DNA of 64,000 bases from Treponema sp. Its GTDB lineage: Bacteria > Spirochaetota > Spirochaetia > Treponematales > Breznakiellaceae. The stretch lies in NCBI GenBank assembly GCA_031265845.1, contig JAISCC010000153.1, positions 1-64,000 of the forward strand. The letters are read 5' to 3'. The translations under genes were made by a program, and so were the position numbers. Within the stretch, counting starts at the first letter, position 1. The number at the start of each line of letters is the position of its first letter. This document shows, one piece after another, positions 1 through 64,000 of the stretch. The notes beneath the pieces were generated by a model that was not told the DNA's origin, made no database searches, and worked only from the letters and a program-made list of their open reading frames with translations.

Positions 1-532
1 CGAAACGTTTAAGCTCTACCGTGAGCGGCTTTTGAAATTCATTCGTTCACGGGTGCGCCTCCTTGAAGACGCGGAAGATATTTTACAGGACGTATTCGGC
101 GAACTTGCCCGCGCCGACAGCATGGTGAAGCCGGTGGAGAATGCCGCCGCGTGGCTCTACCGCGCCGCCCGCAACAGGATTATTGACCATTATAGAAAAA
201 AGAAGGACGAGCCTTTTCCGCTTGTGTCAGACGAAGAAGCGGACGATTATATCTTTGACGAAATTGCGGATATTCTGTACGGCGAGGCGGAAACGCCTGA
301 AACGGAATACCTGCGCGGGTTGTTTTTGGACGAAATACAAACCGCTCTTGACGACTTGCCTGAAGAACAGCGGACGGTTTTTGAGCTTACCGAAATCGCC
401 GGACTTCCGACAAAAGCAGTCGCGGAAAAAACGCATACCCCGGTAAACACCGTGCTTTCCCGCAAGCATTACGCGGTGAAACATTTGCGGAAATCCCTCG
501 CGGAGTTGTATGCAGATTTGATACGTGGATAA
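1..532 (+). CDS. RNA polymerase sigma factor, sigma-70/ECF family (5' end outside window)
   Basis: Frame is open to the window start (ETFKLYRERLLKFIRSRVRLLEDAEDILQDVFGELAR); region 2 'DAEDILQDVF...AAWLYRAARNRIIDHYRK' and region 4 'LPEEQRTVFELTEIAGLPTKAVAEKTHTPVNTVLSRKHYAVKHLR'. Confidence 0.85.
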   Translation, partial: ETFKLYRERLLKFIRSRVRLLEDAEDILQDVFGELARADSMVKPVENAAAWLYRAARNRIIDHYRKKKDEPFPLVSDEEADDYIFDEIADILYGEAETPETEYLRGLFLDEIQTALDDLPEEQRTVFELTEIAGLPTKAVAEKTHTPVNTVLSRKHYAVKHLRKSLAELYADLIRG

Positions 533-599
533 CCGGACGCTAACCGGTCGTTCTTCGGAACCTTTAAGAAAGCGCACAAGTGATTGATACTGTTTCCAG

Positions 600-1342
600 C
601 TATGAGGGTATAGGATTAATCTCTGGCGCTGAAAGGCGGATTTCCGACGCTGAAACTTCAATCTTAAAATGGTTATAAAAAGAAGCCTCGCTCATGTGGA
701 TCATATCAGCTAAATCTGAAACCTTCATATGCCGAGCGAAATTTTCGCGGATCCAAGCTATCACTTTCACTACATTTGAATCAGCAAATCCTGTTTCCAT
801 TATATGAATCCCAAGCGGACCGCGCAACGCCCGTATTAAAACTTCCTCCATGATGAGCGGCGCAATACATTGCGTGTCTCCGGAATTGGGAAAACACGCC
901 AACAGGCGATTTAACGCATTTATAATGTCAAAATCCGCATCCGCCACATAGTTATTTTGTTGGCGCGCCGAAGTCAATCCATGAGGATATATTTTCAATA
1001 GCAACTCGGAAATCTTTTGTGGATTGAGGTTCAGCCCCACACAAAGAAACGGCTCTTGCAAACTCGTCCGTACCAGCTTGAACTCGCCATGCAAGGGAAC
1101 CGGAAGCATAATCATACATGATTTTCCAATTTCCCTTGCGCCGCGACTAACAAACAAGGAGAGTAGATTGTTTTTATGTTGTCAAAACAGATTTTCGAAT
1201 GGCGTCCAACAAACAGTTCCGGCATTGACTTGCTAGACTGACTAAAAATACCGTCATGGGGCGCATATATACAAATCCGTTGCGCCAGACGTTCTGTTTC
1301 CGCTTCAATCGCGGCATAGGTATCGCCATTTTCTTTTTCCAT
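600..1342 (-). pseudogene. AraC-family regulator remnant (AraC_N domain plus start of HTH), frameshifted and 3'-truncated
   Basis: ORF 1112..1342 (-) has the family N-terminus and ends out of frame at LLVAAQGKLENHV; ORF 600..1157 (-) continues as LPVPLHGEFKLVRTSLQEPFLCVGLNLNP...MKVSDLADMIHMSEASFYNHFK and then diverges before the second HTH. Confidence 0.7.
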
Positions 1343-1402
1343 TTTTTTGCGTTGCTGATTCGAATTGTGAAAGAGCCTCCGTGCGGCAAGCTCGAACCTT
1401 TA

Positions 1403-1444
1403 CGGTTCGCGGCGTTAAACGGCGGCGTTTAACGCCGCGAACCG
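1403..1444. repeat. 18-bp perfect inverted repeat with 6-nt loop
   Basis: CGGTTCGCGGCGTTAAAC (1403-1420) / GTTTAACGCCGCGAACCG (1427-1444); spans the 3' end of the EamA-type gene. Confidence 0.9.
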
Positions 1445-2436
1445 CGCTCCTCCCGTACCACTTCCCACTGATTGACAAGCATGCCGACGAGCATAAGCGC
1501 AAAGCCGGGGAGCGTCCATCGCCGCAACTGCTCGTGAAGGATAAGAATGCCGCCCAATGCCGCGAAACTTCCCTCAAAACAGAGGATGATCGTGGCGTGC
1601 GCGGGCGGGGCGTCTTTTTGAGCCACAACTTGCAGCGTATAGGCGACGCCGACAGAGAGAAGCCCGCCGTAGAGAATGGGGGTGAGTATGTTGAACAGGG
1701 ACGGCATGTCCGCCCGCGCAATCGCGCTTCCAATATCCGCTATGAGGACCGGCAGGATTTTCCAGGTGAACGCCTCCTTTTCGAGCAAATCCGGCGACAT
1801 CCGCGCCATAATGCCGTTCAGCCGCGGTTCGAGCGCGAAGGTGAAGATCAGGCAGAGAAAACCGCATACGGTGAACTGTCCCGCAGAAAGCCGCACCGGA
1901 TCGTTCCGCCGCACAAAGTGGTCTATCAAAAGCACATGAACCGCCCAGAAGAACACGCTGGCGAGCGTGATGACATCGCCTATGTTTACGGAGTCAAGGC
2001 TTGCCGCGCTGATGAGGTACATGCCCGGCAAGGTGAGAAACGCGCCTATCCATGTGAAAACGCTGGTCTTGCGCCCCAAAAAAGCGCCCAGAATGGGGAC
2101 AAGCGCCACATACAGCCCCGTAATAAAACCCGCGTTGCCCGCTGTGGTAAACATGACGCCGATCTGCTGGATCGTAACCGCAAAAAAAAGAATTGTTCCG
2201 GCAATAAGGCATGAACGGATGTACGCCCCAGCCGTATTGACGTGATCCTCAAACCCGTTGCGCGCGCGGAAAAAAAGAATGGGCGCAAGGGAAAGGCTTC
2301 CCAGTAAAAACCGCACTCCGTTAAAGGTAAATGGTCCCACATAGCGCATGCCCGATCTCTGGGCTACAAACCCGAAGCCCCAAAGAAACGCAGTGAGCAA
2401 CAGGAGCAGGTCAGAGCGGAACGCTTTCTTGTTCAT
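1429..2436 (-). CDS. DMT-superfamily (EamA-type) transporter
   Basis: Start taken at MNKKAFRSDLLLLLTAFLWGFGFVAQRSGMRYVGPFTFNGVRFLLG; multiple TM segments with EamA-type organisation. Confidence 0.85.
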   Translation of the reverse strand: MNKKAFRSDLLLLLTAFLWGFGFVAQRSGMRYVGPFTFNGVRFLLGSLSLAPILFFRARNGFEDHVNTAGAYIRSCLIAGTILFFAVTIQQIGVMFTTAGNAGFITGLYVALVPILGAFLGRKTSVFTWIGAFLTLPGMYLISAASLDSVNIGDVITLASVFFWAVHVLLIDHFVRRNDPVRLSAGQFTVCGFLCLIFTFALEPRLNGIMARMSPDLLEKEAFTWKILPVLIADIGSAIARADMPSLFNILTPILYGGLLSVGVAYTLQVVAQKDAPPAHATIILCFEGSFAALGGILILHEQLRRWTLPGFALMLVGMLVNQWEVVREERGSRR

Positions 2437-2559
2437 GGCGGAGACTGTAGCACAAAAACAAAAAAATGGGAAGTGAATTGGAAACGAATGGGAAACGGAA
2501 AACGCAGGACATTTTAACCTTGTCATAAATCCCGAATTGTTTTATACTCTCCTTGAGTT

Positions 2560-3381
2560 ATGAGAATACTATCATGGAATGTAAACGGCGTCCGCGCCGT
2601 TGAGAAAAAGGGGTTTTTGCAATGGCTTCACACTGAATCGCCGGATATGCTCTGTTTGCAGGAGACCAAGGCGGATCCCGGGCAGTTGTCAAAAGAACTG
2701 CTCAATCCGGTTGACAATGCGGGCGCCCCTTATTTCACGTACTGGGCGAGCGCGAAAAAGAAGGGCTATTCCGGCACGGCGATTTTTAGCAGAATTGAGC
2801 CGCTTGCAACGCAAACCTTGGGTTTAAGCGAATTTGACGATGAAGGCAGAGTTTTGCAAGCCGACTACCCGGATTTTTCCCTGATTTGCGCCTATTTCCC
2901 CAACGCCCAAGAGAGGGGAGCGCGTCTTCCATACAAACTCGCGTTTTGCGCGGCCATGCTCAAGCATTGCAACGCGCTCGTTGAACAGGGGCGGCACATC
3001 GTGCTGTGCGGCGATTACAACATCGCCCACGAATACATAGATCTTGCCCGTCCTGCGGAAAACGAGGGCAATTCCGGCTTTTTGCCGGAAGAACGCGCGT
3101 GGATGGATGTGTGGCTTGCGTCCGGCTACATCGACGTCTTCCGGCATTTTCATCCGGACGAGGCGGGACATTACAGTTGGTGGACGTATCGCGCCGGCGC
3201 GCGCGAACGCAATGTCGGATGGCGCATAGATTACCACTGCGTTGACAAGGACTTCCTGCCCCGCGTGGAAAAATCCGTCATACGAAGCGACGTGTTTGGA
3301 TCGGATCATTGTCCGGTCGAAATTCATCTAAATCCTAGTATCGGATTAGTGTCCGGTCGAAATTCATCTAAGTCCCAGTAA
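2560..3381 (+). CDS. xth: Exodeoxyribonuclease III
   Basis: MRILSWNVNGVRA..., LCLQETKA, CGDYNIAH, RIDY, SDHCPV motifs of the ExoIII/EEP family. Confidence 0.93.
   Translation: MRILSWNVNGVRAVEKKGFLQWLHTESPDMLCLQETKADPGQLSKELLNPVDNAGAPYFTYWASAKKKGYSGTAIFSRIEPLATQTLGLSEFDDEGRVLQADYPDFSLICAYFPNAQERGARLPYKLAFCAAMLKHCNALVEQGRHIVLCGDYNIAHEYIDLARPAENEGNSGFLPEERAWMDVWLASGYIDVFRHFHPDEAGHYSWWTYRAGARERNVGWRIDYHCVDKDFLPRVEKSVIRSDVFGSDHCPVEIHLNPSIGLVSGRNSSKSQ
3301..3380 (+). repeat. 40-bp tandem duplication at the 3' end of the exonuclease gene
   Basis: Copies 3301-3340 and 3341-3380 match at about 36 of 40 positions, sharing GTCCGGTCGAAATTCATCTAA. Confidence 0.92.
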
Positions 3382-3392
3382 AGGAGGGTCTG

Positions 3393-3953
3393 ATGCGTCT
3401 TAAATACAATTCGCCTGTTGTTTTGACGTTTGCTTTTATATGCGCGGGAGTGTTGCTTTTAAATCAATTTGTGTCTCCCCATCTCATCGCCACATGGTTT
3501 ACGGTTCCGGGACACGGAGCTTTTTCTTTTCCAAAAAACATCGTCAACCTTTTTACCCATGTCATCGGACATGCGGACTGGACACACTTAATCGGCAATT
3601 TCTCAATTATCCTGCTGGTTGGACCCATGCTTGAAGAAAACCACGGTTCGCCGGACATCCTTTTTATGATGGCCATCACAGCGCTTGCGACCGGACTGCT
3701 CAACGTGATCTTTTTCCCGTCCGGCTTGCTCGGCGCGTCAGGCGTTGTTTTTATGATGATCCTTCTCGCCTCTTTTACCAATATTCAGAAGGGCGAAATT
3801 CCGCTTACGTTTATTCTGGTGTTGATTCTCTATTTGGGAGAACAAGTCGTGCAGATATTTCAACAGGATTCAATTTCACAATTCGCCCACATAGTCGGAG
3901 GCTTTCTGGGGAGCATGTTCGGGTTCCTCAACCGTTCCGAAACGCGAAAATGA
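3393..3953 (+). CDS. Rhomboid-family intramembrane serine protease
   Basis: TM-rich; HLIGN, GASG (LLGASGVVFMM) and C-terminal AHIVGG catalytic motifs. Confidence 0.85.
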   Translation: MRLKYNSPVVLTFAFICAGVLLLNQFVSPHLIATWFTVPGHGAFSFPKNIVNLFTHVIGHADWTHLIGNFSIILLVGPMLEENHGSPDILFMMAITALATGLLNVIFFPSGLLGASGVVFMMILLASFTNIQKGEIPLTFILVLILYLGEQVVQIFQQDSISQFAHIVGGFLGSMFGFLNRSETRK

Positions 3954-4891
3954 CTAGACACGAGCTTTTGCGAAAGATCACCGCCTTTCCCATTGTCGCA
4001 TCGGGTTTGGCGGAAGACCTTTTGGCGGGCGGCTTCCGCTCCGTGTTTCGGGGGCAGGGCATAGAGGCTGACGAGGTTCGGCGCTACGAAATGGGAGACG
4101 ACGTTCGCTCCATTGACTGGAATGTAAGCGCGCGGTTCGGCACTCCCTATGTAAAAATGTACCGCGAAGAAAGAGAACTCTCGGTTTTCATAGCGCTTGA
4201 TTGTTCCGCCTCCATGCATTGCGGAAGCGTGATGAAGAGATCGGAGCAAGCCGTTTTAGCCGCAGCTTTGCTTGCGTTTTCCGCTGAACATTCCGGACAG
4301 CGCCTTGGATCCGTGTTTTTCGACACGGGCATTTCCAGAATGTTTCCGGCGGGCAAGGGCAGACCCCATACGCTCGCGGTCATCACCGGCGCGTTGCGGG
4401 AATGCGGCATTGACATGGAGGCGGACGGGAAATACGCGAAATACGGGGGTATGCCGGAAAAAAAAGAGAAAAACCCAAAAGGCGAAGAAAGAAGCAGCAA
4501 TCTGGGCGCGGCGCTTGCCGGATTGGAACGTATGCTGAAACGGCGCAGCCTCATCTTTGTCATATCCGATTTCTTTTGCATGAACTGGGAGCAAGAGTTG
4601 GGCAGACTCTGCCGGAAACACGATGTCGTCGCCATAAGGATAACGGATCCACTTGACGCGATTCTTTATAATGCGGGGCTTGTCGTCATGGAAGACCCTG
4701 AGACAGGAGCAAAAATCCATGCGCCGACCGCATTCGCCTCCTTCCGCGCCGCGTGGGAGAACTGGCACAGGGAGCGCGGGGACGCATGGAAGGCGATCAC
4801 AAGACGCGCCGGCGCATCGCCTTTTGAGCTTTCCACCAAAGAGGATGCGGCGGCTTCTTTTATCCGCTTTTTCAAAAGCAGGAGGCGGTGA
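3950..4891 (+). CDS. DUF58 domain-containing protein (Bat operon)
   Basis: FRGQGIEADEVRRYEMGDDVRSIDWNVSARFGTPYVKMYREERELSVFIALDCSASM is the classic DUF58 signature. Confidence 0.92.
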   Translation: MTRHELLRKITAFPIVASGLAEDLLAGGFRSVFRGQGIEADEVRRYEMGDDVRSIDWNVSARFGTPYVKMYREERELSVFIALDCSASMHCGSVMKRSEQAVLAAALLAFSAEHSGQRLGSVFFDTGISRMFPAGKGRPHTLAVITGALRECGIDMEADGKYAKYGGMPEKKEKNPKGEERSSNLGAALAGLERMLKRRSLIFVISDFFCMNWEQELGRLCRKHDVVAIRITDPLDAILYNAGLVVMEDPETGAKIHAPTAFASFRAAWENWHRERGDAWKAITRRAGASPFELSTKEDAAASFIRFFKSRRR

Positions 4892-5772
4892 TGGATTTCG
4901 CATATTCCAGCGCAAAAAGCCGGAGTGGGAAAAACAAATTGCTGTTCTACGCGTTTTTTGTTCTGATTCCGCTCCTTGCTCACGCCGCCGATACGCCCTA
5001 TCTCATTCCCCAGACCGTATTTGTGGGAGACAAGGCGATGCTGGTCGCGCCTCTGGGAAAGGCGGGCGCGGATTTTCAGCCAAAGTCCATTGACGCGCCG
5101 GAAACGTCCGATGATCTTGTGTTGCACAAAATAACCCTTGAACGCAAAGGAGACAGCGCCCAACTTGCCGTTGAATTCACCGCGTATGCGCCCGGGGAAA
5201 TCACGTTTCCGGTGATACGGGCGCCGGGATTCCCCGACTTCACCGGACTGAAAGCTACAGTCGCTTCCATATTGGATCCGTCTTCTATGACGCTCTCCGC
5301 GCCCGCCGCGCCGCTTTTGGCGCCTGGCACCACAAGTTTCATCTATGGGAGCGTCACTATAGTCATTTTGCTTCTGATTTTCGGCATTGGATTGCGGCTC
5401 TTCTGGACGAACCGCTTTGTAAACGTACGGAAAAGGCTTTTTCAGCGGTATCTTGTCATCGCCATGAAGAGTTTTATCGCAAAAGCGCGGAAACAACCGG
5501 AAAAAGACGGCGCGGCGCTTGACATCCTTGCCGCGCAATTCAGGCGGTTCCTGACCCGTTTTACCGGCGTCGACTGCTTCGCCATGAGCGCCGCGGAATT
5601 CGCCGGTTTGGAGCGTGGAACGCCGCTGTTCCTCATGTTCCGCCGGTGGGACACGTTGCGCTTCAATGTGGAAAGCGTTTCACAATCGGACATAACCGGC
5701 GCGCTTGACGATGTGTACAATTATATTTCCACTCTGGACAAAACGGCGCCGGGAGAAAAGCATGGCGTTTGA
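4891..5772 (+). CDS. Membrane-anchored protein of the Bat operon, function unknown
   Basis: N-terminal signal/TM and a single central TM (FIYGSVTIVILLLIFGIGLRLFW); translationally coupled to the DUF58 gene. Confidence 0.6.
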   Translation: MDFAYSSAKSRSGKNKLLFYAFFVLIPLLAHAADTPYLIPQTVFVGDKAMLVAPLGKAGADFQPKSIDAPETSDDLVLHKITLERKGDSAQLAVEFTAYAPGEITFPVIRAPGFPDFTGLKATVASILDPSSMTLSAPAAPLLAPGTTSFIYGSVTIVILLLIFGIGLRLFWTNRFVNVRKRLFQRYLVIAMKSFIAKARKQPEKDGAALDILAAQFRRFLTRFTGVDCFAMSAAEFAGLERGTPLFLMFRRWDTLRFNVESVSQSDITGALDDVYNYISTLDKTAPGEKHGV

Positions 5773-6757
5773 GCGTCCCTTCCTTGTCATTGCGGGAATT
5801 CTCACCATTATTGCGCTTCCGTTTCTTTCCCGTCTGATAAAAGACGCGCTCGTCGTAGACGCGCCGCTTGGTCCTCCGGGTGGTACGCCGTTCAAGCCCC
5901 CGCACAGTTTCTCATTGTTTATAAAAGCGTTGGGCGTTGCCGAACGCATCGGCGCATTGCTACTCTTTGTCGCGGCGGCGGGACCTCTCTTCCTGTCCAG
6001 CCAGACCGTGTGGCTTTCGCGGGGCGCGGATATTATTTTTGTGCTTGACATAAGCCCCAGCATGGCGTGCCTGGACATGAACAACAAAAACCGCTTTGAC
6101 GCGAGCAGAGCCATGGTGCGCGATTTTGCGGAGCGACGCCCTTCGGACAATATAGGGCTGGTGGCGGTGGGCAAAGACGCAAGCCTCCTCGTGCCGCCGA
6201 CTGTTGACCGTGAGGCGCTCTTTTCCCGTCTTGACGCCTTGAGGCTCGGCGAATTGGGAGACGGCACCGCGCTTGGCTTGGGGCTTGCCATTGCGGGGCT
6301 GCACATCAGCGGTTCAAACGCGGCGAAAAAAGCCGTGGCGCTCATCACGGACGGCGAAAACAACGCGGGTTCAATAAACCCCGCGACCGCCGCCAGCATT
6401 TTCCCTGATCTTGGAGTCGATCTTTGGGTCATCGCCGTTGGATCAAGCGGAGAAATTCCCATTGATTACATCGATCCTTTTACAAAGACGCGAAGAACCG
6501 GCCTTTTTGAATCCCGTTTTGATCCTGAAAAGCTGAAACAAATCGCAAGCAGGGGAAATGGAACCTATATCGGCGCGCCGTCTGCGGATACGTTCACTGA
6601 AGCGTTCGCCCTGTTCGACCAGCGGGAATTGAGCGTCCAACGCTCCGGGTCAATAACTAAAACGAAGCCCGTACATTCGGTTTTTGTCATAACAGCGGTT
6701 TTCCTCATAGCGGCGGCTCGCCTTGTTCGACGCTATATCGCGGGGATTTTTCTATGA
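5762..6757 (+). CDS. VWA-domain membrane protein, BatA-like
   Basis: MIDAS DISPS in VLDISPSMACLDM; ALITDGENNAG; flanking TM helices. Start at MAFERPF. Confidence 0.88.
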   Translation: MAFERPFLVIAGILTIIALPFLSRLIKDALVVDAPLGPPGGTPFKPPHSFSLFIKALGVAERIGALLLFVAAAGPLFLSSQTVWLSRGADIIFVLDISPSMACLDMNNKNRFDASRAMVRDFAERRPSDNIGLVAVGKDASLLVPPTVDREALFSRLDALRLGELGDGTALGLGLAIAGLHISGSNAAKKAVALITDGENNAGSINPATAASIFPDLGVDLWVIAVGSSGEIPIDYIDPFTKTRRTGLFESRFDPEKLKQIASRGNGTYIGAPSADTFTEAFALFDQRELSVQRSGSITKTKPVHSVFVITAVFLIAAARLVRRYIAGIFL

Positions 6758-7743
6758 CATTTGACGCGCCCATTGTTCTCGCCGGTTTTATCTTCCTCAT
6801 CCCCTTTGTCGTTCTTGAGGCGATTCATTGCCATAGACGCGGAAAAATACTGTATCTCCTGAATATCCTGCAAAAAGAACACAAAACGCGCTTTGTACTT
6901 TCCACTGTTTTTTTCACGCTTTTTCTCTGTTGCGTCATCATCGCGCTTGCCGGCCCGCGCTGGGGCGCGCGATCAGTTGTAGAATACAAGCGCGGAGTTG
7001 ACGTGGTGTTCGCCTTTGACGTGTCAAGGAGCATGGAGATCGCCGACATCGAACCGTCCCGGCTTGGAAAAGCGGTTTCCGTTGCGCGGGAAACCGTCGC
7101 ACTCGTGGGAAACGCGCGCGTCGGGGCGGCTTTCGGCAAAGGCAGAGGCGTTCTCGCGCTGCCTCTTACTTGGGACATCAACGCCGTACTAATTTTCCTC
7201 GACAGCATCTTAACCGGCGTCCAGACCGGAACAGGCACCAACCTTGAAAGCCTCATTGACGCTTCAAGCGGAGCGTTCCTCTCTTCCCTTCCGGCGAAAC
7301 GCCTTATCGCGCTTTTCTCAGACGGTGAATCCCTCTCCGGTTCGCTTCAAGTCGCGGTAGACAGGGCGCGGAACGAAGGTGTCAGCGTGGTCGCCCTAGG
7401 TTTCGGTACAGAAAAAGGCGGCGTTGTTCCTCAAAGAATCACGCTAGACCGTGAAACCGGCGAGCCTGCGGTGGAGCGGGAGGTGATTGTCAGCGTCCGC
7501 GACACGGAAGCTTTGCGAAACGCCGCGGAACGATCAGGCGGCGTTTTCATTGACGGCAACGCTCCTGACGCGGCGCGGACGCTTGCCAATTATATCAAAT
7601 CCCTGGCTCCTGATACCGGCGTCAGCAGTTACAAGAGAGAAGCCGCCCCCCGCCATCAAATTTTTATTCTGGCGGCGCTTGTGTTTCTGCTTTTATCGAA
7701 ACTCGCTGAAAAGAAGATTCGCCGGTCGATGCCCCGAAGCTGA
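6754..7743 (+). CDS. VWA-domain membrane protein, BatB-like
   Basis: FAFDVSRSMEIADIEPSRLGKA (MIDAS DVSRS); ALFSDGESLSG; N- and C-terminal TM. Confidence 0.88.
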   Translation: MTFDAPIVLAGFIFLIPFVVLEAIHCHRRGKILYLLNILQKEHKTRFVLSTVFFTLFLCCVIIALAGPRWGARSVVEYKRGVDVVFAFDVSRSMEIADIEPSRLGKAVSVARETVALVGNARVGAAFGKGRGVLALPLTWDINAVLIFLDSILTGVQTGTGTNLESLIDASSGAFLSSLPAKRLIALFSDGESLSGSLQVAVDRARNEGVSVVALGFGTEKGGVVPQRITLDRETGEPAVEREVIVSVRDTEALRNAAERSGGVFIDGNAPDAARTLANYIKSLAPDTGVSSYKREAAPRHQIFILAALVFLLLSKLAEKKIRRSMPRS

Positions 7744-7803
7744 CATGCGGCGCAGGCGCCCGCGAATCGCACGCTTCCCTGCCGTAGAAAGAGTCTATTT
7801 ATC

Positions 7804-7848
7804 AGGATTTTTGCGCCTTTTTTAGCTCTAAAAAAGACGCAAAAACCT
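7804..7848. terminator. Bidirectional Rho-independent terminator between convergent genes
   Basis: AGGATTTTTGCGCCTTTTTTAG/CTCTAAAAAAGACGCAAAAACCT near-perfect stem with A/T tracts, between batB-like and GntR-type genes. Confidence 0.75.
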
Positions 7849-7863
7849 GCAAGCGCAACGGGC

Positions 7864-9003
7864 TTAAGGCAGGGGCTTTTTGCACGGCGCTATGATCGTC
7901 GACTCGCCCGTCACGAGCGTTCCCGAAAAAGTTATGTGGGATACGGATTTATGCGGGTCCGCCATACGTTCAACCATGAGGTTGAGAGCGGCGCGGCATA
8001 TATCGTCTACAGGCTGGTCTATACTGGTGATTAAGCGTGAAAACAGCATCACCTTGCTTAGATTGTCAAACCCCGCAATCATAATATCATCAGGAATTTT
8101 TTTCCCAAGTTTTTCCAGCGACTGCATTATACTCATAGCTGTCATATCGTTTGAGCAAAGAATAGCCTCCGGTTTTTTTTCACTGATGAAGCGCGACAAA
8201 CAGGAAATGTCATCCCGTTCCATTTCAACAAAAATATCTTCGTCCCACATGATATGATTGTCAATCATGGCGGCCCGGCAACCCATGAGCCGCAGTCTAA
8301 CCGAATGATGTGAATTGGGCGGGGCAAGAAAAAAAAGGCGTTTGACATTGCACTGAATGATATGCTCCGTGATTACGTATCCAGCCTGTATGTGATTCAA
8401 CGATACAAGGTCAAATTCATTCGGAAGCGGATAGCGTTCAATATTTGAATCAAGCAATACCACCGGAATACCGGCGCTTGAAAACGAATATATGATTTCC
8501 TTGTTAATCTGATCGCTTTTTGCATGATAACCAAACGGCGAGAAGAAAATCCCTTTAATTTTTTGCGCTATGTATCTGTTGCAGATCTGTATAATATCCG
8601 ATTTGAGCATCTCGGATTTCGGCGAGACATAACCTCCGAATACAAGGGAATAGCCTTTTTCTGAGGCGCAACGGGCAAGGGTATTGCAGAGAAGGTCAAA
8701 AAAGCACTCCGGACCCATGTTCGGAAATATTATGCCAAAAAAAGTTTCGGCGTTGCTTTTCGGCGGAAACCGCCCGGGGTTTGTGATGTACGATCCTGAA
8801 CCTTTAGCCCCTGTAATATAACCCGCTTGCCGCAGATCCGCTAACGCCTTTCGTATTGTGGGGCGCGAGCAGGAATACGACGATGCCAATTCGGTTTCCG
8901 CAGGCAACATCAATACGCCGGCTAAATCTCCGGATGTAATGCGCCGCAACAGATCATTGCAAATGATACGTGATTTAATGCCAGCCATACTATATGCTAT
9001 CAT
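7864..9003 (-). CDS. GntR-type HTH transcriptional regulator with LacI/periplasmic-binding-like sensor domain
   Basis: N-terminal wHTH (LLRRITSGDLAGVLMLPAETELASSYSCSRPTIRKALADLRQAGYITGAKGSGSYI) followed by LacI-like core (IMIAGFDNLSKVMLFSRLITSIDQPVDDICRAALNLMVERM). Confidence 0.85.
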   Translation of the reverse strand: MIAYSMAGIKSRIICNDLLRRITSGDLAGVLMLPAETELASSYSCSRPTIRKALADLRQAGYITGAKGSGSYITNPGRFPPKSNAETFFGIIFPNMGPECFFDLLCNTLARCASEKGYSLVFGGYVSPKSEMLKSDIIQICNRYIAQKIKGIFFSPFGYHAKSDQINKEIIYSFSSAGIPVVLLDSNIERYPLPNEFDLVSLNHIQAGYVITEHIIQCNVKRLFFLAPPNSHHSVRLRLMGCRAAMIDNHIMWDEDIFVEMERDDISCLSRFISEKKPEAILCSNDMTAMSIMQSLEKLGKKIPDDIMIAGFDNLSKVMLFSRLITSIDQPVDDICRAALNLMVERMADPHKSVSHITFSGTLVTGESTIIAPCKKPLP

Positions 9004-9004
9004 A

Positions 9005-9098
9005 TTTTTAACAATTTGTAAAGATATTTTTCACATTTTGGAAAAAGTTGTTAAAAGTAGTAAAATATATAACGATAAATTTTTTAACAAAATGTAAA
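9005..9098. promoter_or_regulatory. Candidate operator repeats between the regulator and the ABC operon
   Basis: TTTTTAACAATTTGTAAA (9005-9022) and TTTTTAACAAAATGTAAA (9081-9098), 16/18 identical, plus a degenerate inverted copy around 9029-9046. Confidence 0.5.
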
Positions 9099-9106
9099 AA
9101 AAATGC

Positions 9107-9135
9107 TTGACATCTCTACAAACACGTGTCATACT
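9107..9135 (+). promoter_or_regulatory. Sigma-70-like promoter of the sugar ABC operon
   Basis: TTGACA (9107-9112), 17-nt spacer, CATACT (9130-9135). Confidence 0.55.
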
Positions 9136-9278
9136 GCAATAGTTAAAGAGGCGCTGACTTATGCAAGCAAGGGATAGAGCGGACGAGCTTCCGTGCAACA
9201 AACGCGAGCCAGAAGTTCGGCGCGGCATTTTAAATGTCACATTATGCAACCAGATTCTCTTTAATGCCAGGGAATGAT

Positions 9279-10775
9279 ATGAAAGATAATTTGTTAGTCA
9301 GAGCGGAGGATGTCTCAAAAAGTTTTTCCGGCGTCCCCGCTCTGCAAAACGTACATTTTGATCTATGTGCAGGCGAGATTCACGCGCTTCTGGGTGAAAA
9401 CGGCGCGGGCAAATCTACCCTGATGAAGATAATCTCAGGAGTATACACCCGCGATGTCGGCGACCTGTATATAAATGGCGAGCCGATTGGCGATTTAACG
9501 CCATTGTCCGCGCAACGGCTGGGCATAGGCATCATACATCAAGAATTGAATCTATGCCCCCATCTTAGTGTGGCGGAAAATATTTATCTGAATCGTGAAA
9601 TTGCATCCTTTGGTATAACGGACAGAAAAAAACAGAATCGCGCGGCAAAAAAATATCTTGATACGCTTAAACTTGATGTTGATCCGGATACGCTGGTGCG
9701 TGAATTGCCGGTTTCAAAACAGCAGATGGTTGAAATTTGCAAAACTCTTTCGATGAATGCAAAAGTCATCATCATGGATGAGCCGACATCAGCGCTGACC
9801 GATAAAGAAATTGACGATTTGTTCAATGTTATAAGAATGTTAAAGTCCGAAGGTTGCGGCGTAATCTATATTTCGCACAGGCTCGAAGAATTGTCCCGAA
9901 TCGTTGATCGCGTAACAATTTTGCGGGATGGACAGTATATCAAAACGCTTGATTTTGCGGAAACCAGCCTTGAAGAAATTATCAGTTATATGGTGGGGCG
10001 CAACCTTAACGAAAAATTCCCAAAAATCACCGTTTCACGCGGCGAAAAAGCGCTTGAAGTAAGACATCTCTCTTCGCCCCAGGGTGTGGGCGTAAAAGAC
10101 GTTTCGTTTGAATTGTACCGGGGCGAGATTGTAGCGCTGGCCGGCCTTATGGGAGCCGGAAGGACCGAAACGGCGCGGGCTGTTTCCGGCGCGGACAAGA
10201 TGAGCGCGGGAGAAATTTTTTTGGAAGGCAGAAAAATCATCATAAAAAACGTGCGAAGCGCTATAAAAGAAGGCGTTTACTGTATTCCCGAAGACCGTAA
10301 AAAAGACGGTCTGTGTGTAAAAATGACTCTGGCGGAAAATATTACGCTTCCTAGCCTTGAGCTTATTTCACGCTTCGGTGTTATCAACAGTGGAAAAGAG
10401 GCGGAAAAAGCGACGAAAATGAAGGATGCGCTGAGAATAAAAACGCCCGGCATTGGACAGTGCGTCGCAAACCTTTCCGGCGGAAATCAGCAAAAAGTGG
10501 TTGTGGGCAAATGGCTGATGAGGAACGCCAAAGTTGTAATTTTTGACGAGCCGACGCGGGGAATTGACGTCGCGTCCAAAATTGAAATCTATAACATCAT
10601 CAATGAACTGAAAAAACAGGGAATCGGCGTGATGTTTGTTTCATCGGAATTGCCGGAAGTGTTGGGTATGTCGGATCGTATTTTAGTAATGTGCGACGGG
10701 CGCATTACCGCGAATCTTGAAACAAAAAATACAAATCAGGAAGAAATTTTAAAGTATGCGACTCAGTACGCATAA
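9279..10775 (+). CDS. Sugar ABC transporter ATP-binding protein (RbsA/MglA-like, two NBDs)
   Basis: GENGAGKSTLMKIISGVY, two ABC domains, LSGGNQQKVVVGKWL in the second half. Confidence 0.92.
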   Translation: MKDNLLVRAEDVSKSFSGVPALQNVHFDLCAGEIHALLGENGAGKSTLMKIISGVYTRDVGDLYINGEPIGDLTPLSAQRLGIGIIHQELNLCPHLSVAENIYLNREIASFGITDRKKQNRAAKKYLDTLKLDVDPDTLVRELPVSKQQMVEICKTLSMNAKVIIMDEPTSALTDKEIDDLFNVIRMLKSEGCGVIYISHRLEELSRIVDRVTILRDGQYIKTLDFAETSLEEIISYMVGRNLNEKFPKITVSRGEKALEVRHLSSPQGVGVKDVSFELYRGEIVALAGLMGAGRTETARAVSGADKMSAGEIFLEGRKIIIKNVRSAIKEGVYCIPEDRKKDGLCVKMTLAENITLPSLELISRFGVINSGKEAEKATKMKDALRIKTPGIGQCVANLSGGNQQKVVVGKWLMRNAKVVIFDEPTRGIDVASKIEIYNIINELKKQGIGVMFVSSELPEVLGMSDRILVMCDGRITANLETKNTNQEEILKYATQYA

Positions 10776-10785
10776 AGGACACATC

Positions 10786-11751
10786 ATGCAGACGACAAAA
10801 CTTTTACTGCCAAAATTGAATATTTCACGGGGATTAAAACAACAGCTTTCAACATTGAGCGGATTCGCCATTCTGTTTATCGCGTTCGCTATTTTGGCGC
10901 GGCCGTACTTTTTTACAGTGGGCAATCTGCTTACCGTGGCTACGCAAACCGCCGTAATCGCGATAATAGCGATTGGGCAGACGTATGTTATGATAACAGC
11001 GGGCATTGACCTTTCGATTGGTTCCAATATCGCGCTTTCGGGCATGATCGCCGCTCTTGCGATGATGTCAGGCGTACCGGTGTTTCTTGCTGGTCTGCTC
11101 GGTTTGCTGAGCGGCGCGGCTGTCGGCATGATAAACGGCATATTCGTCACCTATGGAAAAATCCCGCCGTTCATCGCAACGCTGGGCACTATGACGGCGA
11201 TACGCGGAGTGTGCCTGACGCTGACACAGGGAATCCCTATAGGCGGACTTCCAAAGTCATTTACCAAGATAGGAGCTGATTCGATAGGACCTATTCCAAT
11301 TCCCGTGATTCTGATGCTTGCAACGGTAATATTGTTCGGCTTTATCCTTGCAAAAACAACTTTTGGACGTCATGTTTACGCTCTTGGCAGCAATTTTGAC
11401 GCGGCGCGTCTTTCCGGTGTGAATACAAAGCGAACCTTGACACTTGTTTATGTGTTTTCGGGGATGCTGGCGGCTTTTGCGGGTCTTATCATGGCTGCGC
11501 GCATCGTCTCCGCGCAACCTGCGGCGGGTGACGGCTACGAGCTTGATGCCGTGGCTTCTTCGGTTATAGGCGGTACAAGCACGTTGGGCGGCGAAGGTTC
11601 CATAGCCGGAACCTTTATCGGAGCTTTCATAATCGGCATTTTGCGCAACGGATTGAACCTTATTGGCGTATCTCCATTTATCCAAAAAATTGTAATCGGC
11701 GTCGTTATCGCAGGTTCTGTATTCTTTGATAAAATAAAACGGAAGGATTAA
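10786..11751 (+). CDS. Sugar ABC transporter permease (RbsC-like)
   Basis: VMITAGIDLSIGSNIALSGM, GIFVTYGKIPPFIATLGTM, AARLSGVNTKRTLTLVYVFSG, VIGGTSTLGGEGSIAGTFIGA. Confidence 0.92.
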   Translation: MQTTKLLLPKLNISRGLKQQLSTLSGFAILFIAFAILARPYFFTVGNLLTVATQTAVIAIIAIGQTYVMITAGIDLSIGSNIALSGMIAALAMMSGVPVFLAGLLGLLSGAAVGMINGIFVTYGKIPPFIATLGTMTAIRGVCLTLTQGIPIGGLPKSFTKIGADSIGPIPIPVILMLATVILFGFILAKTTFGRHVYALGSNFDAARLSGVNTKRTLTLVYVFSGMLAAFAGLIMAARIVSAQPAAGDGYELDAVASSVIGGTSTLGGEGSIAGTFIGAFIIGILRNGLNLIGVSPFIQKIVIGVVIAGSVFFDKIKRKD

Positions 11752-11759
11752 ATTCGTAT

Positions 11760-11774
11760 GGGGGGGGGGGGGGG
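11760..11774 (+). repeat. Homopolymeric G tract, 15 nt
   Basis: Direct count: 1 G at 11760, 10 at 11761-11770, 4 at 11771-11774. Confidence 0.95.
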
Positions 11775-11835
11775 ATAAACCAGGTAGCGCGCCGAAAGGT
11801 TTGCTAATATAAACTATTTTTACAAGGAGAATTGT

Positions 11836-12789
11836 ATGAAAAAAGGGATTTGTGTGTTATGGGCAGCGTCAGTGTTGCTGATCTGTTCGGGATCATTATG
11901 GGCGAATGGAAACGCTCAGGATGCGTCAAACGGCAAAATCAAGGTGACGCTTATCACGATGGATTCGATTGACGAGCATTGGCTTAAGGTGCGCGCCGGC
12001 GCTCAGGCAAAGGCGGATGAGCTTGGCAATGTGGAGTTGACGTTTAACGCGCCTCCGGGCAAGGTGGACGCCGCAGTTCAGCTTCAGATGGTGGAAGACG
12101 CAATCACCAAAAAATCTGATGTCATTTTGCTTGCGCCGCTCAACAGAGACGCGCTTTCGCCCGGTGTTGAAAAGGCAAAAAAAGCGGGCGTCAAAGTGAT
12201 TATTATTGACTCTGCGGTTTCAACGGCGAGCTATGACGCCTTCTTCTCGACCGATAACGGAGCTGCGGCGCGTACAGCCGCCGATACGCTGGCGAGTCTG
12301 ATTGGGGAGACCGGTAAAGTCGCTATTGTAAACGCCCAGGCCGGAGCGGGAACAACGATGACCCGCGAGAACGACTTCAAAGACCAAATCGCAAAAAAAT
12401 ATCCGGGCATTACCATCGTTGGCACCCAGTATTCAGATGGCGATAAGACAAAGGCGCTGAATATAGCCTTGGATTTTCTTACAGCCAATCCTGATCTTGC
12501 CGGTTTCTATGCCTGCAATGAAGGTTCAACCGTTGGCGTGGGCAACGCTATTGCCCAGAGAGGCTTGACGGGTCGGGTTAAAGAAGTTGGTTTTGACTGG
12601 TCTGCGGATACAAAATCACTGGTTGACCGCGATATTTTACAGGCGTCAATGGTGCAGAATCCCTATGAGATGGGTTATCAGGGATTACAGGCTGGTGTTG
12701 ACGCTTATAATGGCAAGACAATTTCACCGAAAGATAATGATACCGGTGTAACGGTTGCGACAAAAGAAAACCAAAATACAATAAAATAG
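11836..12789 (+). CDS. Sugar ABC transporter substrate-binding protein (RbsB-like)
   Basis: Signal peptide, then KVTLITMDSIDEHWLKVRAGAQAKADEL...NPDLAGFYACNEGSTVGVGNAIAQRG; follows the ATPase and permease genes. Confidence 0.9.
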   Translation: MKKGICVLWAASVLLICSGSLWANGNAQDASNGKIKVTLITMDSIDEHWLKVRAGAQAKADELGNVELTFNAPPGKVDAAVQLQMVEDAITKKSDVILLAPLNRDALSPGVEKAKKAGVKVIIIDSAVSTASYDAFFSTDNGAAARTAADTLASLIGETGKVAIVNAQAGAGTTMTRENDFKDQIAKKYPGITIVGTQYSDGDKTKALNIALDFLTANPDLAGFYACNEGSTVGVGNAIAQRGLTGRVKEVGFDWSADTKSLVDRDILQASMVQNPYEMGYQGLQAGVDAYNGKTISPKDNDTGVTVATKENQNTIK

Positions 12790-12817
12790 CGCCGTCTCTA
12801 TTTCTGAACTTTTAATG

Positions 12818-12860
12818 AAAGCGCCTTCAAACCTCTCATGGTGGAGGCGCTTTTTATTTT
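12818..12860 (+). terminator. Rho-independent terminator of the sugar ABC operon
   Basis: AAAGCGCCT...AGGCGCTTTTTATTTTTT stem plus T tract. Confidence 0.8.
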
Positions 12861-12883
12861 TTATAAAAATCGGAGGATTTAAC

Positions 12884-13369
12884 TCAGTCAAAAGTGTCTG
12901 ACACCACATCGTCTAATAAACTGGTCAGCCGGTGCAACCGGTGATATAAACTTCCAAACACCCACGCCCAGGCTTGCTCCACAAGCCCCGCCTTTACCGG
13001 ATTCTCAGCTATATACTCCCGTACCCGCAAAAAGTCCGCCATCCCCTTGATTATTCGCGAATAGAATCGCTCCCCCCATACATGCCCTTTCCGCCCATGC
13101 TCTTTATTCCACGCTTTCGCGAAATTGCACTTTATCCATTGCATTATTTCTGATAAAGTCCCGCCTTTACCCGGATTTATCAAAAAATGAATGTGGTTTC
13201 CCATAATACAGAAATCCCATAGGCGGAAATGGAACTTCCGCTTCGCCTTTTCGACGAAGGAGAGGAAGAGCGTCTTGAATCGCGGCTCAAGCAGGCTCAT
13301 GTCGTCATGGTCTATTTTCGACGTGACATGATACGTCGCTCCGTTGTGGAGTGTTCGCAAACTTCTCAT
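12884..13369 (-). mobile_element. REP-associated-type tyrosine transposase (RAYT/Y1_Tnp), copy 1
   Basis: GATYHVTSKI..., GNHIHFLINP (HUH motif), FAKAWNKEHGRKGHVWGERFYSRII, LRVREYIAENPVKAGLV. Confidence 0.88.
12894..12905. repeat. GTGTCTGACACC motif
   Basis: Exact 12-mer, overlapping the 3' end of RAYT copy 1. Confidence 0.9.
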
Positions 13370-13463
13370 ACCTATAATAGGGGATTGTCATGCGAATTGC
13401 TTTAATGATGCCTGACACCGACTCGACTTGCCATGCTGAAAATATTTGGCGCCTGTATTTTAA

Positions 13464-13497
13464 TGTCTGACACCATGATGAGTGAGTGTCTGACACC
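13464..13497. repeat. Two TGTCTGACACC motifs upstream of RAYT copy 1
   Basis: TGTCTGACACC 13464-13474 and GTGTCTGACACC 13486-13497. Confidence 0.9.
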
Positions 13498-13595
13498 AAC
13501 TTTGGTCAACTTTAGCCCCTTGTGGCAAGAAACTGGGGCGCAATTGGCGTAGTTTTTCTCTTGCCAACCACTCCCATTTTTTGTATCTTTTTCTT

Positions 13596-16247
<2,652 letters not shown>

Positions 16248-16262
16248 CAGCAGGCGCGCGAA

Positions 16263-16289
16263 TGAGCGGACACGCCTAAGTCCGCTCAT
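16263..16289. terminator. Hairpin downstream of clpB
   Basis: TGAGCGGAC...GTCCGCTCA perfect 9-bp stem; no clear T tract. Confidence 0.45.
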
Positions 16290-16583
16290 ATTCCCGCCCT
16301 TCAATGGCGAAGACGCGCCTATTTTTGCAAATCCGGCGTATTCCATAAAATCCGGCGAAGAAATATTGACAAGCATCAGCAATACGATGTATACTTCTTT
16401 CTAAAGTTTAATCGTGTTTCAAAACGCTGTGTTTTGGCGTGGGCCGGTTCTTAAAGAAGATGTTCAATACCATAAAAAGGGGCGCAAACCTGCGTTATGC
16501 GGGGCGTTAGGCGATATATAATGAAAGACCAAAAAGTTTTGCATGGTTGCATAAAAAGATATAGAAGCGTTACAAAAATCTTG

Positions 16584-16598
16584 CCCCCCCCCCCCCCC
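16584..16598 (+). repeat. Homopolymeric C tract, 15 nt (G tract on - strand)
   Basis: Direct count: 7 C at 16584-16590 plus 8 C at 16591-16598. Confidence 0.95.
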
Positions 16599-16985
16599 GT
16601 ATAAGTTATGACAAAACGTCCGCTTTAAGCGGCGTTGTAAACGGCGTTTCTTTCACATTCCGGCGACGTTTTCTCTGTATCCCGCGTCTGCGTGTCCGTT
16701 CCCATTTGTCAAGCGGCGTTTCCGCCGGCGTTCCCGCTCTATCGAAAACGCCCCGTTTCATGACGCGACCCTCACGCCCATTTCTTCGTCTTCCATCTTC
16801 ACACCATACAATATATGTACGCTTTCCAAAGACAAACGGGGAAAAACGGCGTTTCCAACATTCCATCCGCAGTGGAATGGTTTCAAATTTGCTCTCTTAT
16901 GCCGGCGGCGCTTGCAAACAATCGAATCGTAGATTCGCGGCTGCCGCCGTTCTTTTTTACATTCTTTATATATTTGGAGGTTTTT

Positions 16986-18368
16986 ATGAAAAGAAGAGTG
17001 GTGATAGCGGCGCTCATGGCGGCGCTGTGTGCGATTGAAGTCGTGGGGATGGACACTCTCGCGGTGTTGCCCTTCACCGGCGGCGCAGGCGAGGAGGGCG
17101 AGACCATAGCCGAGCTTTTCTCGTTCAGCAATGAATTGAACGCGGCGTTCGCGCCCATACCCCGCACCAGCATCATGCGGGCTGTCGGCAATGAGCAGAA
17201 GTTTCAGACGGATACGGGCATGACGGATCCGGACACCATAGCCGCCATTGGAAAGCAACTCGGCGCCAAGTACGTGGTCGCCGGCAACATCGCCAAGCTG
17301 GGAAATCAGAATCTCTTGATCATTTCGATTTTGAAGATAGACGATCTGCGGCAGATAGCGGGCGACATCCAGACCTACGCCAGAATCGAGGACATACAGG
17401 ACAAGTTGCCGGGCATGGCGCGGAACATCATAGCCGCCACGCAAATAGACTCGTCCACGCTGAACAAGCTGGCGGTGGTGCCGGTGGAGTTGGGCGGGAA
17501 CATCGACTCCCGCGTCGCGGACACGCTGGCGCAGATACTGTCCATCAACCTGATAAAGAGCGGGAAGTATGCGGTGTATCCGAGGACAGAGACGCTGGGG
17601 CAGGTGCAGACGGAGTACAGCACCCAGGCGAGCGGGATAACGGCGGATGAAAACATAGTGGACATAGGGAAGGGGGAGAACCCCCGGTTTGTGCTGTCCG
17701 TGGTGGCGCGGCGGCTTGGGGCCAGAAACATGTTCAACGCCTCGATCATCAACCTTGAGTCCGGCGTGCAGATTATAGGGCGGTCAGTGAATTATCAGAC
17801 GCTGAACGACGGGATAACGGCGATGGAAAGCCTGGCCCGCGAGTTGACCGGCGTGGCGACGGGAAGCTCGCTGGGCGCGGCGCCGGACGGCGGAGAGTTG
17901 GACACGATCAGGGCCGATGCTGAGGGGGCGGTTTCGGGTGATCGCGTCATTTCTTTTTGGACTGGAACGGCTGAGGACGATGACTCAAATGGCAAGGCGG
18001 AGAAACCCATGAAGAAATCAAGCGGCGGAGCCGTGTTCGGATATGGCGTGTTGAATCTGGCGCTTGGACTCGGCTCGTTTATTCAGGGAGACGCCGGAGG
18101 CGGGATAACAACACTGTTGTCGTATGGCGCCGCGGCGGGTCTCATTGTCTGGGAGCTTACACTTTCGTATGATGACAATCTCGCGGGCATTCCGGGAGCC
18201 GTGGGGCTTGGAGTCGTGGGCTTCGCGGTTCTCTACGGGTTTATTCGCCCGGCAGTGTACAACAAGAACCACTCTCTCGCCGAGTTTATGGATGGGATGC
18301 GTCTGGCGGTTGTGCCTGCGGAACGCGGCGGCGCGGCGGTGCGGTTGTCGTATACGCTGAAGTTTTAA
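16986..18368 (+). CDS. Exported/membrane protein with an N-terminal CsgG/LpoB-like domain
   Basis: Signal peptide MKRRVVIAALMAALCAIEVVG; TLAVLPFTGGAGEEGETIAELFSFSNELNAAF, IAAIGKQLGAKYVVAGNIAKLGNQNLLIISI; C-terminal TM segments. Confidence 0.6.
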   Translation: MKRRVVIAALMAALCAIEVVGMDTLAVLPFTGGAGEEGETIAELFSFSNELNAAFAPIPRTSIMRAVGNEQKFQTDTGMTDPDTIAAIGKQLGAKYVVAGNIAKLGNQNLLIISILKIDDLRQIAGDIQTYARIEDIQDKLPGMARNIIAATQIDSSTLNKLAVVPVELGGNIDSRVADTLAQILSINLIKSGKYAVYPRTETLGQVQTEYSTQASGITADENIVDIGKGENPRFVLSVVARRLGARNMFNASIINLESGVQIIGRSVNYQTLNDGITAMESLARELTGVATGSSLGAAPDGGELDTIRADAEGAVSGDRVISFWTGTAEDDDSNGKAEKPMKKSSGGAVFGYGVLNLALGLGSFIQGDAGGGITTLLSYGAAAGLIVWELTLSYDDNLAGIPGAVGLGVVGFAVLYGFIRPAVYNKNHSLAEFMDGMRLAVVPAERGGAAVRLSYTLKF

Positions 18369-18383
18369 AAGGGATAATGAAAA

Positions 18384-20123
18384 ATGAAAAGCAATATACA
18401 TAAAAAAAGACCTGAAAGGCGCTTTTCGGAGACGGCGTTTTCAACGGCGCTCTTGGCGGCGCTGTTGCTATTCGCGGGATGCAAGGATTTCTTTCACCCT
18501 GAGGGACCGGAGGGATCAAAAGACGACTCCACGTATTACACGGTAACATTCAACGCGGATGGAGGGACGCCCGCGACGCAGACGCGGACGGTAAATGGCA
18601 GAGGTTCGGTGGGGTCATCAATGCCCTCGAATCCAACCAAAAGCGGCTACACTTTCGGCGGCTGGTACACGTCACGCAACGGCGGCGGATCGCAGTTCAC
18701 CTCCTCCACTACGGTAACCGCGAATATAACCGTGTACGCCAAGTGGACGGCTCAAACTCAATACACGGTGACATACAACGCCAATCAAGGAAGCGGGACG
18801 ACTCCTTCTTCTCAGACGGTGAACGCCGGATCAAGCGTAACGCTCGCGAGCGGAAGCGGATTGACAAAATCCGGCTACACCTTCAGCGGCTGGAATACGA
18901 ATGCGTCTGGCACGGGAACTTCGTACGCCGCGAATTCTTCTTACACGGTCACCGCAACTATAACGCTATACGCCAAGTGGACGGCTCAAGCTCAATACAC
19001 GGTAACATTCAACGCGGATGGGGGGAGTTTTACAGGAGGAAGCGCAACGCAGACGCAGACGGCGCTAATCGGCGGTTCGGTGGGGTCTTCAATGCCCTCG
19101 AATCCAACCAAGAGCGGGTACACCTTCGGCGGCTGGTACACGTCAACCGGCGGCGGCGGATCGCAGTTCACCTCCTCAACTACAGTAACTGGTAATATAA
19201 CGGTGTACGCCAACTGGACGGCGGCATCCCTGCCTTCCGATCTCTCGCTTGCTGAATCATTAACATGGATCGCCAGCAACGCGATGGAAGGCGGCGACTA
19301 TACCATCGCCTTAAAGAACAATGAGACCATCGCTCCAAAGACGCTTTCCTACAGTGGAAAGAATGTACGCATAACCCTTAACGGGGGGAGCGTGGAACGG
19401 ACGGTCAGCTTGAGTTCAAACGGTTCTCTCTTTACGGTGGCAAGCGGCGTAACGCTGGCGCTGGGAAACAACATCACCTTGCAGGGACGGTCTAACAATA
19501 CCTCCTCCTCGCTGGTTTTGGTGACGGACGGCGGGACGTTGGTGATGAACACCGGATCGACAATGAGCGGCAACACATCATCATCCAGCGTCGGCGGGGT
19601 GTATGTATACCACGGCGGCACATTCACCATGAGCGGCGGAACCATCAGCGGCAACACCGCATCCGTCGGCGGCGGGGTGTATGTATCCAGCGGCACATTC
19701 ACTATGAGCGGCGGAACCATCAGCGGCAACACCGCATCCAACACCGGCGGCGGAGTGTATGTATACAGCGGAACATTCACCATGAGCGGCGGAACCATCA
19801 GCGGCAACATCGCATCCAGCGCTGGCGGCGGCGGTGGCGGGGTGTATGTATACAGCGGCACATTCACCATGAGCGGCGGAACCATCAGCGGCAACACCGC
19901 ATCCAACGCCGGCGGCGGGGTGCTTGTGGACGGCGCTGGTATGTTTATCAAGCAATCGGGCGGCATCATTTACGGGTCAGACGCAAGCGACTCGTTGAAA
20001 AACACCGCCGCCTCTTACGGCCATGCGGTATATTCATCAGGAGGCAAAGAGCGCAACACCACGGCGGGTACTGGCGTCATCTTGAACAGCGGGACAAGCG
20101 GCTCGTCCGGCGGCTGGGAATAG
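18384..20123 (+). CDS. Lipoprotein with three InlB-type (Listeria-Bacteroides) repeats and a beta-helix-like tandem repeat domain
   Basis: Lipobox LLLFAGCKD; repeats YTVTFNADGGT...SGYTFGGWYTSRNGGGSQFTSSTTVTANITVYAKWT; GGGVYVYSGTFTMSGGTISGNTAS units. Confidence 0.85.
   Translation: MKSNIHKKRPERRFSETAFSTALLAALLLFAGCKDFFHPEGPEGSKDDSTYYTVTFNADGGTPATQTRTVNGRGSVGSSMPSNPTKSGYTFGGWYTSRNGGGSQFTSSTTVTANITVYAKWTAQTQYTVTYNANQGSGTTPSSQTVNAGSSVTLASGSGLTKSGYTFSGWNTNASGTGTSYAANSSYTVTATITLYAKWTAQAQYTVTFNADGGSFTGGSATQTQTALIGGSVGSSMPSNPTKSGYTFGGWYTSTGGGGSQFTSSTTVTGNITVYANWTAASLPSDLSLAESLTWIASNAMEGGDYTIALKNNETIAPKTLSYSGKNVRITLNGGSVERTVSLSSNGSLFTVASGVTLALGNNITLQGRSNNTSSSLVLVTDGGTLVMNTGSTMSGNTSSSSVGGVYVYHGGTFTMSGGTISGNTASVGGGVYVSSGTFTMSGGTISGNTASNTGGGVYVYSGTFTMSGGTISGNIASSAGGGGGGVYVYSGTFTMSGGTISGNTASNAGGGVLVDGAGMFIKQSGGIIYGSDASDSLKNTAASYGHAVYSSGGKERNTTAGTGVILNSGTSGSSGGWE
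19593..19960 (+). repeat. Tandem repeat, 78-bp (26-aa) period
   Basis: GGCGGGGTGTATGTATAC-like unit starts at 19593, 19671, 19749, 19836, 19914: spacings 78, 78, 87, 78. Confidence 0.9.
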
Positions 20124-20124
20124 G

Positions 20125-20156
20125 GCTAAAGAACGGCGTGGACGCCGTTCTTTAGC
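20125..20156. terminator. Hairpin after the repeat lipoprotein gene
   Basis: GCTAAAGAACGGCGT-GG-ACGCCGTTCTTTAGC, 15-bp perfect stem. Confidence 0.6.
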
Positions 20157-20171
20157 TTCGAGTTTTCGCCA

Positions 20172-20214
20172 GTGTCTGACACCAAAACGTTTTCGGCAAG
20201 CGGTGTCTGACACC
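20172..20214. repeat. Pair of GTGTCTGACACC motifs without an adjacent transposase
   Basis: Exact motifs at 20172-20183 and 20203-20214. Confidence 0.9.
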
Positions 20215-20286
20215 AGACTATTTTCCGCCGAGCGGCGGGCGGTTTTTAGCTTCGAGTTTTTGCCGGGCAAAAACTCGCGGCATTGC

Positions 20287-20314
20287 GGAAGAACGGCGTG
20301 GACGCCGTTCTTCC
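20287..20314. repeat. Second copy of the AGAACGGCGTGGACGCCGTTCT hairpin
   Basis: GGAAGAACGGCGT-GG-ACGCCGTTCTTCC, 13-bp perfect stem; same core as 20125-20156. Confidence 0.85.
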
Positions 20315-20369
20315 ATTCCATTTGTCGCCGCCGTTCGTGACGGCGGAATGTAAAAAGGAGCGATAAAAA

Positions 20370-21119
20370 ATGATCACAACAAAAGAAAGGGTTGAAGGGA
20401 GATTTTCAACAACGGCTTTGTGCGCGGCGCTCTTGGCGGCGCTGTCGCTATTCGCGGGGTGCAAGGATTTGTTTCATCCGGAAGGATCGGAAGACGACTC
20501 CACGTATTACACGGTAACATTCAACGCGGATGGAGGGACACCCGCGACGCAGACAAGGAGGGTAAATGGCGGCGGTTCGGCCGGGTCTTCAATGCCCTCG
20601 AATCCAACCATGAGCGGCTATATTTTCGGCGGCTGGTACACGTCACGCAATGGCGGCGGATCACAGTTCACCTCCTCCACTACGATAACCGCGAATATAA
20701 CCGTGTACGCCAAATGGACGATGCCGGTTGATATCCTTGTGTATGAATTAACGCAAAATCCCGACTATGATAATTACATCGCTAATCTTGATGATTTTCT
20801 GCCTGATGGATTCACCGTCCGCACAGGGGATCAGATAGAAATCTCCTTTTTGATTAAGACCGGCGCCACTATCCCAAACTTCAGCGTAGCAATAGCCGAT
20901 TGGGCCAACAATGGCGATTGGATTGCCACGGATTGGGACGCTGCAAAATCCATAACTGCGGACGGGCGATTTCATTGGTGCAGTTGGACATTGACGGCTC
21001 AAGCCTCCGGACCTGCGGGCGCCGCTCCGCTGATCACTCAATTTTCGATGGCTACGGCGAGTGTGCCGGTGGTTACGATTTATGTCAGCGATGTGACTGT
21101 CACCAAGCTTTCCTATTAA
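20370..21119 (+). CDS. Lipoprotein with one InlB-type repeat and a distinct C-terminal domain (paralogue of 18384..20123)
   Basis: Lipobox LSLFAGCKD and a near-identical first InlB-type repeat; C-terminal region from MPVDILVYELTQNPDYD onward is unrelated to the paralogue. Confidence 0.8.
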   Translation: MITTKERVEGRFSTTALCAALLAALSLFAGCKDLFHPEGSEDDSTYYTVTFNADGGTPATQTRRVNGGGSAGSSMPSNPTMSGYIFGGWYTSRNGGGSQFTSSTTITANITVYAKWTMPVDILVYELTQNPDYDNYIANLDDFLPDGFTVRTGDQIEISFLIKTGATIPNFSVAIADWANNGDWIATDWDAAKSITADGRFHWCSWTLTAQASGPAGAAPLITQFSMATASVPVVTIYVSDVTVTKLSY

Positions 21120-21120
21120 T

Positions 21121-21216
21121 ACGGTACTGTTCAACGCGGATGGACGAAGGTTTACCGGAGGAAGTGCAACGCAGACGCGGATGGCAACAAGCGGCTTCGC
21201 AGGCGGCTGGGAATGA
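21121..21216 (+). pseudogene. Vestigial third InlB-repeat lipoprotein fragment
   Basis: In-frame translation TVLFNADGRRFTGGSATQTRMATSGFAGGWE*, combining the InlB-type repeat start (compare TVTFNADGGSFTGGSATQTQTA) with the C-terminal GGWE* of 18384..20123. Confidence 0.7.
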
Positions 21217-21232
21217 TTAAGAACAGGGTTTT

Positions 21233-21255
21233 ACATGAACGCCTCGCGTTCATGT
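21233..21255. repeat. 10-bp perfect inverted repeat, 3-nt loop
   Basis: ACATGAACGC-CTC-GCGTTCATGT. Confidence 0.9.
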
Positions 21256-21301
21256 CCAAATACACGCGCCGCGCTTAAAGGGCGCGACAAGGAGCATTAC
21301 T

Positions 21302-22075
21302 ATGGCAATAGATTTTACCGTTAGAGACGTAATCCACAAGGTTGTGGCGAAATTCGTCCACGCTTTTTTGCCGGACGCGAAAAAGCCCTACAACCTCAAA
21401 GCCGTGTTTCAGCCGGAGCTGGACATTCACGGCATAGCCAGCAAAGCCGAGGTCTACAACATCGAAGCCGAACCCCGCCTCATTGAGGAGGGGTTCTCCG
21501 CAGCCTGCGAACTCATCTACTACCTGGTCGCGGACGGCTACAAAATCAAGACGCCGATCTTCAACATGAGCATCCGGCTCCCCGGCGAGTACGAGGGCGC
21601 GGAGACCCATCTCCCCGAAGGCGTGCGCCCGGAAGCCCGGCTCCAGGCGAGCGCGGCCCTGCGGAAATACATTCGGGAGCGGGTGCAGGTGGAGTTTGAC
21701 GGCATAGACCAGCGGGACGGACTCATCGCCGAAGCGGTGGACGAGCATACCGGACAGGTTGACGAGATAATGACCATCGGCAACCTTCTCACGATCCGGG
21801 GCTATGGCCTCAAGATCGAGGCGGACGCAACGCACACGGGAGAGGCGGGACTCTTTTTCGATGACGGGGAGAACCCGCCGGTCAAGGCGGAGATTCTCGC
21901 GGTGAACGAGCCCCGCACCCTCAAAACCATAGTCCCCTTGTCTCTCGCCGCCGGCAAGGACTACGCGCTCAAGGCGGTTACGCAAAGCTATTCCCAGCAC
22001 GGTGGCGGGCTTCTCAAAAATCCGAGGGAAGTGCGGTCGGAGTTCAAACTGACAGCCCAACCCGCGCAGCCCTAG
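21302..22075 (+). CDS. HU-like/DUF4469-type domain protein, function unknown
   Basis: HU-like N-terminal half (IEEGFSAACELIYYLVADGYKIKTPIFNMSIRLPGEYEG) and Ig-like C-terminal half (GLFFDD...VKAEILAVNEPRTLKTIVPLSLAAGKDYALKAVTQSY). Confidence 0.55.
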   Translation: MAIDFTVRDVIHKVVAKFVHAFLPDAKKPYNLKAVFQPELDIHGIASKAEVYNIEAEPRLIEEGFSAACELIYYLVADGYKIKTPIFNMSIRLPGEYEGAETHLPEGVRPEARLQASAALRKYIRERVQVEFDGIDQRDGLIAEAVDEHTGQVDEIMTIGNLLTIRGYGLKIEADATHTGEAGLFFDDGENPPVKAEILAVNEPRTLKTIVPLSLAAGKDYALKAVTQSYSQHGGGLLKNPREVRSEFKLTAQPAQP

Positions 22076-22160
22076 CTCACCCGCGTGAGCAGGGTTGCCT
22101 CACAGTGGTGAGCGGGATTAGCTCACCCGCGTGAGCAGGGTTGCCTCACAGTGGTGAGCG
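22073..22160 (+). repeat. Two tandem copies of a 42-bp hairpin-containing unit (period 46)
   Basis: TAGCTCACCCGCGTGAGCAGGGTTGCCTCACAGTGGTGAGCG at 22073-22114 and 22119-22160; each contains GCTCAC-CCGC-GTGAGC and CTCAC-AGTG-GTGAG. Confidence 0.92.
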
Positions 22161-22331
22161 TGTCCTGATTGGGAGTCCGATCAGCAGTGGAATCACTAAT
22201 GAAAAAATAACGAAATACTGCTGGCGTTGCGCATAACAAGCCGACTTGCGGCGCGGGCGTAAAGCGCCGCGCCCCTACGCCAAACCCCTGATGGAACCGA
22301 AGTCGCCCGGCGGAAAGCCGCCGCTTCCGAT

Positions 22332-23066
22332 TCACATCGCGTCAGACAAACGGCGCCGCTCAATGGTTTGACGCGCAAGCTCTGTAAACGCTTCCCACGA
22401 AAAGCACGGGTATGAACGGTAGGACTTGCGGTGGCTTGCGACGCGGATGTAGGGCATGCCGGCGGCCAAGGCGCCGGCTCCGTCCATGTCTTCGCGGTCG
22501 CCCACAACCAGGACGTTTTCCGGCGGGCATCCAAATTGCGTGGCTATGTCCAGAAACGGACGGGGAGCTGGCTTTTGCGCCCCGAAGTCTTCAGGCGAAT
22601 ACAGGGCGTCGCCGAACATGTCCGGGTTTATGCCAAGCGCGGTGAGCCGTTGCCACACGTTGGGATAATCAGAATAAACCGCCATATCAACAGGAACGCC
22701 CGCAAACAGGTTGAGAAGCTCGGCGACGCCCGTCCGTGGAGAATAATGCTTTTGCAAGACCTCGCAAAAACGCGGCATATAACGCTCAAAATACCAGCGC
22801 CGCAAAACAGACGGCGGCTTTCCGGTTGTTTTTGCCATGAGTTTGAAGAATTCATCGTAGTACGGGTCAGCCGCCCCAAAATCACAGCCCGCGAGCGCTT
22901 TCCGCGCCTGCCGCTCGGCGCGGATGACAAGCAGATCGAATGGTTGCATGGCGATAATCCGCAGCGCAATGCGTTTTGAGTCAAACAACGTGCCGTCAAG
23001 ATCAAAAATGACGGCTTTAAAACGCCTGAAATAACGGATGGCCAGCTCTGAAGAAATTGATTTCAC
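22332..23066 (-). CDS. HAD-superfamily hydrolase (phosphatase-like)
   Basis: VIFDLDGTLFDS, AVYSDYPN, APRPFLDIATQFGCPPENVLVVGDREDMDGAGALAAGM. Confidence 0.88.
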   Translation of the reverse strand: MKSISSELAIRYFRRFKAVIFDLDGTLFDSKRIALRIIAMQPFDLLVIRAERQARKALAGCDFGAADPYYDEFFKLMAKTTGKPPSVLRRWYFERYMPRFCEVLQKHYSPRTGVAELLNLFAGVPVDMAVYSDYPNVWQRLTALGINPDMFGDALYSPEDFGAQKPAPRPFLDIATQFGCPPENVLVVGDREDMDGAGALAAGMPYIRVASHRKSYRSYPCFSWEAFTELARQTIERRRLSDAM

Positions 23067-24769
23067 GAGTCTATTGCCAACTCTTGAAACATTGCGCGCC
23101 GCATTTCATCTTGCATGAGGAGGTTCACCTTAAATTGCCCGTCCCGATAGCCTTTTTCAATGCAAGCCGCCTTGAACCTTTCAAAAGAATCTTGAGACAA
23201 TAGTTTTGTCGCCGGATCTTTTATCCTGTTTGAATCGCGTTTCGCCGCATATTCCTCATTGTATTCTTTGAGATTAGCATCGACCAGCCTGGTAAATTCT
23301 TCAGCCTGCGCCTTGCCGGTGGCGCGATCCGTGAATTCGTAGTAGAATATATAGCGGAAATTTTCAATATCCGCAAAGCCAACAAAGAATTTAAGCGGCA
23401 AAGAGAGGTTTTTTTCCGCCGCATGAACCGCGTCTATGAACTGGCGTTCGTGCAGTTTCTCACCCGTTATGCTGATGATGCCATTGCATTTCTGGACGAA
23501 CTGCAACAGGGGGAATTGATTGTAGCATCCGGTAACTTTCAGAATATCGTTCATATTGTACCGGTAAAGCCCCGCAGAATTCGTAACCAGCATACAGTAC
23601 CGTTCGCCGGCTTTCACTTCGTTCAACTGGTAAACGCGCGGGTTTTCGCTTTCAAGCTCAGATTCATGAATGAATTCAAAGTACATTTTATGTCCAAAAG
23701 CGACGGTGTCCTTTGTATTGCTTTTCAGCACGACGCCCGCCTTGCATTCGGTGCTTACATAACTGAACTCGTGAAAAACCGCGCTTTTCGCAAAAGAATT
23801 CTTGATTTTCTCAAAGTAGACGCCGGTGTTTCCACACATCCACACGTTCACCACCTGCATGTTCGGCCAATAATGTTTGGGCAGAACCGTACCATATTGG
23901 GCTTTCAAAGCGCGAAGCTCGGCGGCCCGCCTGGGATTCGGCTTCAACTGCGCTTGCAAGATGGCGCGGATTTCGTCGGGGATGGCGAGCTTCTCACTTA
24001 TGACGCCCTGTTCTATGTCATTGACATATTCGTCGTAGAATTCATTGACATTGGTCTGCAATTCAACCAGAGTGCTGGGGTTCGCCGTGAGTATAAGGGT
24101 GACATCCTGTTCGATAGCCATACGCATAAGCGCGTAGTAACGGGATTTGTAATCCGTAATCCAGAAAATGTCCGCAGGCGCCGAATACACGGTTTTCATA
24201 AAGTTCGGTATGTCCCGCTGCATGATGCCGGAAATTGAGCCGAACATCGTGCCGTCCGGCGCGGTCCCTTCAACCGCCTTTCCTACAATAGAAAGCGTTT
24301 TGCCGTAAAACACTTTCGGTTTGTTTTTGATAAGCGTATAGAACCAAGTCTGGTTCATTTTCTTGGTGACTTCCTGATAGTACCGCTCGGTGACGGGTAT
24401 CCATTTCGGTTCCTTCGTGGTGCCGCTGGTGGTCCCGTACATTTTCGGTTTTCCCGGGAAAAGCACGTCCGCTTCGCCAGATTTGTGCCGTTCCACATAC
24501 GGACGAATGCCCTCGTAATCATTTATCGGCACGTGTTTTTGATACAGGGAGAAAAGCTCTTTCGCGTCTTTGGCTTCAAGTATGTCGTCAAAATGACGCT
24601 CTTTCCCATAACTGGTGTCTTTCGCGCTGTTCAGCAAACTGCGCAAAACCTTTTCTTGCGATTCTTCCGCGTTTTTCGAGGCTTTTGTCATTTCAGCAAG
24701 CCCCTTCTTTCCAACAATGGTCAGGGCAAGCCTTATGAGCCACCAGCCTTTTACTTTCTGCAACTTCAT
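23063..24769 (-). CDS. GH3-family (auxin-responsive GH3-like) acyl-adenylating enzyme
   Basis: Start at MKLQKVKGWW; SLLNSAKDTSYGKERHFDDI, FPGKPKMYGTTSGTTKEPKWIPVTERYYQE, AGLYRYNMNDILKVTG, ISITGEKLHERQF. Confidence 0.85.
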   Translation of the reverse strand: MKLQKVKGWWLIRLALTIVGKKGLAEMTKASKNAEESQEKVLRSLLNSAKDTSYGKERHFDDILEAKDAKELFSLYQKHVPINDYEGIRPYVERHKSGEADVLFPGKPKMYGTTSGTTKEPKWIPVTERYYQEVTKKMNQTWFYTLIKNKPKVFYGKTLSIVGKAVEGTAPDGTMFGSISGIMQRDIPNFMKTVYSAPADIFWITDYKSRYYALMRMAIEQDVTLILTANPSTLVELQTNVNEFYDEYVNDIEQGVISEKLAIPDEIRAILQAQLKPNPRRAAELRALKAQYGTVLPKHYWPNMQVVNVWMCGNTGVYFEKIKNSFAKSAVFHEFSYVSTECKAGVVLKSNTKDTVAFGHKMYFEFIHESELESENPRVYQLNEVKAGERYCMLVTNSAGLYRYNMNDILKVTGCYNQFPLLQFVQKCNGIISITGEKLHERQFIDAVHAAEKNLSLPLKFFVGFADIENFRYIFYYEFTDRATGKAQAEEFTRLVDANLKEYNEEYAAKRDSNRIKDPATKLLSQDSFERFKAACIEKGYRDGQFKVNLLMQDEMRRAMFQELAIDS

Positions 24770-25095
24770 GCGTTGCGCCTCCTTAAATGTCAAAAATGTC
24801 AAATACGAAGAGACTTTTTTTAACAAACGTAAAGATAGACAATTATCTGTTTTTTGTCAATCTGTTTCCACGCTTTTTTTATACGCGGCTACGTTCCACG
24901 CGCCTTCCTGAAAGCGAAATGTCCAAACACGGGCTTGGGCGTTTTATCATTGGACGTGTGGGACAGACCGGTTGATTGTCCGCACGTCTTGCAAATTCAT
25001 CCTTACGGTTGACTTGCAGTTGTGAAATTGCGTTTTTTTATAAGGAATTCGCCCGGAAACTGATGTTTTCGGGCAAACGCCATTTAAAGCGTCTT

Positions 25096-25590
25096 CTAAA
25101 GCGTCTTCCCTATTTTAAGACTTATTTTGGGAAGCCTGCCGGAAAAGCTTCCACTATCGCCAAATGGAATGAAATGAGTATAGGATATACTTGGAATAAA
25201 AACCCATCCATCAGGAGCGCCAACATCAATTCTCCAGCCGATTCCCCCTGAAAGTAAAATTGCGGACACAAGTCCCACAAATGATCCATGCCCCACTCCC
25301 AGATCGAGAAAAAACGCGCCGGACCACGGATACCAGCGCGCGCGTACGTCCTCATATATAATCGGGAAAATCAAGGCTATCGTGAAACCGGCTTCACCCA
25401 CGGCTCCAAACTGCCCCTTGCCGATGAAGTTTTCAACCAATATCCACTCGTACTCCACATCAACGCCAAAAGTCAGGAGTCCGGCGTTCGGTCCGCCGAC
25501 AATCGTATGTTTCGCCCTCCCCTCTTGCGCTAAAACCGATCCGGCTGCGAGCGCCGCAATCGCCAAAACCAAAACTGTTTTCTTTGCCAT
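25096..25590 (-). CDS. Secreted/outer-membrane beta-barrel-like protein
   Basis: Signal peptide MAKKTVLVLAIAALAAGSVLAQ; Gly/aromatic alternating strands (RWYPWSGAFFLDLGVGHGSFVG). Confidence 0.55.
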   Translation of the reverse strand: MAKKTVLVLAIAALAAGSVLAQEGRAKHTIVGGPNAGLLTFGVDVEYEWILVENFIGKGQFGAVGEAGFTIALIFPIIYEDVRARWYPWSGAFFLDLGVGHGSFVGLVSAILLSGGIGWRIDVGAPDGWVFIPSISYTHFIPFGDSGSFSGRLPKISLKIGKTL

Positions 25591-25852
25591 TTTTCACTCC
25601 TCAACAGGCAATCAATTTTTTGTCATGTGGAAATTCCACATATTTTGTACGCCCTTCTTCATGCGGGCGCCGCATCCGCATCTTCACGCCGCCGTCGGCA
25701 AACGTCAGAACTTCGGGCGCCACCCTAACACTTCTCCACATACGACGAGCCTCTCAAGACCAACGAGATTTTGAAGCGGTATAAAACAAGAAAAAAAGAA
25801 ATCCAGCGTATTTTCCTCAAAGTTGGCATACGAGCTTGCCCCAAGTCAACTT

Positions 25853-25867
25853 GGGGGGGGGGGGGGG
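25853..25867 (+). repeat. Homopolymeric G tract, 15 nt
   Basis: Direct count: 8 G at 25853-25860 plus 7 G at 25861-25867. Confidence 0.95.
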
Positions 25868-26187
25868 TAGATAACCAACAGCTTTCACCCCTTTATTTTT
25901 GAGAAAGAAATTGCGGATTGCGTTGGAACGCTTCAGCATATCGCTATGAAACAGAATCATACGAACCACTATATAAAACGCATAAAAATGTGTCAAGTTG
26001 CTTTCGCGCGCATTTTAAAAATTTTTGAAAAAAATTGTTCGCCGGCGCGGTGTTTTCATGATGCGTCTGAACCGTTTCCGGTACATGCCGCGTTTTCATC
26101 GGCCTGTTTTTTTAAGACCGTATGGAAAACCTGAACGCCCTGTCCGCCACATTGACAATTTTCAAATACAAGCATAAACTATAGGGC

Positions 26188-28725
26188 ATGAATATTTCCA
26201 CATATACAGTAAAACCAAAACTTCCCAATGTCCTAAAGCCATTGGAAGAAATAGCCCGAAATCTTTGGCTATCATGGAATTTTGACGCGGTCCAGCTTTT
26301 TATCCGTTTGGATTACGAGGCCTGGCTCCAATCCCAACAGAATCCGGTGCGCACATTAGGCATGGTCAGTCAGAAACAGCTCGCCAAAACACTGGCGGAT
26401 GACTCGTATCTTGCGGCTTTGAATCACGTGTACAGCCGTTTCCTCAAATATAAAAAAGGCGATACGTGGTACAAGGGTCCAAAAAAAGATGTTGTGGCGT
26501 ATTTTTCTATGGAATACGGCATGGACGTGAGCCTTCCCATTTATTCAGGAGGACTCGGAATCCTTTCAGGCGATCACATGAAGACCTCCTCGGACCTAGG
26601 GCTGCCGTTGGTAGGCGTGGGGCTTCTCTACCGGCAAGGCTATTTCGTACAGAAGCTCAACGCAGACGGCTTCCAGCAGGAATTCTACCCGGAAAACGAC
26701 TGGTACAACATGCCGGTTGAGAAAAAAGTTGACAAGAAAGGCGATCCTGTCAAGATATGCGTTGATCTTGCAGGGCGGAACACCGTAGCCCAGATTTGGG
26801 AAGTCAAGGTCGGGCGTTCCTCGCTCTTTCTCCTTGACACCAACATTGAGGAAAACGCCCCGGATCTCCGCGACATCACCGCAGCGCTTTATGGCGGCGA
26901 CAAGGAAACCCGCATCAGGCAGGAAATCCTGCTTGGCATAGGCGGCGTCAGGGCGTTGCGGGCGCTCGGGATCAATCCGGCGGTAACGCACATGAATGAA
27001 GGACACTCCGCGTTCCTCGGTCTTGAACGTATGCGCGAGAGCATAGTGGAAAAAGGTTTCAGCTTTGATGAAGCCCGCGAAGCCGTGTGGCCCACCAATA
27101 TTTTCACCACCCATACGCCGGTGCCGGCGGGAAACGAGCGCTTTGACATTGGACTTATGGAAAAATATTTCAAGAATTGGACGCATATTCTTGGCGTTTC
27201 ATGGAAAGACTTCCTCGCGCTTGGGCGCGTCAACCCCGATGACGACAACGAGACGTACTGTCTGACTGTGCTTGCCCTGAAGCTCGCCGCATACGCGAAC
27301 GGCGTGGCGCGACTGCATGGCGTTGTGTCCCGCACTATGTGGAAAGGCTTGTGGCCCCAGCTTCCGCTTGAGGAAGTTCCCATTCATCACGTCACCAACG
27401 GCGTACATCCCCGCACCTGGCTGTCCAATGACATGAAAGACCTGCTTGACCGGTATTTCGGACCCCGTTTCGAGGATGTGCCGAGCGAGCTTTCAATATG
27501 GAAAAAAATGGATCATATTTCCGATGAAGAGTTGTGGCGGACGCATGACCGCCGCCGGGAGCGGCTTGTGGCTTTTGTCCGCAACAGGATAAAGTCGCGT
27601 ATGGCTCACACCGGCGAAAGCGAGCGCCGCATGCAGCAGGCGGAGGACGCTCTCTCTCCGTATGCGCTCACCTTGTGTTTCGCCCGCCGTTTTGCGACCT
27701 ACAAACGCGGCAACCTGCTGTTGCGGGATCCGGAGCGCCTTTTGCGGCTTGTTAAAGACAACGCCAGACCAGTCCAACTCATCTTCGCGGGAAAAGCTCA
27801 TCCCCACGACATGCCCGGCAAGGATCTTATCCGTGAAATCATACACTTTGCGGAAAAATATGATGTTACGAGCCGCATCGTGTTTATTGAAAACTACGAC
27901 ATGACGGTAGCCAAGTACCTCACGTCAGGCGGAGACGTATGGCTCAACACGCCGCGCCGCCCCCTCGAAGCCTCCGGCACGAGCGGCATGAAAGCGGCGA
28001 TGAACGGCGTGCTCAACTGTTCCATCATGGACGGGTGGTGGGACGAAGCCTACACGCCTGAAGTCGGCTGGGCCATAGGACAGGGAGAAGAGTACACCGA
28101 CACCTTCCTACAGGACGAGATCGAAAGCGAAGCCCTGTACGATCTGTTGGAACGAGACATCGTTCCCCTGTTCTACCAGCGCGGACGGGATGGACTGCCC
28201 CGCGAATGGATCAAAAAAATGAAGGCGAGCATGAGTCGAATCGGACAATCCATGTCCTGCCACCGCATGCTCATGGATTATTCAAATAACTTCTATTTTC
28301 CGGCTCTCAAAAACTACAAAGACATGGTGAAGGATAACTTCACCGACATAAAATCGCTTGCCGCGTACCTTGTAAAGCTCAGGCAAAACTGGAATCAGCT
28401 TTCCATCTCCCGCATTGAGTCTAATGCGCGGCCGGTAATGCAACGCGGAGATTTCCTGACGGTAACCGCGTTTATCAACTTGGGCGGGCTTACGCCGGAC
28501 GAGATTCAGATCGAGTTGTACCACGGCGCAATGTCAAGCGGCGGTTTTATAGCAAACGCCGGACGTTCGCCCATGAGAGCGATAGGGCATGACGGATCGA
28601 TTTTCGAATACCAGGTGAGGATCGAATGCGCCAATACGGGTATGCAGGGACACACTGTGCGTCTCCTGCCCAAACATGAAGCTTTGATTCATCCGTATCG
28701 TACGGGTCTCATTAAGTGGGCGTAA
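26188..28725 (+). CDS. glgP: Alpha-glucan (glycogen) phosphorylase, GT35
   Basis: NLWLSWNFDAVQLF N-terminus; AYFSMEYGMDVSLPIYSGGLGILSGDHMK; PLP region EASGTSGMKAAMNGVLNCSIMDGWWDEAY. Confidence 0.95.
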   Translation: MNISTYTVKPKLPNVLKPLEEIARNLWLSWNFDAVQLFIRLDYEAWLQSQQNPVRTLGMVSQKQLAKTLADDSYLAALNHVYSRFLKYKKGDTWYKGPKKDVVAYFSMEYGMDVSLPIYSGGLGILSGDHMKTSSDLGLPLVGVGLLYRQGYFVQKLNADGFQQEFYPENDWYNMPVEKKVDKKGDPVKICVDLAGRNTVAQIWEVKVGRSSLFLLDTNIEENAPDLRDITAALYGGDKETRIRQEILLGIGGVRALRALGINPAVTHMNEGHSAFLGLERMRESIVEKGFSFDEAREAVWPTNIFTTHTPVPAGNERFDIGLMEKYFKNWTHILGVSWKDFLALGRVNPDDDNETYCLTVLALKLAAYANGVARLHGVVSRTMWKGLWPQLPLEEVPIHHVTNGVHPRTWLSNDMKDLLDRYFGPRFEDVPSELSIWKKMDHISDEELWRTHDRRRERLVAFVRNRIKSRMAHTGESERRMQQAEDALSPYALTLCFARRFATYKRGNLLLRDPERLLRLVKDNARPVQLIFAGKAHPHDMPGKDLIREIIHFAEKYDVTSRIVFIENYDMTVAKYLTSGGDVWLNTPRRPLEASGTSGMKAAMNGVLNCSIMDGWWDEAYTPEVGWAIGQGEEYTDTFLQDEIESEALYDLLERDIVPLFYQRGRDGLPREWIKKMKASMSRIGQSMSCHRMLMDYSNNFYFPALKNYKDMVKDNFTDIKSLAAYLVKLRQNWNQLSISRIESNARPVMQRGDFLTVTAFINLGGLTPDEIQIELYHGAMSSGGFIANAGRSPMRAIGHDGSIFEYQVRIECANTGMQGHTVRLLPKHEALIHPYRTGLIKWA

Positions 28726-30489
28726 ATGTCTCCTGTTAAATGGCTTCTCCATTATATGGGGAAAAAGCGGCTGAACCTCTTCGTGGGGTTGGTTTTGTCC
28801 GCTTTTTCATCAGCAATGATCGTCATCAATCCTATGCTCTCGCAGCATCTGATTGATGATGTGATACTTCCCCAAAATACGGAGCCGTTGCTCCGTATTT
28901 TGGGGATTATGCTGATTGTGCAGGTTCTACGCTTGAGTCTGCGCTATCTCATGATTGTCATATTGGAATTGAACAGTACCGACGTGATGACAAACATAAG
29001 ACAGCGCATGTACGACATTATACAGAATCAGGACTATAAATTCCTCGATCAGTTTCGTACCGGCAACTTAATGACCCGTATGACAAGCGATCTTGAGATG
29101 ACGCGCCATTCTCTTGCGTGGATTTCTTACCAGATGGTGGACTCGATCTCTCTGTTCGGTTCGGCGTTTATTTTCCTGTTGTTTATCAACTGGAAGCTCG
29201 CGCTGTGCCTTGCGGTGACAACGCCCGTCATTTTGTTTATAAGCAACCGTTTTATCCGGCATTTCCGTCCCCGCACCATGCTCCTGCGCAAAAAGCTCAC
29301 CGAATTGAGCGCCAAGGTGATGGAAAACATCGGAGGCAACCGCGTTGTCAAGGCGTTCGCCCGCGAGGAGTACGAGAAAGAGCAGTTTGAACGCCACAAC
29401 GCCGATTACCGCGATACGAGTTACGGCAACGCCCTCATATCCGCGAAATATCAGCCTTTGCTGGATTTGTTGAGCCAATTGTTGCCGGTCATCACTCTTG
29501 CCGTGGGCGGAGTTTTCCTCATTGACGGCAGCATGACGCCGGGGCAATATATGGCGTTTTCTTCGCTGACATGGGCTTTGTCAAACCCCCTGCGTATGCT
29601 CGGCATGCTTCTCGCAGACTTGCAGCGCTTTCACGCCGCCGCCGTCATGATCATCGAGGTGTTTGAATCAAAGAGCCGCATTGTGGACAAACCAGACGCC
29701 ATCAAACTTATCCGTCCAAGCGGACGCATTGAGTTCAAACAGGTGTATTTTTCCATTGACGGAAACCCGATTCTTGAAGACATTTCTTTTAAGGCTGAGC
29801 CGGGGCAAACCATAGGCGTCCTGGGCAGCACGGGCGCGGGCAAAACCTCGCTCATCAATATGTTGTTGCGCTTCTATGAACCGACCAGCGGCGTAGTGTC
29901 GCTTGACGGGGTGAGCGTCGACAAGTACACGCTTTCCTCACTGCGCAGGCGTGTGGGGCTTGCTATGCAGGACGTGTTCCTTTTCTCCGATTCGGTTGAA
30001 GGCAACATTTCTTATGGACGACCCGAACTTGACCATGATTCCATACGTATGAGGGCTGTCCAGGCGGACGCCGATAGTTTTGTCAACAAGATGGAAGATG
30101 GCTACAACACGCTCGTGGGAGAGCGCGGCGTGGGGCTGTCCGGCGGACAGAAGCAACGCATCTCCCTTGCCCGCGCTCTCGCAGTGAAACCGGCGGTTCT
30201 CATTCTCGACGACACCACCTCGGCGGTCGACAGCGAAACCGAGCGGTACATTCAGGAGCAACTCCGCAACCTTGACTTTCCATGCACCAAAATCGTCATC
30301 GCCCAGCGCATCAGCAGCTTCCGGGGCGCGGACCTTATTCTCGTCATGGACAAGGGGCGTATCGTTGAGCGCGGAACACATGAAGAGTTGCTTGCGAACA
30401 AGGGCTTCTACCACTATATCTGGACATTGCAATACGGCGTGTCTGACACGCATGGCATGTTGGATATGTCGCCACAAGAGGACATATGA
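28726..30489 (+). CDS. ABC exporter half-transporter 1 (TMD-NBD)
   Basis: Six-TM type; GSTGAGKTSLINMLLRFY, LSGGQKQRISLARAL, LILDDTTSAVD. Confidence 0.93.
   Translation: MSPVKWLLHYMGKKRLNLFVGLVLSAFSSAMIVINPMLSQHLIDDVILPQNTEPLLRILGIMLIVQVLRLSLRYLMIVILELNSTDVMTNIRQRMYDIIQNQDYKFLDQFRTGNLMTRMTSDLEMTRHSLAWISYQMVDSISLFGSAFIFLLFINWKLALCLAVTTPVILFISNRFIRHFRPRTMLLRKKLTELSAKVMENIGGNRVVKAFAREEYEKEQFERHNADYRDTSYGNALISAKYQPLLDLLSQLLPVITLAVGGVFLIDGSMTPGQYMAFSSLTWALSNPLRMLGMLLADLQRFHAAAVMIIEVFESKSRIVDKPDAIKLIRPSGRIEFKQVYFSIDGNPILEDISFKAEPGQTIGVLGSTGAGKTSLINMLLRFYEPTSGVVSLDGVSVDKYTLSSLRRRVGLAMQDVFLFSDSVEGNISYGRPELDHDSIRMRAVQADADSFVNKMEDGYNTLVGERGVGLSGGQKQRISLARALAVKPAVLILDDTTSAVDSETERYIQEQLRNLDFPCTKIVIAQRISSFRGADLILVMDKGRIVERGTHEELLANKGFYHYIWTLQYGVSDTHGMLDMSPQEDI
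28869..28906. repeat. Intragenic 16-bp perfect inverted repeat (6-nt loop)
   Basis: TCCCCAAAATACGGAG-CCGTTG-CTCCGTATTTTGGGGA within the ABC exporter coding sequence. Confidence 0.92.
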
Positions 30490-32291
30490 AAAAAGCCAAA
30501 CAAACTGCAACGCAGGATCGGCGCAACCGCTATGATGTCGATGAGTACCTGGACGAGAAAATATCGCTGGCGAATTTCAAAGGTTGCATCAAATATTTAG
30601 TCAGGGTAAAATGGCGCATGCTTCTTGCCCTGGCGTTAAGCGTCTCAAGCAGCCTTATCGGACTTGTGGGTCCGCTTTTCATACAACATGCCCTTGATGT
30701 TTCCATACCCAATAAAGACGTTCAAGAGCTTTTCGTTATGGCTCTCTTTGTAACGGGTACGATAGTCGTCAGCATCGTTTTTGGGACTATGAGAAACCTG
30801 CTCGTAGCAAGGGCGGGGCAGACCATCATCCACGATATACGCTACGATCTCTACGCGCATTTACAGAAACTGCCCTTTTCCTATTACGACAGCCGTCCGC
30901 ACGGGAAAATTTTCGTCCGCGTTGTGCCATATGTGAACAGCGTGTCAGATGCGCTTTCAAACGGCATTTTGAACCTCATCGTGGAATTGCTCAACATCTT
31001 TTTCATCATGTTCTTTATGTTCAAGGTAAGTCCGCAGCTTGCAAGCGTAACCATTACCGGGCTTCCCATACTCGCCTTTTTCATGTGGCTCACCAAGACA
31101 AGGCAACGCAGGGCGTGGCAACGGGTGTCCAACAAAAACTCCAACATCAACGCCTATGTACAAGAATCCATTGACGGCGTAAAGGTAACGCAGGCTTTCG
31201 GACGGCAGGAGCGCAACAACGGCATTCTCGCGCGGCTTGCGAAAGAACGCAATGTCGAGTGGATGCGGGCGATCTACATCAGCAACTCGGTGTGGTTCAC
31301 TTCGGAAACGATCAGCCAGATCGTGTTTTCCCTTGTGTACATTTGCGGCGCGTACTGGATGCACCCTGTGGCGAGTTTTGGCATGCTCCTCGTTATGGGC
31401 AACTACGCATGGCGTTTCTGGCAGCCCATCATCAATCTTGCGGGCATTTACAACACCTTTGTTACGGGCATGAGCTACCTTGACCGCATCTTTGACGCGC
31501 TCGCCGAACCGGTGGTGATCGAAGACGCGCCCGGCGCAAAGGAATTGCCCCGGATTCGGGGGCATGTGTCCTTTGCAAACGTGAGCTTTGGTTACGACAA
31601 GGAGCATCAAGTGTTGAAAAACGTGTCCTTCACCGCAGAACCGGGCGAAAGCATCGCGCTTGTAGGCCCGACGGGCGCAGGCAAGACGACTATTGTGAAC
31701 CTGCTTTCGCGGTTTTACAATGTTGAGCAAGACAAGATACTCATCGACGGGTTTGACATTATGAAACTGACCATACCGTCCCTACGCGGACAGATGGGCA
31801 TCATGCTTCAGGACAGCTTTATTTTCACCGGAACTATCGCCGACAATATCCGCTATGGCAAACTCAACGCCACCGACGCAGAGGTGCGGGCTACAGCGGA
31901 ACTCATCGGCGCAAATCTCTTCATCGAAAAACTGCCCCAAGGCTATGAAACGGTTGTTACGGAACGGGGCAACGGCATAAGCCACGGTGAAAAACAACTT
32001 CTCGCCTTTGCCCGCACCTTGATTTCCGATCCGCGAATTCTCATTCTTGATGAAGCCACGAGCAGCATTGACACCGGTACGGAACAGCTTGTGCAGGAAG
32101 GCATCAAAACTCTGATGAAGGGGCGCACCTCATTCATAATAGCGCACCGGCTTTCAACTGTTCGAGACTGCTCGCGCATCATGTTCGTCAGCAACGGGGA
32201 AATCATCGAGAGCGGACGCCATGAGGAACTCATGGCAAGAAAAGGCGCATACCACCAGCTTTGCACAGCGCAGTACGGGGATATGACGTGA
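30486..32291 (+). CDS. ABC exporter half-transporter 2 (TMD-NBD)
   Basis: GPTGAGKTTIVNLLSRFY, non-canonical signature ISHGEKQLLAFARTL, ILILDEATSSIDTGTE. Confidence 0.93.
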   Translation: MKKAKQTATQDRRNRYDVDEYLDEKISLANFKGCIKYLVRVKWRMLLALALSVSSSLIGLVGPLFIQHALDVSIPNKDVQELFVMALFVTGTIVVSIVFGTMRNLLVARAGQTIIHDIRYDLYAHLQKLPFSYYDSRPHGKIFVRVVPYVNSVSDALSNGILNLIVELLNIFFIMFFMFKVSPQLASVTITGLPILAFFMWLTKTRQRRAWQRVSNKNSNINAYVQESIDGVKVTQAFGRQERNNGILARLAKERNVEWMRAIYISNSVWFTSETISQIVFSLVYICGAYWMHPVASFGMLLVMGNYAWRFWQPIINLAGIYNTFVTGMSYLDRIFDALAEPVVIEDAPGAKELPRIRGHVSFANVSFGYDKEHQVLKNVSFTAEPGESIALVGPTGAGKTTIVNLLSRFYNVEQDKILIDGFDIMKLTIPSLRGQMGIMLQDSFIFTGTIADNIRYGKLNATDAEVRATAELIGANLFIEKLPQGYETVVTERGNGISHGEKQLLAFARTLISDPRILILDEATSSIDTGTEQLVQEGIKTLMKGRTSFIIAHRLSTVRDCSRIMFVSNGEIIESGRHEELMARKGAYHQLCTAQYGDMT

Positions 32292-32594
32292 GGCGGGTTA
32301 AACGCGGGCGGTGATCCGAAACGTCCCGTATACCAGGACGCATCCCTCTGCCGTGCCGGATAAGTTGTGGCATGAGTAGCGTGACACCGGAATTTATTGA
32401 ATTTTTCATTCTCAACTTTTCATGTCCGTGTTCTACTGTACAGTTGTGCGGGGTATAGCGCGGTAAAAATCGAAGGCATGGCGAATATGGGAGAAAATAC
32501 GCCGCCAACAACAAGAACCCCGCCTCCTAGGGCGTTCAATCGGCGATTCAATCGGGCGATGATTAAAAAAAATATTTAACTACCTCGCCACAGA

Positions 32595-33191
32595 GCGCTA
32601 AACTTGACCCACTACGGTGTCTGACGCCAAAGCAATTCTCATGACAATCCCGTTATTATAAGTATGAGAAGTTTGCGAACGCTCCACGACGGAGCGACCT
32701 ATCATGTCACGTCGAAAATTGACCATGGCGACATGAGCCTTCTTGAGCCGCAGTTCAAGACGCTCTTCCTCTCCTTCGTCAAAAAGGCGAAGCGGAAGTT
32801 CAATTTTCGCTTATGGGACTTTTGTATTATGGGAAACCACATTCACTTCTTGATAAAGCCGGGCAAAGACGGCGGTTTATCGAAAATAATGCAATGGATA
32901 AAGTGCAATTTCGCCAAGGCGTGGAACAAAGAGCATGGACGGAAGGGTCATGTGTGGGGGGAGCGGTTCTATTCACGAATAATCAATGGGATAAGGGACT
33001 TTTTGCGGGTGCGGGAGTATATAGCTGAGAATCCGGTGAAGGCTGGGCTTGTGGAGCGGGCGGCGGAGTGGATGTTCGGGAGCTTGTATCACCGGCTGCA
33101 TAGGCCAAGCAGTTTATTAGACGATGTGGTGTCAGACACTTTTGACGACGTGGAGTTAAATCCGCCGCCGTTTGTGGGTCAAGTTTAGCGC
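32595..33191 (+). mobile_element. Candidate RAYT element, copy 2, bounded by a 17-bp perfect inverted repeat
   Basis: GCGCTAAACTTGACCCA (32595-32611) versus TGGGTCAAGTTTAGCGC (33175-33191), enclosing the transposase ORF and GTGTCTGAC(G/A)C motifs at 32617-32628 and 33128-33139. Confidence 0.7.
32664..33188 (+). CDS. REP-associated-type tyrosine transposase (RAYT/Y1_Tnp), copy 2
   Basis: Close paralogue of 12884..13369; GNHIHFLIKPGKDGG, GHVWGERFYSRII, YIAENPVKAGLVE. Confidence 0.88.
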   Translation: MRSLRTLHDGATYHVTSKIDHGDMSLLEPQFKTLFLSFVKKAKRKFNFRLWDFCIMGNHIHFLIKPGKDGGLSKIMQWIKCNFAKAWNKEHGRKGHVWGERFYSRIINGIRDFLRVREYIAENPVKAGLVERAAEWMFGSLYHRLHRPSSLLDDVVSDTFDDVELNPPPFVGQV

Positions 33192-33267
33192 AGAGGGGCG
33201 CTGGATGAAGCGGAACGTGCATCCCAGCGGCGGCTGGGCAAGATCATTCGTTGTCAGGCTACGCCCG

Positions 33268-33960
33268 TTACGCCAGCTTGCCCGCCTCTATTTCAGCATC
33301 GCTTTTCCTGATGTATTCGGGAGCGGACAAAGGACTCTTTTCAATATGGCGGGGCGCAAGCGCGAGCAACGCCTTTGCGTAACCCTGGCGGCAATCTCTT
33401 GGATGCCATTCGTCAAGATGCAATTTTTCCGCCGGCAGATGGCATTGCAATTCCTCATAGAGCGCCGCCGCGTCAATGCCGGTAAGCAAAACAGGGCTTT
33501 CAGACGCAGCGTGGGAGGCGGTGATAAGGCCCGCAATGCGCTCAACGCTCACGTCCATATCTTCTGAAAGCCGGACACCCTTTTCAAAAAGCGCCGTAAA
33601 ATATGCGTGTTTCTTCGCGTCAATGGCTGGGACTACACAACCGTTCCAATCTCTGCGGAAGTACGCCATGCAATCCAGCGTCCCCACCGCCGCCATCGCA
33701 ATACCGAACGGCAGGCAAAGCCCTTTTACAATCGAATATCCTATCCGCAAGCCCGTGAAAGACCCCGGACCCTTCATACAGGCCGCCAGATCTAGGTCTT
33801 TGCTTTGCATGCCCGACTTGGAAAGAAGCATGTCAATGGCATCCATGATGATTTCAGAATGTCTGTTGCCAGCATCCGCCTCAAAATACCATGCGTGTTC
33901 CCCATCGGAAAGTGCTATTGACAAAACCGGCGTCGCCGTATCCAGGGCGAGTATATTCAT
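33268..33960 (-). CDS. tsaB: tRNA threonylcarbamoyladenosine biosynthesis protein TsaB
   Basis: MNILALDTATPVLSIALSDG, HSEIIMDAIDMLL, GPGSFTGLRIGYSIVKGLCL. Confidence 0.93.
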   Translation of the reverse strand: MNILALDTATPVLSIALSDGEHAWYFEADAGNRHSEIIMDAIDMLLSKSGMQSKDLDLAACMKGPGSFTGLRIGYSIVKGLCLPFGIAMAAVGTLDCMAYFRRDWNGCVVPAIDAKKHAYFTALFEKGVRLSEDMDVSVERIAGLITASHAASESPVLLTGIDAAALYEELQCHLPAEKLHLDEWHPRDCRQGYAKALLALAPRHIEKSPLSAPEYIRKSDAEIEAGKLA

Positions 33961-34424
33961 AATTTGGCAACGTCCGCAAGGCGGCGTCCGCTGATTTTCC
34001 GCCCGCCGTTTTCCATGGACTCAATATCAACGAAAATAGCGTCTTTCGGAATGGACGCGGGGATTCGCTCGCTCCACTCAATAACGGCAACGCCGTCGCC
34101 ATAGAGGAATTCCTCCGCGCCTAAAGCGGCAAAATCGTCATCGCCATTGAGACGGTAGGCGTCTATGTGGTAAAGAAGGGACTTTTTCCCATCTGCCCAG
34201 GTTCCCTCGTATTCGCTTATAATGGTGTAAGTGGGGCTTGTCACCGTATCGGAGACTCCGAGTCCTGTAGCGACGCCTTTTGTGAAGCAGGTCTTCCCCG
34301 CGCCTAAACCGCCGCGTAAAGCCACAACGCTTCCTGATCGCAACAACAAGGACAGAGAACGCCCGCAATCTTGAGTTTCTTCTTCCGAAGATGAGACAAT
34401 ATCAAAGGGGAGGGAGATTTCCAT
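33957..34424 (-). CDS. tsaE: tRNA threonylcarbamoyladenosine biosynthesis protein TsaE
   Basis: GGLGAGKTCFTKGVATGLGVSDTVTSPTYTIISEYEG, HIDAYRL, VIEWSERI. Confidence 0.93.
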   Translation of the reverse strand: MEISLPFDIVSSSEEETQDCGRSLSLLLRSGSVVALRGGLGAGKTCFTKGVATGLGVSDTVTSPTYTIISEYEGTWADGKKSLLYHIDAYRLNGDDDFAALGAEEFLYGDGVAVIEWSERIPASIPKDAIFVDIESMENGGRKISGRRLADVAKL

Positions 34425-34668
34425 TGGAGTCGAGGGTGTTAATATGTTTCTTCAATTCCCTGATAATGGGTATCAGCGGATAATCAACCGGCTCCGCGAT
34501 GGTAATCAGAATTTCTTTTTTACCGGTTGGTTTTATTTCGATAGAAAAATCAATTGTCCGCTCAACGGACTTATTGATCAACTCCATGATAGCAATACCT
34601 GAATAATACATCCGGTAATAAATTGGGACATCTTTTCTAACAATATTTTTTATTTCAAGTATTTGCAT
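34402..34668 (-). CDS. Conserved hypothetical protein, upstream of and overlapping tsaE
   Basis: 88-aa ORF with an AGGAG-like site upstream (34668 side) and a 23-bp overlap with tsaE. Confidence 0.55.
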   Translation of the reverse strand: MQILEIKNIVRKDVPIYYRMYYSGIAIMELINKSVERTIDFSIEIKPTGKKEILITIAEPVDYPLIPIIRELKKHINTLDSNGNLPPL

Positions 34669-34985
34669 AGGTTACTCCTTGACGATCATAAGAAATTGCC
34701 GTTTACTCGCGCCGTCCTCTCTGGATGGTTCAAACCCTGCGTCACATGACGCGCTATGTGACGACACCAGACTTCCGGCATACATAAATCCTTCTTGAAC
34801 GACAGATTCTTTTCTGAAAATATATCACTTCACACGCAAGCGAGTGTACGGCGGAGCGGATCATTTTCAGTCTATTCTGACTTTAAAATCAAAAACCAGC
34901 GCGTTTAAGGCATTACCGGATTTCTGGAGCATCTTGAAATTGTATGCGCAAATTATATATACCGCATCCCTTCTCTTTTGACCTT

Positions 34986-35010
34986 TATGTCTTGTCAAAG
35001 ACAAGACATA
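34986..35010. promoter_or_regulatory. 11-bp perfect inverted repeat upstream of the alpha-galactosidase gene
   Basis: TATGTCTTGTC-AAA-GACAAGACATA. Confidence 0.6.
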
Positions 35011-35152
35011 TAATAACATTATTATCGGAATATAGCAAGAGTATCTTTAGTTCATTGGCATACGCACATAGCGCAGGCATGGCGGCGCATTCCGCAACGC
35101 TTGATTTGTACCACAAAAGGCTCTATACTCGTACTATTTTAAAGGAGTTGTT

Positions 35153-37378
35153 ATGCCCATTGGTTTTGATCAGGAAACAAAAGAATTCCACTTGTACAAC
35201 GGCTCTTTGAGCTATATTATCAAGATTCTTTATACTGGTTCTGTTGGACAGGTCTACTGCGGAGCGCCCCTTGCGCCGCACCGAAGCTATCCTTTTTTAT
35301 CACTGACGGCTTCAGGCGGAGTCTTGCATCCCGATAAAAGCATGGCGCGCTTTGAATATCCTGCTTTCGGAACAGGCGACTACCGGACGCCCGCCTTTGT
35401 TCCCCAGTTTGCGGACGGCTCCACTCTAACCGAGCCGGTGTATCACAGCCACAGGATATACGCCGGAAAGCCGGCGATTCCAGGACTGCCTTCCCTTTAC
35501 ACAGAATGTACCGACGAAGCCGACACCTTGGAGCTAAAACTTTTCGACGAGCTTTTCGGTCTATTCATCATCCTGTACTACACCATTTTTGCAGACCTGC
35601 CGGCAATCGCCCGGCACAGCCGTTTTGTTAATGAAGGAAAAGAGCCGCTCGTATTGCGCAAAGCCATGAGCCTCAACCTTGACCTGCCGGACAACAACTG
35701 GCGTGTGATCAGCGTGAGCGGCGCGTGGGCGCGTGAATTCCAGATAATCGAAAGCCCGCTTGTCGCTGGCTTCCACGGCGTGAAAAGCGCCAAAGGCAAT
35801 TCAGGACATCAGCAGAATCCTTTCTTGATCCTCAAAAGACCTGCCGCCGATGATTCTTCTGGACAAGCCCTCGGCTTTAGTTTGTTGTACTCAGGCAATT
35901 TTACCGCCTCTGTAGAAGGCGATTGCTATAGTTCAAGCCGAGTTCAGCTTGGCGTCAATGACGAAACGTTTTCATGGAAGCTGGAAAAAGGCGCGTTTTT
36001 TGATACGCCGGAAGCCGTCCTTGTGTATTCCGAAAACGGCCTTAACCACCTGTCGCAGGTATTCCATAGCTTGTACCAACGCAGGCTTGCGCGCGGAATA
36101 TGGCGCGATGCAGAAAGACCCGTGTTGCTTAACAACTGGGAAGGGACGTATTTCAATTTCACCGAGCAAAAACTCCTCGCTATGGCCTCTGTCGCCAAAG
36201 AACTCGGCATTGAGCTTTTTGTACTTGATGACGGCTGGTTTGGACAGCGCGACAATGACACTTCTTCTTTAGGCGATTGGTATGCCGACACTCGCAAGCT
36301 TCCCTCCGGCATTGCGGGACTTGCGGAAAAAATCATCACTTTGGGCTTGCAATTCGGTTTGTGGATAGAGCCTGAGATGATCAGCAAAAATAGCCGGCTC
36401 TTTGAACAACATCCAGACTGGGCCATCGGCGTACCCGGGCGTCCCCGCAACGAACAACGCAACCAGTACGTACTGGACATGTCACGGCAGGAAATTGTCG
36501 ACTACATAGCTAAAATTATTTCAGATGTCATTGCCTCGGCCCCTATCTCCTACATTAAGTGGGATATGAACCGGTCTATCACCGAAGCTTTCAGCCTTGC
36601 TCTTGCGCCGGATCGTCAGAGCGAATTCTTCCACCGGTACATCCTTGGCGTCTACGATCTTTACGAGCGCTTGACCACGGCTTTTCCCCACATACTCTTT
36701 GAATCCTGCGCTGGCGGCGGCGGAAGGTTTGATCCGGGCATACTCGCCTTTGCGCCGCAGGGCTGGATCTCGGACAACACCGACGCCGTAGAACGGCTGA
36801 GGATACAGTCTGGCGCAAGTTTGGTGTATCCGCAAAGCTCATGGGGTTCTCATGTTTCGGCTGTTCCCAATCACCAGACCGGAAGAACAACCGCCATTAG
36901 CTTTCGGGCTATGGTCGCCTTTTTCGGTGATCTCGGCTTTGAACTTGATCCTACTACGCTTTCACCGGAAGAAAAAAAACAGATCGCAACGTACATTGAA
37001 TTTTACAAAAGGCATCGGAAGACCTTTCAGTATGGACGCTTCTTCCGTCTTGCCGCGCCTGATCCCGCCTTGTACACGGCGTGGCAGGCATCTTCGGAGG
37101 AAGAAAGCCTAGTTGGTTTTTACAAACTACAGGCGCAGCCAAACCGCGCGCCTGTCCGGTTGCGCCTCGCCAGTCTTGAGCCTGACGCTTTATACACCAT
37201 TTCGCTCTGGGAACAAGGCGGCTTTGAGGCGAACGATAGAACCTATAACTGCGGCTTGCGCGGCGGCGATGAGCTTATGTACGCCGGACTGTCGCTTGAC
37301 ACTACGTATGTTACAAAACAGGGAGATTTTTTCGGCGAGATATTTATCATTAAAAAACGTGAGGAGCAAGAGCCGTAA
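35153..37378 (+). CDS. Alpha-galactosidase, GH36
   Basis: LFVLDDGWFGQRDNDTSSLGDW, YIKWDMNRSITEAF, LFESCAGGGGRFDPGIL, WISDNTDAVERLRIQ. Confidence 0.95.
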   Translation: MPIGFDQETKEFHLYNGSLSYIIKILYTGSVGQVYCGAPLAPHRSYPFLSLTASGGVLHPDKSMARFEYPAFGTGDYRTPAFVPQFADGSTLTEPVYHSHRIYAGKPAIPGLPSLYTECTDEADTLELKLFDELFGLFIILYYTIFADLPAIARHSRFVNEGKEPLVLRKAMSLNLDLPDNNWRVISVSGAWAREFQIIESPLVAGFHGVKSAKGNSGHQQNPFLILKRPAADDSSGQALGFSLLYSGNFTASVEGDCYSSSRVQLGVNDETFSWKLEKGAFFDTPEAVLVYSENGLNHLSQVFHSLYQRRLARGIWRDAERPVLLNNWEGTYFNFTEQKLLAMASVAKELGIELFVLDDGWFGQRDNDTSSLGDWYADTRKLPSGIAGLAEKIITLGLQFGLWIEPEMISKNSRLFEQHPDWAIGVPGRPRNEQRNQYVLDMSRQEIVDYIAKIISDVIASAPISYIKWDMNRSITEAFSLALAPDRQSEFFHRYILGVYDLYERLTTAFPHILFESCAGGGGRFDPGILAFAPQGWISDNTDAVERLRIQSGASLVYPQSSWGSHVSAVPNHQTGRTTAISFRAMVAFFGDLGFELDPTTLSPEEKKQIATYIEFYKRHRKTFQYGRFFRLAAPDPALYTAWQASSEEESLVGFYKLQAQPNRAPVRLRLASLEPDALYTISLWEQGGFEANDRTYNCGLRGGDELMYAGLSLDTTYVTKQGDFFGEIFIIKKREEQEP

Positions 37379-37418
37379 ACCGCGAGGCGTATGAGAGAAT
37401 CCGGCGCTTGCAAAATCT

Positions 37419-38255
37419 TTACATTTTCTCCGCCGCGTCTTTCAACGCCGAGTATAGAGACACAAGGCGCGGCGCCATTTCATATTCCGCCAAATCTCCG
37501 GTCAGCACGGTGTCCTTCGCTTCATACGCCGCCACGAGTTCATGAAGCGCGATGGTGAAATCATCAATAAACCGCGTCAAAGGAACGGAATCTATGGCAA
37601 TAGCTTCAGTTTCAAGACCAGTCTGTTTGAGCAGGGATAGCAGTCGCAAGAGTTTTTCCGTGATATGGGAGAAAAGCCTTATGGTTTCCAAAGCCCGTTT
37701 GTCTTTGCCGGTCTGCAAGTCAAGAGGCAGGTCTTCCAAGCGTGAAACGATCTCCGACGCCAACACGTTGCAGTTGAGAATTTCTTGTTTCGGCTCCTCC
37801 AACTCCCTCATCCGTTCTTCCAGCAGTTTTAAGGCGTCGGTTGGGGAAAGCCCCTCGCCCGCTAAACTGGCGTCAACGGATTTTGCGACATCCCATAACC
37901 GCTCTTTAAGAAAACTCGCAGCCGCGCTTGATTCAAAGGCGGCTCGTATCGTTTTTTTCTCTTCAAATGAGGCGTCTTCCGATTCTTCTAATGCGGATTT
38001 TGCATTCATAAGCGCCTCAAGCGCGAAATCCTGCAACGACGAGATGCGTATATCAATAGACTGCAACGCGCTTAATTCCCGTTCAAACGCCACGGGAATG
38101 TCTTCAACACAAAGGGGTTCGGCGTCTAGTATGACGCCGCTGATACGATTGCCCGTACCATCAAGCCAACTTTCTATACCCGCAAGCAAATCGCCTATCG
38201 TTTTTTCATTCTCAAGGACAATTCCGGTGTCTTGTCCATTAATGAGTATTTCCAT
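37419..38255 (-). CDS. Hypothetical protein downstream of fliD
   Basis: Start at MEILINGQDTG, directly after the fliD stop; helical, acidic protein in the flagellar filament cluster. Confidence 0.6.
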   Translation of the reverse strand: MEILINGQDTGIVLENEKTIGDLLAGIESWLDGTGNRISGVILDAEPLCVEDIPVAFERELSALQSIDIRISSLQDFALEALMNAKSALEESEDASFEEKKTIRAAFESSAAASFLKERLWDVAKSVDASLAGEGLSPTDALKLLEERMRELEEPKQEILNCNVLASEIVSRLEDLPLDLQTGKDKRALETIRLFSHITEKLLRLLSLLKQTGLETEAIAIDSVPLTRFIDDFTIALHELVAAYEAKDTVLTGDLAEYEMAPRLVSLYSALKDAAEKM

Positions 38256-38256
38256 A

Positions 38257-40305
38257 TTACCTGCCGCCATTGCTGTTTTGCCTGCTGAAATTTTCCAGAG
38301 AATTTGACATTTGCTCCATCCGGTTATAGGCGTTTTCCATCTGGCTGTATTGTATGCGCAATGCGGCTTCTTTTTCCGCGAGTTGTTTGTCTAACGTCGC
38401 TATGCGTTGCTCATCCGCTTTAATGCGGGAGTCAATAGTCGCGGTTCTTATAAAGATAAGTCCGCCGGTTTCCACATAGGGTCTGGTAAGGCTTTCAAGC
38501 GCATACGCCACGCCGCTGTCAACGATAAGATCGCCATTGGAGTCAAAGCCAAAAAGCTGTTGCATTTCGGCAAGGTTCATTTCCAGCGCTTCGTCAAGTT
38601 TTTTTTCGTCAATTTCAAGGTAGCCCCGCAAACGGGACGGATCATAGCCGCTGCTGCCGCCGCTCATGCGCATATCGGTGCCGATGCCGTATTTGGCAAG
38701 CATATCCGTTCCGGTTGCGGTGGGATACGGCGCCGTAGCGGCGTTCTGCGCGGCGTTCTTGTATTGGGTCAGGGTGGAATCTCCGGCGAATGATCCCATA
38801 CGGTCGCGCATCCCCTCTTGCTCTTCTTCCGATAAGTAGGAAAGCTCTTGTACAATGCGGTCGTCATTGCGGGTAAGGACATTGATTTCCGCCATGACTC
38901 TATTGTAATTGCCTACAAAAGTAATGATGGCGTCTTTTATGGTCTCTCTGTCTGCTTCAACCGCTATGCGTACCGGCGTATCGGAGGGTTTTTTTACAGA
39001 TATGGTGATGCCAGGCAAGAGGTCGTCAATGGTATTGGTTGCGCGGGACACATTGATTCCATCCATGGAGACAACCGCGTCTTGTGCGACGGAAACAGGA
39101 TTCACCGGCTTATAGTTGATGGGATCGCTTGGATCCATGAGTTGGATGCGCTGAAGCGATACGTCGCGGTGTGTATTTTTATTGGCGATGTTGAGGGATA
39201 CAACGGTTTTGCCGATCTCGGAATCGGGAATCTGAAAGGAAATCCGCGTAAAGCCGTCCGCATCCTCTATCGGCGCAAGCTCTATATTCGTACCATCCGA
39301 AAAAGTCAGGGACAACACGTTCATGTCGTCAATACGCTCAGGCGGTTCAGGCGGTTTCCATTCAGGAATGGGAACCGAAGAAGGAGCGCTGTCAATGACA
39401 ATGCCATTGAATGTTACAGAACCCGTATTAGGTATGGAAGGTCCAGGCGGAGGCTCCACTTGAGGCGGAGGCTCGGTCGGAAGGACTTTTACAGCCGTCT
39501 CAAAAAAGATCGTCAAACCCTGGCTCACGACCGTATTGTCAGGAAAAGCGATGGAAGCGTCGCCTGTCGCGCTTACTTTGATGCTGTCATTATCAACAAC
39601 GGCCAACTGCGCCGCCGCCTGTTGTCCATTCTGCCCCGCATCTTCATCGCCTCCATCAAGGAGTGTTATGGCGACATCTTGCAAGTTGATCTGTTGTTCC
39701 AATATGCCGCTTTTGAGCGCCAAATCCAATGCCGCATCGGAAAAAACGAGATTATTCTCCCCTCCGGTGATTTTTGATTCGATAAGGAGGGATTTTTTCC
39801 CACTCTGCACCGTTACAAAACTTGCCTCTATCTTGCCTTTGCCTCGGCGGTTAAGCGCGTCGACAAAATCTTTGAGAGAACCGCCCTTGAAATCAAACGA
39901 GATATGCTCCGGCCCTGAATCAAAGGTATAAACGCCCGCTTCTACCACAAACGAATCATCTAAAGGCGGTGAAAGAAACCGGTCTGCCTGCGCAATTTGT
40001 TTGACCGTGAATTCCTTTGTCTGGGGCGCGGTTTGTCGTACCGCGCTGCCTGTCAACACCGAAGCGTCCGAAGAGGTGATGACGCGGTCGTTAAAAGGGT
40101 TTTGAAAAGAATAAAGCTGGCGGGCGCTGTCCCGCAGGGAAACCATGCGCCTGTTTACATCTTGCCAATAGGTCTTTTGCGCTTGCAGGCGTTCTTTTTC
40201 CTGCTCCGAGCGATCCCGTGGGATACGCTCTATTTTCATGAGACCTTCTACAATTCTGTCGGTGTTGAACCGGCTTGAAACGCCGGGCATGTAAACATCT
40301 GACAC
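38257..40305 (-). CDS. fliD: Flagellar hook-associated protein 2 (filament cap)
   Basis: MSDVYMPGVSSRFNTDRIVEGLMKIERIPRDR, FTVKQIAQADRFLS, DMLAKYGIGTDMRMSGGSSGYDPSRLRGYLEIDEKKLDEAL. Confidence 0.92.
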   Translation of the reverse strand: MSDVYMPGVSSRFNTDRIVEGLMKIERIPRDRSEQEKERLQAQKTYWQDVNRRMVSLRDSARQLYSFQNPFNDRVITSSDASVLTGSAVRQTAPQTKEFTVKQIAQADRFLSPPLDDSFVVEAGVYTFDSGPEHISFDFKGGSLKDFVDALNRRGKGKIEASFVTVQSGKKSLLIESKITGGENNLVFSDAALDLALKSGILEQQINLQDVAITLLDGGDEDAGQNGQQAAAQLAVVDNDSIKVSATGDASIAFPDNTVVSQGLTIFFETAVKVLPTEPPPQVEPPPGPSIPNTGSVTFNGIVIDSAPSSVPIPEWKPPEPPERIDDMNVLSLTFSDGTNIELAPIEDADGFTRISFQIPDSEIGKTVVSLNIANKNTHRDVSLQRIQLMDPSDPINYKPVNPVSVAQDAVVSMDGINVSRATNTIDDLLPGITISVKKPSDTPVRIAVEADRETIKDAIITFVGNYNRVMAEINVLTRNDDRIVQELSYLSEEEQEGMRDRMGSFAGDSTLTQYKNAAQNAATAPYPTATGTDMLAKYGIGTDMRMSGGSSGYDPSRLRGYLEIDEKKLDEALEMNLAEMQQLFGFDSNGDLIVDSGVAYALESLTRPYVETGGLIFIRTATIDSRIKADEQRIATLDKQLAEKEAALRIQYSQMENAYNRMEQMSNSLENFSRQNSNGGR

Positions 40306-40661
40306 TATATAAACTCGTCAAATAAAACGCCTATGGTTTCTGTGATTTTACCATGAAGTCTGCGCAATTCTTTCGGCGGCAGGACATTCACCACTTCGCC
40401 GGTTTCAGGATCAATCACCCTGACGAGGATCTCATGGGATTTATGATCCACAATAAATTTAAGTTTTTTATTCAGCGTAAAACTTATTCGTTCCAAATCT
40501 TTCGCCGCTTTATCAACATCTAACGGCTCCATTTTCTCATGGGTCATGGACAAATCCGGCTTATAATCCTTTACCGCTGAAATTTTCTGGCTCGTCGCTC
40601 TGATTAGAGCCAACTGTGCGCCACCGCTTCCTTGCGTATACGCTGATATTTGCAGATTCAT
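40305..40661 (-). CDS. FlaG-family protein
   Basis: Start at MNLQISAYTQG; ISFTLNKKLKFIVDHKSHEILVRVIDPETGEVVNVLPPKELRRLHGKI. Confidence 0.85.
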   Translation of the reverse strand: MNLQISAYTQGSGGAQLALIRATSQKISAVKDYKPDLSMTHEKMEPLDVDKAAKDLERISFTLNKKLKFIVDHKSHEILVRVIDPETGEVVNVLPPKELRRLHGKITETIGVLFDEFI

Positions 40662-40813
40662 AGCGTATCTCCTTTTATTTTTTAAATTTTCGGCTGTTTT
40701 CCGCAAAAACTCAAGAGCAACCCCAAAAACATCATTTTCAGAGTTGCTCTTGTTATAAAGAGACGACATCCAGAAGTCTCTTCTACGCATTATATTTTTT
40801 TAATAAAGAGCGG

Positions 40814-41638
40814 CTATAAAAGTTGCGTCGCCGCCTGAGGCTGCATATTAGCTTGCGCAAGAAGCGCCATTCCTGTACGCGTTAGAATAGAATTTTTCGT
40901 GTACAGCACGGTTTCAGCGGCGATATTCGTATCCCGTATGCGTGATTCGGCGCTCTGCAAGTTTTCCGCGCCAATTTGAACGCCGCCGACGGCCAATTCA
41001 AGCCTGTTTTGGAAACCTCCCAGATCGGCTCGTTGTTTGGAAACTATATGCAACGCATCGTCCAGCGTCTTGATAGCGTCGTTCGCTTCATCGGCGGATG
41101 TAAGCTTAAGACCATCAATACCAAGCGCCTGCGCGTTCATATTTTCCACATAAAAACGCTCGTTCTGGTTTTCATTGGCGCCAACTTGAATCTGCATAAC
41201 TGTCGATGATTCTCTGCCAAATGTGCCGGTTAAAAGTATCATCCCATTAAATTGGGCATGAGACGCGATCCGGTTCACTTCATCAACAAGCTGGGAAACT
41301 TCAACCTGAATCTGCTCACGGTCATCCTCGGTGTAAATGCCGTTCGCCGCCTGCACGGAAAGCTCTCTCAGCCGGTGCAGGATATCTTGGGTTTCCTGAA
41401 GGTACCCCTCGGTTGTCTGGATAAAAGACACGCCGTTCTGGATATTTCTGTCCGCCTGATTCAAACCACGTATCTGACTTCGGAGTTTCTCGGAAACCGC
41501 AAGTCCCGACGCATCATCGGCGGCTTTGTTTATCCGCTCTCCCGAACTAAGTTTCTCAATATTGCCGTTTATCTGATTTTGTACAATACCTAATGCGCGG
41601 TCGGCGAATTGAGCGCTTAAATTATGATTTATTATCAT
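40814..41638 (-). CDS. Flagellin, FlaB type (copy 1)
   Basis: [65 protein letters not shown]. Confidence 0.95.
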
Positions 41639-41856
41639 TATTTCCCCCTGCAATAACAAAAAGGATCGCCTGTCAAGTTCCACTTAGTCAAAAAGCATAC
41701 ACTTTTCAATCACCCAGCTTTTAGCTGGACAAATAACAACCAGCTAAGCCGACCATTATTCACTTGACAAACGATCCATCATGCACTGCATACACCCTCT
41801 GTAAACCGTACGGCTCCGCCGTAGAGGCGAAACCGTACGGGGGTTACGCCGCCCGC

Positions 41857-42699
41857 TTATTGAAGCAGTGAAAGAACAGAGTTGGACCTCTGATTTGCCT
41901 GGGCAAGCAACGCGGTGCCGGACTGGGACAGAATCTGGTTCCTGGTGTACGCGACAGTTTCCGCAGCAATGCTGGTGTCGCGGATACGGGATTCGGAAGC
42001 CTGAAGGTTTTCCGCGCCGATGTCAATGCCACGAATAGCATGTTCCAGACGATTCTGGTATGCGCCGAGATCAGCCCGTTGTTTGCTGATGATCTTGAGG
42101 GCGCTGTCAAGCGTGCCGATAGCGGCGTTCGCATCATCCGCGCTCTGGAGGGAGATCGGTCCCTGATCGCCGCCAAGCCCGAGGGAGCCTGCGGTTATCT
42201 CACCAATAAAGACCTGCTCGCGCTGATCAATGTTGGCTCCGATATGGAAGTACATGCTGTCCTCGCCGCCTTCCTGGGCATAGCGTCCGGTAAGCATGTT
42301 CAAACCGTTGAACTGGGCGTGGGAAGCGATGCGGTTCACTTCATCAACAAGCTGGGAAACTTCAACCTGAATCTGCTCGCGATCATCGGCGGTATAAATG
42401 CCGTTGGCGCTCTGCACCGCGAGTTCGCGGAGGCGTTGCACAATGTCCTGGCTTTCCTGTAGGTAACCTTCAGTTGTCTGAATGAAGGAAATGCCGTCCA
42501 AGGCATTGGCGGATGCGCGGTTCAAACCGCGGATCTGGCTGCGAAGTTTTTCAGAAACAGCGAGACCGGAAGCATCATCGCCAGCGCGATTAATGCGAAG
42601 TCCGGAAGAAAGTTTCTCGATGTTTTTGTTAATAGAAGTTTGGGTAATACCCAGAGAGCGATCAGCGAACTGAGCGCTTAAGTTGTGGTTGATGATCAT
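41857..42699 (-). CDS. Flagellin, FlaB type (copy 2)
   Basis: [65 protein letters not shown]. Confidence 0.95.
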
Positions 42700-43110
42700 A
42701 ATCATCCTCCCTGAAAGAATGTACCGGCAACATCCGTGCAACCGGTAGGGATTAAGACCAAAGGTCTTTTATTTCATCCCTTATGTTATAAATATAACAT
42801 TACTAGATTTTTTTTGCAAGCCGTCTATTTAATTTTTTTTGTTTTTTTACGCTTTTTTTGCGCCGCAAAATTTTTTTTGCGTAAAATACGGCGTTTACGC
42901 CTTCTCATTCCACACTTAACGCGCTTCGTTCTTTATGATATAGTTAAAAAGCTTTCATATTCAAGATGGAAAGGCGGCGCAAAGTGGCGGCGTGTCGTTC
43001 ATGTATCTCGTTTCGCAAGGAATATTATGCAAACTGTGGCGCGCTAACGCCGTTTTTTCGCCAGCGGCGTTGTGTCCATACATTTCAATGAAGCGATTAG
43101 GCGGAAAATA

Positions 43111-44049
43111 ATGAATAATAGTGAAGAAAACAAAAAAACTGCGGGCGCCCTGCGCCAATTCACGATGTTTGCTCCGTTGCGCAAGTCTACGATACATCTG
43201 GCAAAACGAATGACGCTGGTTGTCGCCGGCGCCACGCTGATGGCGTTTAACATCAATACGTTTGTGTATGCGGGGGGGCTTGTACCGGGCGGCTTTACCG
43301 GACTTACGCTACTTACTTTGGAAGTTTTCGAGCAGTTTTTCCATATACACCTGCCTTTCAGCGTTGTACTCTACCTGTTGAATGTGGCGCCGGCGGTCGT
43401 CTGCTTCAAGCTCATCGGGAAACGTTTCACCCTGCTCTCCGTGTTGATGGTGATTGTCTGCGGATTTTTGACGGACTGGATGCCGAAGCTGTTCACTGAT
43501 CTTATCAAACTGCACGATCCCCTGCTTTCAGCGGTTTTCGGCGGAATTTTGAACGCGATGTCGATAAGCTTGTGCCTGTTCGCCGACGCCACGAGTGGAG
43601 GCACGGATTTTATCGCCGTTTTTATTTCCGAAAAATACGGCAAGGATGCATGGAACTACATCTTCACGGGCAACTGTGTGATACTCGTCCTTGCCGCATC
43701 CCTCTTTTCATTGGATAAAGCGCTCTATTCGATTATTTTTCAGTTTGCCACAACCGTCGCGCTCGCTTCTTTTTACCACGGATATCAACAGAAGACCTTG
43801 CTCATCATCACCAGCAAACCAGACGAGATATACCATCTTATCCGCGACAAGACCCGGCACGACGCGACAGCCATCAAAGGCGTAGGCATGTACCGTATGG
43901 CTGAAAAAACGTTGCTCTATTCGGTGGTCGCGGCGAACGAAGACGCATTTCTCACCGCCGCCATCAAAGAAATTGATACGGACGCCTTCATCAACATATT
44001 AAAAACCGAGCAGATAAAAGGAAGGTTTTACAAGCCGCCCAAAGATTAA
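43111..44049 (+). CDS. YitT-family membrane protein (DUF2179 C-terminus)
   Basis: Multi-TM; FVYAGGLVPGGFTGLTLL, DATSGGTDFIAVFISEKYG, DKTRHDATAIKGVGMYRMAEKTLLYSVV. Confidence 0.85.
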   Translation: MNNSEENKKTAGALRQFTMFAPLRKSTIHLAKRMTLVVAGATLMAFNINTFVYAGGLVPGGFTGLTLLTLEVFEQFFHIHLPFSVVLYLLNVAPAVVCFKLIGKRFTLLSVLMVIVCGFLTDWMPKLFTDLIKLHDPLLSAVFGGILNAMSISLCLFADATSGGTDFIAVFISEKYGKDAWNYIFTGNCVILVLAASLFSLDKALYSIIFQFATTVALASFYHGYQQKTLLIITSKPDEIYHLIRDKTRHDATAIKGVGMYRMAEKTLLYSVVAANEDAFLTAAIKEIDTDAFINILKTEQIKGRFYKPPKD

Positions 44050-44067
44050 CGCCGAGCGGCTTGTTTT
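44030..44067 (+). terminator. Terminator-like hairpin overlapping the YitT-family stop codon
   Basis: ACAAGCCGC...GCGGCTTGTTTT, 9-bp stem. Confidence 0.55.
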
Positions 44068-44073
44068 ACATAC

Positions 44074-45093
44074 ATGCGCGACGCTTCTTCCAAAAGAGGC
44101 GCATTGCCTTTGACAGTCTGTTTATGGTATACTGATTGTGTGAACGACGCCTTATCTTCATACAAAAACTGCCGTCTCTGTCCCCGTGGATGCGGCGTTG
44201 ACCGTTTGGCTGGAAACAAGGGCTTTTGCGGAGAAACGGCGGCGCTCCGCATCGCCGCCGCCGCCATCCACCGGGGAGAAGAGCCGCCCATTACAGGAGT
44301 CGGGGGTTCCGGCGCAATCTTTGTGAGCGGGTGCGCTCTCCAGTGCGCATTTTGTCAGAACTATCAGATTTCTCAACAAGGTATGGGAAAAATCGTGACC
44401 GAAGCTGAATTTGCGCGGATATGCCTTGCGCTTCAAGAGAAACACGCGGAAAATATCAACATCGTCACCGGAAGCCATGTCGCTCCAGCTCTTGCCGCCG
44501 GAATACGAGCCGCCCGGAAGCAAGGCTTGGTCATTCCGGTTCTATGGAATTCTTCTGGCTATGAAACGCTCGAAGCCCTGTCTCTGCTTGAAGATGTGAT
44601 CGATGCGTACCTGCCAGATTTAAAGACCCTTGATTCCGCACTGGCAGAGCGCTTTTTCAAAGCCGCAGATTACGGCGAGGTCGCGTCAGCCGCGATAAAG
44701 AAAACGCTCGAATTTCGAAACCTCCGCTATGAGGGAGCCGTCCTGCGTTCAGGCGTCATTGTACGGCACCTTGTGTTGCCCGGACATCTTGATTCTACGC
44801 GGGATGTCCTTCACTGGTTTGCGGAAAATGCCATGGGAAAAGGCTTGCTTTCGCTCATGATGCAGTACACGCCGGTCCGTAACGGAGATATACCCGACCG
44901 CTCTGTCCATGAAGCGGAATACGAGACTGTTCTCTGCTGGCTTGACGAATTCGGCATAGAAGACGGCTTTTATCAGGAATTGACGCCGGACATGTCCGCA
45001 GGCAACGAGTGGCTGCCCGATTTCAACCGCGTCAATTCTTTTTCTTCGAAACTGTCAACGCCGGTCTGGCACTGGCGCGTGGGGTTTGTGTGA
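44074..45093 (+). CDS. Radical SAM protein, PflX/PflA-like
   Basis: NCRLCPRGCGVDR, CALQCAFCQNYQISQQG (CX3CX2C), GYETLEALSLLEDVIDAYLPDLK, LPGHLDSTRDVL, QYTPV. Confidence 0.88.
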   Translation: MRDASSKRGALPLTVCLWYTDCVNDALSSYKNCRLCPRGCGVDRLAGNKGFCGETAALRIAAAAIHRGEEPPITGVGGSGAIFVSGCALQCAFCQNYQISQQGMGKIVTEAEFARICLALQEKHAENINIVTGSHVAPALAAGIRAARKQGLVIPVLWNSSGYETLEALSLLEDVIDAYLPDLKTLDSALAERFFKAADYGEVASAAIKKTLEFRNLRYEGAVLRSGVIVRHLVLPGHLDSTRDVLHWFAENAMGKGLLSLMMQYTPVRNGDIPDRSVHEAEYETVLCWLDEFGIEDGFYQELTPDMSAGNEWLPDFNRVNSFSSKLSTPVWHWRVGFV

Positions 45094-45147
45094 TGCGGCG
45101 CCTAAATGCGCGAGGCGCGTTTTTAAGGCCGATCTCCGCATCGCCCT

Positions 45148-45654
45148 TCATTTCCGTTTAAAGCGTATCTCGCAGATGCCATCGCCTTTTGCAATGGTCT
45201 TTTGCAGATCAAGGATGCAACCAAAGCTCTCCGCTATGCCACGGTCGCCCCACATGGCGAAATCGCAGAGTCGCGTCATTTCCTCCACGGAACAACCTTG
45301 CTTTTGCCATGCGTTGACCAGCGGGCAGTAATGAAAATCAACATCAAAATTGTCATCCGTCATGCGCTGGATTTTCATTTCAAAAATGAGTCTTCCGGGC
45401 AAGCCGAAGAGTTTTTTCCGCAAGGTTTTGAGGCTCGGCTTTCCGGTACTGGCGTTCACTGCGATTTCGGCTATAGCGCCTCCCTGAAAAAGCCCGCACC
45501 GGCGTATGGCGTCCGGCGCAAAAGATTCAGGGGCAAAACCTTTTTTCTTCGCTTCATCGCACAAAAAATAGAGCCACAAAGCCCTGTGTTCAAAAAGGTT
45601 CCGTAATTGCCGTATCAGCCATGATTTGTTTTTAGGTTCATTTTTAACGGTCAT
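45148..45654 (-). CDS. L-2-amino-thiazoline-4-carboxylic acid hydrolase-like family protein
   Basis: FDVDFHYCPLVNAWQKQGCSVEEMTRLCDFAMWGDRGIAESFGCILDLQKTIAKGDGICEIRFKRK. Confidence 0.65.
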   Translation of the reverse strand: MTVKNEPKNKSWLIRQLRNLFEHRALWLYFLCDEAKKKGFAPESFAPDAIRRCGLFQGGAIAEIAVNASTGKPSLKTLRKKLFGLPGRLIFEMKIQRMTDDNFDVDFHYCPLVNAWQKQGCSVEEMTRLCDFAMWGDRGIAESFGCILDLQKTIAKGDGICEIRFKRK

Positions 45655-45664
45655 ACATCCTCCC

Positions 45665-45689
45665 CGGCGAATGCCGCCGGCATTCGCCG
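45665..45689. repeat. 12-bp perfect inverted repeat (1-nt centre) in the V-ATPase F / ATC-hydrolase-like gap
   Basis: CGGCGAATGCCG-C-CGGCATTCGCCG. Confidence 0.92.
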
Positions 45690-46028
45690 CTATACGTGAA
45701 TTCCTATCGCTTCCCGAATCGAATCCACAAGCGTCTTCCTACCTTGTATTTTCCCCAACATGCCGGGCAGTTCTACAATGAGGGGATATTGGGCGCCAAG
45801 CTGCCAATCAATAAGTTTCTCGCCAAGCCAATCCGCGACTTCCTGGGTCAAGATGAGGATGCGGCAGTTTTCAGTGGGAACAGCCGCATTTGTCACTTCA
45901 TCAAAACCTTCGGTGACGCGCCGAAACACGCGGCGGGCTTCCTCTTCGTTATTGGCGGCTACGCCGTCAATGCCTACAAACTTGAAGCCCGTAACCAACT
46001 CCGGATCGCCGATGAAAAAATAGTCCAC
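45690..46028 (-). CDS. V-type ATP synthase subunit F
   Basis: MDYFFIGDPELVTGFKFVGIDGVAANNEEEARRVF...ILILTQEVADWL...YPLIVELPGMLGK. Confidence 0.88.
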   Translation of the reverse strand: MDYFFIGDPELVTGFKFVGIDGVAANNEEEARRVFRRVTEGFDEVTNAAVPTENCRILILTQEVADWLGEKLIDWQLGAQYPLIVELPGMLGKIQGRKTLVDSIREAIGIHV

Positions 46029-46034
46029 AGGCGG

Positions 46035-46340
46035 CTACAAAATGAGTATGAGCAACCCGACCAGAAAGCCCCACAGACAGATGCCTTCCGCAAGACCGAC
46101 AAAAGGCATGGCTTTTCCCGAAAGCTCGGCGTTTTCGCTCATCGCGCCCATTGCCGCGGCTCCAATTTGACCGACCGCAAGACCGCCGCCAATACAGGCG
46201 ATGCCCACAGCGACCGCCGCCGCGATGTACTTAACCGCCGAACCAGAACTTTGCTCCGCCGCCGCTTCCTCCTGAGCGAACAAAAACGCCGAGGCAAAAA
46301 CAAACAGGGCAAATGCAATGCCAATCATTTTACATTTCAT
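46035..46340 (-). CDS. V-type ATP synthase subunit K (proteolipid)
   Basis: IGGGLAVGQIGAAAMGAMSENAELSGKAMPFVGLAEGICLWGFLVGLLIL, single TM hairpin with membrane Glu, preceded by a signal-like segment. Confidence 0.88.
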   Translation of the reverse strand: MKCKMIGIAFALFVFASAFLFAQEEAAAEQSSGSAVKYIAAAVAVGIACIGGGLAVGQIGAAAMGAMSENAELSGKAMPFVGLAEGICLWGFLVGLLILIL

Positions 46341-46518
46341 ACAATTCCTCCTTAAGGTGTCAGATGTTTATTCGCAGTGGAGTCTAATGCCGCGCCTTTT
46401 GGCGGTTACATCATTGACGACGCCAAAAAAATGACCCCACAGTTACATAATTTCTTTAAAGTCGAACCGAAGTTCGAAGGCTCGCCGAACCTTGCAAGCG
46501 CACGATGCGGACAAGATG

Positions 46519-48627
46519 TCATTCCTTACGAAATCTGAACGGAGTGAACCGTACGCCAGTTTCGGTAAAGAATTTGCTGAAAAATTCATAATATTGAAGA
46601 CGTGTAACCTGAATTGCCACGATCATTCCTTCAAGTACAATGATGATTCCGTTTCCAAAAATGATGACGACCAGTGAAAACACGGGTCCGAATGACGACC
46701 CGCGCGCCACAATGCCGGCCATGGTAAACGTGATGAACGATAGAACCGTATGGGACAGCGCGAAAGCCCCCACACGGAGGAAACTGACGCTGTTCGAGAT
46801 ATAACTGGACAGCGTCTCAAGAATTTCCACGATCCCTTCTATGATAAAAACCATAAGCCCTTCTTTGAGTATGGGGCGTTCGCCGGAAATAAGCCGCCCT
46901 AACGCCTCGCCAAAGAAGACGCCCAAAAGCGGGATTGCGATACCTGGAATGTCGAACCAGCGCAGTCTGTCATTCAGGATGAGCCTCACCGCTATGCTGA
47001 TGACGTACCAGAAGAACACCGCGCCGGCAATTCCTGTTTTTGAAAAGAAGGCTTTTTCGTAATTCTTTTTGATCAACTGATTTATGATGTTAAAAACGAG
47101 TCCTGTAGAGTTGAGGATCACACCCAGCGCCAGCGTGAAGCCAAAGAAATAAAAAAGTTTGTCGAGGCTCCCCTTCTCAGGCATAAGGTGCAGAATTTTT
47201 GGAACGGCGCTCCAGCCAAAATACGCGCCCACAGGCGTATCGGCAAAAAAACCGGTGACCGCAAGGGTAGGCGCTTCCAGAAGAGTCTCGTTTGAGAACA
47301 CCGCGCCATACAAGAGACCCATGAACATTGAAGAAGCGCCCACCGCGACAAGCGGGCCGCCAAAGTTTTTATAACTCCGCATAAATTTGGAGTTCTTTTG
47401 CAGAAGAAGCCCGATGAGCGACAGTACAAGCCCCTGCCCCACGTCGCCAAACATGACGCCGAAAAGCAGGGTGAAGAACACGGCGACAAACGAGGTGGGA
47501 TCTATCGCGCCATAAAGCGGAGCGCCATAGGAGAAGACAAGCGGCTCAAAGCCCTTCACGAATTTGCCGTGGCTCAAGGCGGTAGGAACTTTCTCGCTTC
47601 CGTCCCGCACCGAAGGCACCTCGTCCGGGTTCAGGGTGCGTATGCCGATTCTGCCTGACGTAATCTTAACAAGCTCCGAAACAATGGAATTCAGACTGTC
47701 CGCAGGCATCCAGCCCGTTAGAAGATAGGCGCTTTTCGTAGCCACGAGCCTTTGTTTCACCTGTTCCGTAACATTTGCCATGGCGTAGGAAGCGGCAAGC
47801 GACAGAAGAGGCGTCCTGTATTCATCAAGCAGTTTGTTCTTTTCTTCGGTTATAGCTTCCAAGCCGCTTTCCGTAAGTTTTTGCCGCGATTCAAGGCTTG
47901 CAAGCAATTCCGCCGGTATGCCGAGATAGTCTTTCGGAATGGCGATGGGCGTGAACGACCGTTTTTTAAGCTCGGAATCCAAGGCAAAACGCCCGATGCG
48001 GGAAGACGCCGCAAGTATTTTGTCGTCATTCAGCGGGATGATCGCCGCCCTGTCCGAAAGGTTTTTTCTGACTTCAGCCTGCCCCCTCATGTCAAGGCGC
48101 CCAACGCGCAACGTAAGGTAAGAAAGCTGATCCAGTTCCGAGAACGGCGCGTTAAGCGCCGCAAACGCCCGCGCCTCGGTCAGAGCGTTTTCCAGCTTCT
48201 GCCTCTCGTTCTTTTCTTCGGCTTCACGGGTACGCAAACCGAGTATATGAGAGCAGATTTTCCCACGCAAGACTTCATCGTCCGCAGTCGGGAGGCGGCT
48301 TGTCTCGTACGGCTCTACGGGCAATGCCAGACCAAGATACGCGGCGGTTTCTCTGATTTCTTCAAGTTTTGCTTCTATATAATTGGCTCTCTTTTTTTCA
48401 TTTTCCTCTATTTGCTGAAATTCTTCTAATTTTTCAAGGCTTTCAAGCCTCTCGTCGTTTATTGCCGCTTGCTCCTCGCGCTGTTCGGAAAATTGCATGA
48501 GGCTCCGCCTGCCCAAATATTCAACAACCGCGTCAATGTCTTTTTCAAGCGCCGTAAGTTCCACACGCTTCATTCTTCGAGGCATAATCATGACACTGCT
48601 CCCAAAAGCCCCAACGTTTCGCGGCAA
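46519..48627 (-). CDS. V-type ATP synthase subunit I (a-subunit); true start likely slightly downstream of 48627
   Basis: N-terminal coiled-coil half, then FEPLVFSYGAPLYGAIDPTSFVAVFFTLLFGVMFGDVGQGLVL and multi-TM C-terminal half with FLRVGAFALSHTVLSF. Confidence 0.9.
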   Translation of the reverse strand: MPRNVGAFGSSVMIMPRRMKRVELTALEKDIDAVVEYLGRRSLMQFSEQREEQAAINDERLESLEKLEEFQQIEENEKKRANYIEAKLEEIRETAAYLGLALPVEPYETSRLPTADDEVLRGKICSHILGLRTREAEEKNERQKLENALTEARAFAALNAPFSELDQLSYLTLRVGRLDMRGQAEVRKNLSDRAAIIPLNDDKILAASSRIGRFALDSELKKRSFTPIAIPKDYLGIPAELLASLESRQKLTESGLEAITEEKNKLLDEYRTPLLSLAASYAMANVTEQVKQRLVATKSAYLLTGWMPADSLNSIVSELVKITSGRIGIRTLNPDEVPSVRDGSEKVPTALSHGKFVKGFEPLVFSYGAPLYGAIDPTSFVAVFFTLLFGVMFGDVGQGLVLSLIGLLLQKNSKFMRSYKNFGGPLVAVGASSMFMGLLYGAVFSNETLLEAPTLAVTGFFADTPVGAYFGWSAVPKILHLMPEKGSLDKLFYFFGFTLALGVILNSTGLVFNIINQLIKKNYEKAFFSKTGIAGAVFFWYVISIAVRLILNDRLRWFDIPGIAIPLLGVFFGEALGRLISGERPILKEGLMVFIIEGIVEILETLSSYISNSVSFLRVGAFALSHTVLSFITFTMAGIVARGSSFGPVFSLVVIIFGNGIIIVLEGMIVAIQVTRLQYYEFFSKFFTETGVRFTPFRFRKE

Positions 48628-49607
48628 GGCAACCCAAAGCCGAAGCCTTCGGCGATACTGGTGAGAAGGTCTTCTTCGAACTGTTTAAGACGTATGAAAC
48701 AGAATGCCGGAAGAAGTGAAAAAGGTTTGGCATGAAAACTTTGATATGTCCATTTGTAAAGGCGACGGGAAGCCTTGTTTTGAAAATAGCGAGGATCTAT
48801 TGCCCAATATGAAGAAGACGGCGTTGTTATTTCGCTGTTCACCAATTCCGCCCATTTCCAACGCGCCCAGTCATTGCGGACATCCAACGAGAATGCGCAC
48901 GAAGCAATCGCATCGCTTGTCAAGTCTTTTTTTCCGTCTATCGTTATGAGCATGGTTTTGATCCTTTCAACATTCATGTTGTAATAGGTTCTCATCCGCA
49001 ATGTCCACGATGCGTTCCTAAGCTGAATCTCATTGTCAATAATCTTTTCAATGCCAAAACGATCAGCGTGGGGAAGCCGCTCAAGCGCCGCGTAAAGCCG
49101 CGTATAGTAATGCTTGTCAAGTTTAGTTTGCAACGCAATCGTGTCTTGAAGCGTTTCCGGCGATCCTTTCAAATCGTTCAATAGAAATACGAATTCCGTA
49201 TTTTTAAGCATGCTTTCAATATCGGGATAGGCTTCGAAGTTGACGGTACGGAATTTCCCTATATCGGTGATGTGCGGAGGCTTCGCTTCTTTGTTGGCAA
49301 GGGCGGCAAACACATTCTTGAGATTCCCGTATTCATACGATTGAAGCATGAGAACAAGCAATTCCGGCGGATTGCGGAAACATCCGATAATCGTTCCAAT
49401 CTGCGCGATAGAACGGGCTGTGATGCGTCTTTCGAGGTCAGGGAGAAGCTCTCGTTCGGGAAGCTCTCTGCTTCCTTCCGGAAATACAAACCTATCCAAT
49501 TCGGCGAGGCGATTCACATTCATAAGAGAAAGGATGCGCTTGCCCACAAAGGAGTTGCCGATGATTCCGCATGTTTTTGCATAAATATACGCGCGCTCCC
49601 CGGACAT
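48588..49607 (-). CDS. V-type ATP synthase subunit C-like (AC39/V0D family, divergent)
   Basis: Position between subunit I and a coiled-coil gene; helical organisation with AYIYAKTCGIIGNSFVGKRI and C-terminal ROOT-like helices. Confidence 0.65.
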   Translation of the reverse strand: MSGERAYIYAKTCGIIGNSFVGKRILSLMNVNRLAELDRFVFPEGSRELPERELLPDLERRITARSIAQIGTIIGCFRNPPELLVLMLQSYEYGNLKNVFAALANKEAKPPHITDIGKFRTVNFEAYPDIESMLKNTEFVFLLNDLKGSPETLQDTIALQTKLDKHYYTRLYAALERLPHADRFGIEKIIDNEIQLRNASWTLRMRTYYNMNVERIKTMLITIDGKKDLTSDAIASCAFSLDVRNDWARWKWAELVNSEITTPSSSYWAIDPRYFQNKASRRLYKWTYQSFHAKPFSLLPAFCFIRLKQFEEDLLTSIAEGFGFGLPCRETLGLLGAVS

Positions 49608-50005
49608 TATTGTTCCCGCCCGGCTTCATAAGCGGGAGCAAACAATGGAGCTTCCGCTTTGGCTGTTTTTTTGATCGGTTCTTTTTTTTCTTCGCCACCA
49701 GCATTTTCAAACAACAGGCTTTCAAACAACTGTGAAAACCGCTCGTTATTCACTTGCATGACATTAAGACTTCCGGTAAAGTCATCAAGCTGCCTTTGAT
49801 ACGCACTCTTAACTGCGGCAATATCCGCTCTGTACTTTTCCTCAAGCGCGGCCGCTTCCGCGCTATAGGCGTCGTCATAACGCCGCCGGTTCTGCTTTTC
49901 CGCTTCCGCGATGCGCTTGCTGGCTTCCGCAGCCGCGTCTTTCACGAGCGCCGCCGCTTCCGCCTCTATTTTTAACAAGCGCCGCAAAACATCAGAGTCT
50001 TCCAC
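49607..50005 (-). CDS. Coiled-coil peripheral-stalk-like protein of the V-ATPase cluster
   Basis: Ala/Glu/Lys-rich helix LRRLLKIEAEAAALVKDAAAEASKRIAEAEKQNRRRYDDAYSAEAAALEEKY; abuts the subunit C-like gene. Confidence 0.6.
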   Translation of the reverse strand: MEDSDVLRRLLKIEAEAAALVKDAAAEASKRIAEAEKQNRRRYDDAYSAEAAALEEKYRADIAAVKSAYQRQLDDFTGSLNVMQVNNERFSQLFESLLFENAGGEEKKEPIKKTAKAEAPLFAPAYEAGREQ

Positions 50006-50052
50006 ATTTACTCCCCTATAAAACAGAACGGCGCATATTATGTTCGCGCCGC

Positions 50053-50523
50053 TTATATCATTTCTATAAAGTGATCTTCATATTCTTTAAGGGTGTTGTA
50101 AACGCCCTCTGCATTCTTCCGTGAACACATGTCTATATAGAATTGCGGGTTCAGAAGCAATTCGGCGAGATTTTTAAGCGCCTTGAGATGTTTGTCCGTT
50201 TCGCCCGGCACCAGAATCATAAAGATAAGGTGAACCGGCTGTCCGTCCAAGGCATCGTATTCAACGCCTTTTTTTGAAACGCCGCATATCCCTTGTATCT
50301 CGTCAAGAAAGAGCAATTTTCCATGCGGAATCGCAACCCCGGGTTTGATGCCTGTTGACATGAGCTTTTCTCTCTCTCTCAGACTTTTCAATATTTCTTC
50401 ACGCGCATTCGAATTTCTAACGGTACAAAAAAAATCAACCAGTTCCTCAAAAGCCTCATCTTTATCCTCGGCTTCTAAATTAATTTTAATGAGGTCTTTT
50501 GTAAACACTTCGCTTAGAAGCAT
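50053..50523 (-). CDS. PTS EIIA domain protein (PtsN/fructose IIA-type)
   Basis: LREREKLMSTGIKPGVAIPHGKLLFLDEIQGICGVSKKGVEYDALDGQPVHLIFMILVPGETDKHLKALKNLAELL. Confidence 0.9.
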   Translation of the reverse strand: MLLSEVFTKDLIKINLEAEDKDEAFEELVDFFCTVRNSNAREEILKSLREREKLMSTGIKPGVAIPHGKLLFLDEIQGICGVSKKGVEYDALDGQPVHLIFMILVPGETDKHLKALKNLAELLLNPQFYIDMCSRKNAEGVYNTLKEYEDHFIEMI

Positions 50524-50634
50524 ACTTCCTCCGTTTTTGGAACCAATGACTCCTAGTCGCAGGCGCCCCATCTGGATGATGCGGCGCCCGTGCGCGACGC
50601 TTGCTAAAAACCGCGTTTCATTGGTTCGCGCCAG

Positions 50635-50982
50635 CTATTCGGCTGTAGCGCCGGAATCGTCCGCGCCGCCCAACTCTTCATCCACCCAGTTGCCTGCGGA
50701 CGATTCGGTGGACAATTGCCTTCCCGCAGCTTCGACGCCCGATCCGGTGTCAGACTTGCTCACAAGGGCAAGCCCTAAACTCAAGATCAGAAACAACGCG
50801 CCTAACACAGAGGTCGCCCTGGTCAGTATGTTGCCAGAACGCGAACCAAACGCGGATGAACTTCCACCCGCAAAAATACCGCCTAAACTGTCACCTTCTT
50901 CATCCTGAATAAGGACAAGAAACACCAGCAGAATTGCTGTTATTATGAAAAACACCAACAGAACAATGCCTAAAGCGCCCAT
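50635..50982 (-). CDS. secG: Preprotein translocase subunit SecG
   Basis: Two TM helices; LVFLVLIQDEEGDSLGGIFAGGSSSAFGSRSGNILTRATSVLGALFLILSLGLA. Confidence 0.9.
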   Translation of the reverse strand: MGALGIVLLVFFIITAILLVFLVLIQDEEGDSLGGIFAGGSSSAFGSRSGNILTRATSVLGALFLILSLGLALVSKSDTGSGVEAAGRQLSTESSAGNWVDEELGGADDSGATAE

Positions 50983-51227
50983 TCACGCCACCTCATACCA
51001 TTAATTAGAAAATAACTCCAACCGGATTTTTTATCCACACTACAATCTTACATCAGAAACAAAATTTATGCAAGAGAGCCGCCGCTATTCTCTCATTGGA
51101 TAGACCGCCCTCATATCGCCTCCGCCTTTTCTGTTGTTTTATTCCACTATACTTCCGCTTATGCATCTTGTAAAGATATTAAACAGACTCTGATCGAAGC
51201 TTTTTCAAAATTTGGTAATGTTCTAAA

Positions 51228-51473
51228 ATTATTGAAGCAAACACACTCCCCCCAAAAACCAGACCTTTATTGCAAGGGCGACAACTATCTTGTGCGTCTG
51301 TTCTGTTTTTGAAAGACGCAGCCCTTTCCTCGCTAACCGGGCGCTCCAGGCTCTCAAGGACAGATGTTTCCTTTCAATCTTTTGCGTGTTTTTCTTCGTA
51401 ACAGTCAGAGCCTCTGATGAAAAACGCTCATAATACGCATAGTTGCTATCGGTATAGACGCTTTCTATATTAT
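51228..51473 (-). pseudogene. IS1-family transposase C-terminal fragment
   Basis: Frame translated by eye: YNIESVYTDSNYAYYERFSSEALTVTKKNTQKIERKHLSLRAWSARLARKGLRLSKTEQTHKIVVALAIKVWFLGGVCLLQ*, matching the InsB-type TxxIERxxLxLRxxxxRLxRKxxxFSK pattern. Confidence 0.75.
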
Positions 51474-51695
51474 AGTGGTTCTACGCAAAACCACCTGACA
51501 CCAACAATCGTAAATTGCAGTTTGAAGCGAATCACAAAGAGGGGCGCCGCCGCGTAAAACACGCTTCATATTCGCCCAGCCTTTCTCCATCGGATTACAA
51601 TCGGGGGAATGCGCGGGAGGAAGCTCCAAATTGGCTTTCGCCTTCCCGCATATTTCTTCAAGCGGTCTCTTTCTATGAAAACTTGCACGGTCCAT
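51465..51695 (-). pseudogene. IS630-family (DDE superfamily) transposase fragment
   Basis: MDRASFHRKRPLEEICGKAKANLELPPAHSPDCNPMEKGWANMKRVLR, the IS630 C-terminal pattern. Confidence 0.8.
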
Positions 51696-51696
51696 T

Positions 51697-52045
51697 CCAA
51701 CCGGCCTGAAATCTGATCGGGAGGCGGGTCTTGTTTGAACAAAGGCATGATTTCCCGTGCCAGCGCAGGGTCATCGCGTTTGGGGCTTGGCTTCCAACCT
51801 CCTCCATACGCTTAACGACTGGGACTCGCCGCCGGCGTACACCCCGCCGGTCCCGTTCCGGCTTATCTCGCGGCGTATGCCGCTTGCCTGCTTGCCGAGT
51901 GTCACTGGCGGAAGCTTTTGGGCAACCCCGCGCCTTCCATTGCCTGAGCGCGTTCCTTTCATCCGTGGTATAGTGGGTATACGGCGTCGTTTCCCTCCGA
52001 TAGCCTGGCGTAGCAGCCTTATTCCACCGTGTTTACGTTGCCGTT
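51697..52045 (-). pseudogene. IS30-family transposase N-terminal fragment, frame-disrupted
   Basis: Frames contain YTHYTTDERNALRQW, GIRREISRNGTGGVYAGGESQ, RRLEAKPQTR and PLFKQDPPPDQISGRLEW, in IS30 N-terminal order. Confidence 0.7.
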
Positions 52046-52346
52046 TCTATGCCCCGCTACTTTCGCACTTCAAATGAAATTCGACCTTATTATTTTTCCA
52101 ATATATTTTCATAAAATTTTTGGGGGCATTGCGTTTAACTACTTATACTCTCATGTCGCTAAAATAGCGATTCGCGCCGCCATACGCGCCGCGCCACGTT
52201 CGGACTGGCTGTGGTACAGCGCTTGGCTATGGCGCCACATTCGCCACACTGTATATAGGTGAACACGTTTGACGCACTCACCGGATGGAACGCGGATGAA
52301 ATGATTTTCATATGTAACGTGCAGATTCAGTAGAGTTCGTTGTAGT

Positions 52347-54056
52347 TTATTTCGTGATGTCCTTCACGAGCCGACGGAATTCGCGCTGTGTTTCCTTGTC
52401 CGGAGGGCCGGGTCCGTAGAGAGCTTCCTCGAAAATTTCGCCGCAACGAAGGATGGCTAGGGATATCCCGGGACTCTGTCCGGGCGGGGGCATCGCGGAG
52501 GCGATGCTTCCCTTCTCATGATCGGCGCCGGGGCTTGTCCGGGTTGCGGCGCTGGCGAGGAGGTCGCAGAATTCGCCGGGTCCCATGCTGGGTTTCCAGC
52601 TTGTGTGGCAGTTCCGCTCTCCCCACAGGATGAGGCGGGCAAAGAGGCTGAGGCTTTGCCGCAGTTCGCGCCTGCGGGTTTTGGACCAGGCGCTCATGAT
52701 GTCCTCCGTCACGCTTTGCAGGTCTCCGTCGCTGACGCTGATCTGTGTTGCGGGGGATCGACCCAGGCATCCGAAAAAGTTGCGGAGCGCCCGTTTTAGT
52801 CCGAAGAGACCGCTACGGACGAGGCGGAACACTTTGAGGAGGAAGGGTATCTTGCCGGAGCTGGCTTTGATGGTGAAGAGGGGTTTTACCATGAACCACA
52901 GGAAGGCTGCGATGATCAGGGTCAGAGCGATGTAGAGGAGGTAATTCCAGAATGGCCAGGGTTCAGTTTCCTCGACGCCAAGTGACTCTATGAGGCTCGG
53001 GGCATCGAGGGGCATGGACTGGGACTGATCGGGTAGTTCGAGAGGGCGCTCTATGAGTTGCTTGGGGCGGATGAGGAGGCGGGCGAGCCAAGCGAAAAAC
53101 GCGGCGATGATGGAGATGGGAAGCAGGTTGTTGTTCGAGGCGCAGAGGGCGGCAAGGAGTCCGGCGGCGGCGCAGAACAGTATTCCCGCTCCGATGCGGT
53201 TGCGGCGTTCGGGGGCGGGGACGGCGATGCCTTCGCCGGCGAAGCGCTGTTCCTGGCGGAACTGGTTAAGGAGTGAGAAGATGACTGCGGCCATTACGAT
53301 GACGATCATGGTGAGTGTGCGCTGGAAAAGCGAAAGAGGGGCTTTGAGGAAGCCGCAGGCGAGGGCGAGGGCGAAAACGATTCCCAGTTGGATGCTGTAG
53401 CGTCGAATCGTCAAGCGGCTCTGGGTTTCCGCTGCCACCATGACGCTGGCGTTTTCCAGCATGATCCGGCGCAGTTCCTCGCCCTGGTGGTGGCGCAGGT
53501 AGCGCTCGAACAGTTCCCGGGCGTGGAACAAGCCCCGCAGGCGGATGACGAAGACCCAGATGTACAGGGCGGACAGGGCCGCAGTGATGTTTCCCGGGGC
53601 CGGGAAGAATTGGCGCACGATGCCGGACAGGCTGAGGGGGAGTCTGAACGACAGGAGGGACGAGGTGAGGTAGGCGGCGGCGATGGACAAGATTCCTCCG
53701 CGGATGTGGGCGGCGTTGTGGCTAGTTCGGGGGTCCAAGAATTCCAGATAGATGGTTACGGCGGCGCTGACGAGCAGAGCGGGCGCATAGATAGCTAGGG
53801 CCATGGATGGGCCGAAGAGGGGGATGTCCGGCAACAGGCGGTGGATCAGAGCGAGTCCCGCAGGCAAGAGGCAGACGAGGATGGACCAAGGCAGGTACAG
53901 GGACAGGACGCGATAGAAGGGATTGCGCGGTACTGCGCGGGGGTCCAAGGGGTCGGGGCGCTCGTCCGCCGGGTCCTCGCCATCGGGCCGGAACCGGTTG
54001 ATTTGGCCGGTTGCTGTCTGATCAGGGACTGTCTGTCCGGGTTTAGAGGATATCAT
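52347..54056 (-). CDS. Multi-TM protein with DUF4129-like C-terminus, third gene of the MoxR cluster
   Basis: Start at MISSKPGQ; several TM segments, then C-terminal SLSLFARLILWGERNCHTSWKPSMGPGEFCDLLA...GEIFEEALYGPGPPDKETQREFRRLV. Confidence 0.6.
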   Translation of the reverse strand: MISSKPGQTVPDQTATGQINRFRPDGEDPADERPDPLDPRAVPRNPFYRVLSLYLPWSILVCLLPAGLALIHRLLPDIPLFGPSMALAIYAPALLVSAAVTIYLEFLDPRTSHNAAHIRGGILSIAAAYLTSSLLSFRLPLSLSGIVRQFFPAPGNITAALSALYIWVFVIRLRGLFHARELFERYLRHHQGEELRRIMLENASVMVAAETQSRLTIRRYSIQLGIVFALALACGFLKAPLSLFQRTLTMIVIVMAAVIFSLLNQFRQEQRFAGEGIAVPAPERRNRIGAGILFCAAAGLLAALCASNNNLLPISIIAAFFAWLARLLIRPKQLIERPLELPDQSQSMPLDAPSLIESLGVEETEPWPFWNYLLYIALTLIIAAFLWFMVKPLFTIKASSGKIPFLLKVFRLVRSGLFGLKRALRNFFGCLGRSPATQISVSDGDLQSVTEDIMSAWSKTRRRELRQSLSLFARLILWGERNCHTSWKPSMGPGEFCDLLASAATRTSPGADHEKGSIASAMPPPGQSPGISLAILRCGEIFEEALYGPGPPDKETQREFRRLVKDITK

Positions 54057-55410
54057 AGCCGCTCTCCCGCATTTGGTAACGAGGCGCGCCGCCCGGCGCG
54101 AGGGAGGACAGCCGTCGTTCGTCAAGGACCAGATATTCCAGGCTCAGGCGGCAGTCCCGCAGGGTGTTGAGGGCGATGTAGTCCTCATCCGACAGGTCCG
54201 GTCCGGTGTAGACGAGGCGGGCGCCGTAAGGGAGGCGCTTGCCCTGGTCCAGCAAGGATCGGGCGCTGCCGCGCAGGTTCGCCGGTCCGGGGTTTTGAGG
54301 AATATGGTCTCCTGCTGACCGGGGATTCGTCGAGTTAGGCTGAGTCCTCGTTTGGTTTGATTGGGAGCCCGCCGTGTCCGCAGTGACCCCGTCGGCGGGG
54401 GCGCGGGGCCGTTTGATGGCGGCCAGGCGCTCCATGATGGGAAGCAGGGTGAAGGGGCTGGGTTTGATGAGGTTGCCGGGGCCGACGTCCGGTTCCCCCC
54501 AGGGCATGTAGAGGATCATCCCCAGGTCCTGACGATCCCGGGAGGCCATAAGGCAGAGGGACGCGGCGGCCTCAATGGCCCGCTCGAACCACAGTTCCCG
54601 TTTGCGCAGAGTGTACTCGTCGGGGTCCAGATTGAGGAAGACCACCAGCGGGTAGGAGATCGCCGCCTCGTACTCGTTGACCAGCAGGGTGGGCGTGTGG
54701 GCGGTGTACCGGGTCTCTAGTTCCGGGGGTCTTTGTGTCGCCAGACTCCTGATCGAGGCTTTCCAGTTGATCCGCCGGGGCTCGTCCCCCGATCTGTACT
54801 CGCGCAGAGAGCGGCGGCGGGTCAGATCCTCGTACAGGGGGTTGCGGCTGGAGAGTTTGCCCAAGGGGATGCCGCCGGGGTTGGGGATGGCGACCCTGCC
54901 GGGCGCCGGGTAGACGACGAGGCGCGTGGTTTCCTCCGCGATGACAACGAAGGGGAAGAGTCCCAAGGGGTCGGAGCAACGCAGTTGGGCGGGACCCAAG
55001 CTGCCGGTGCAACGTTCCGAACAGTAGGCCCGCCAGGTAAAGGACAGGCGGGAGCGGCCTGGCAGGGTGGCGAGGCGTTTGTGATTCTTAAACACGGCCA
55101 AGTCCCCGGGACAATCCCCCATGGCCAGCATGAAGGCCGGCAGGGGTCCGGTGTTTTCCACGGTCAGTTCGACATCGACCCACCCGAAGCGGAAGCAACG
55201 GATCTCCCGGTCACGGCGGATCACGCGGAGGCGGCGAAACAGGCGCTCGCTGTACATGCGGGCGCCCAGGATCACGAGCAAGGCGAACAAGGCCATGAAC
55301 TGGAGCAGGTACAGGGGGGAAAAGAGGTACACCACGGCGCAGAAGCCAGCCAAACCGAACAGGCGTCTCGGACCCGTCTTGTGCACCTGGGTCAAACCGG
55401 CGCCCTTCAT
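54043..55410 (-). CDS. DUF58 domain-containing protein (second locus)
   Basis: SSRNPLYEDLTRRRSLREYRSGDEPRRINWKASIRS; two N-terminal TM segments. Confidence 0.88.
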   Translation of the reverse strand: MKGAGLTQVHKTGPRRLFGLAGFCAVVYLFSPLYLLQFMALFALLVILGARMYSERLFRRLRVIRRDREIRCFRFGWVDVELTVENTGPLPAFMLAMGDCPGDLAVFKNHKRLATLPGRSRLSFTWRAYCSERCTGSLGPAQLRCSDPLGLFPFVVIAEETTRLVVYPAPGRVAIPNPGGIPLGKLSSRNPLYEDLTRRRSLREYRSGDEPRRINWKASIRSLATQRPPELETRYTAHTPTLLVNEYEAAISYPLVVFLNLDPDEYTLRKRELWFERAIEAAASLCLMASRDRQDLGMILYMPWGEPDVGPGNLIKPSPFTLLPIMERLAAIKRPRAPADGVTADTAGSQSNQTRTQPNSTNPRSAGDHIPQNPGPANLRGSARSLLDQGKRLPYGARLVYTGPDLSDEDYIALNTLRDCRLSLEYLVLDERRLSSLAPGGAPRYQMRESGYDIL

Positions 55411-56390
55411 GGCGCAGTGTACTCCGGCACGGGCGTACGGTCCATGATGGAGGCGATGATCCGGTCGGGGGTGACGCCTCGGACCAGAGCCTCCGGGGAG
55501 AGAAGCATCCGCTGGCGGAACACGGGCGGCGCCAGTTCCTTGATGTCCTCAGGGGTTACGAAGTTCCGTCCCCGAATCGCCGCCAGGGCCTGCCCGGCCC
55601 GGTATAGGGCAAGGCTGCCCCGAGGGGAGACGCCTACCCGCAGGTTGGGTTCCTGCCGGGTGGCCTGCACCAGGGTAAGGATATAACCTTTAACCGCCGG
55701 CTCCACATGTATCTGCGTAACCGCCTCCTGGAGTACCAATATCTCAGAGGACTCCGCCACCTGCGTCAGATCGGTTACGGGGTGGCTCAGGCGGCGCTGG
55801 TTTTCCAGTACCTGTCCCTCGGACTCTCGATCCGGGTAGCCCAGGGCCATGGAGAGGAGGAAGCGGTCCTTTTGCGCTTCCGGCAAAGGAAAGGTTCCCT
55901 CGAACTCCACAGGGTTTTCGGTGGCCAGCACGAAAAAAGGATCCGGCAGGGCCATACGTTTCCCCTCTGCGGAGATCTGTCCTTCCGCCATAGCCTCCAG
56001 CAGAGCGGATTGGGAGCGGGGAGTGGCCCGGTTGATCTCGTCCACCAGGATGAACTGGTTTACGATGGGGCCGGGGCGGTACACGAAGTCTCCATCCTGC
56101 CATACCGAGACCCCAAGGATGTCTGCGGGCAACAAATCCGGGGTGCACTGTATCCGGACGAAACTGATCCCCAGGCTGCTGGCAAAGGCGCGGGCCAGGA
56201 TGGTCTTGCCCGTGCCGGGGACATCCTCCAGCAACACGTGTCCCCGGGCAAGAAAGGCGGCGATGAGCGTGTCAATGGACCCGCCCTTTCCCAAAAACAC
56301 TTTTTCGATGTTCGCTTTGACACGACCAGCAAATTCACCGATCCTGACGGAACTGGCCGTTGCACAGTTTCCGCTTCCCTGTTCTTTCAT
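55407..56390 (-). CDS. MoxR-family AAA+ ATPase
   Basis: GHVLLEDVPGTGKTILARAFASSLGISFVRIQCTPDLLPADILG, ILVDEINRATPRSQSALLEAMAEGQIS, ATENPVEFEGTFPLPEAQKDRFLL. Confidence 0.95.
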   Translation of the reverse strand: MKEQGSGNCATASSVRIGEFAGRVKANIEKVFLGKGGSIDTLIAAFLARGHVLLEDVPGTGKTILARAFASSLGISFVRIQCTPDLLPADILGVSVWQDGDFVYRPGPIVNQFILVDEINRATPRSQSALLEAMAEGQISAEGKRMALPDPFFVLATENPVEFEGTFPLPEAQKDRFLLSMALGYPDRESEGQVLENQRRLSHPVTDLTQVAESSEILVLQEAVTQIHVEPAVKGYILTLVQATRQEPNLRVGVSPRGSLALYRAGQALAAIRGRNFVTPEDIKELAPPVFRQRMLLSPEALVRGVTPDRIIASIMDRTPVPEYTAP

Positions 56391-56693
56391 AATGGGTGTA
56401 GTATATTTCATTTTTTGAATAATTGGAAGACTATTAGACACATGGGAAATTTGGGGATTATCAATTCGTATCCGATTTGACAAAATTTTGATCCGTATTC
56501 GCAGCGATAACTGGTTTTCCATCTGCAAGACCATTCAGACTATGTTATTCGAGCCCGGAAGGTGGCGTTTATCTAGGATATAGGTCAGGAGATATCTTCC
56601 TTTAACTGCAATAAGCGGATGGCGGAAGCCTTTGAAGAGGCGAACGGACTGATTGCGCTTGTTTTTTTTCACTCGTTATGCTATAGTCATTGC

Positions 56694-57536
56694 ATGATGT
56701 ACAAATTTTTTCAAACTTGTTCAGGCGCGCTTGTCATTGCCGGCATAGTGTTTTTATTCGCGTCCTGCGAATCTTCCCCACCCAGACAGAATCCCAACAT
56801 GATAGCGGACATTGATCCCATTGAAATCGGAACGGTTACGGTGCAATTCGATAAATTTTTCTCTTCTTCTATAGAAGCGAAAGAGACTAAGGTGTTCTTC
56901 GATCCCCGCATCAACGCCGTGTATGTGACGTTCAAATACCAAACGCTGACTTATCTGCAATACTGGGACAAACCCAACCGCGACGCTTTTATCGCGGCGT
57001 TTGAGCGCTACAAAAGCGACTATAACGCGCAGGCGCTTATCACCAAAGACTCAAAATCCCGTGCGATTTATGGGGCATTGCAAGGCATGACGGTATGGAG
57101 TACATTGCCCGCCTCTTTTTCCGAAAGGACGACCGCATATCCCAAACTATGCATCGGCTATTCGTTCAAAAAAACTTCATCGGGACAGCTCACACCGTAT
57201 TTTTCCACCCTCCAGCTTGAAGCGAAGGCGGAATCGGACAGTTCAGGCTCCGACAGTAAACCCACAAAGACATCGTTGCGTATCAGAATGTACTACACAC
57301 GAGACCAAGCGGAAACGCTTGCCGCGTATCTTGACGACAACTTCCTCATGAGCTTGGTCAGAGATTTCGCAAAACCGTCCAGCGCGATCCCTGTGGACGA
57401 TGATTATTTTAACAGCGCGAAGACTCCGGCGCCGCAGATACAGGCGGATGACGCTTCCTCCACGGATGAGCCGCCAGATGAACTGGCGACTGAAGCCGAG
57501 GCCGTTGACGGATCATCTGATGAAACAACGCCGTAG
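56694..57536 (+). CDS. Putative lipoprotein
   Basis: Signal with lipobox VFLFASCES; no recognised domain. Confidence 0.65.
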   Translation: MMYKFFQTCSGALVIAGIVFLFASCESSPPRQNPNMIADIDPIEIGTVTVQFDKFFSSSIEAKETKVFFDPRINAVYVTFKYQTLTYLQYWDKPNRDAFIAAFERYKSDYNAQALITKDSKSRAIYGALQGMTVWSTLPASFSERTTAYPKLCIGYSFKKTSSGQLTPYFSTLQLEAKAESDSSGSDSKPTKTSLRIRMYYTRDQAETLAAYLDDNFLMSLVRDFAKPSSAIPVDDDYFNSAKTPAPQIQADDASSTDEPPDELATEAEAVDGSSDETTP

Positions 57537-57860
57537 CTATTATGCGTGAAACAGGATCGGGCGTCGCTCCATGTTTTTTCTTTCTATAATTGAGGGCGAG
57601 TAGTTGCGAGATAGACTGCTGAGCGAGATTAGTTTTCGGGATATGATTTAAAAAGCGGTTTTAAAATTTAGATTTCAAAACCGCTTCGGAAACTACTCTC
57701 GTTGTCGCCACAAAAACATGTTTGGAATTCCGCTCTGTATTGTTATTATTTCAAGCCAAACCCGAATGCCAACATAACGATCAGCATTCCCAAAGAAAAC
57801 ACGCTCTTTTTCATAAAAGCTCCTTTGCCATCTAAAAAGACGAGTTATGGTATAGATTCA

Positions 57861-57936
57861 GTCTATATAGACTGATATATAGCATATAGTATTCTATTTA
57901 GATTTATTTTTCAAGCATATTTATGTCTGTTTAGAC
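57861..57936. promoter_or_regulatory. Three GTCTATATAGAC-like candidate operators
   Basis: GTCTATATAGAC 57861-57872 (inside the 18-bp palindrome TCAGTCTATATAGACTGA 57858-57875), TTCTATTTAGAT 57892-57903, GTCTGTTTAGAC 57925-57936. Confidence 0.65.
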
Positions 57937-57968
57937 AGAATTTAAAAAGCAGCTTGTATACTATTTCC

Positions 57969-58280
57969 ATGAACGCCGAACTATTTTGGGAAAATGTAAA
58001 AAAGAGAATAAAACAGCAGAATACCACTCAGGAATGGATTGCCAAAAGATCAGGAATCAGTTTTAACACTTTTCAAGGATGGATCGCAAAAGGAATTTAT
58101 CCAAGAGTTAATGACGCTATACGGATAGCATCGGCTCTCAACACTTCTGTTGAATATCTCGCAAGCGGCGCCGTACAACAGGAAGACAATAATAAGAATG
58201 CGGAAATAATAGACAGACAATTATCTTGCGTGTATGAACACCTGAAAATAATAGAAAATGTCGTCAAGGGGTTGACTTGA
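57969..58280 (+). CDS. XRE/CI-like helix-turn-helix regulator
   Basis: MNAELFWENVKKRIKQQNTTQEWIAKRSGISFNTFQGWIAKGIYPRVNDAIRIASALNTSVEYLASG. Confidence 0.85.
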   Translation: MNAELFWENVKKRIKQQNTTQEWIAKRSGISFNTFQGWIAKGIYPRVNDAIRIASALNTSVEYLASGAVQQEDNNKNAEIIDRQLSCVYEHLKIIENVVKGLT

Positions 58281-58372
58281 GTGGATGAAACGGTCCAAAC
58301 CTTGATTTTTTTGTCCGTACCGGGACGCTTTTATCGCGGCATCGCCAGATCAGCCCTTGAAACACGCCGCAG

Positions 58373-59143
58373 CTATGAGTGGAAAAGGCATATTCCATAC
58401 ACTTTTTTTGCCCCCGCTTGTTTTAACACGTCGGCGCACACGTTCATGGTCGCGCCGGTTGTATACACATCGTCAAACAGTATGATTTCTTTGGGCGGAG
58501 TCCGAAAACACTGTATACGGCGCACGAGGTTGACCGCCCTTTCTTTGTATCCCAGCGTTTTCTGGGTCTGCGAGGGAAGCCGTTTAAGACAGCGATAGAC
58601 GGGCGGCGCGTCGTTTTTCTTTTCAATCAGGCGGGCGAGATATTCCATCTGATCCCAGCCTTCGCGTTTTATCTTTCCATGCCGGGCCGGAACCGGCACC
58701 AACGCCGGCTCCGTGAAATCTTCAAGAAAGAAATGCAAGGCTTCCAGCAGTTTTTCCATAAGAAAATTGCCGGCGGCTCTGTTCTTTCCAAATTTATAAG
58801 CCGATAGAAGCGTCCGGCAGGCACCGGCATAGGGGAAAATGGGGAGCAACCGATCAAAGTTGTGTTGTCGCGCTTCGTCCGGCTTTTCCGCCTGCGAGAC
58901 GCCGGACGTTTCCCTGCACCGCATACAGAGTCCATTTTCGGAAACAAGCGGTTTCCCGCATATCAAACAACGGTTTTCCAGTTCAACGGGAAATGTTCTT
59001 CTGCAACCGGCGCACAATCCATACCAAGCGTCCTCTCCGGTCACGAGCGTCTTTTTGCAGACCGCGCAACCGGCTGGAAAAAGGCATTCCCGCGCAAGCG
59101 CCGCAACACGCGCCGCGTCGCGCGCCATATCCATGCGTTTCAT
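58373..59143 (-). CDS. ComF-family phosphoribosyltransferase-like protein
   Basis: Zn-ribbon CAVCKKTLVTGEDAWYGLCAGCRRTF...CLICGKPL; VPVPARHGKIKREGWDQMEYLARL; PRT loop ILFDDVYTTGATM. Confidence 0.92.
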   Translation of the reverse strand: MKRMDMARDAARVAALARECLFPAGCAVCKKTLVTGEDAWYGLCAGCRRTFPVELENRCLICGKPLVSENGLCMRCRETSGVSQAEKPDEARQHNFDRLLPIFPYAGACRTLLSAYKFGKNRAAGNFLMEKLLEALHFFLEDFTEPALVPVPARHGKIKREGWDQMEYLARLIEKKNDAPPVYRCLKRLPSQTQKTLGYKERAVNLVRRIQCFRTPPKEIILFDDVYTTGATMNVCADVLKQAGAKKVYGICLFHS

Positions 59144-59177
59144 ACACTATGTACGGATTTAGGATGCGAGTCGCTTC

Positions 59178-60659
59178 TTACAATTTCTCAATCCTGCATA
59201 ATTCCAGTTCTTTCAGGCGTTTCTGGTCTACTTTTATATGCAGGTTTTTTTCTTGAGTTGGAATGACAAGCCCCTTCGGGCCATTTTTTGCACGGCGCAG
59301 AAATTTTAAGGGCGTGTAAAACAGATTCGCTTCCCCATTGTTGCGGCATTTGGAATAGAATACGGCAAGATTGCCCGCGTCAAGGAGGATGTCAAGCGGA
59401 TAGGACTTGCCCGCTCTTTGCTTGATGAATACATACGAGCCTGCATAATCGCGTACATGGAGCCAAAGATCATTGCCTTTAACATGGCGGCGCAACAATT
59501 CGTCGTTTTCAGCCGCATCCCGCCCCACGATGATAAGCCAGTCATGGCGCCTGAAAGAAAGCCCCGGACGCTTTGCGTCCGCTTTTCTGGTTTGAGCGGA
59601 AACGGCGCCGCCGATGACCCCGCCCGAACGATCCGCGCCGGCTCTGATCTTTTTTTGCAGTACGAGGGGATTGGTTTCGGTTAAAAGTCCCGCAAGGGTC
59701 GTTTCAAGCCGCTCAAGCTCCTTTTTTCCAGCGGCTATCTCTTCCCGCACTTCGGAAAGTCCGTTTTTCGCCTTGCGGTACTTTTCGTAATAGGCTTCCG
59801 CCTGTTGACTGGGGCTTTGTTTTGCGTCAAGCTCTATCCTGATAGTTCCGCCGGTGTAAAAATTAAGCGCATCAAGCCATGAGTCTCCCGCTTTAATGGA
59901 AGCCGCATTTGCGAGGATAATGTCCGCGTATTCCTTGAACCGGTTTGAGCCGGCGAAATCCGCTTCTTTCTCCGCGAGTTTTTCAAGGGAGGCGAACAAG
60001 CGGTTGATGCGGGTTTCAAATGTCCGCCGCGCCTGCTCGCGGAGCGCCTCAAGGGACAGTGCGCCGCCCTGTTCCGCGTAGAGCGCGTCTATTTTCTCGT
60101 TAAAAGAACCGGAACCTTCCAGATCACGGATCGCGTAGGTTTTCAGGGCGCTCTTTTTCTCTCCGGCAAGCTCTGCGGAACTTGCCGCCAGAAGCGCGGC
60201 TTCGGGGGCATAGCGTCCGCCCGTTATTTCATTCCGCTTTGGCAGCCGCCTCATAGCGTCAAGCACGGCGCCCGTCTCATCAACAGCTATCACATTAGCC
60301 GCGTTTGACCACAGCCTGACGTACAGTTTTATCTGACCGGAGCCGCCGCAACGAATGGCAAGGCGCACGATGCGGTTGTCGCCCAGTTGGACAGCCTCCT
60401 CTATCCAGCCGTTCACCACATGCGCGTTAAGAAACTGCGCAAAACGCAAAGGGTTGTCGCTTTTCGGGATGGATTTGAAGGTCTCGTGCATCCTGCACGC
60501 GCCCGGCGTCAGAGCGATGAGTATATTTTTTGTCCCCGCCTTTCCGTGTATCTTGAGGCACAGCACATCAAAGGTTGTTTGTACAATCTTTTGAATTTGG
60601 GATCCGGGCAATTCCAATTCCGAGAGAATAAGATCGATTTCTTTCCAATTTAACGACAC
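59178..60659 (-). CDS. NFACT-domain (RqcH/fibronectin-binding-like) protein
   Basis: GTG start; N-terminal NFACT-N features, coiled-coil middle, NFACT-R region SFRRHDWLIIVGRDAAENDELLRRHVKGNDLWLHVRDYAGSYVFIK. Confidence 0.88.
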   Translation of the reverse strand: MSLNWKEIDLILSELELPGSQIQKIVQTTFDVLCLKIHGKAGTKNILIALTPGACRMHETFKSIPKSDNPLRFAQFLNAHVVNGWIEEAVQLGDNRIVRLAIRCGGSGQIKLYVRLWSNAANVIAVDETGAVLDAMRRLPKRNEITGGRYAPEAALLAASSAELAGEKKSALKTYAIRDLEGSGSFNEKIDALYAEQGGALSLEALREQARRTFETRINRLFASLEKLAEKEADFAGSNRFKEYADIILANAASIKAGDSWLDALNFYTGGTIRIELDAKQSPSQQAEAYYEKYRKAKNGLSEVREEIAAGKKELERLETTLAGLLTETNPLVLQKKIRAGADRSGGVIGGAVSAQTRKADAKRPGLSFRRHDWLIIVGRDAAENDELLRRHVKGNDLWLHVRDYAGSYVFIKQRAGKSYPLDILLDAGNLAVFYSKCRNNGEANLFYTPLKFLRRAKNGPKGLVIPTQEKNLHIKVDQKRLKELELCRIEKL

Positions 60660-60935
60660 GCTTCCTCCAGTTCTGCGTGAAAACAGCGCTTTTCCCAAAA
60701 CGCGCAGAGCGACAGCTTTGGGAAAGCGGCATTAGATTTAAGGAAAAAACGAACTTTTCAGCCGCTTTTTCCAAAATAATAGCATAAACGGCGGTGCAAG
60801 AAAAGCGGCGCGGCGGTCGTAAAACAGCGCAGTTTTTTCAATATTGAAAAAGCCTCCGGTAAAATGAAAATTCTTACAATCTTTTTCTTGACAAAGCAAG
60901 ATAATATACTATAATGAAGGGAAAAGGTAGGTGTT

Positions 60936-61823
60936 ATGGACGGATTATCATTAAAAGAACGTTATGGGCATCTTTTCGGACAACTATCCGAACTTTCCCA
61001 TGCTCCGGCTAAAATCAATGAATTCAATGTGTATCAAGAAGGAAATCCAAACATCCGCAAAATGATGGATGCAATGCTTACAGAAAATTTGTTGCCAGGC
61101 TCCCGTCTTGAGGGACGGGAATATTTTGCGGACTTCTATGAACAGGTCAAGGCGGGAAAGCGAGGGTTGCTCCTTTCGGAACATTACAGCAATCTGGACT
61201 TGCCTGTTATTTTTTATCTTTTGGAGCATGATGAAAGTGATTTTGGCAAAGAAATCGCACAGAAAATCGTCGCTATTTCCGGCAAAAAACTGAATGAAGA
61301 CAACCCCTTGGTACGGGCTTATACCGAAGCCTTCACCCGCATCGTGATTTATCCCAGCCGGAGTCTTGTAAAAGTAACTGATCCGGAAGAAATCAACCGT
61401 GGCAAAAAAATCAATATGGCGGCAATGCGCGCCATGGATAGAGCTCGGGTGAACAAGCAGATAATAGCGGTGTTTCCCAGCGGCACCCGTTACAGACCCG
61501 GCAACCCGGAAACAAAGCGCGGGCTTCGTGAGATAGATTCTTATATGCGGATTTTTGACATTATGATATTCGTATCAATCAACGGCTCATGTCTGCGCCT
61601 TTCCCCCGACAACATGGAAGACATGCTTGCAGATCAGGTTTTCCATGACAAGGTTATCGTCGCCTCAAGTCCCGTGATAGAGTGCAAGCCCTTCCGCAAG
61701 GCGATCATTAATGGCATTGACTCGGCGAGTGGCATTGATCCTAAACAGGCCACCGCCGACCGTATTATGGAAACGCTTGAGGAACAACATATAAAATACG
61801 AGGCTGTGAAGGCGGCGGACTGA
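60936..61823 (+). CDS. PlsC-type acyltransferase
   Basis: HX4D motif in LSEHYSNLDLPVIF; AVFPSGTRYRPGNPETKRGLREID. Confidence 0.75.
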   Translation: MDGLSLKERYGHLFGQLSELSHAPAKINEFNVYQEGNPNIRKMMDAMLTENLLPGSRLEGREYFADFYEQVKAGKRGLLLSEHYSNLDLPVIFYLLEHDESDFGKEIAQKIVAISGKKLNEDNPLVRAYTEAFTRIVIYPSRSLVKVTDPEEINRGKKINMAAMRAMDRARVNKQIIAVFPSGTRYRPGNPETKRGLREIDSYMRIFDIMIFVSINGSCLRLSPDNMEDMLADQVFHDKVIVASSPVIECKPFRKAIINGIDSASGIDPKQATADRIMETLEEQHIKYEAVKAAD

Positions 61824-61880
61824 ACCGCGCCTTCCAAATCATCAACGGGGAGGATGGCTAACGGCCGCGAAAGAGAAAAA

Positions 61881-62480
61881 TTAGTCGCGGCTAACGGCAT
61901 CCTTTTTTTTTGCGAACACCACCTTTCTGAAGCTGAACAGATAATCGGCTAAAGAAACGTATGCCAGTATCACACAAATAATGGAAAGGACGATAACGAT
62001 GTTCTTTGTAAAAAGCGGCGGATCAAAACCAAATCGCGCGCAACTTTCCAACAAAAGCGTATAGAAACAGGTGATGATGTACGTAACGGTCTTTGTTTTT
62101 CCGCCCTTGCGCGCTCCGATGGCGACTCCCTGCTGGGCGGCCATCAGCCGTACAAAGTTGATGACAAATTCACGATACACAATCAGCAACAGGGCGAAAG
62201 GCGGCATATAGCCGCTCAAAGCAAGGCAGAAAAAAACCGTTACATTGAGTATCACATCACAGAACGGATCGAAAAGTTTGCCGAAATCGCTCACTTCATT
62301 GCGCTTTCGCGCAAAATATCCATCAAAATAATCGGTGAGTTCCGCAAAGGCAAGCAACGGGATCATGACAAACACCGACGCTTCACCGAAACGCCCCGTC
62401 CACACAGGAATAAAGTATACCAAAAAGAAAACCGGCGCAAGAAACCCCCGCAACCATGTAAATTTATCCGCTAGTTTCAT
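61881..62480 (-). CDS. CDP-alcohol phosphatidyltransferase (PgsA-like)
   Basis: DYFDGYFARKRNEVSDFGKLFDPFCD, the CDP-alcohol phosphotransferase motif; multi-TM. Confidence 0.88.
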   Translation of the reverse strand: MKLADKFTWLRGFLAPVFFLVYFIPVWTGRFGEASVFVMIPLLAFAELTDYFDGYFARKRNEVSDFGKLFDPFCDVILNVTVFFCLALSGYMPPFALLLIVYREFVINFVRLMAAQQGVAIGARKGGKTKTVTYIITCFYTLLLESCARFGFDPPLFTKNIVIVLSIICVILAYVSLADYLFSFRKVVFAKKKDAVSRD

Positions 62481-62502
62481 ACAAGAAGTATACTCCTATC
62501 CA

Positions 62503-64000
62503 TCAAGATTGTGAAGCGCTATCATCGCCCAAAACATCCATCACTTCATCAAGCGTAGCGCAGGCTAGGCAACGGCGGACTTTTTCTTCGGCTTCTTTTC
62601 GTGAGATGCTGGTGATCGCCCGTTTAACGCCGCCTATGGCGCTTGGGATCATACTCAGTTCGGTTATACCCATGCCGACAAGCGCCTGGCTAAGCAGGGG
62701 ATCTCCCGCCATATCACCGCAGACGCTGATGGGAATGCCCGCCTTGCGCGCGGCGTCAGCGGACATCTTGATCGCCCGCAAGACCGCAACTTGACAGGCG
62801 TTCGCAAGTTCCGATAACGCGTTGTTCCCCCGATCAGCGGCCATGATGTATTGAGACAGATCGTTTGAACCAATGCTGAAAAAATCAGACGCCGCCGCAA
62901 GTGTATCCGCCATGATCGCCGCCGCAGGGGTTTCCACCATTATCCCAAACGGAACGGGCCATACATGCGCAATCCCATCTCGCTCAAGCTCCACATGGAC
63001 GTTTGCAAGCGTTTCTTTGCAGAAGAGGACTTCTTCCACCGTACTTATCATAGGCGCCATGATCTTTATCGTAAAACCAACGCCCGCCCTAAGTATGGAT
63101 CGTAGTTGTCCGGCGAAAAGCTGTCTTTCTCTTTGGCAGAACCGTATCCCGCGCACACCGAGGAAGGGATTGTCTTCTTCTTTTCTTGAAAGCCACGCAA
63201 GAGGTTTGTCGCCGCCTATGTCAAGGGTGCGGATGGCAACCGGATCATTAGGGAAAAACGCCAGAATTTCTTTGAGCGTGGCGATTTGAGTCTCTTCATC
63301 CGGCGCATTCGGACGGGAAAGAAAAAGAAATTCCGTACGTAAAAGTCCAATGCCTTCGGCGTTGGACTCGGCGGCTCTTTTTGCATCCCGCTTTTCGCCT
63401 ACATTAGCGCGGACATGTATCTTCGCCCCATCTGTTGTAACGGCGTCTTTTTTGCTGTCCTCAAAATCCCGCCTCTTTTTCTCTTCCCAGCCGGCGATCT
63501 TCTTTTTGAATCCGGACTGTGTCTGCGCGTCAGGGTCAATCGTAACCGAACAATTCTTTCCGTCAATGATGACGAGCGTTCCGTTTTCTATGCTTTCGTC
63601 AAGGCGATAACCCGATATGCCGGGAATGCCAAGCGCTTTAGCCAGAATCGCAGTGTGAGATGTCGCGCCGCCTGTTTCGCTCAAAATGCCGCGAATTCTG
63701 TTTTCAAAGCGGACAATCATGGAAGGCTGCGCTTCCCTGGCGGCAAGGATGATGTCGCCGGAATCTTCGGAGTCCGCGCCATCCTGTCTGGTAAGGACGG
63801 CAAGTACGCGGGAAGCCACATCATTGATATCAGCAGCCCGTTGTGGAAGATAGTCGCCGGGCAGTTTGCGGTACTCTAGCGCCAGTTTGTTCATTTTTTG
63901 CTGATACAGGGACGCGGCGTCCACTTTTTCCGTACGTATAGCTTTCTTTACCTCATCAATGAGGTCGTCATCCATCAGAATAAGTTTTTGCGCATTGAAA
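62503..64000 (-). CDS. ptsI: Phosphoenolpyruvate-protein phosphotransferase (PTS enzyme I), 5' end outside window
   Basis: GGATSHTAILAKALGIPGI, GIGLLRTEFLFLSR, SIGSNDLSQYIMAADRGN, SVCGDMAGDPL; frame open past 63975 (FNAQKLILMDDDLIDEV). Confidence 0.94.
   Translation of the reverse strand, partial: FNAQKLILMDDDLIDEVKKAIRTEKVDAASLYQQKMNKLALEYRKLPGDYLPQRAADINDVASRVLAVLTRQDGADSEDSGDIILAAREAQPSMIVRFENRIRGILSETGGATSHTAILAKALGIPGISGYRLDESIENGTLVIIDGKNCSVTIDPDAQTQSGFKKKIAGWEEKKRRDFEDSKKDAVTTDGAKIHVRANVGEKRDAKRAAESNAEGIGLLRTEFLFLSRPNAPDEETQIATLKEILAFFPNDPVAIRTLDIGGDKPLAWLSRKEEDNPFLGVRGIRFCQRERQLFAGQLRSILRAGVGFTIKIMAPMISTVEEVLFCKETLANVHVELERDGIAHVWPVPFGIMVETPAAAIMADTLAAASDFFSIGSNDLSQYIMAADRGNNALSELANACQVAVLRAIKMSADAARKAGIPISVCGDMAGDPLLSQALVGMGITELSMIPSAIGGVKRAITSISRKEAEEKVRRCLACATLDEVMDVLGDDSASQS

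Follow-up and report, generated by a model that had tools for sequence, protein, structure and literature searches.

The window analysed here is a 64,000-nucleotide stretch at the start of a Treponema contig and belongs to a 3.57 Mb fragmented draft genome (G000) in 171 contigs, which is broken at the repeats described below. Among named genomes its closest relatives are Treponema MAGs, none of which gives a host in its title; the habitat, which we take to be the termite gut, is a reading of isolate names together with general knowledge. Between an ABC transporter and tsaB the window contains a small gene for which a first-pass annotation had proposed a product of the Y1/RAYT type, and both Pfam and NCBIfam models agree with that assignment (Table 1). 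The protein matches Pfam Y1_Tnp at 5.8e-14 and scores 97.8 bits against the curated NCBIfam model NF047646 (REP_Tyr_transpos), for which the cut-off is 80, the IS200 model giving 25.7, below its own cut-off of 55. Its best solved relative is the REP-processing nuclease TnpA-REP (PDB 4ER8, E=2e-9) and its translation carries both parts of the class 2 RAYT signature, HUH and Y---NP, as defined in PMC6006769. Y1_Tnp is the sole domain detected in the protein, with no C-terminal HTH, and a scan of the viral collection with the RAYT as query found no relative.

Table 1. Features of the RAYT locus and of related sequences elsewhere in the window (positions in the 64,000-nucleotide stretch).
Feature	Position	Strand	Remarks
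Mobile unit, TIR to TIR	32598..33188	+	591 bp; copies alike inside, background outside; missing from sister genomes at this locus
Left TIR, CTAAACTTGACCCAC	32598..32612	+	Tn5-type IS end; identical to the ends of IS L039, L155 and L166 and of MITEs L136-L138
Right TIR, TGTGGGTCAAGTTTAG	33173..33188	-	Last bases are the RAYT stop codon
Left copy of probable 9-bp target duplication, CACAGAGCG	32589..32597	.	7/9 identical to right copy
Right copy of probable target duplication, CGCAGAGGG	33189..33197	.	Partner of CACAGAGCG
Left REP-like palindrome, GGTGTCTGACGCC	32616..32628	.	One base off GTGTCTGACACC at 32617-32628
Right REP-like palindrome, GGTGTCAGACAC	33128..33139	.	Exact GTGTCTGACACC on the other strand
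RAYT gene	32664..33188	+	174 aa; HUH motif NHIH, Y motif YIAENP
Second RAYT copy	12878..13369	-	88% identical; right end truncated, no right TIR
Decayed left TIR of second copy, CTAAAGTTGACCAA	13502..13515	-	Two mismatches
Solo palindrome pair without RAYT, REPIN-like	20172..20214	+	Two GTGTCTGACACC; spacer resembles the left end of the unit

The gene is enclosed by a perfect inverted repeat, as had been claimed: the 17-mer GCGCTAAACTTGACCCA spans 32595-32611 and is matched at 33175-33191 by its exact reverse complement. A chance repeat is ruled out by counts at two scales: at up to three mismatches the 17-mer occurs three times in the window against 0.19 expected from shuffles, and at up to two mismatches it occurs 31 times in the whole genome against none for the reversed control. 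The RAYT protein itself has 42 matches in the genome, fragments included and many of them cut by contig ends, and there are approximately 16 full or nearly full-length copies that are 80-93% identical. A related sequence that had been reported at 13502-13518, beside the other RAYT copy in the window, is real but has three mismatches to the 17-mer.

Just inside the repeat are the two palindromes that the first-pass annotation had also pointed out; both exist, the left one with a single mismatch and the right one exactly but on the opposite strand. They are members of a family with 147 genomic sites at one mismatch or fewer, compared with one or two for the control, so that the gene is flanked by palindromes that also occur dispersed through the genome, as is expected of a RAYT. 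No conserved GT[AG]G foot stands beside the solo palindromes listed, as a typical REP would have, and the literature does allow for atypical REPs in some RAYT subclasses. The solo pair in the window folds as a hairpin (z=-2.6), and the strict REPIN-like pattern is found at only four sites. Elsewhere in the genome (L264, G000:C3:35100-36200) seven GTGTCTGACAC palindromes are spaced ~40-90 bp apart along a mostly non-coding stretch. Literature searches on this palindrome, or on RAYTs in termite Treponema, returned nothing relevant.

The suggestion that the matched ends delimit a mobile unit could be examined with nine RAYT units of 591-677 bp in which both ends are well preserved. Pairwise identity among these is 79% and 81% in the two 16-bp TIRs but only 25% in the stretch 21-60 bp beyond them, thus genomic copies are alike up to the repeats and not further; the slightly higher values of 29% and 41% at 9-20 bp from the ends reflect a type of target that is common to the units. 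The mobile end proper is CTAAAC...GTTTAG, which is narrower than the 17-bp repeat pair, as the outer CG/GC of the 17-mers is target sequence: the bases that abut the unit form an imperfect 9-bp target duplication. The TIRs sit outside the RAYT palindromes, yet they travel with the copies, and other RAYT copies in the genome carry the same ends, whilst one TIR is missing from many copies either by decay or by truncation. The RAYT ORF nearly fills the 591 bp between the TIRs, to the extent that the right TIR encodes the C-terminus of the protein and its stop codon (GTG GGT CAA GTT TAG), and there is no DDE gene inside, as would hold for a non-autonomous element.

Loci that lack the unit were looked for in sister species, as the first-pass annotation had advised, and do exist. 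At the locus in the window the unit is missing in three genomes (G002, G004 and G006); in G004 the alignment ends ~20 bp before the TIR on the left-hand side, and since conservation is lacking in the intergenic sequence to the right this locus gives presence and absence only and not a sharp empty site. A second locus (L010) is more informative, as G004 aligns across the insertion point without the whole 651-bp unit and both of its TIRs, and at a third (L013) the unit is missing in G006. The first-pass annotation had named two findings that would speak against its view, namely orthologous loci where the 17-mers persist without the gene and a lack of other genomic 17-mer pairs around RAYT genes, and neither holds.

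Matched ends had been thought unusual for an HUH enzyme; the ends are real, but they are the TIRs of Tn5-type DDE insertion sequences and MITEs. The ~16-bp end CTAAACTTGACCCACA also bounds IS elements of 1.45-1.48 kb that encode a DDE transposase of the Tn5 type (IS4 family), as seen in L155, L039 and L166. The first of these, from a relative in another genus, is 1469 bp long with the same ends and an intact 479-aa ORF in which Tnp_DNA_bind, DDE_Tnp_1 and Dimer_Tnp_Tn5 are all above cut-off, with E=5e-27 to the Tn5 transposase and the IS4-family YREK signature, read by eye, in YMQRWKIERFHYVLK. L039 lies in the genome of the window itself and is a 1450-bp element with matching ends, a perfect 8-bp duplication CCCTTGAG and broken Tn5-like ORFs, where Tnp_DNA_bind is recognised and Dimer_Tnp_Tn5 is marginal (26.6 bits, cut-off 26.7). 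An ORF beside this element (L039 2820-3425, start MTFFEFNSRFPTEQ) looks by eye like another transposase. The fragmented assembly of the window's own genome yielded no intact Tn5-like gene, and in the sister loci examined most such genes are broken. In the window's genome two contigs are identical over 119 bases of an IS end, probably the k-mer length of the assembly, and then diverge exactly at GTTTAG; this split confirms the boundary and suggests that near-identical IS copies are present in the genome.

The distribution of ends and genes among relatives is also telling. One genome (G015) contains MITEs of 225-226 bp with the same TIRs and perfect duplications of 8-9 bp (AGCTTGCT; GGCTTGCC, seen twice; and the 9-bp CGCAGAGCA and TGCTCTGCG), and another (G031) has 104 TIR sites, many paired ~230 bp apart; no RAYT was found in either, an absence that is not certain at completeness values of 64% and 71% respectively. 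The opposite is seen in G011, with 29 RAYT matches against three TIR sites, in G008 (21 against two) and in G037 (at least 44 against two), and conservation around the RAYTs of G011 and G008 extends no further than the palindromes. Counts of TIRs and RAYTs are thus decoupled across relatives, which implies that the two are separate things; they meet in the genome of the window and, at the right end, in G009.

This decoupling bears on whether the RAYT owns the TIRs. RAYT-like genes with TIRs and dispersed TIR families have been described before and were named TIRYT, or TIRtron, in 2013 (Di Nocera et al. 2013, PMC3733652); they belong mostly to subclass 2.1, with a C-terminal HTH in 20 of 26 (Quentin et al. 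2018, PMC6006769), and many members have a GGGGWSAS motif in the TIR. The unit in the window resembles them in its Y1 RAYT-like gene, its long TIRs that are unrelated to GTAG REPs and the further dispersed copies of those TIRs. It may then be supposed that a RAYT-like enzyme itself recognises the TIRs and moves the unit, the likeness to IS ends being due to ends that were adopted or shared, and the selection that keeps the RAYT reading frame would suit such a role. However, the TIR here is TGTGGGTCAAGTTTAG with no GGGGWSAS, the 174-aa protein has no HTH, the ends belong to a DDE element of the Tn5 type and the unit occurs in many copies, with target duplications. Furthermore the same TIRs bound MITEs and IS elements with 8-9 bp duplications where no RAYT is found, and RAYT-rich genomes are nearly without TIRs. 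Ownership of the TIRs by the RAYT was therefore rejected as the main reading and we regard it as quite improbable.

Duplications of the target are found around both kinds of element. For 15 IS and MITE copies the left and right 8-9 bp agree beyond permuted pairs (p=0.0002), and their flanks form paired stem halves (p=0.001). The nine RAYT units as a set also show duplications of 8-9 bp that are significant by permutation (p=0.0012); taken singly these range from 1/8 to 7/9 and are mostly imperfect, the best being 7/9 for the copy in the window and 7/8 for L015, against the perfect ones of L039 and the G015 MITEs. Paired stem halves were not seen around the nine RAYT units (p=0.82). A palindrome of 20-24 bp, CCCCGCC-n-GGCGGGG, that resembles a terminator or a REP is dispersed through the genome; it occurs uninterrupted at 26 sites against four for the control and is apparently where the Tn5-type elements insert. 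Intact target centres of this palindrome (CCTTCAGG, CCCTTGGG and CGCAGAGCG) resemble the duplications, and the flanks of the copy in the window, CACAGAGCG and CGCAGAGGG, fit with insertion into the centre of CGCAGAGCG.

It would seem, with a probability that we put at roughly 70%, that the 591-bp unit is a non-autonomous element of the Tn5 type (IS4 family), a MITE or "transporter IS" with a REPtron as its cargo, that is moved in trans by a DDE enzyme. The cargo would be the RAYT gene with its own REP-like palindromes, set between Tn5-type ends. A Tn5-like DDE transposase encoded elsewhere would recognise the ~16-bp ends, cut at CTAAAC...GTTTAG and insert the unit into the centre of a CCCCGCC-n-GGCGGGG-type palindrome with a stagger, and hence duplication, of 8-9 bp; the common ends, sharp boundaries, duplications, type of target and empty loci are direct observations, whereas the supply of activity in trans is inferred. 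The inner GTGTCWGACAC palindromes, and not the TIRs, are the presumed substrate of the RAYT, a role to which its association with them points, including the change of motif in G037 described below. Counting against this explanation are that only nine units retain both ends in good condition, that most of their duplications are imperfect, that paired stems are absent from their flanks, that many copies are without one TIR, that RAYTs multiply without TIRs in sister genomes and that the window's own assembly yielded no intact Tn5-like gene.

Another possibility is that RAYTs have multiplied through an HUH activity of their own, directed by the palindromes, with the TIRs as passive leftovers from a single ancestral insertion of a MITE. 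Many palindrome-bounded RAYT copies without TIRs in G011, G008 and G037 are in keeping with this, as is a copy from another genus (L067) that is related to those in the window's genome and has no TIRs. As a full account it is nonetheless unlikely, since TIRs located beyond the palindromes are carried along with the copies, the empty site at L010 is also without TIRs and there are target duplications. The multiplication of RAYTs without TIRs in sister genomes does mean that a second route of spread exists alongside the carriage by Tn5-type ends that we favour. An extension of the favoured reading, which we think rather doubtful, is a two-transposase element in which the RAYT, instead of being passive cargo, helps the unit to move or to persist, for instance because it processes the palindromes near the ends; HUH and DDE systems would then be combined in one element.

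The RAYT copies are old and well kept. Sixteen copies in the genome of the window have a median pairwise dS of 0.72 (minimum 0.29), dN of 0.072 and dN/dS of 0.105, with a range of 0.05-0.25 whose upper part may be inflated by one of the 16 (L031) that is frameshifted near its end; dN/dS in sister genomes is 0.06-0.11. Host genes of the species in the window differ from those of sister species by a dS of only 0.28-0.46, hence the age given to the copies. The synonymous divergence among these paralogues of a single genome (L009-L024) exceeds that between sister species, and their frames are intact. In a tree, which is weakly rooted as the outgroups are distant, genome-specific clades are seen in G011 and G009 and the copies from the window's genome form a related set, with L067 from G021 nested among them. 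A recent IS burst was rejected, the copies being far too divergent at the minimum dS given above, and so for full-length copies were dead relics, as nearly all have intact frames and dN/dS is ~0.1.

Such strong purifying selection, set against the broken Tn5-like genes that occur alongside them in the genome, suggests that each RAYT copy is of use, either to itself or to the host. It is also the part that carriage on Tn5-type ends leaves incompletely explained, being unexpected for purely passive cargo. One could propose that the paralogues are maintained by the host, that their dispersal is ancient and that no route of movement is left to the present copies, which the high pairwise dS, the low dN/dS and the intact frames would allow. 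We judge this highly improbable, for copy number varies widely within one genus (1 to 42 matches) and sisters do not share the insertions at the sites checked, which together imply that dispersal continued after or around speciation. A separate observation concerns G037, whose RAYT copies (at least 44, with 135 first-look candidates; L126-L135) are ~50% identical to that of the window with a dN/dS of ~0.11 and are flanked by motifs of the GGTCWGACC type in place of GTGTCWGACAC, such that the cognate motif has apparently changed along with the enzyme.

Comparison with known systems places the unit between several of them. It shares with RAYT/TnpA-REP and the REPtron (NF047646, 4ER8) the protein family, the HUH and Y---NP motifs and flanking palindromes that are repeated in the genome, but RAYTs are usually regarded as domesticated transposases; the literature has them as single-copy genes with vertical inheritance (PMC8049555), and states that REPtrons do not transpose as units (PMC6006769). 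Here there are dozens of copies instead of one, a departure from what is a generalisation rather than a strictly defining trait, no GT[AG]G foot is present and the REPtron lies inside a mobile unit. With Tn5/IS50-type elements of the IS4 family, their MITEs and transporter ISs it has in common ends of ~16-19 bp, a duplication of 8-9 bp and the existence of non-autonomous derivatives with the same ends; it differs in that the cargo is another transposase-family gene. The IS200/IS605 elements share the Y1 HUH nuclease family, but they have neither TIRs nor larger duplications (PMC2817692) and the unit is not one of them.

The pairing of a RAYT with TIRs is already known from the TIRYTs; what is unusual here is the number of copies and their intact frames under purifying selection. 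No description of a RAYT carried between DDE-element ends was found in the open-access literature that was searched, which does not prove that there is none. On the favoured reading these spirochaetes would provide a natural case in which REPtrons were moved as units on the ends of another transposon and then stayed intact, multicopy and under purifying selection. It would also offer an alternative view of the TIRs of other TIRYTs, some of which may be the ends of DDE elements and not HUH substrates. Were the two-transposase version to be true, REPtrons in these spirochaetes would be truly mobile, multicopy and individually selected.
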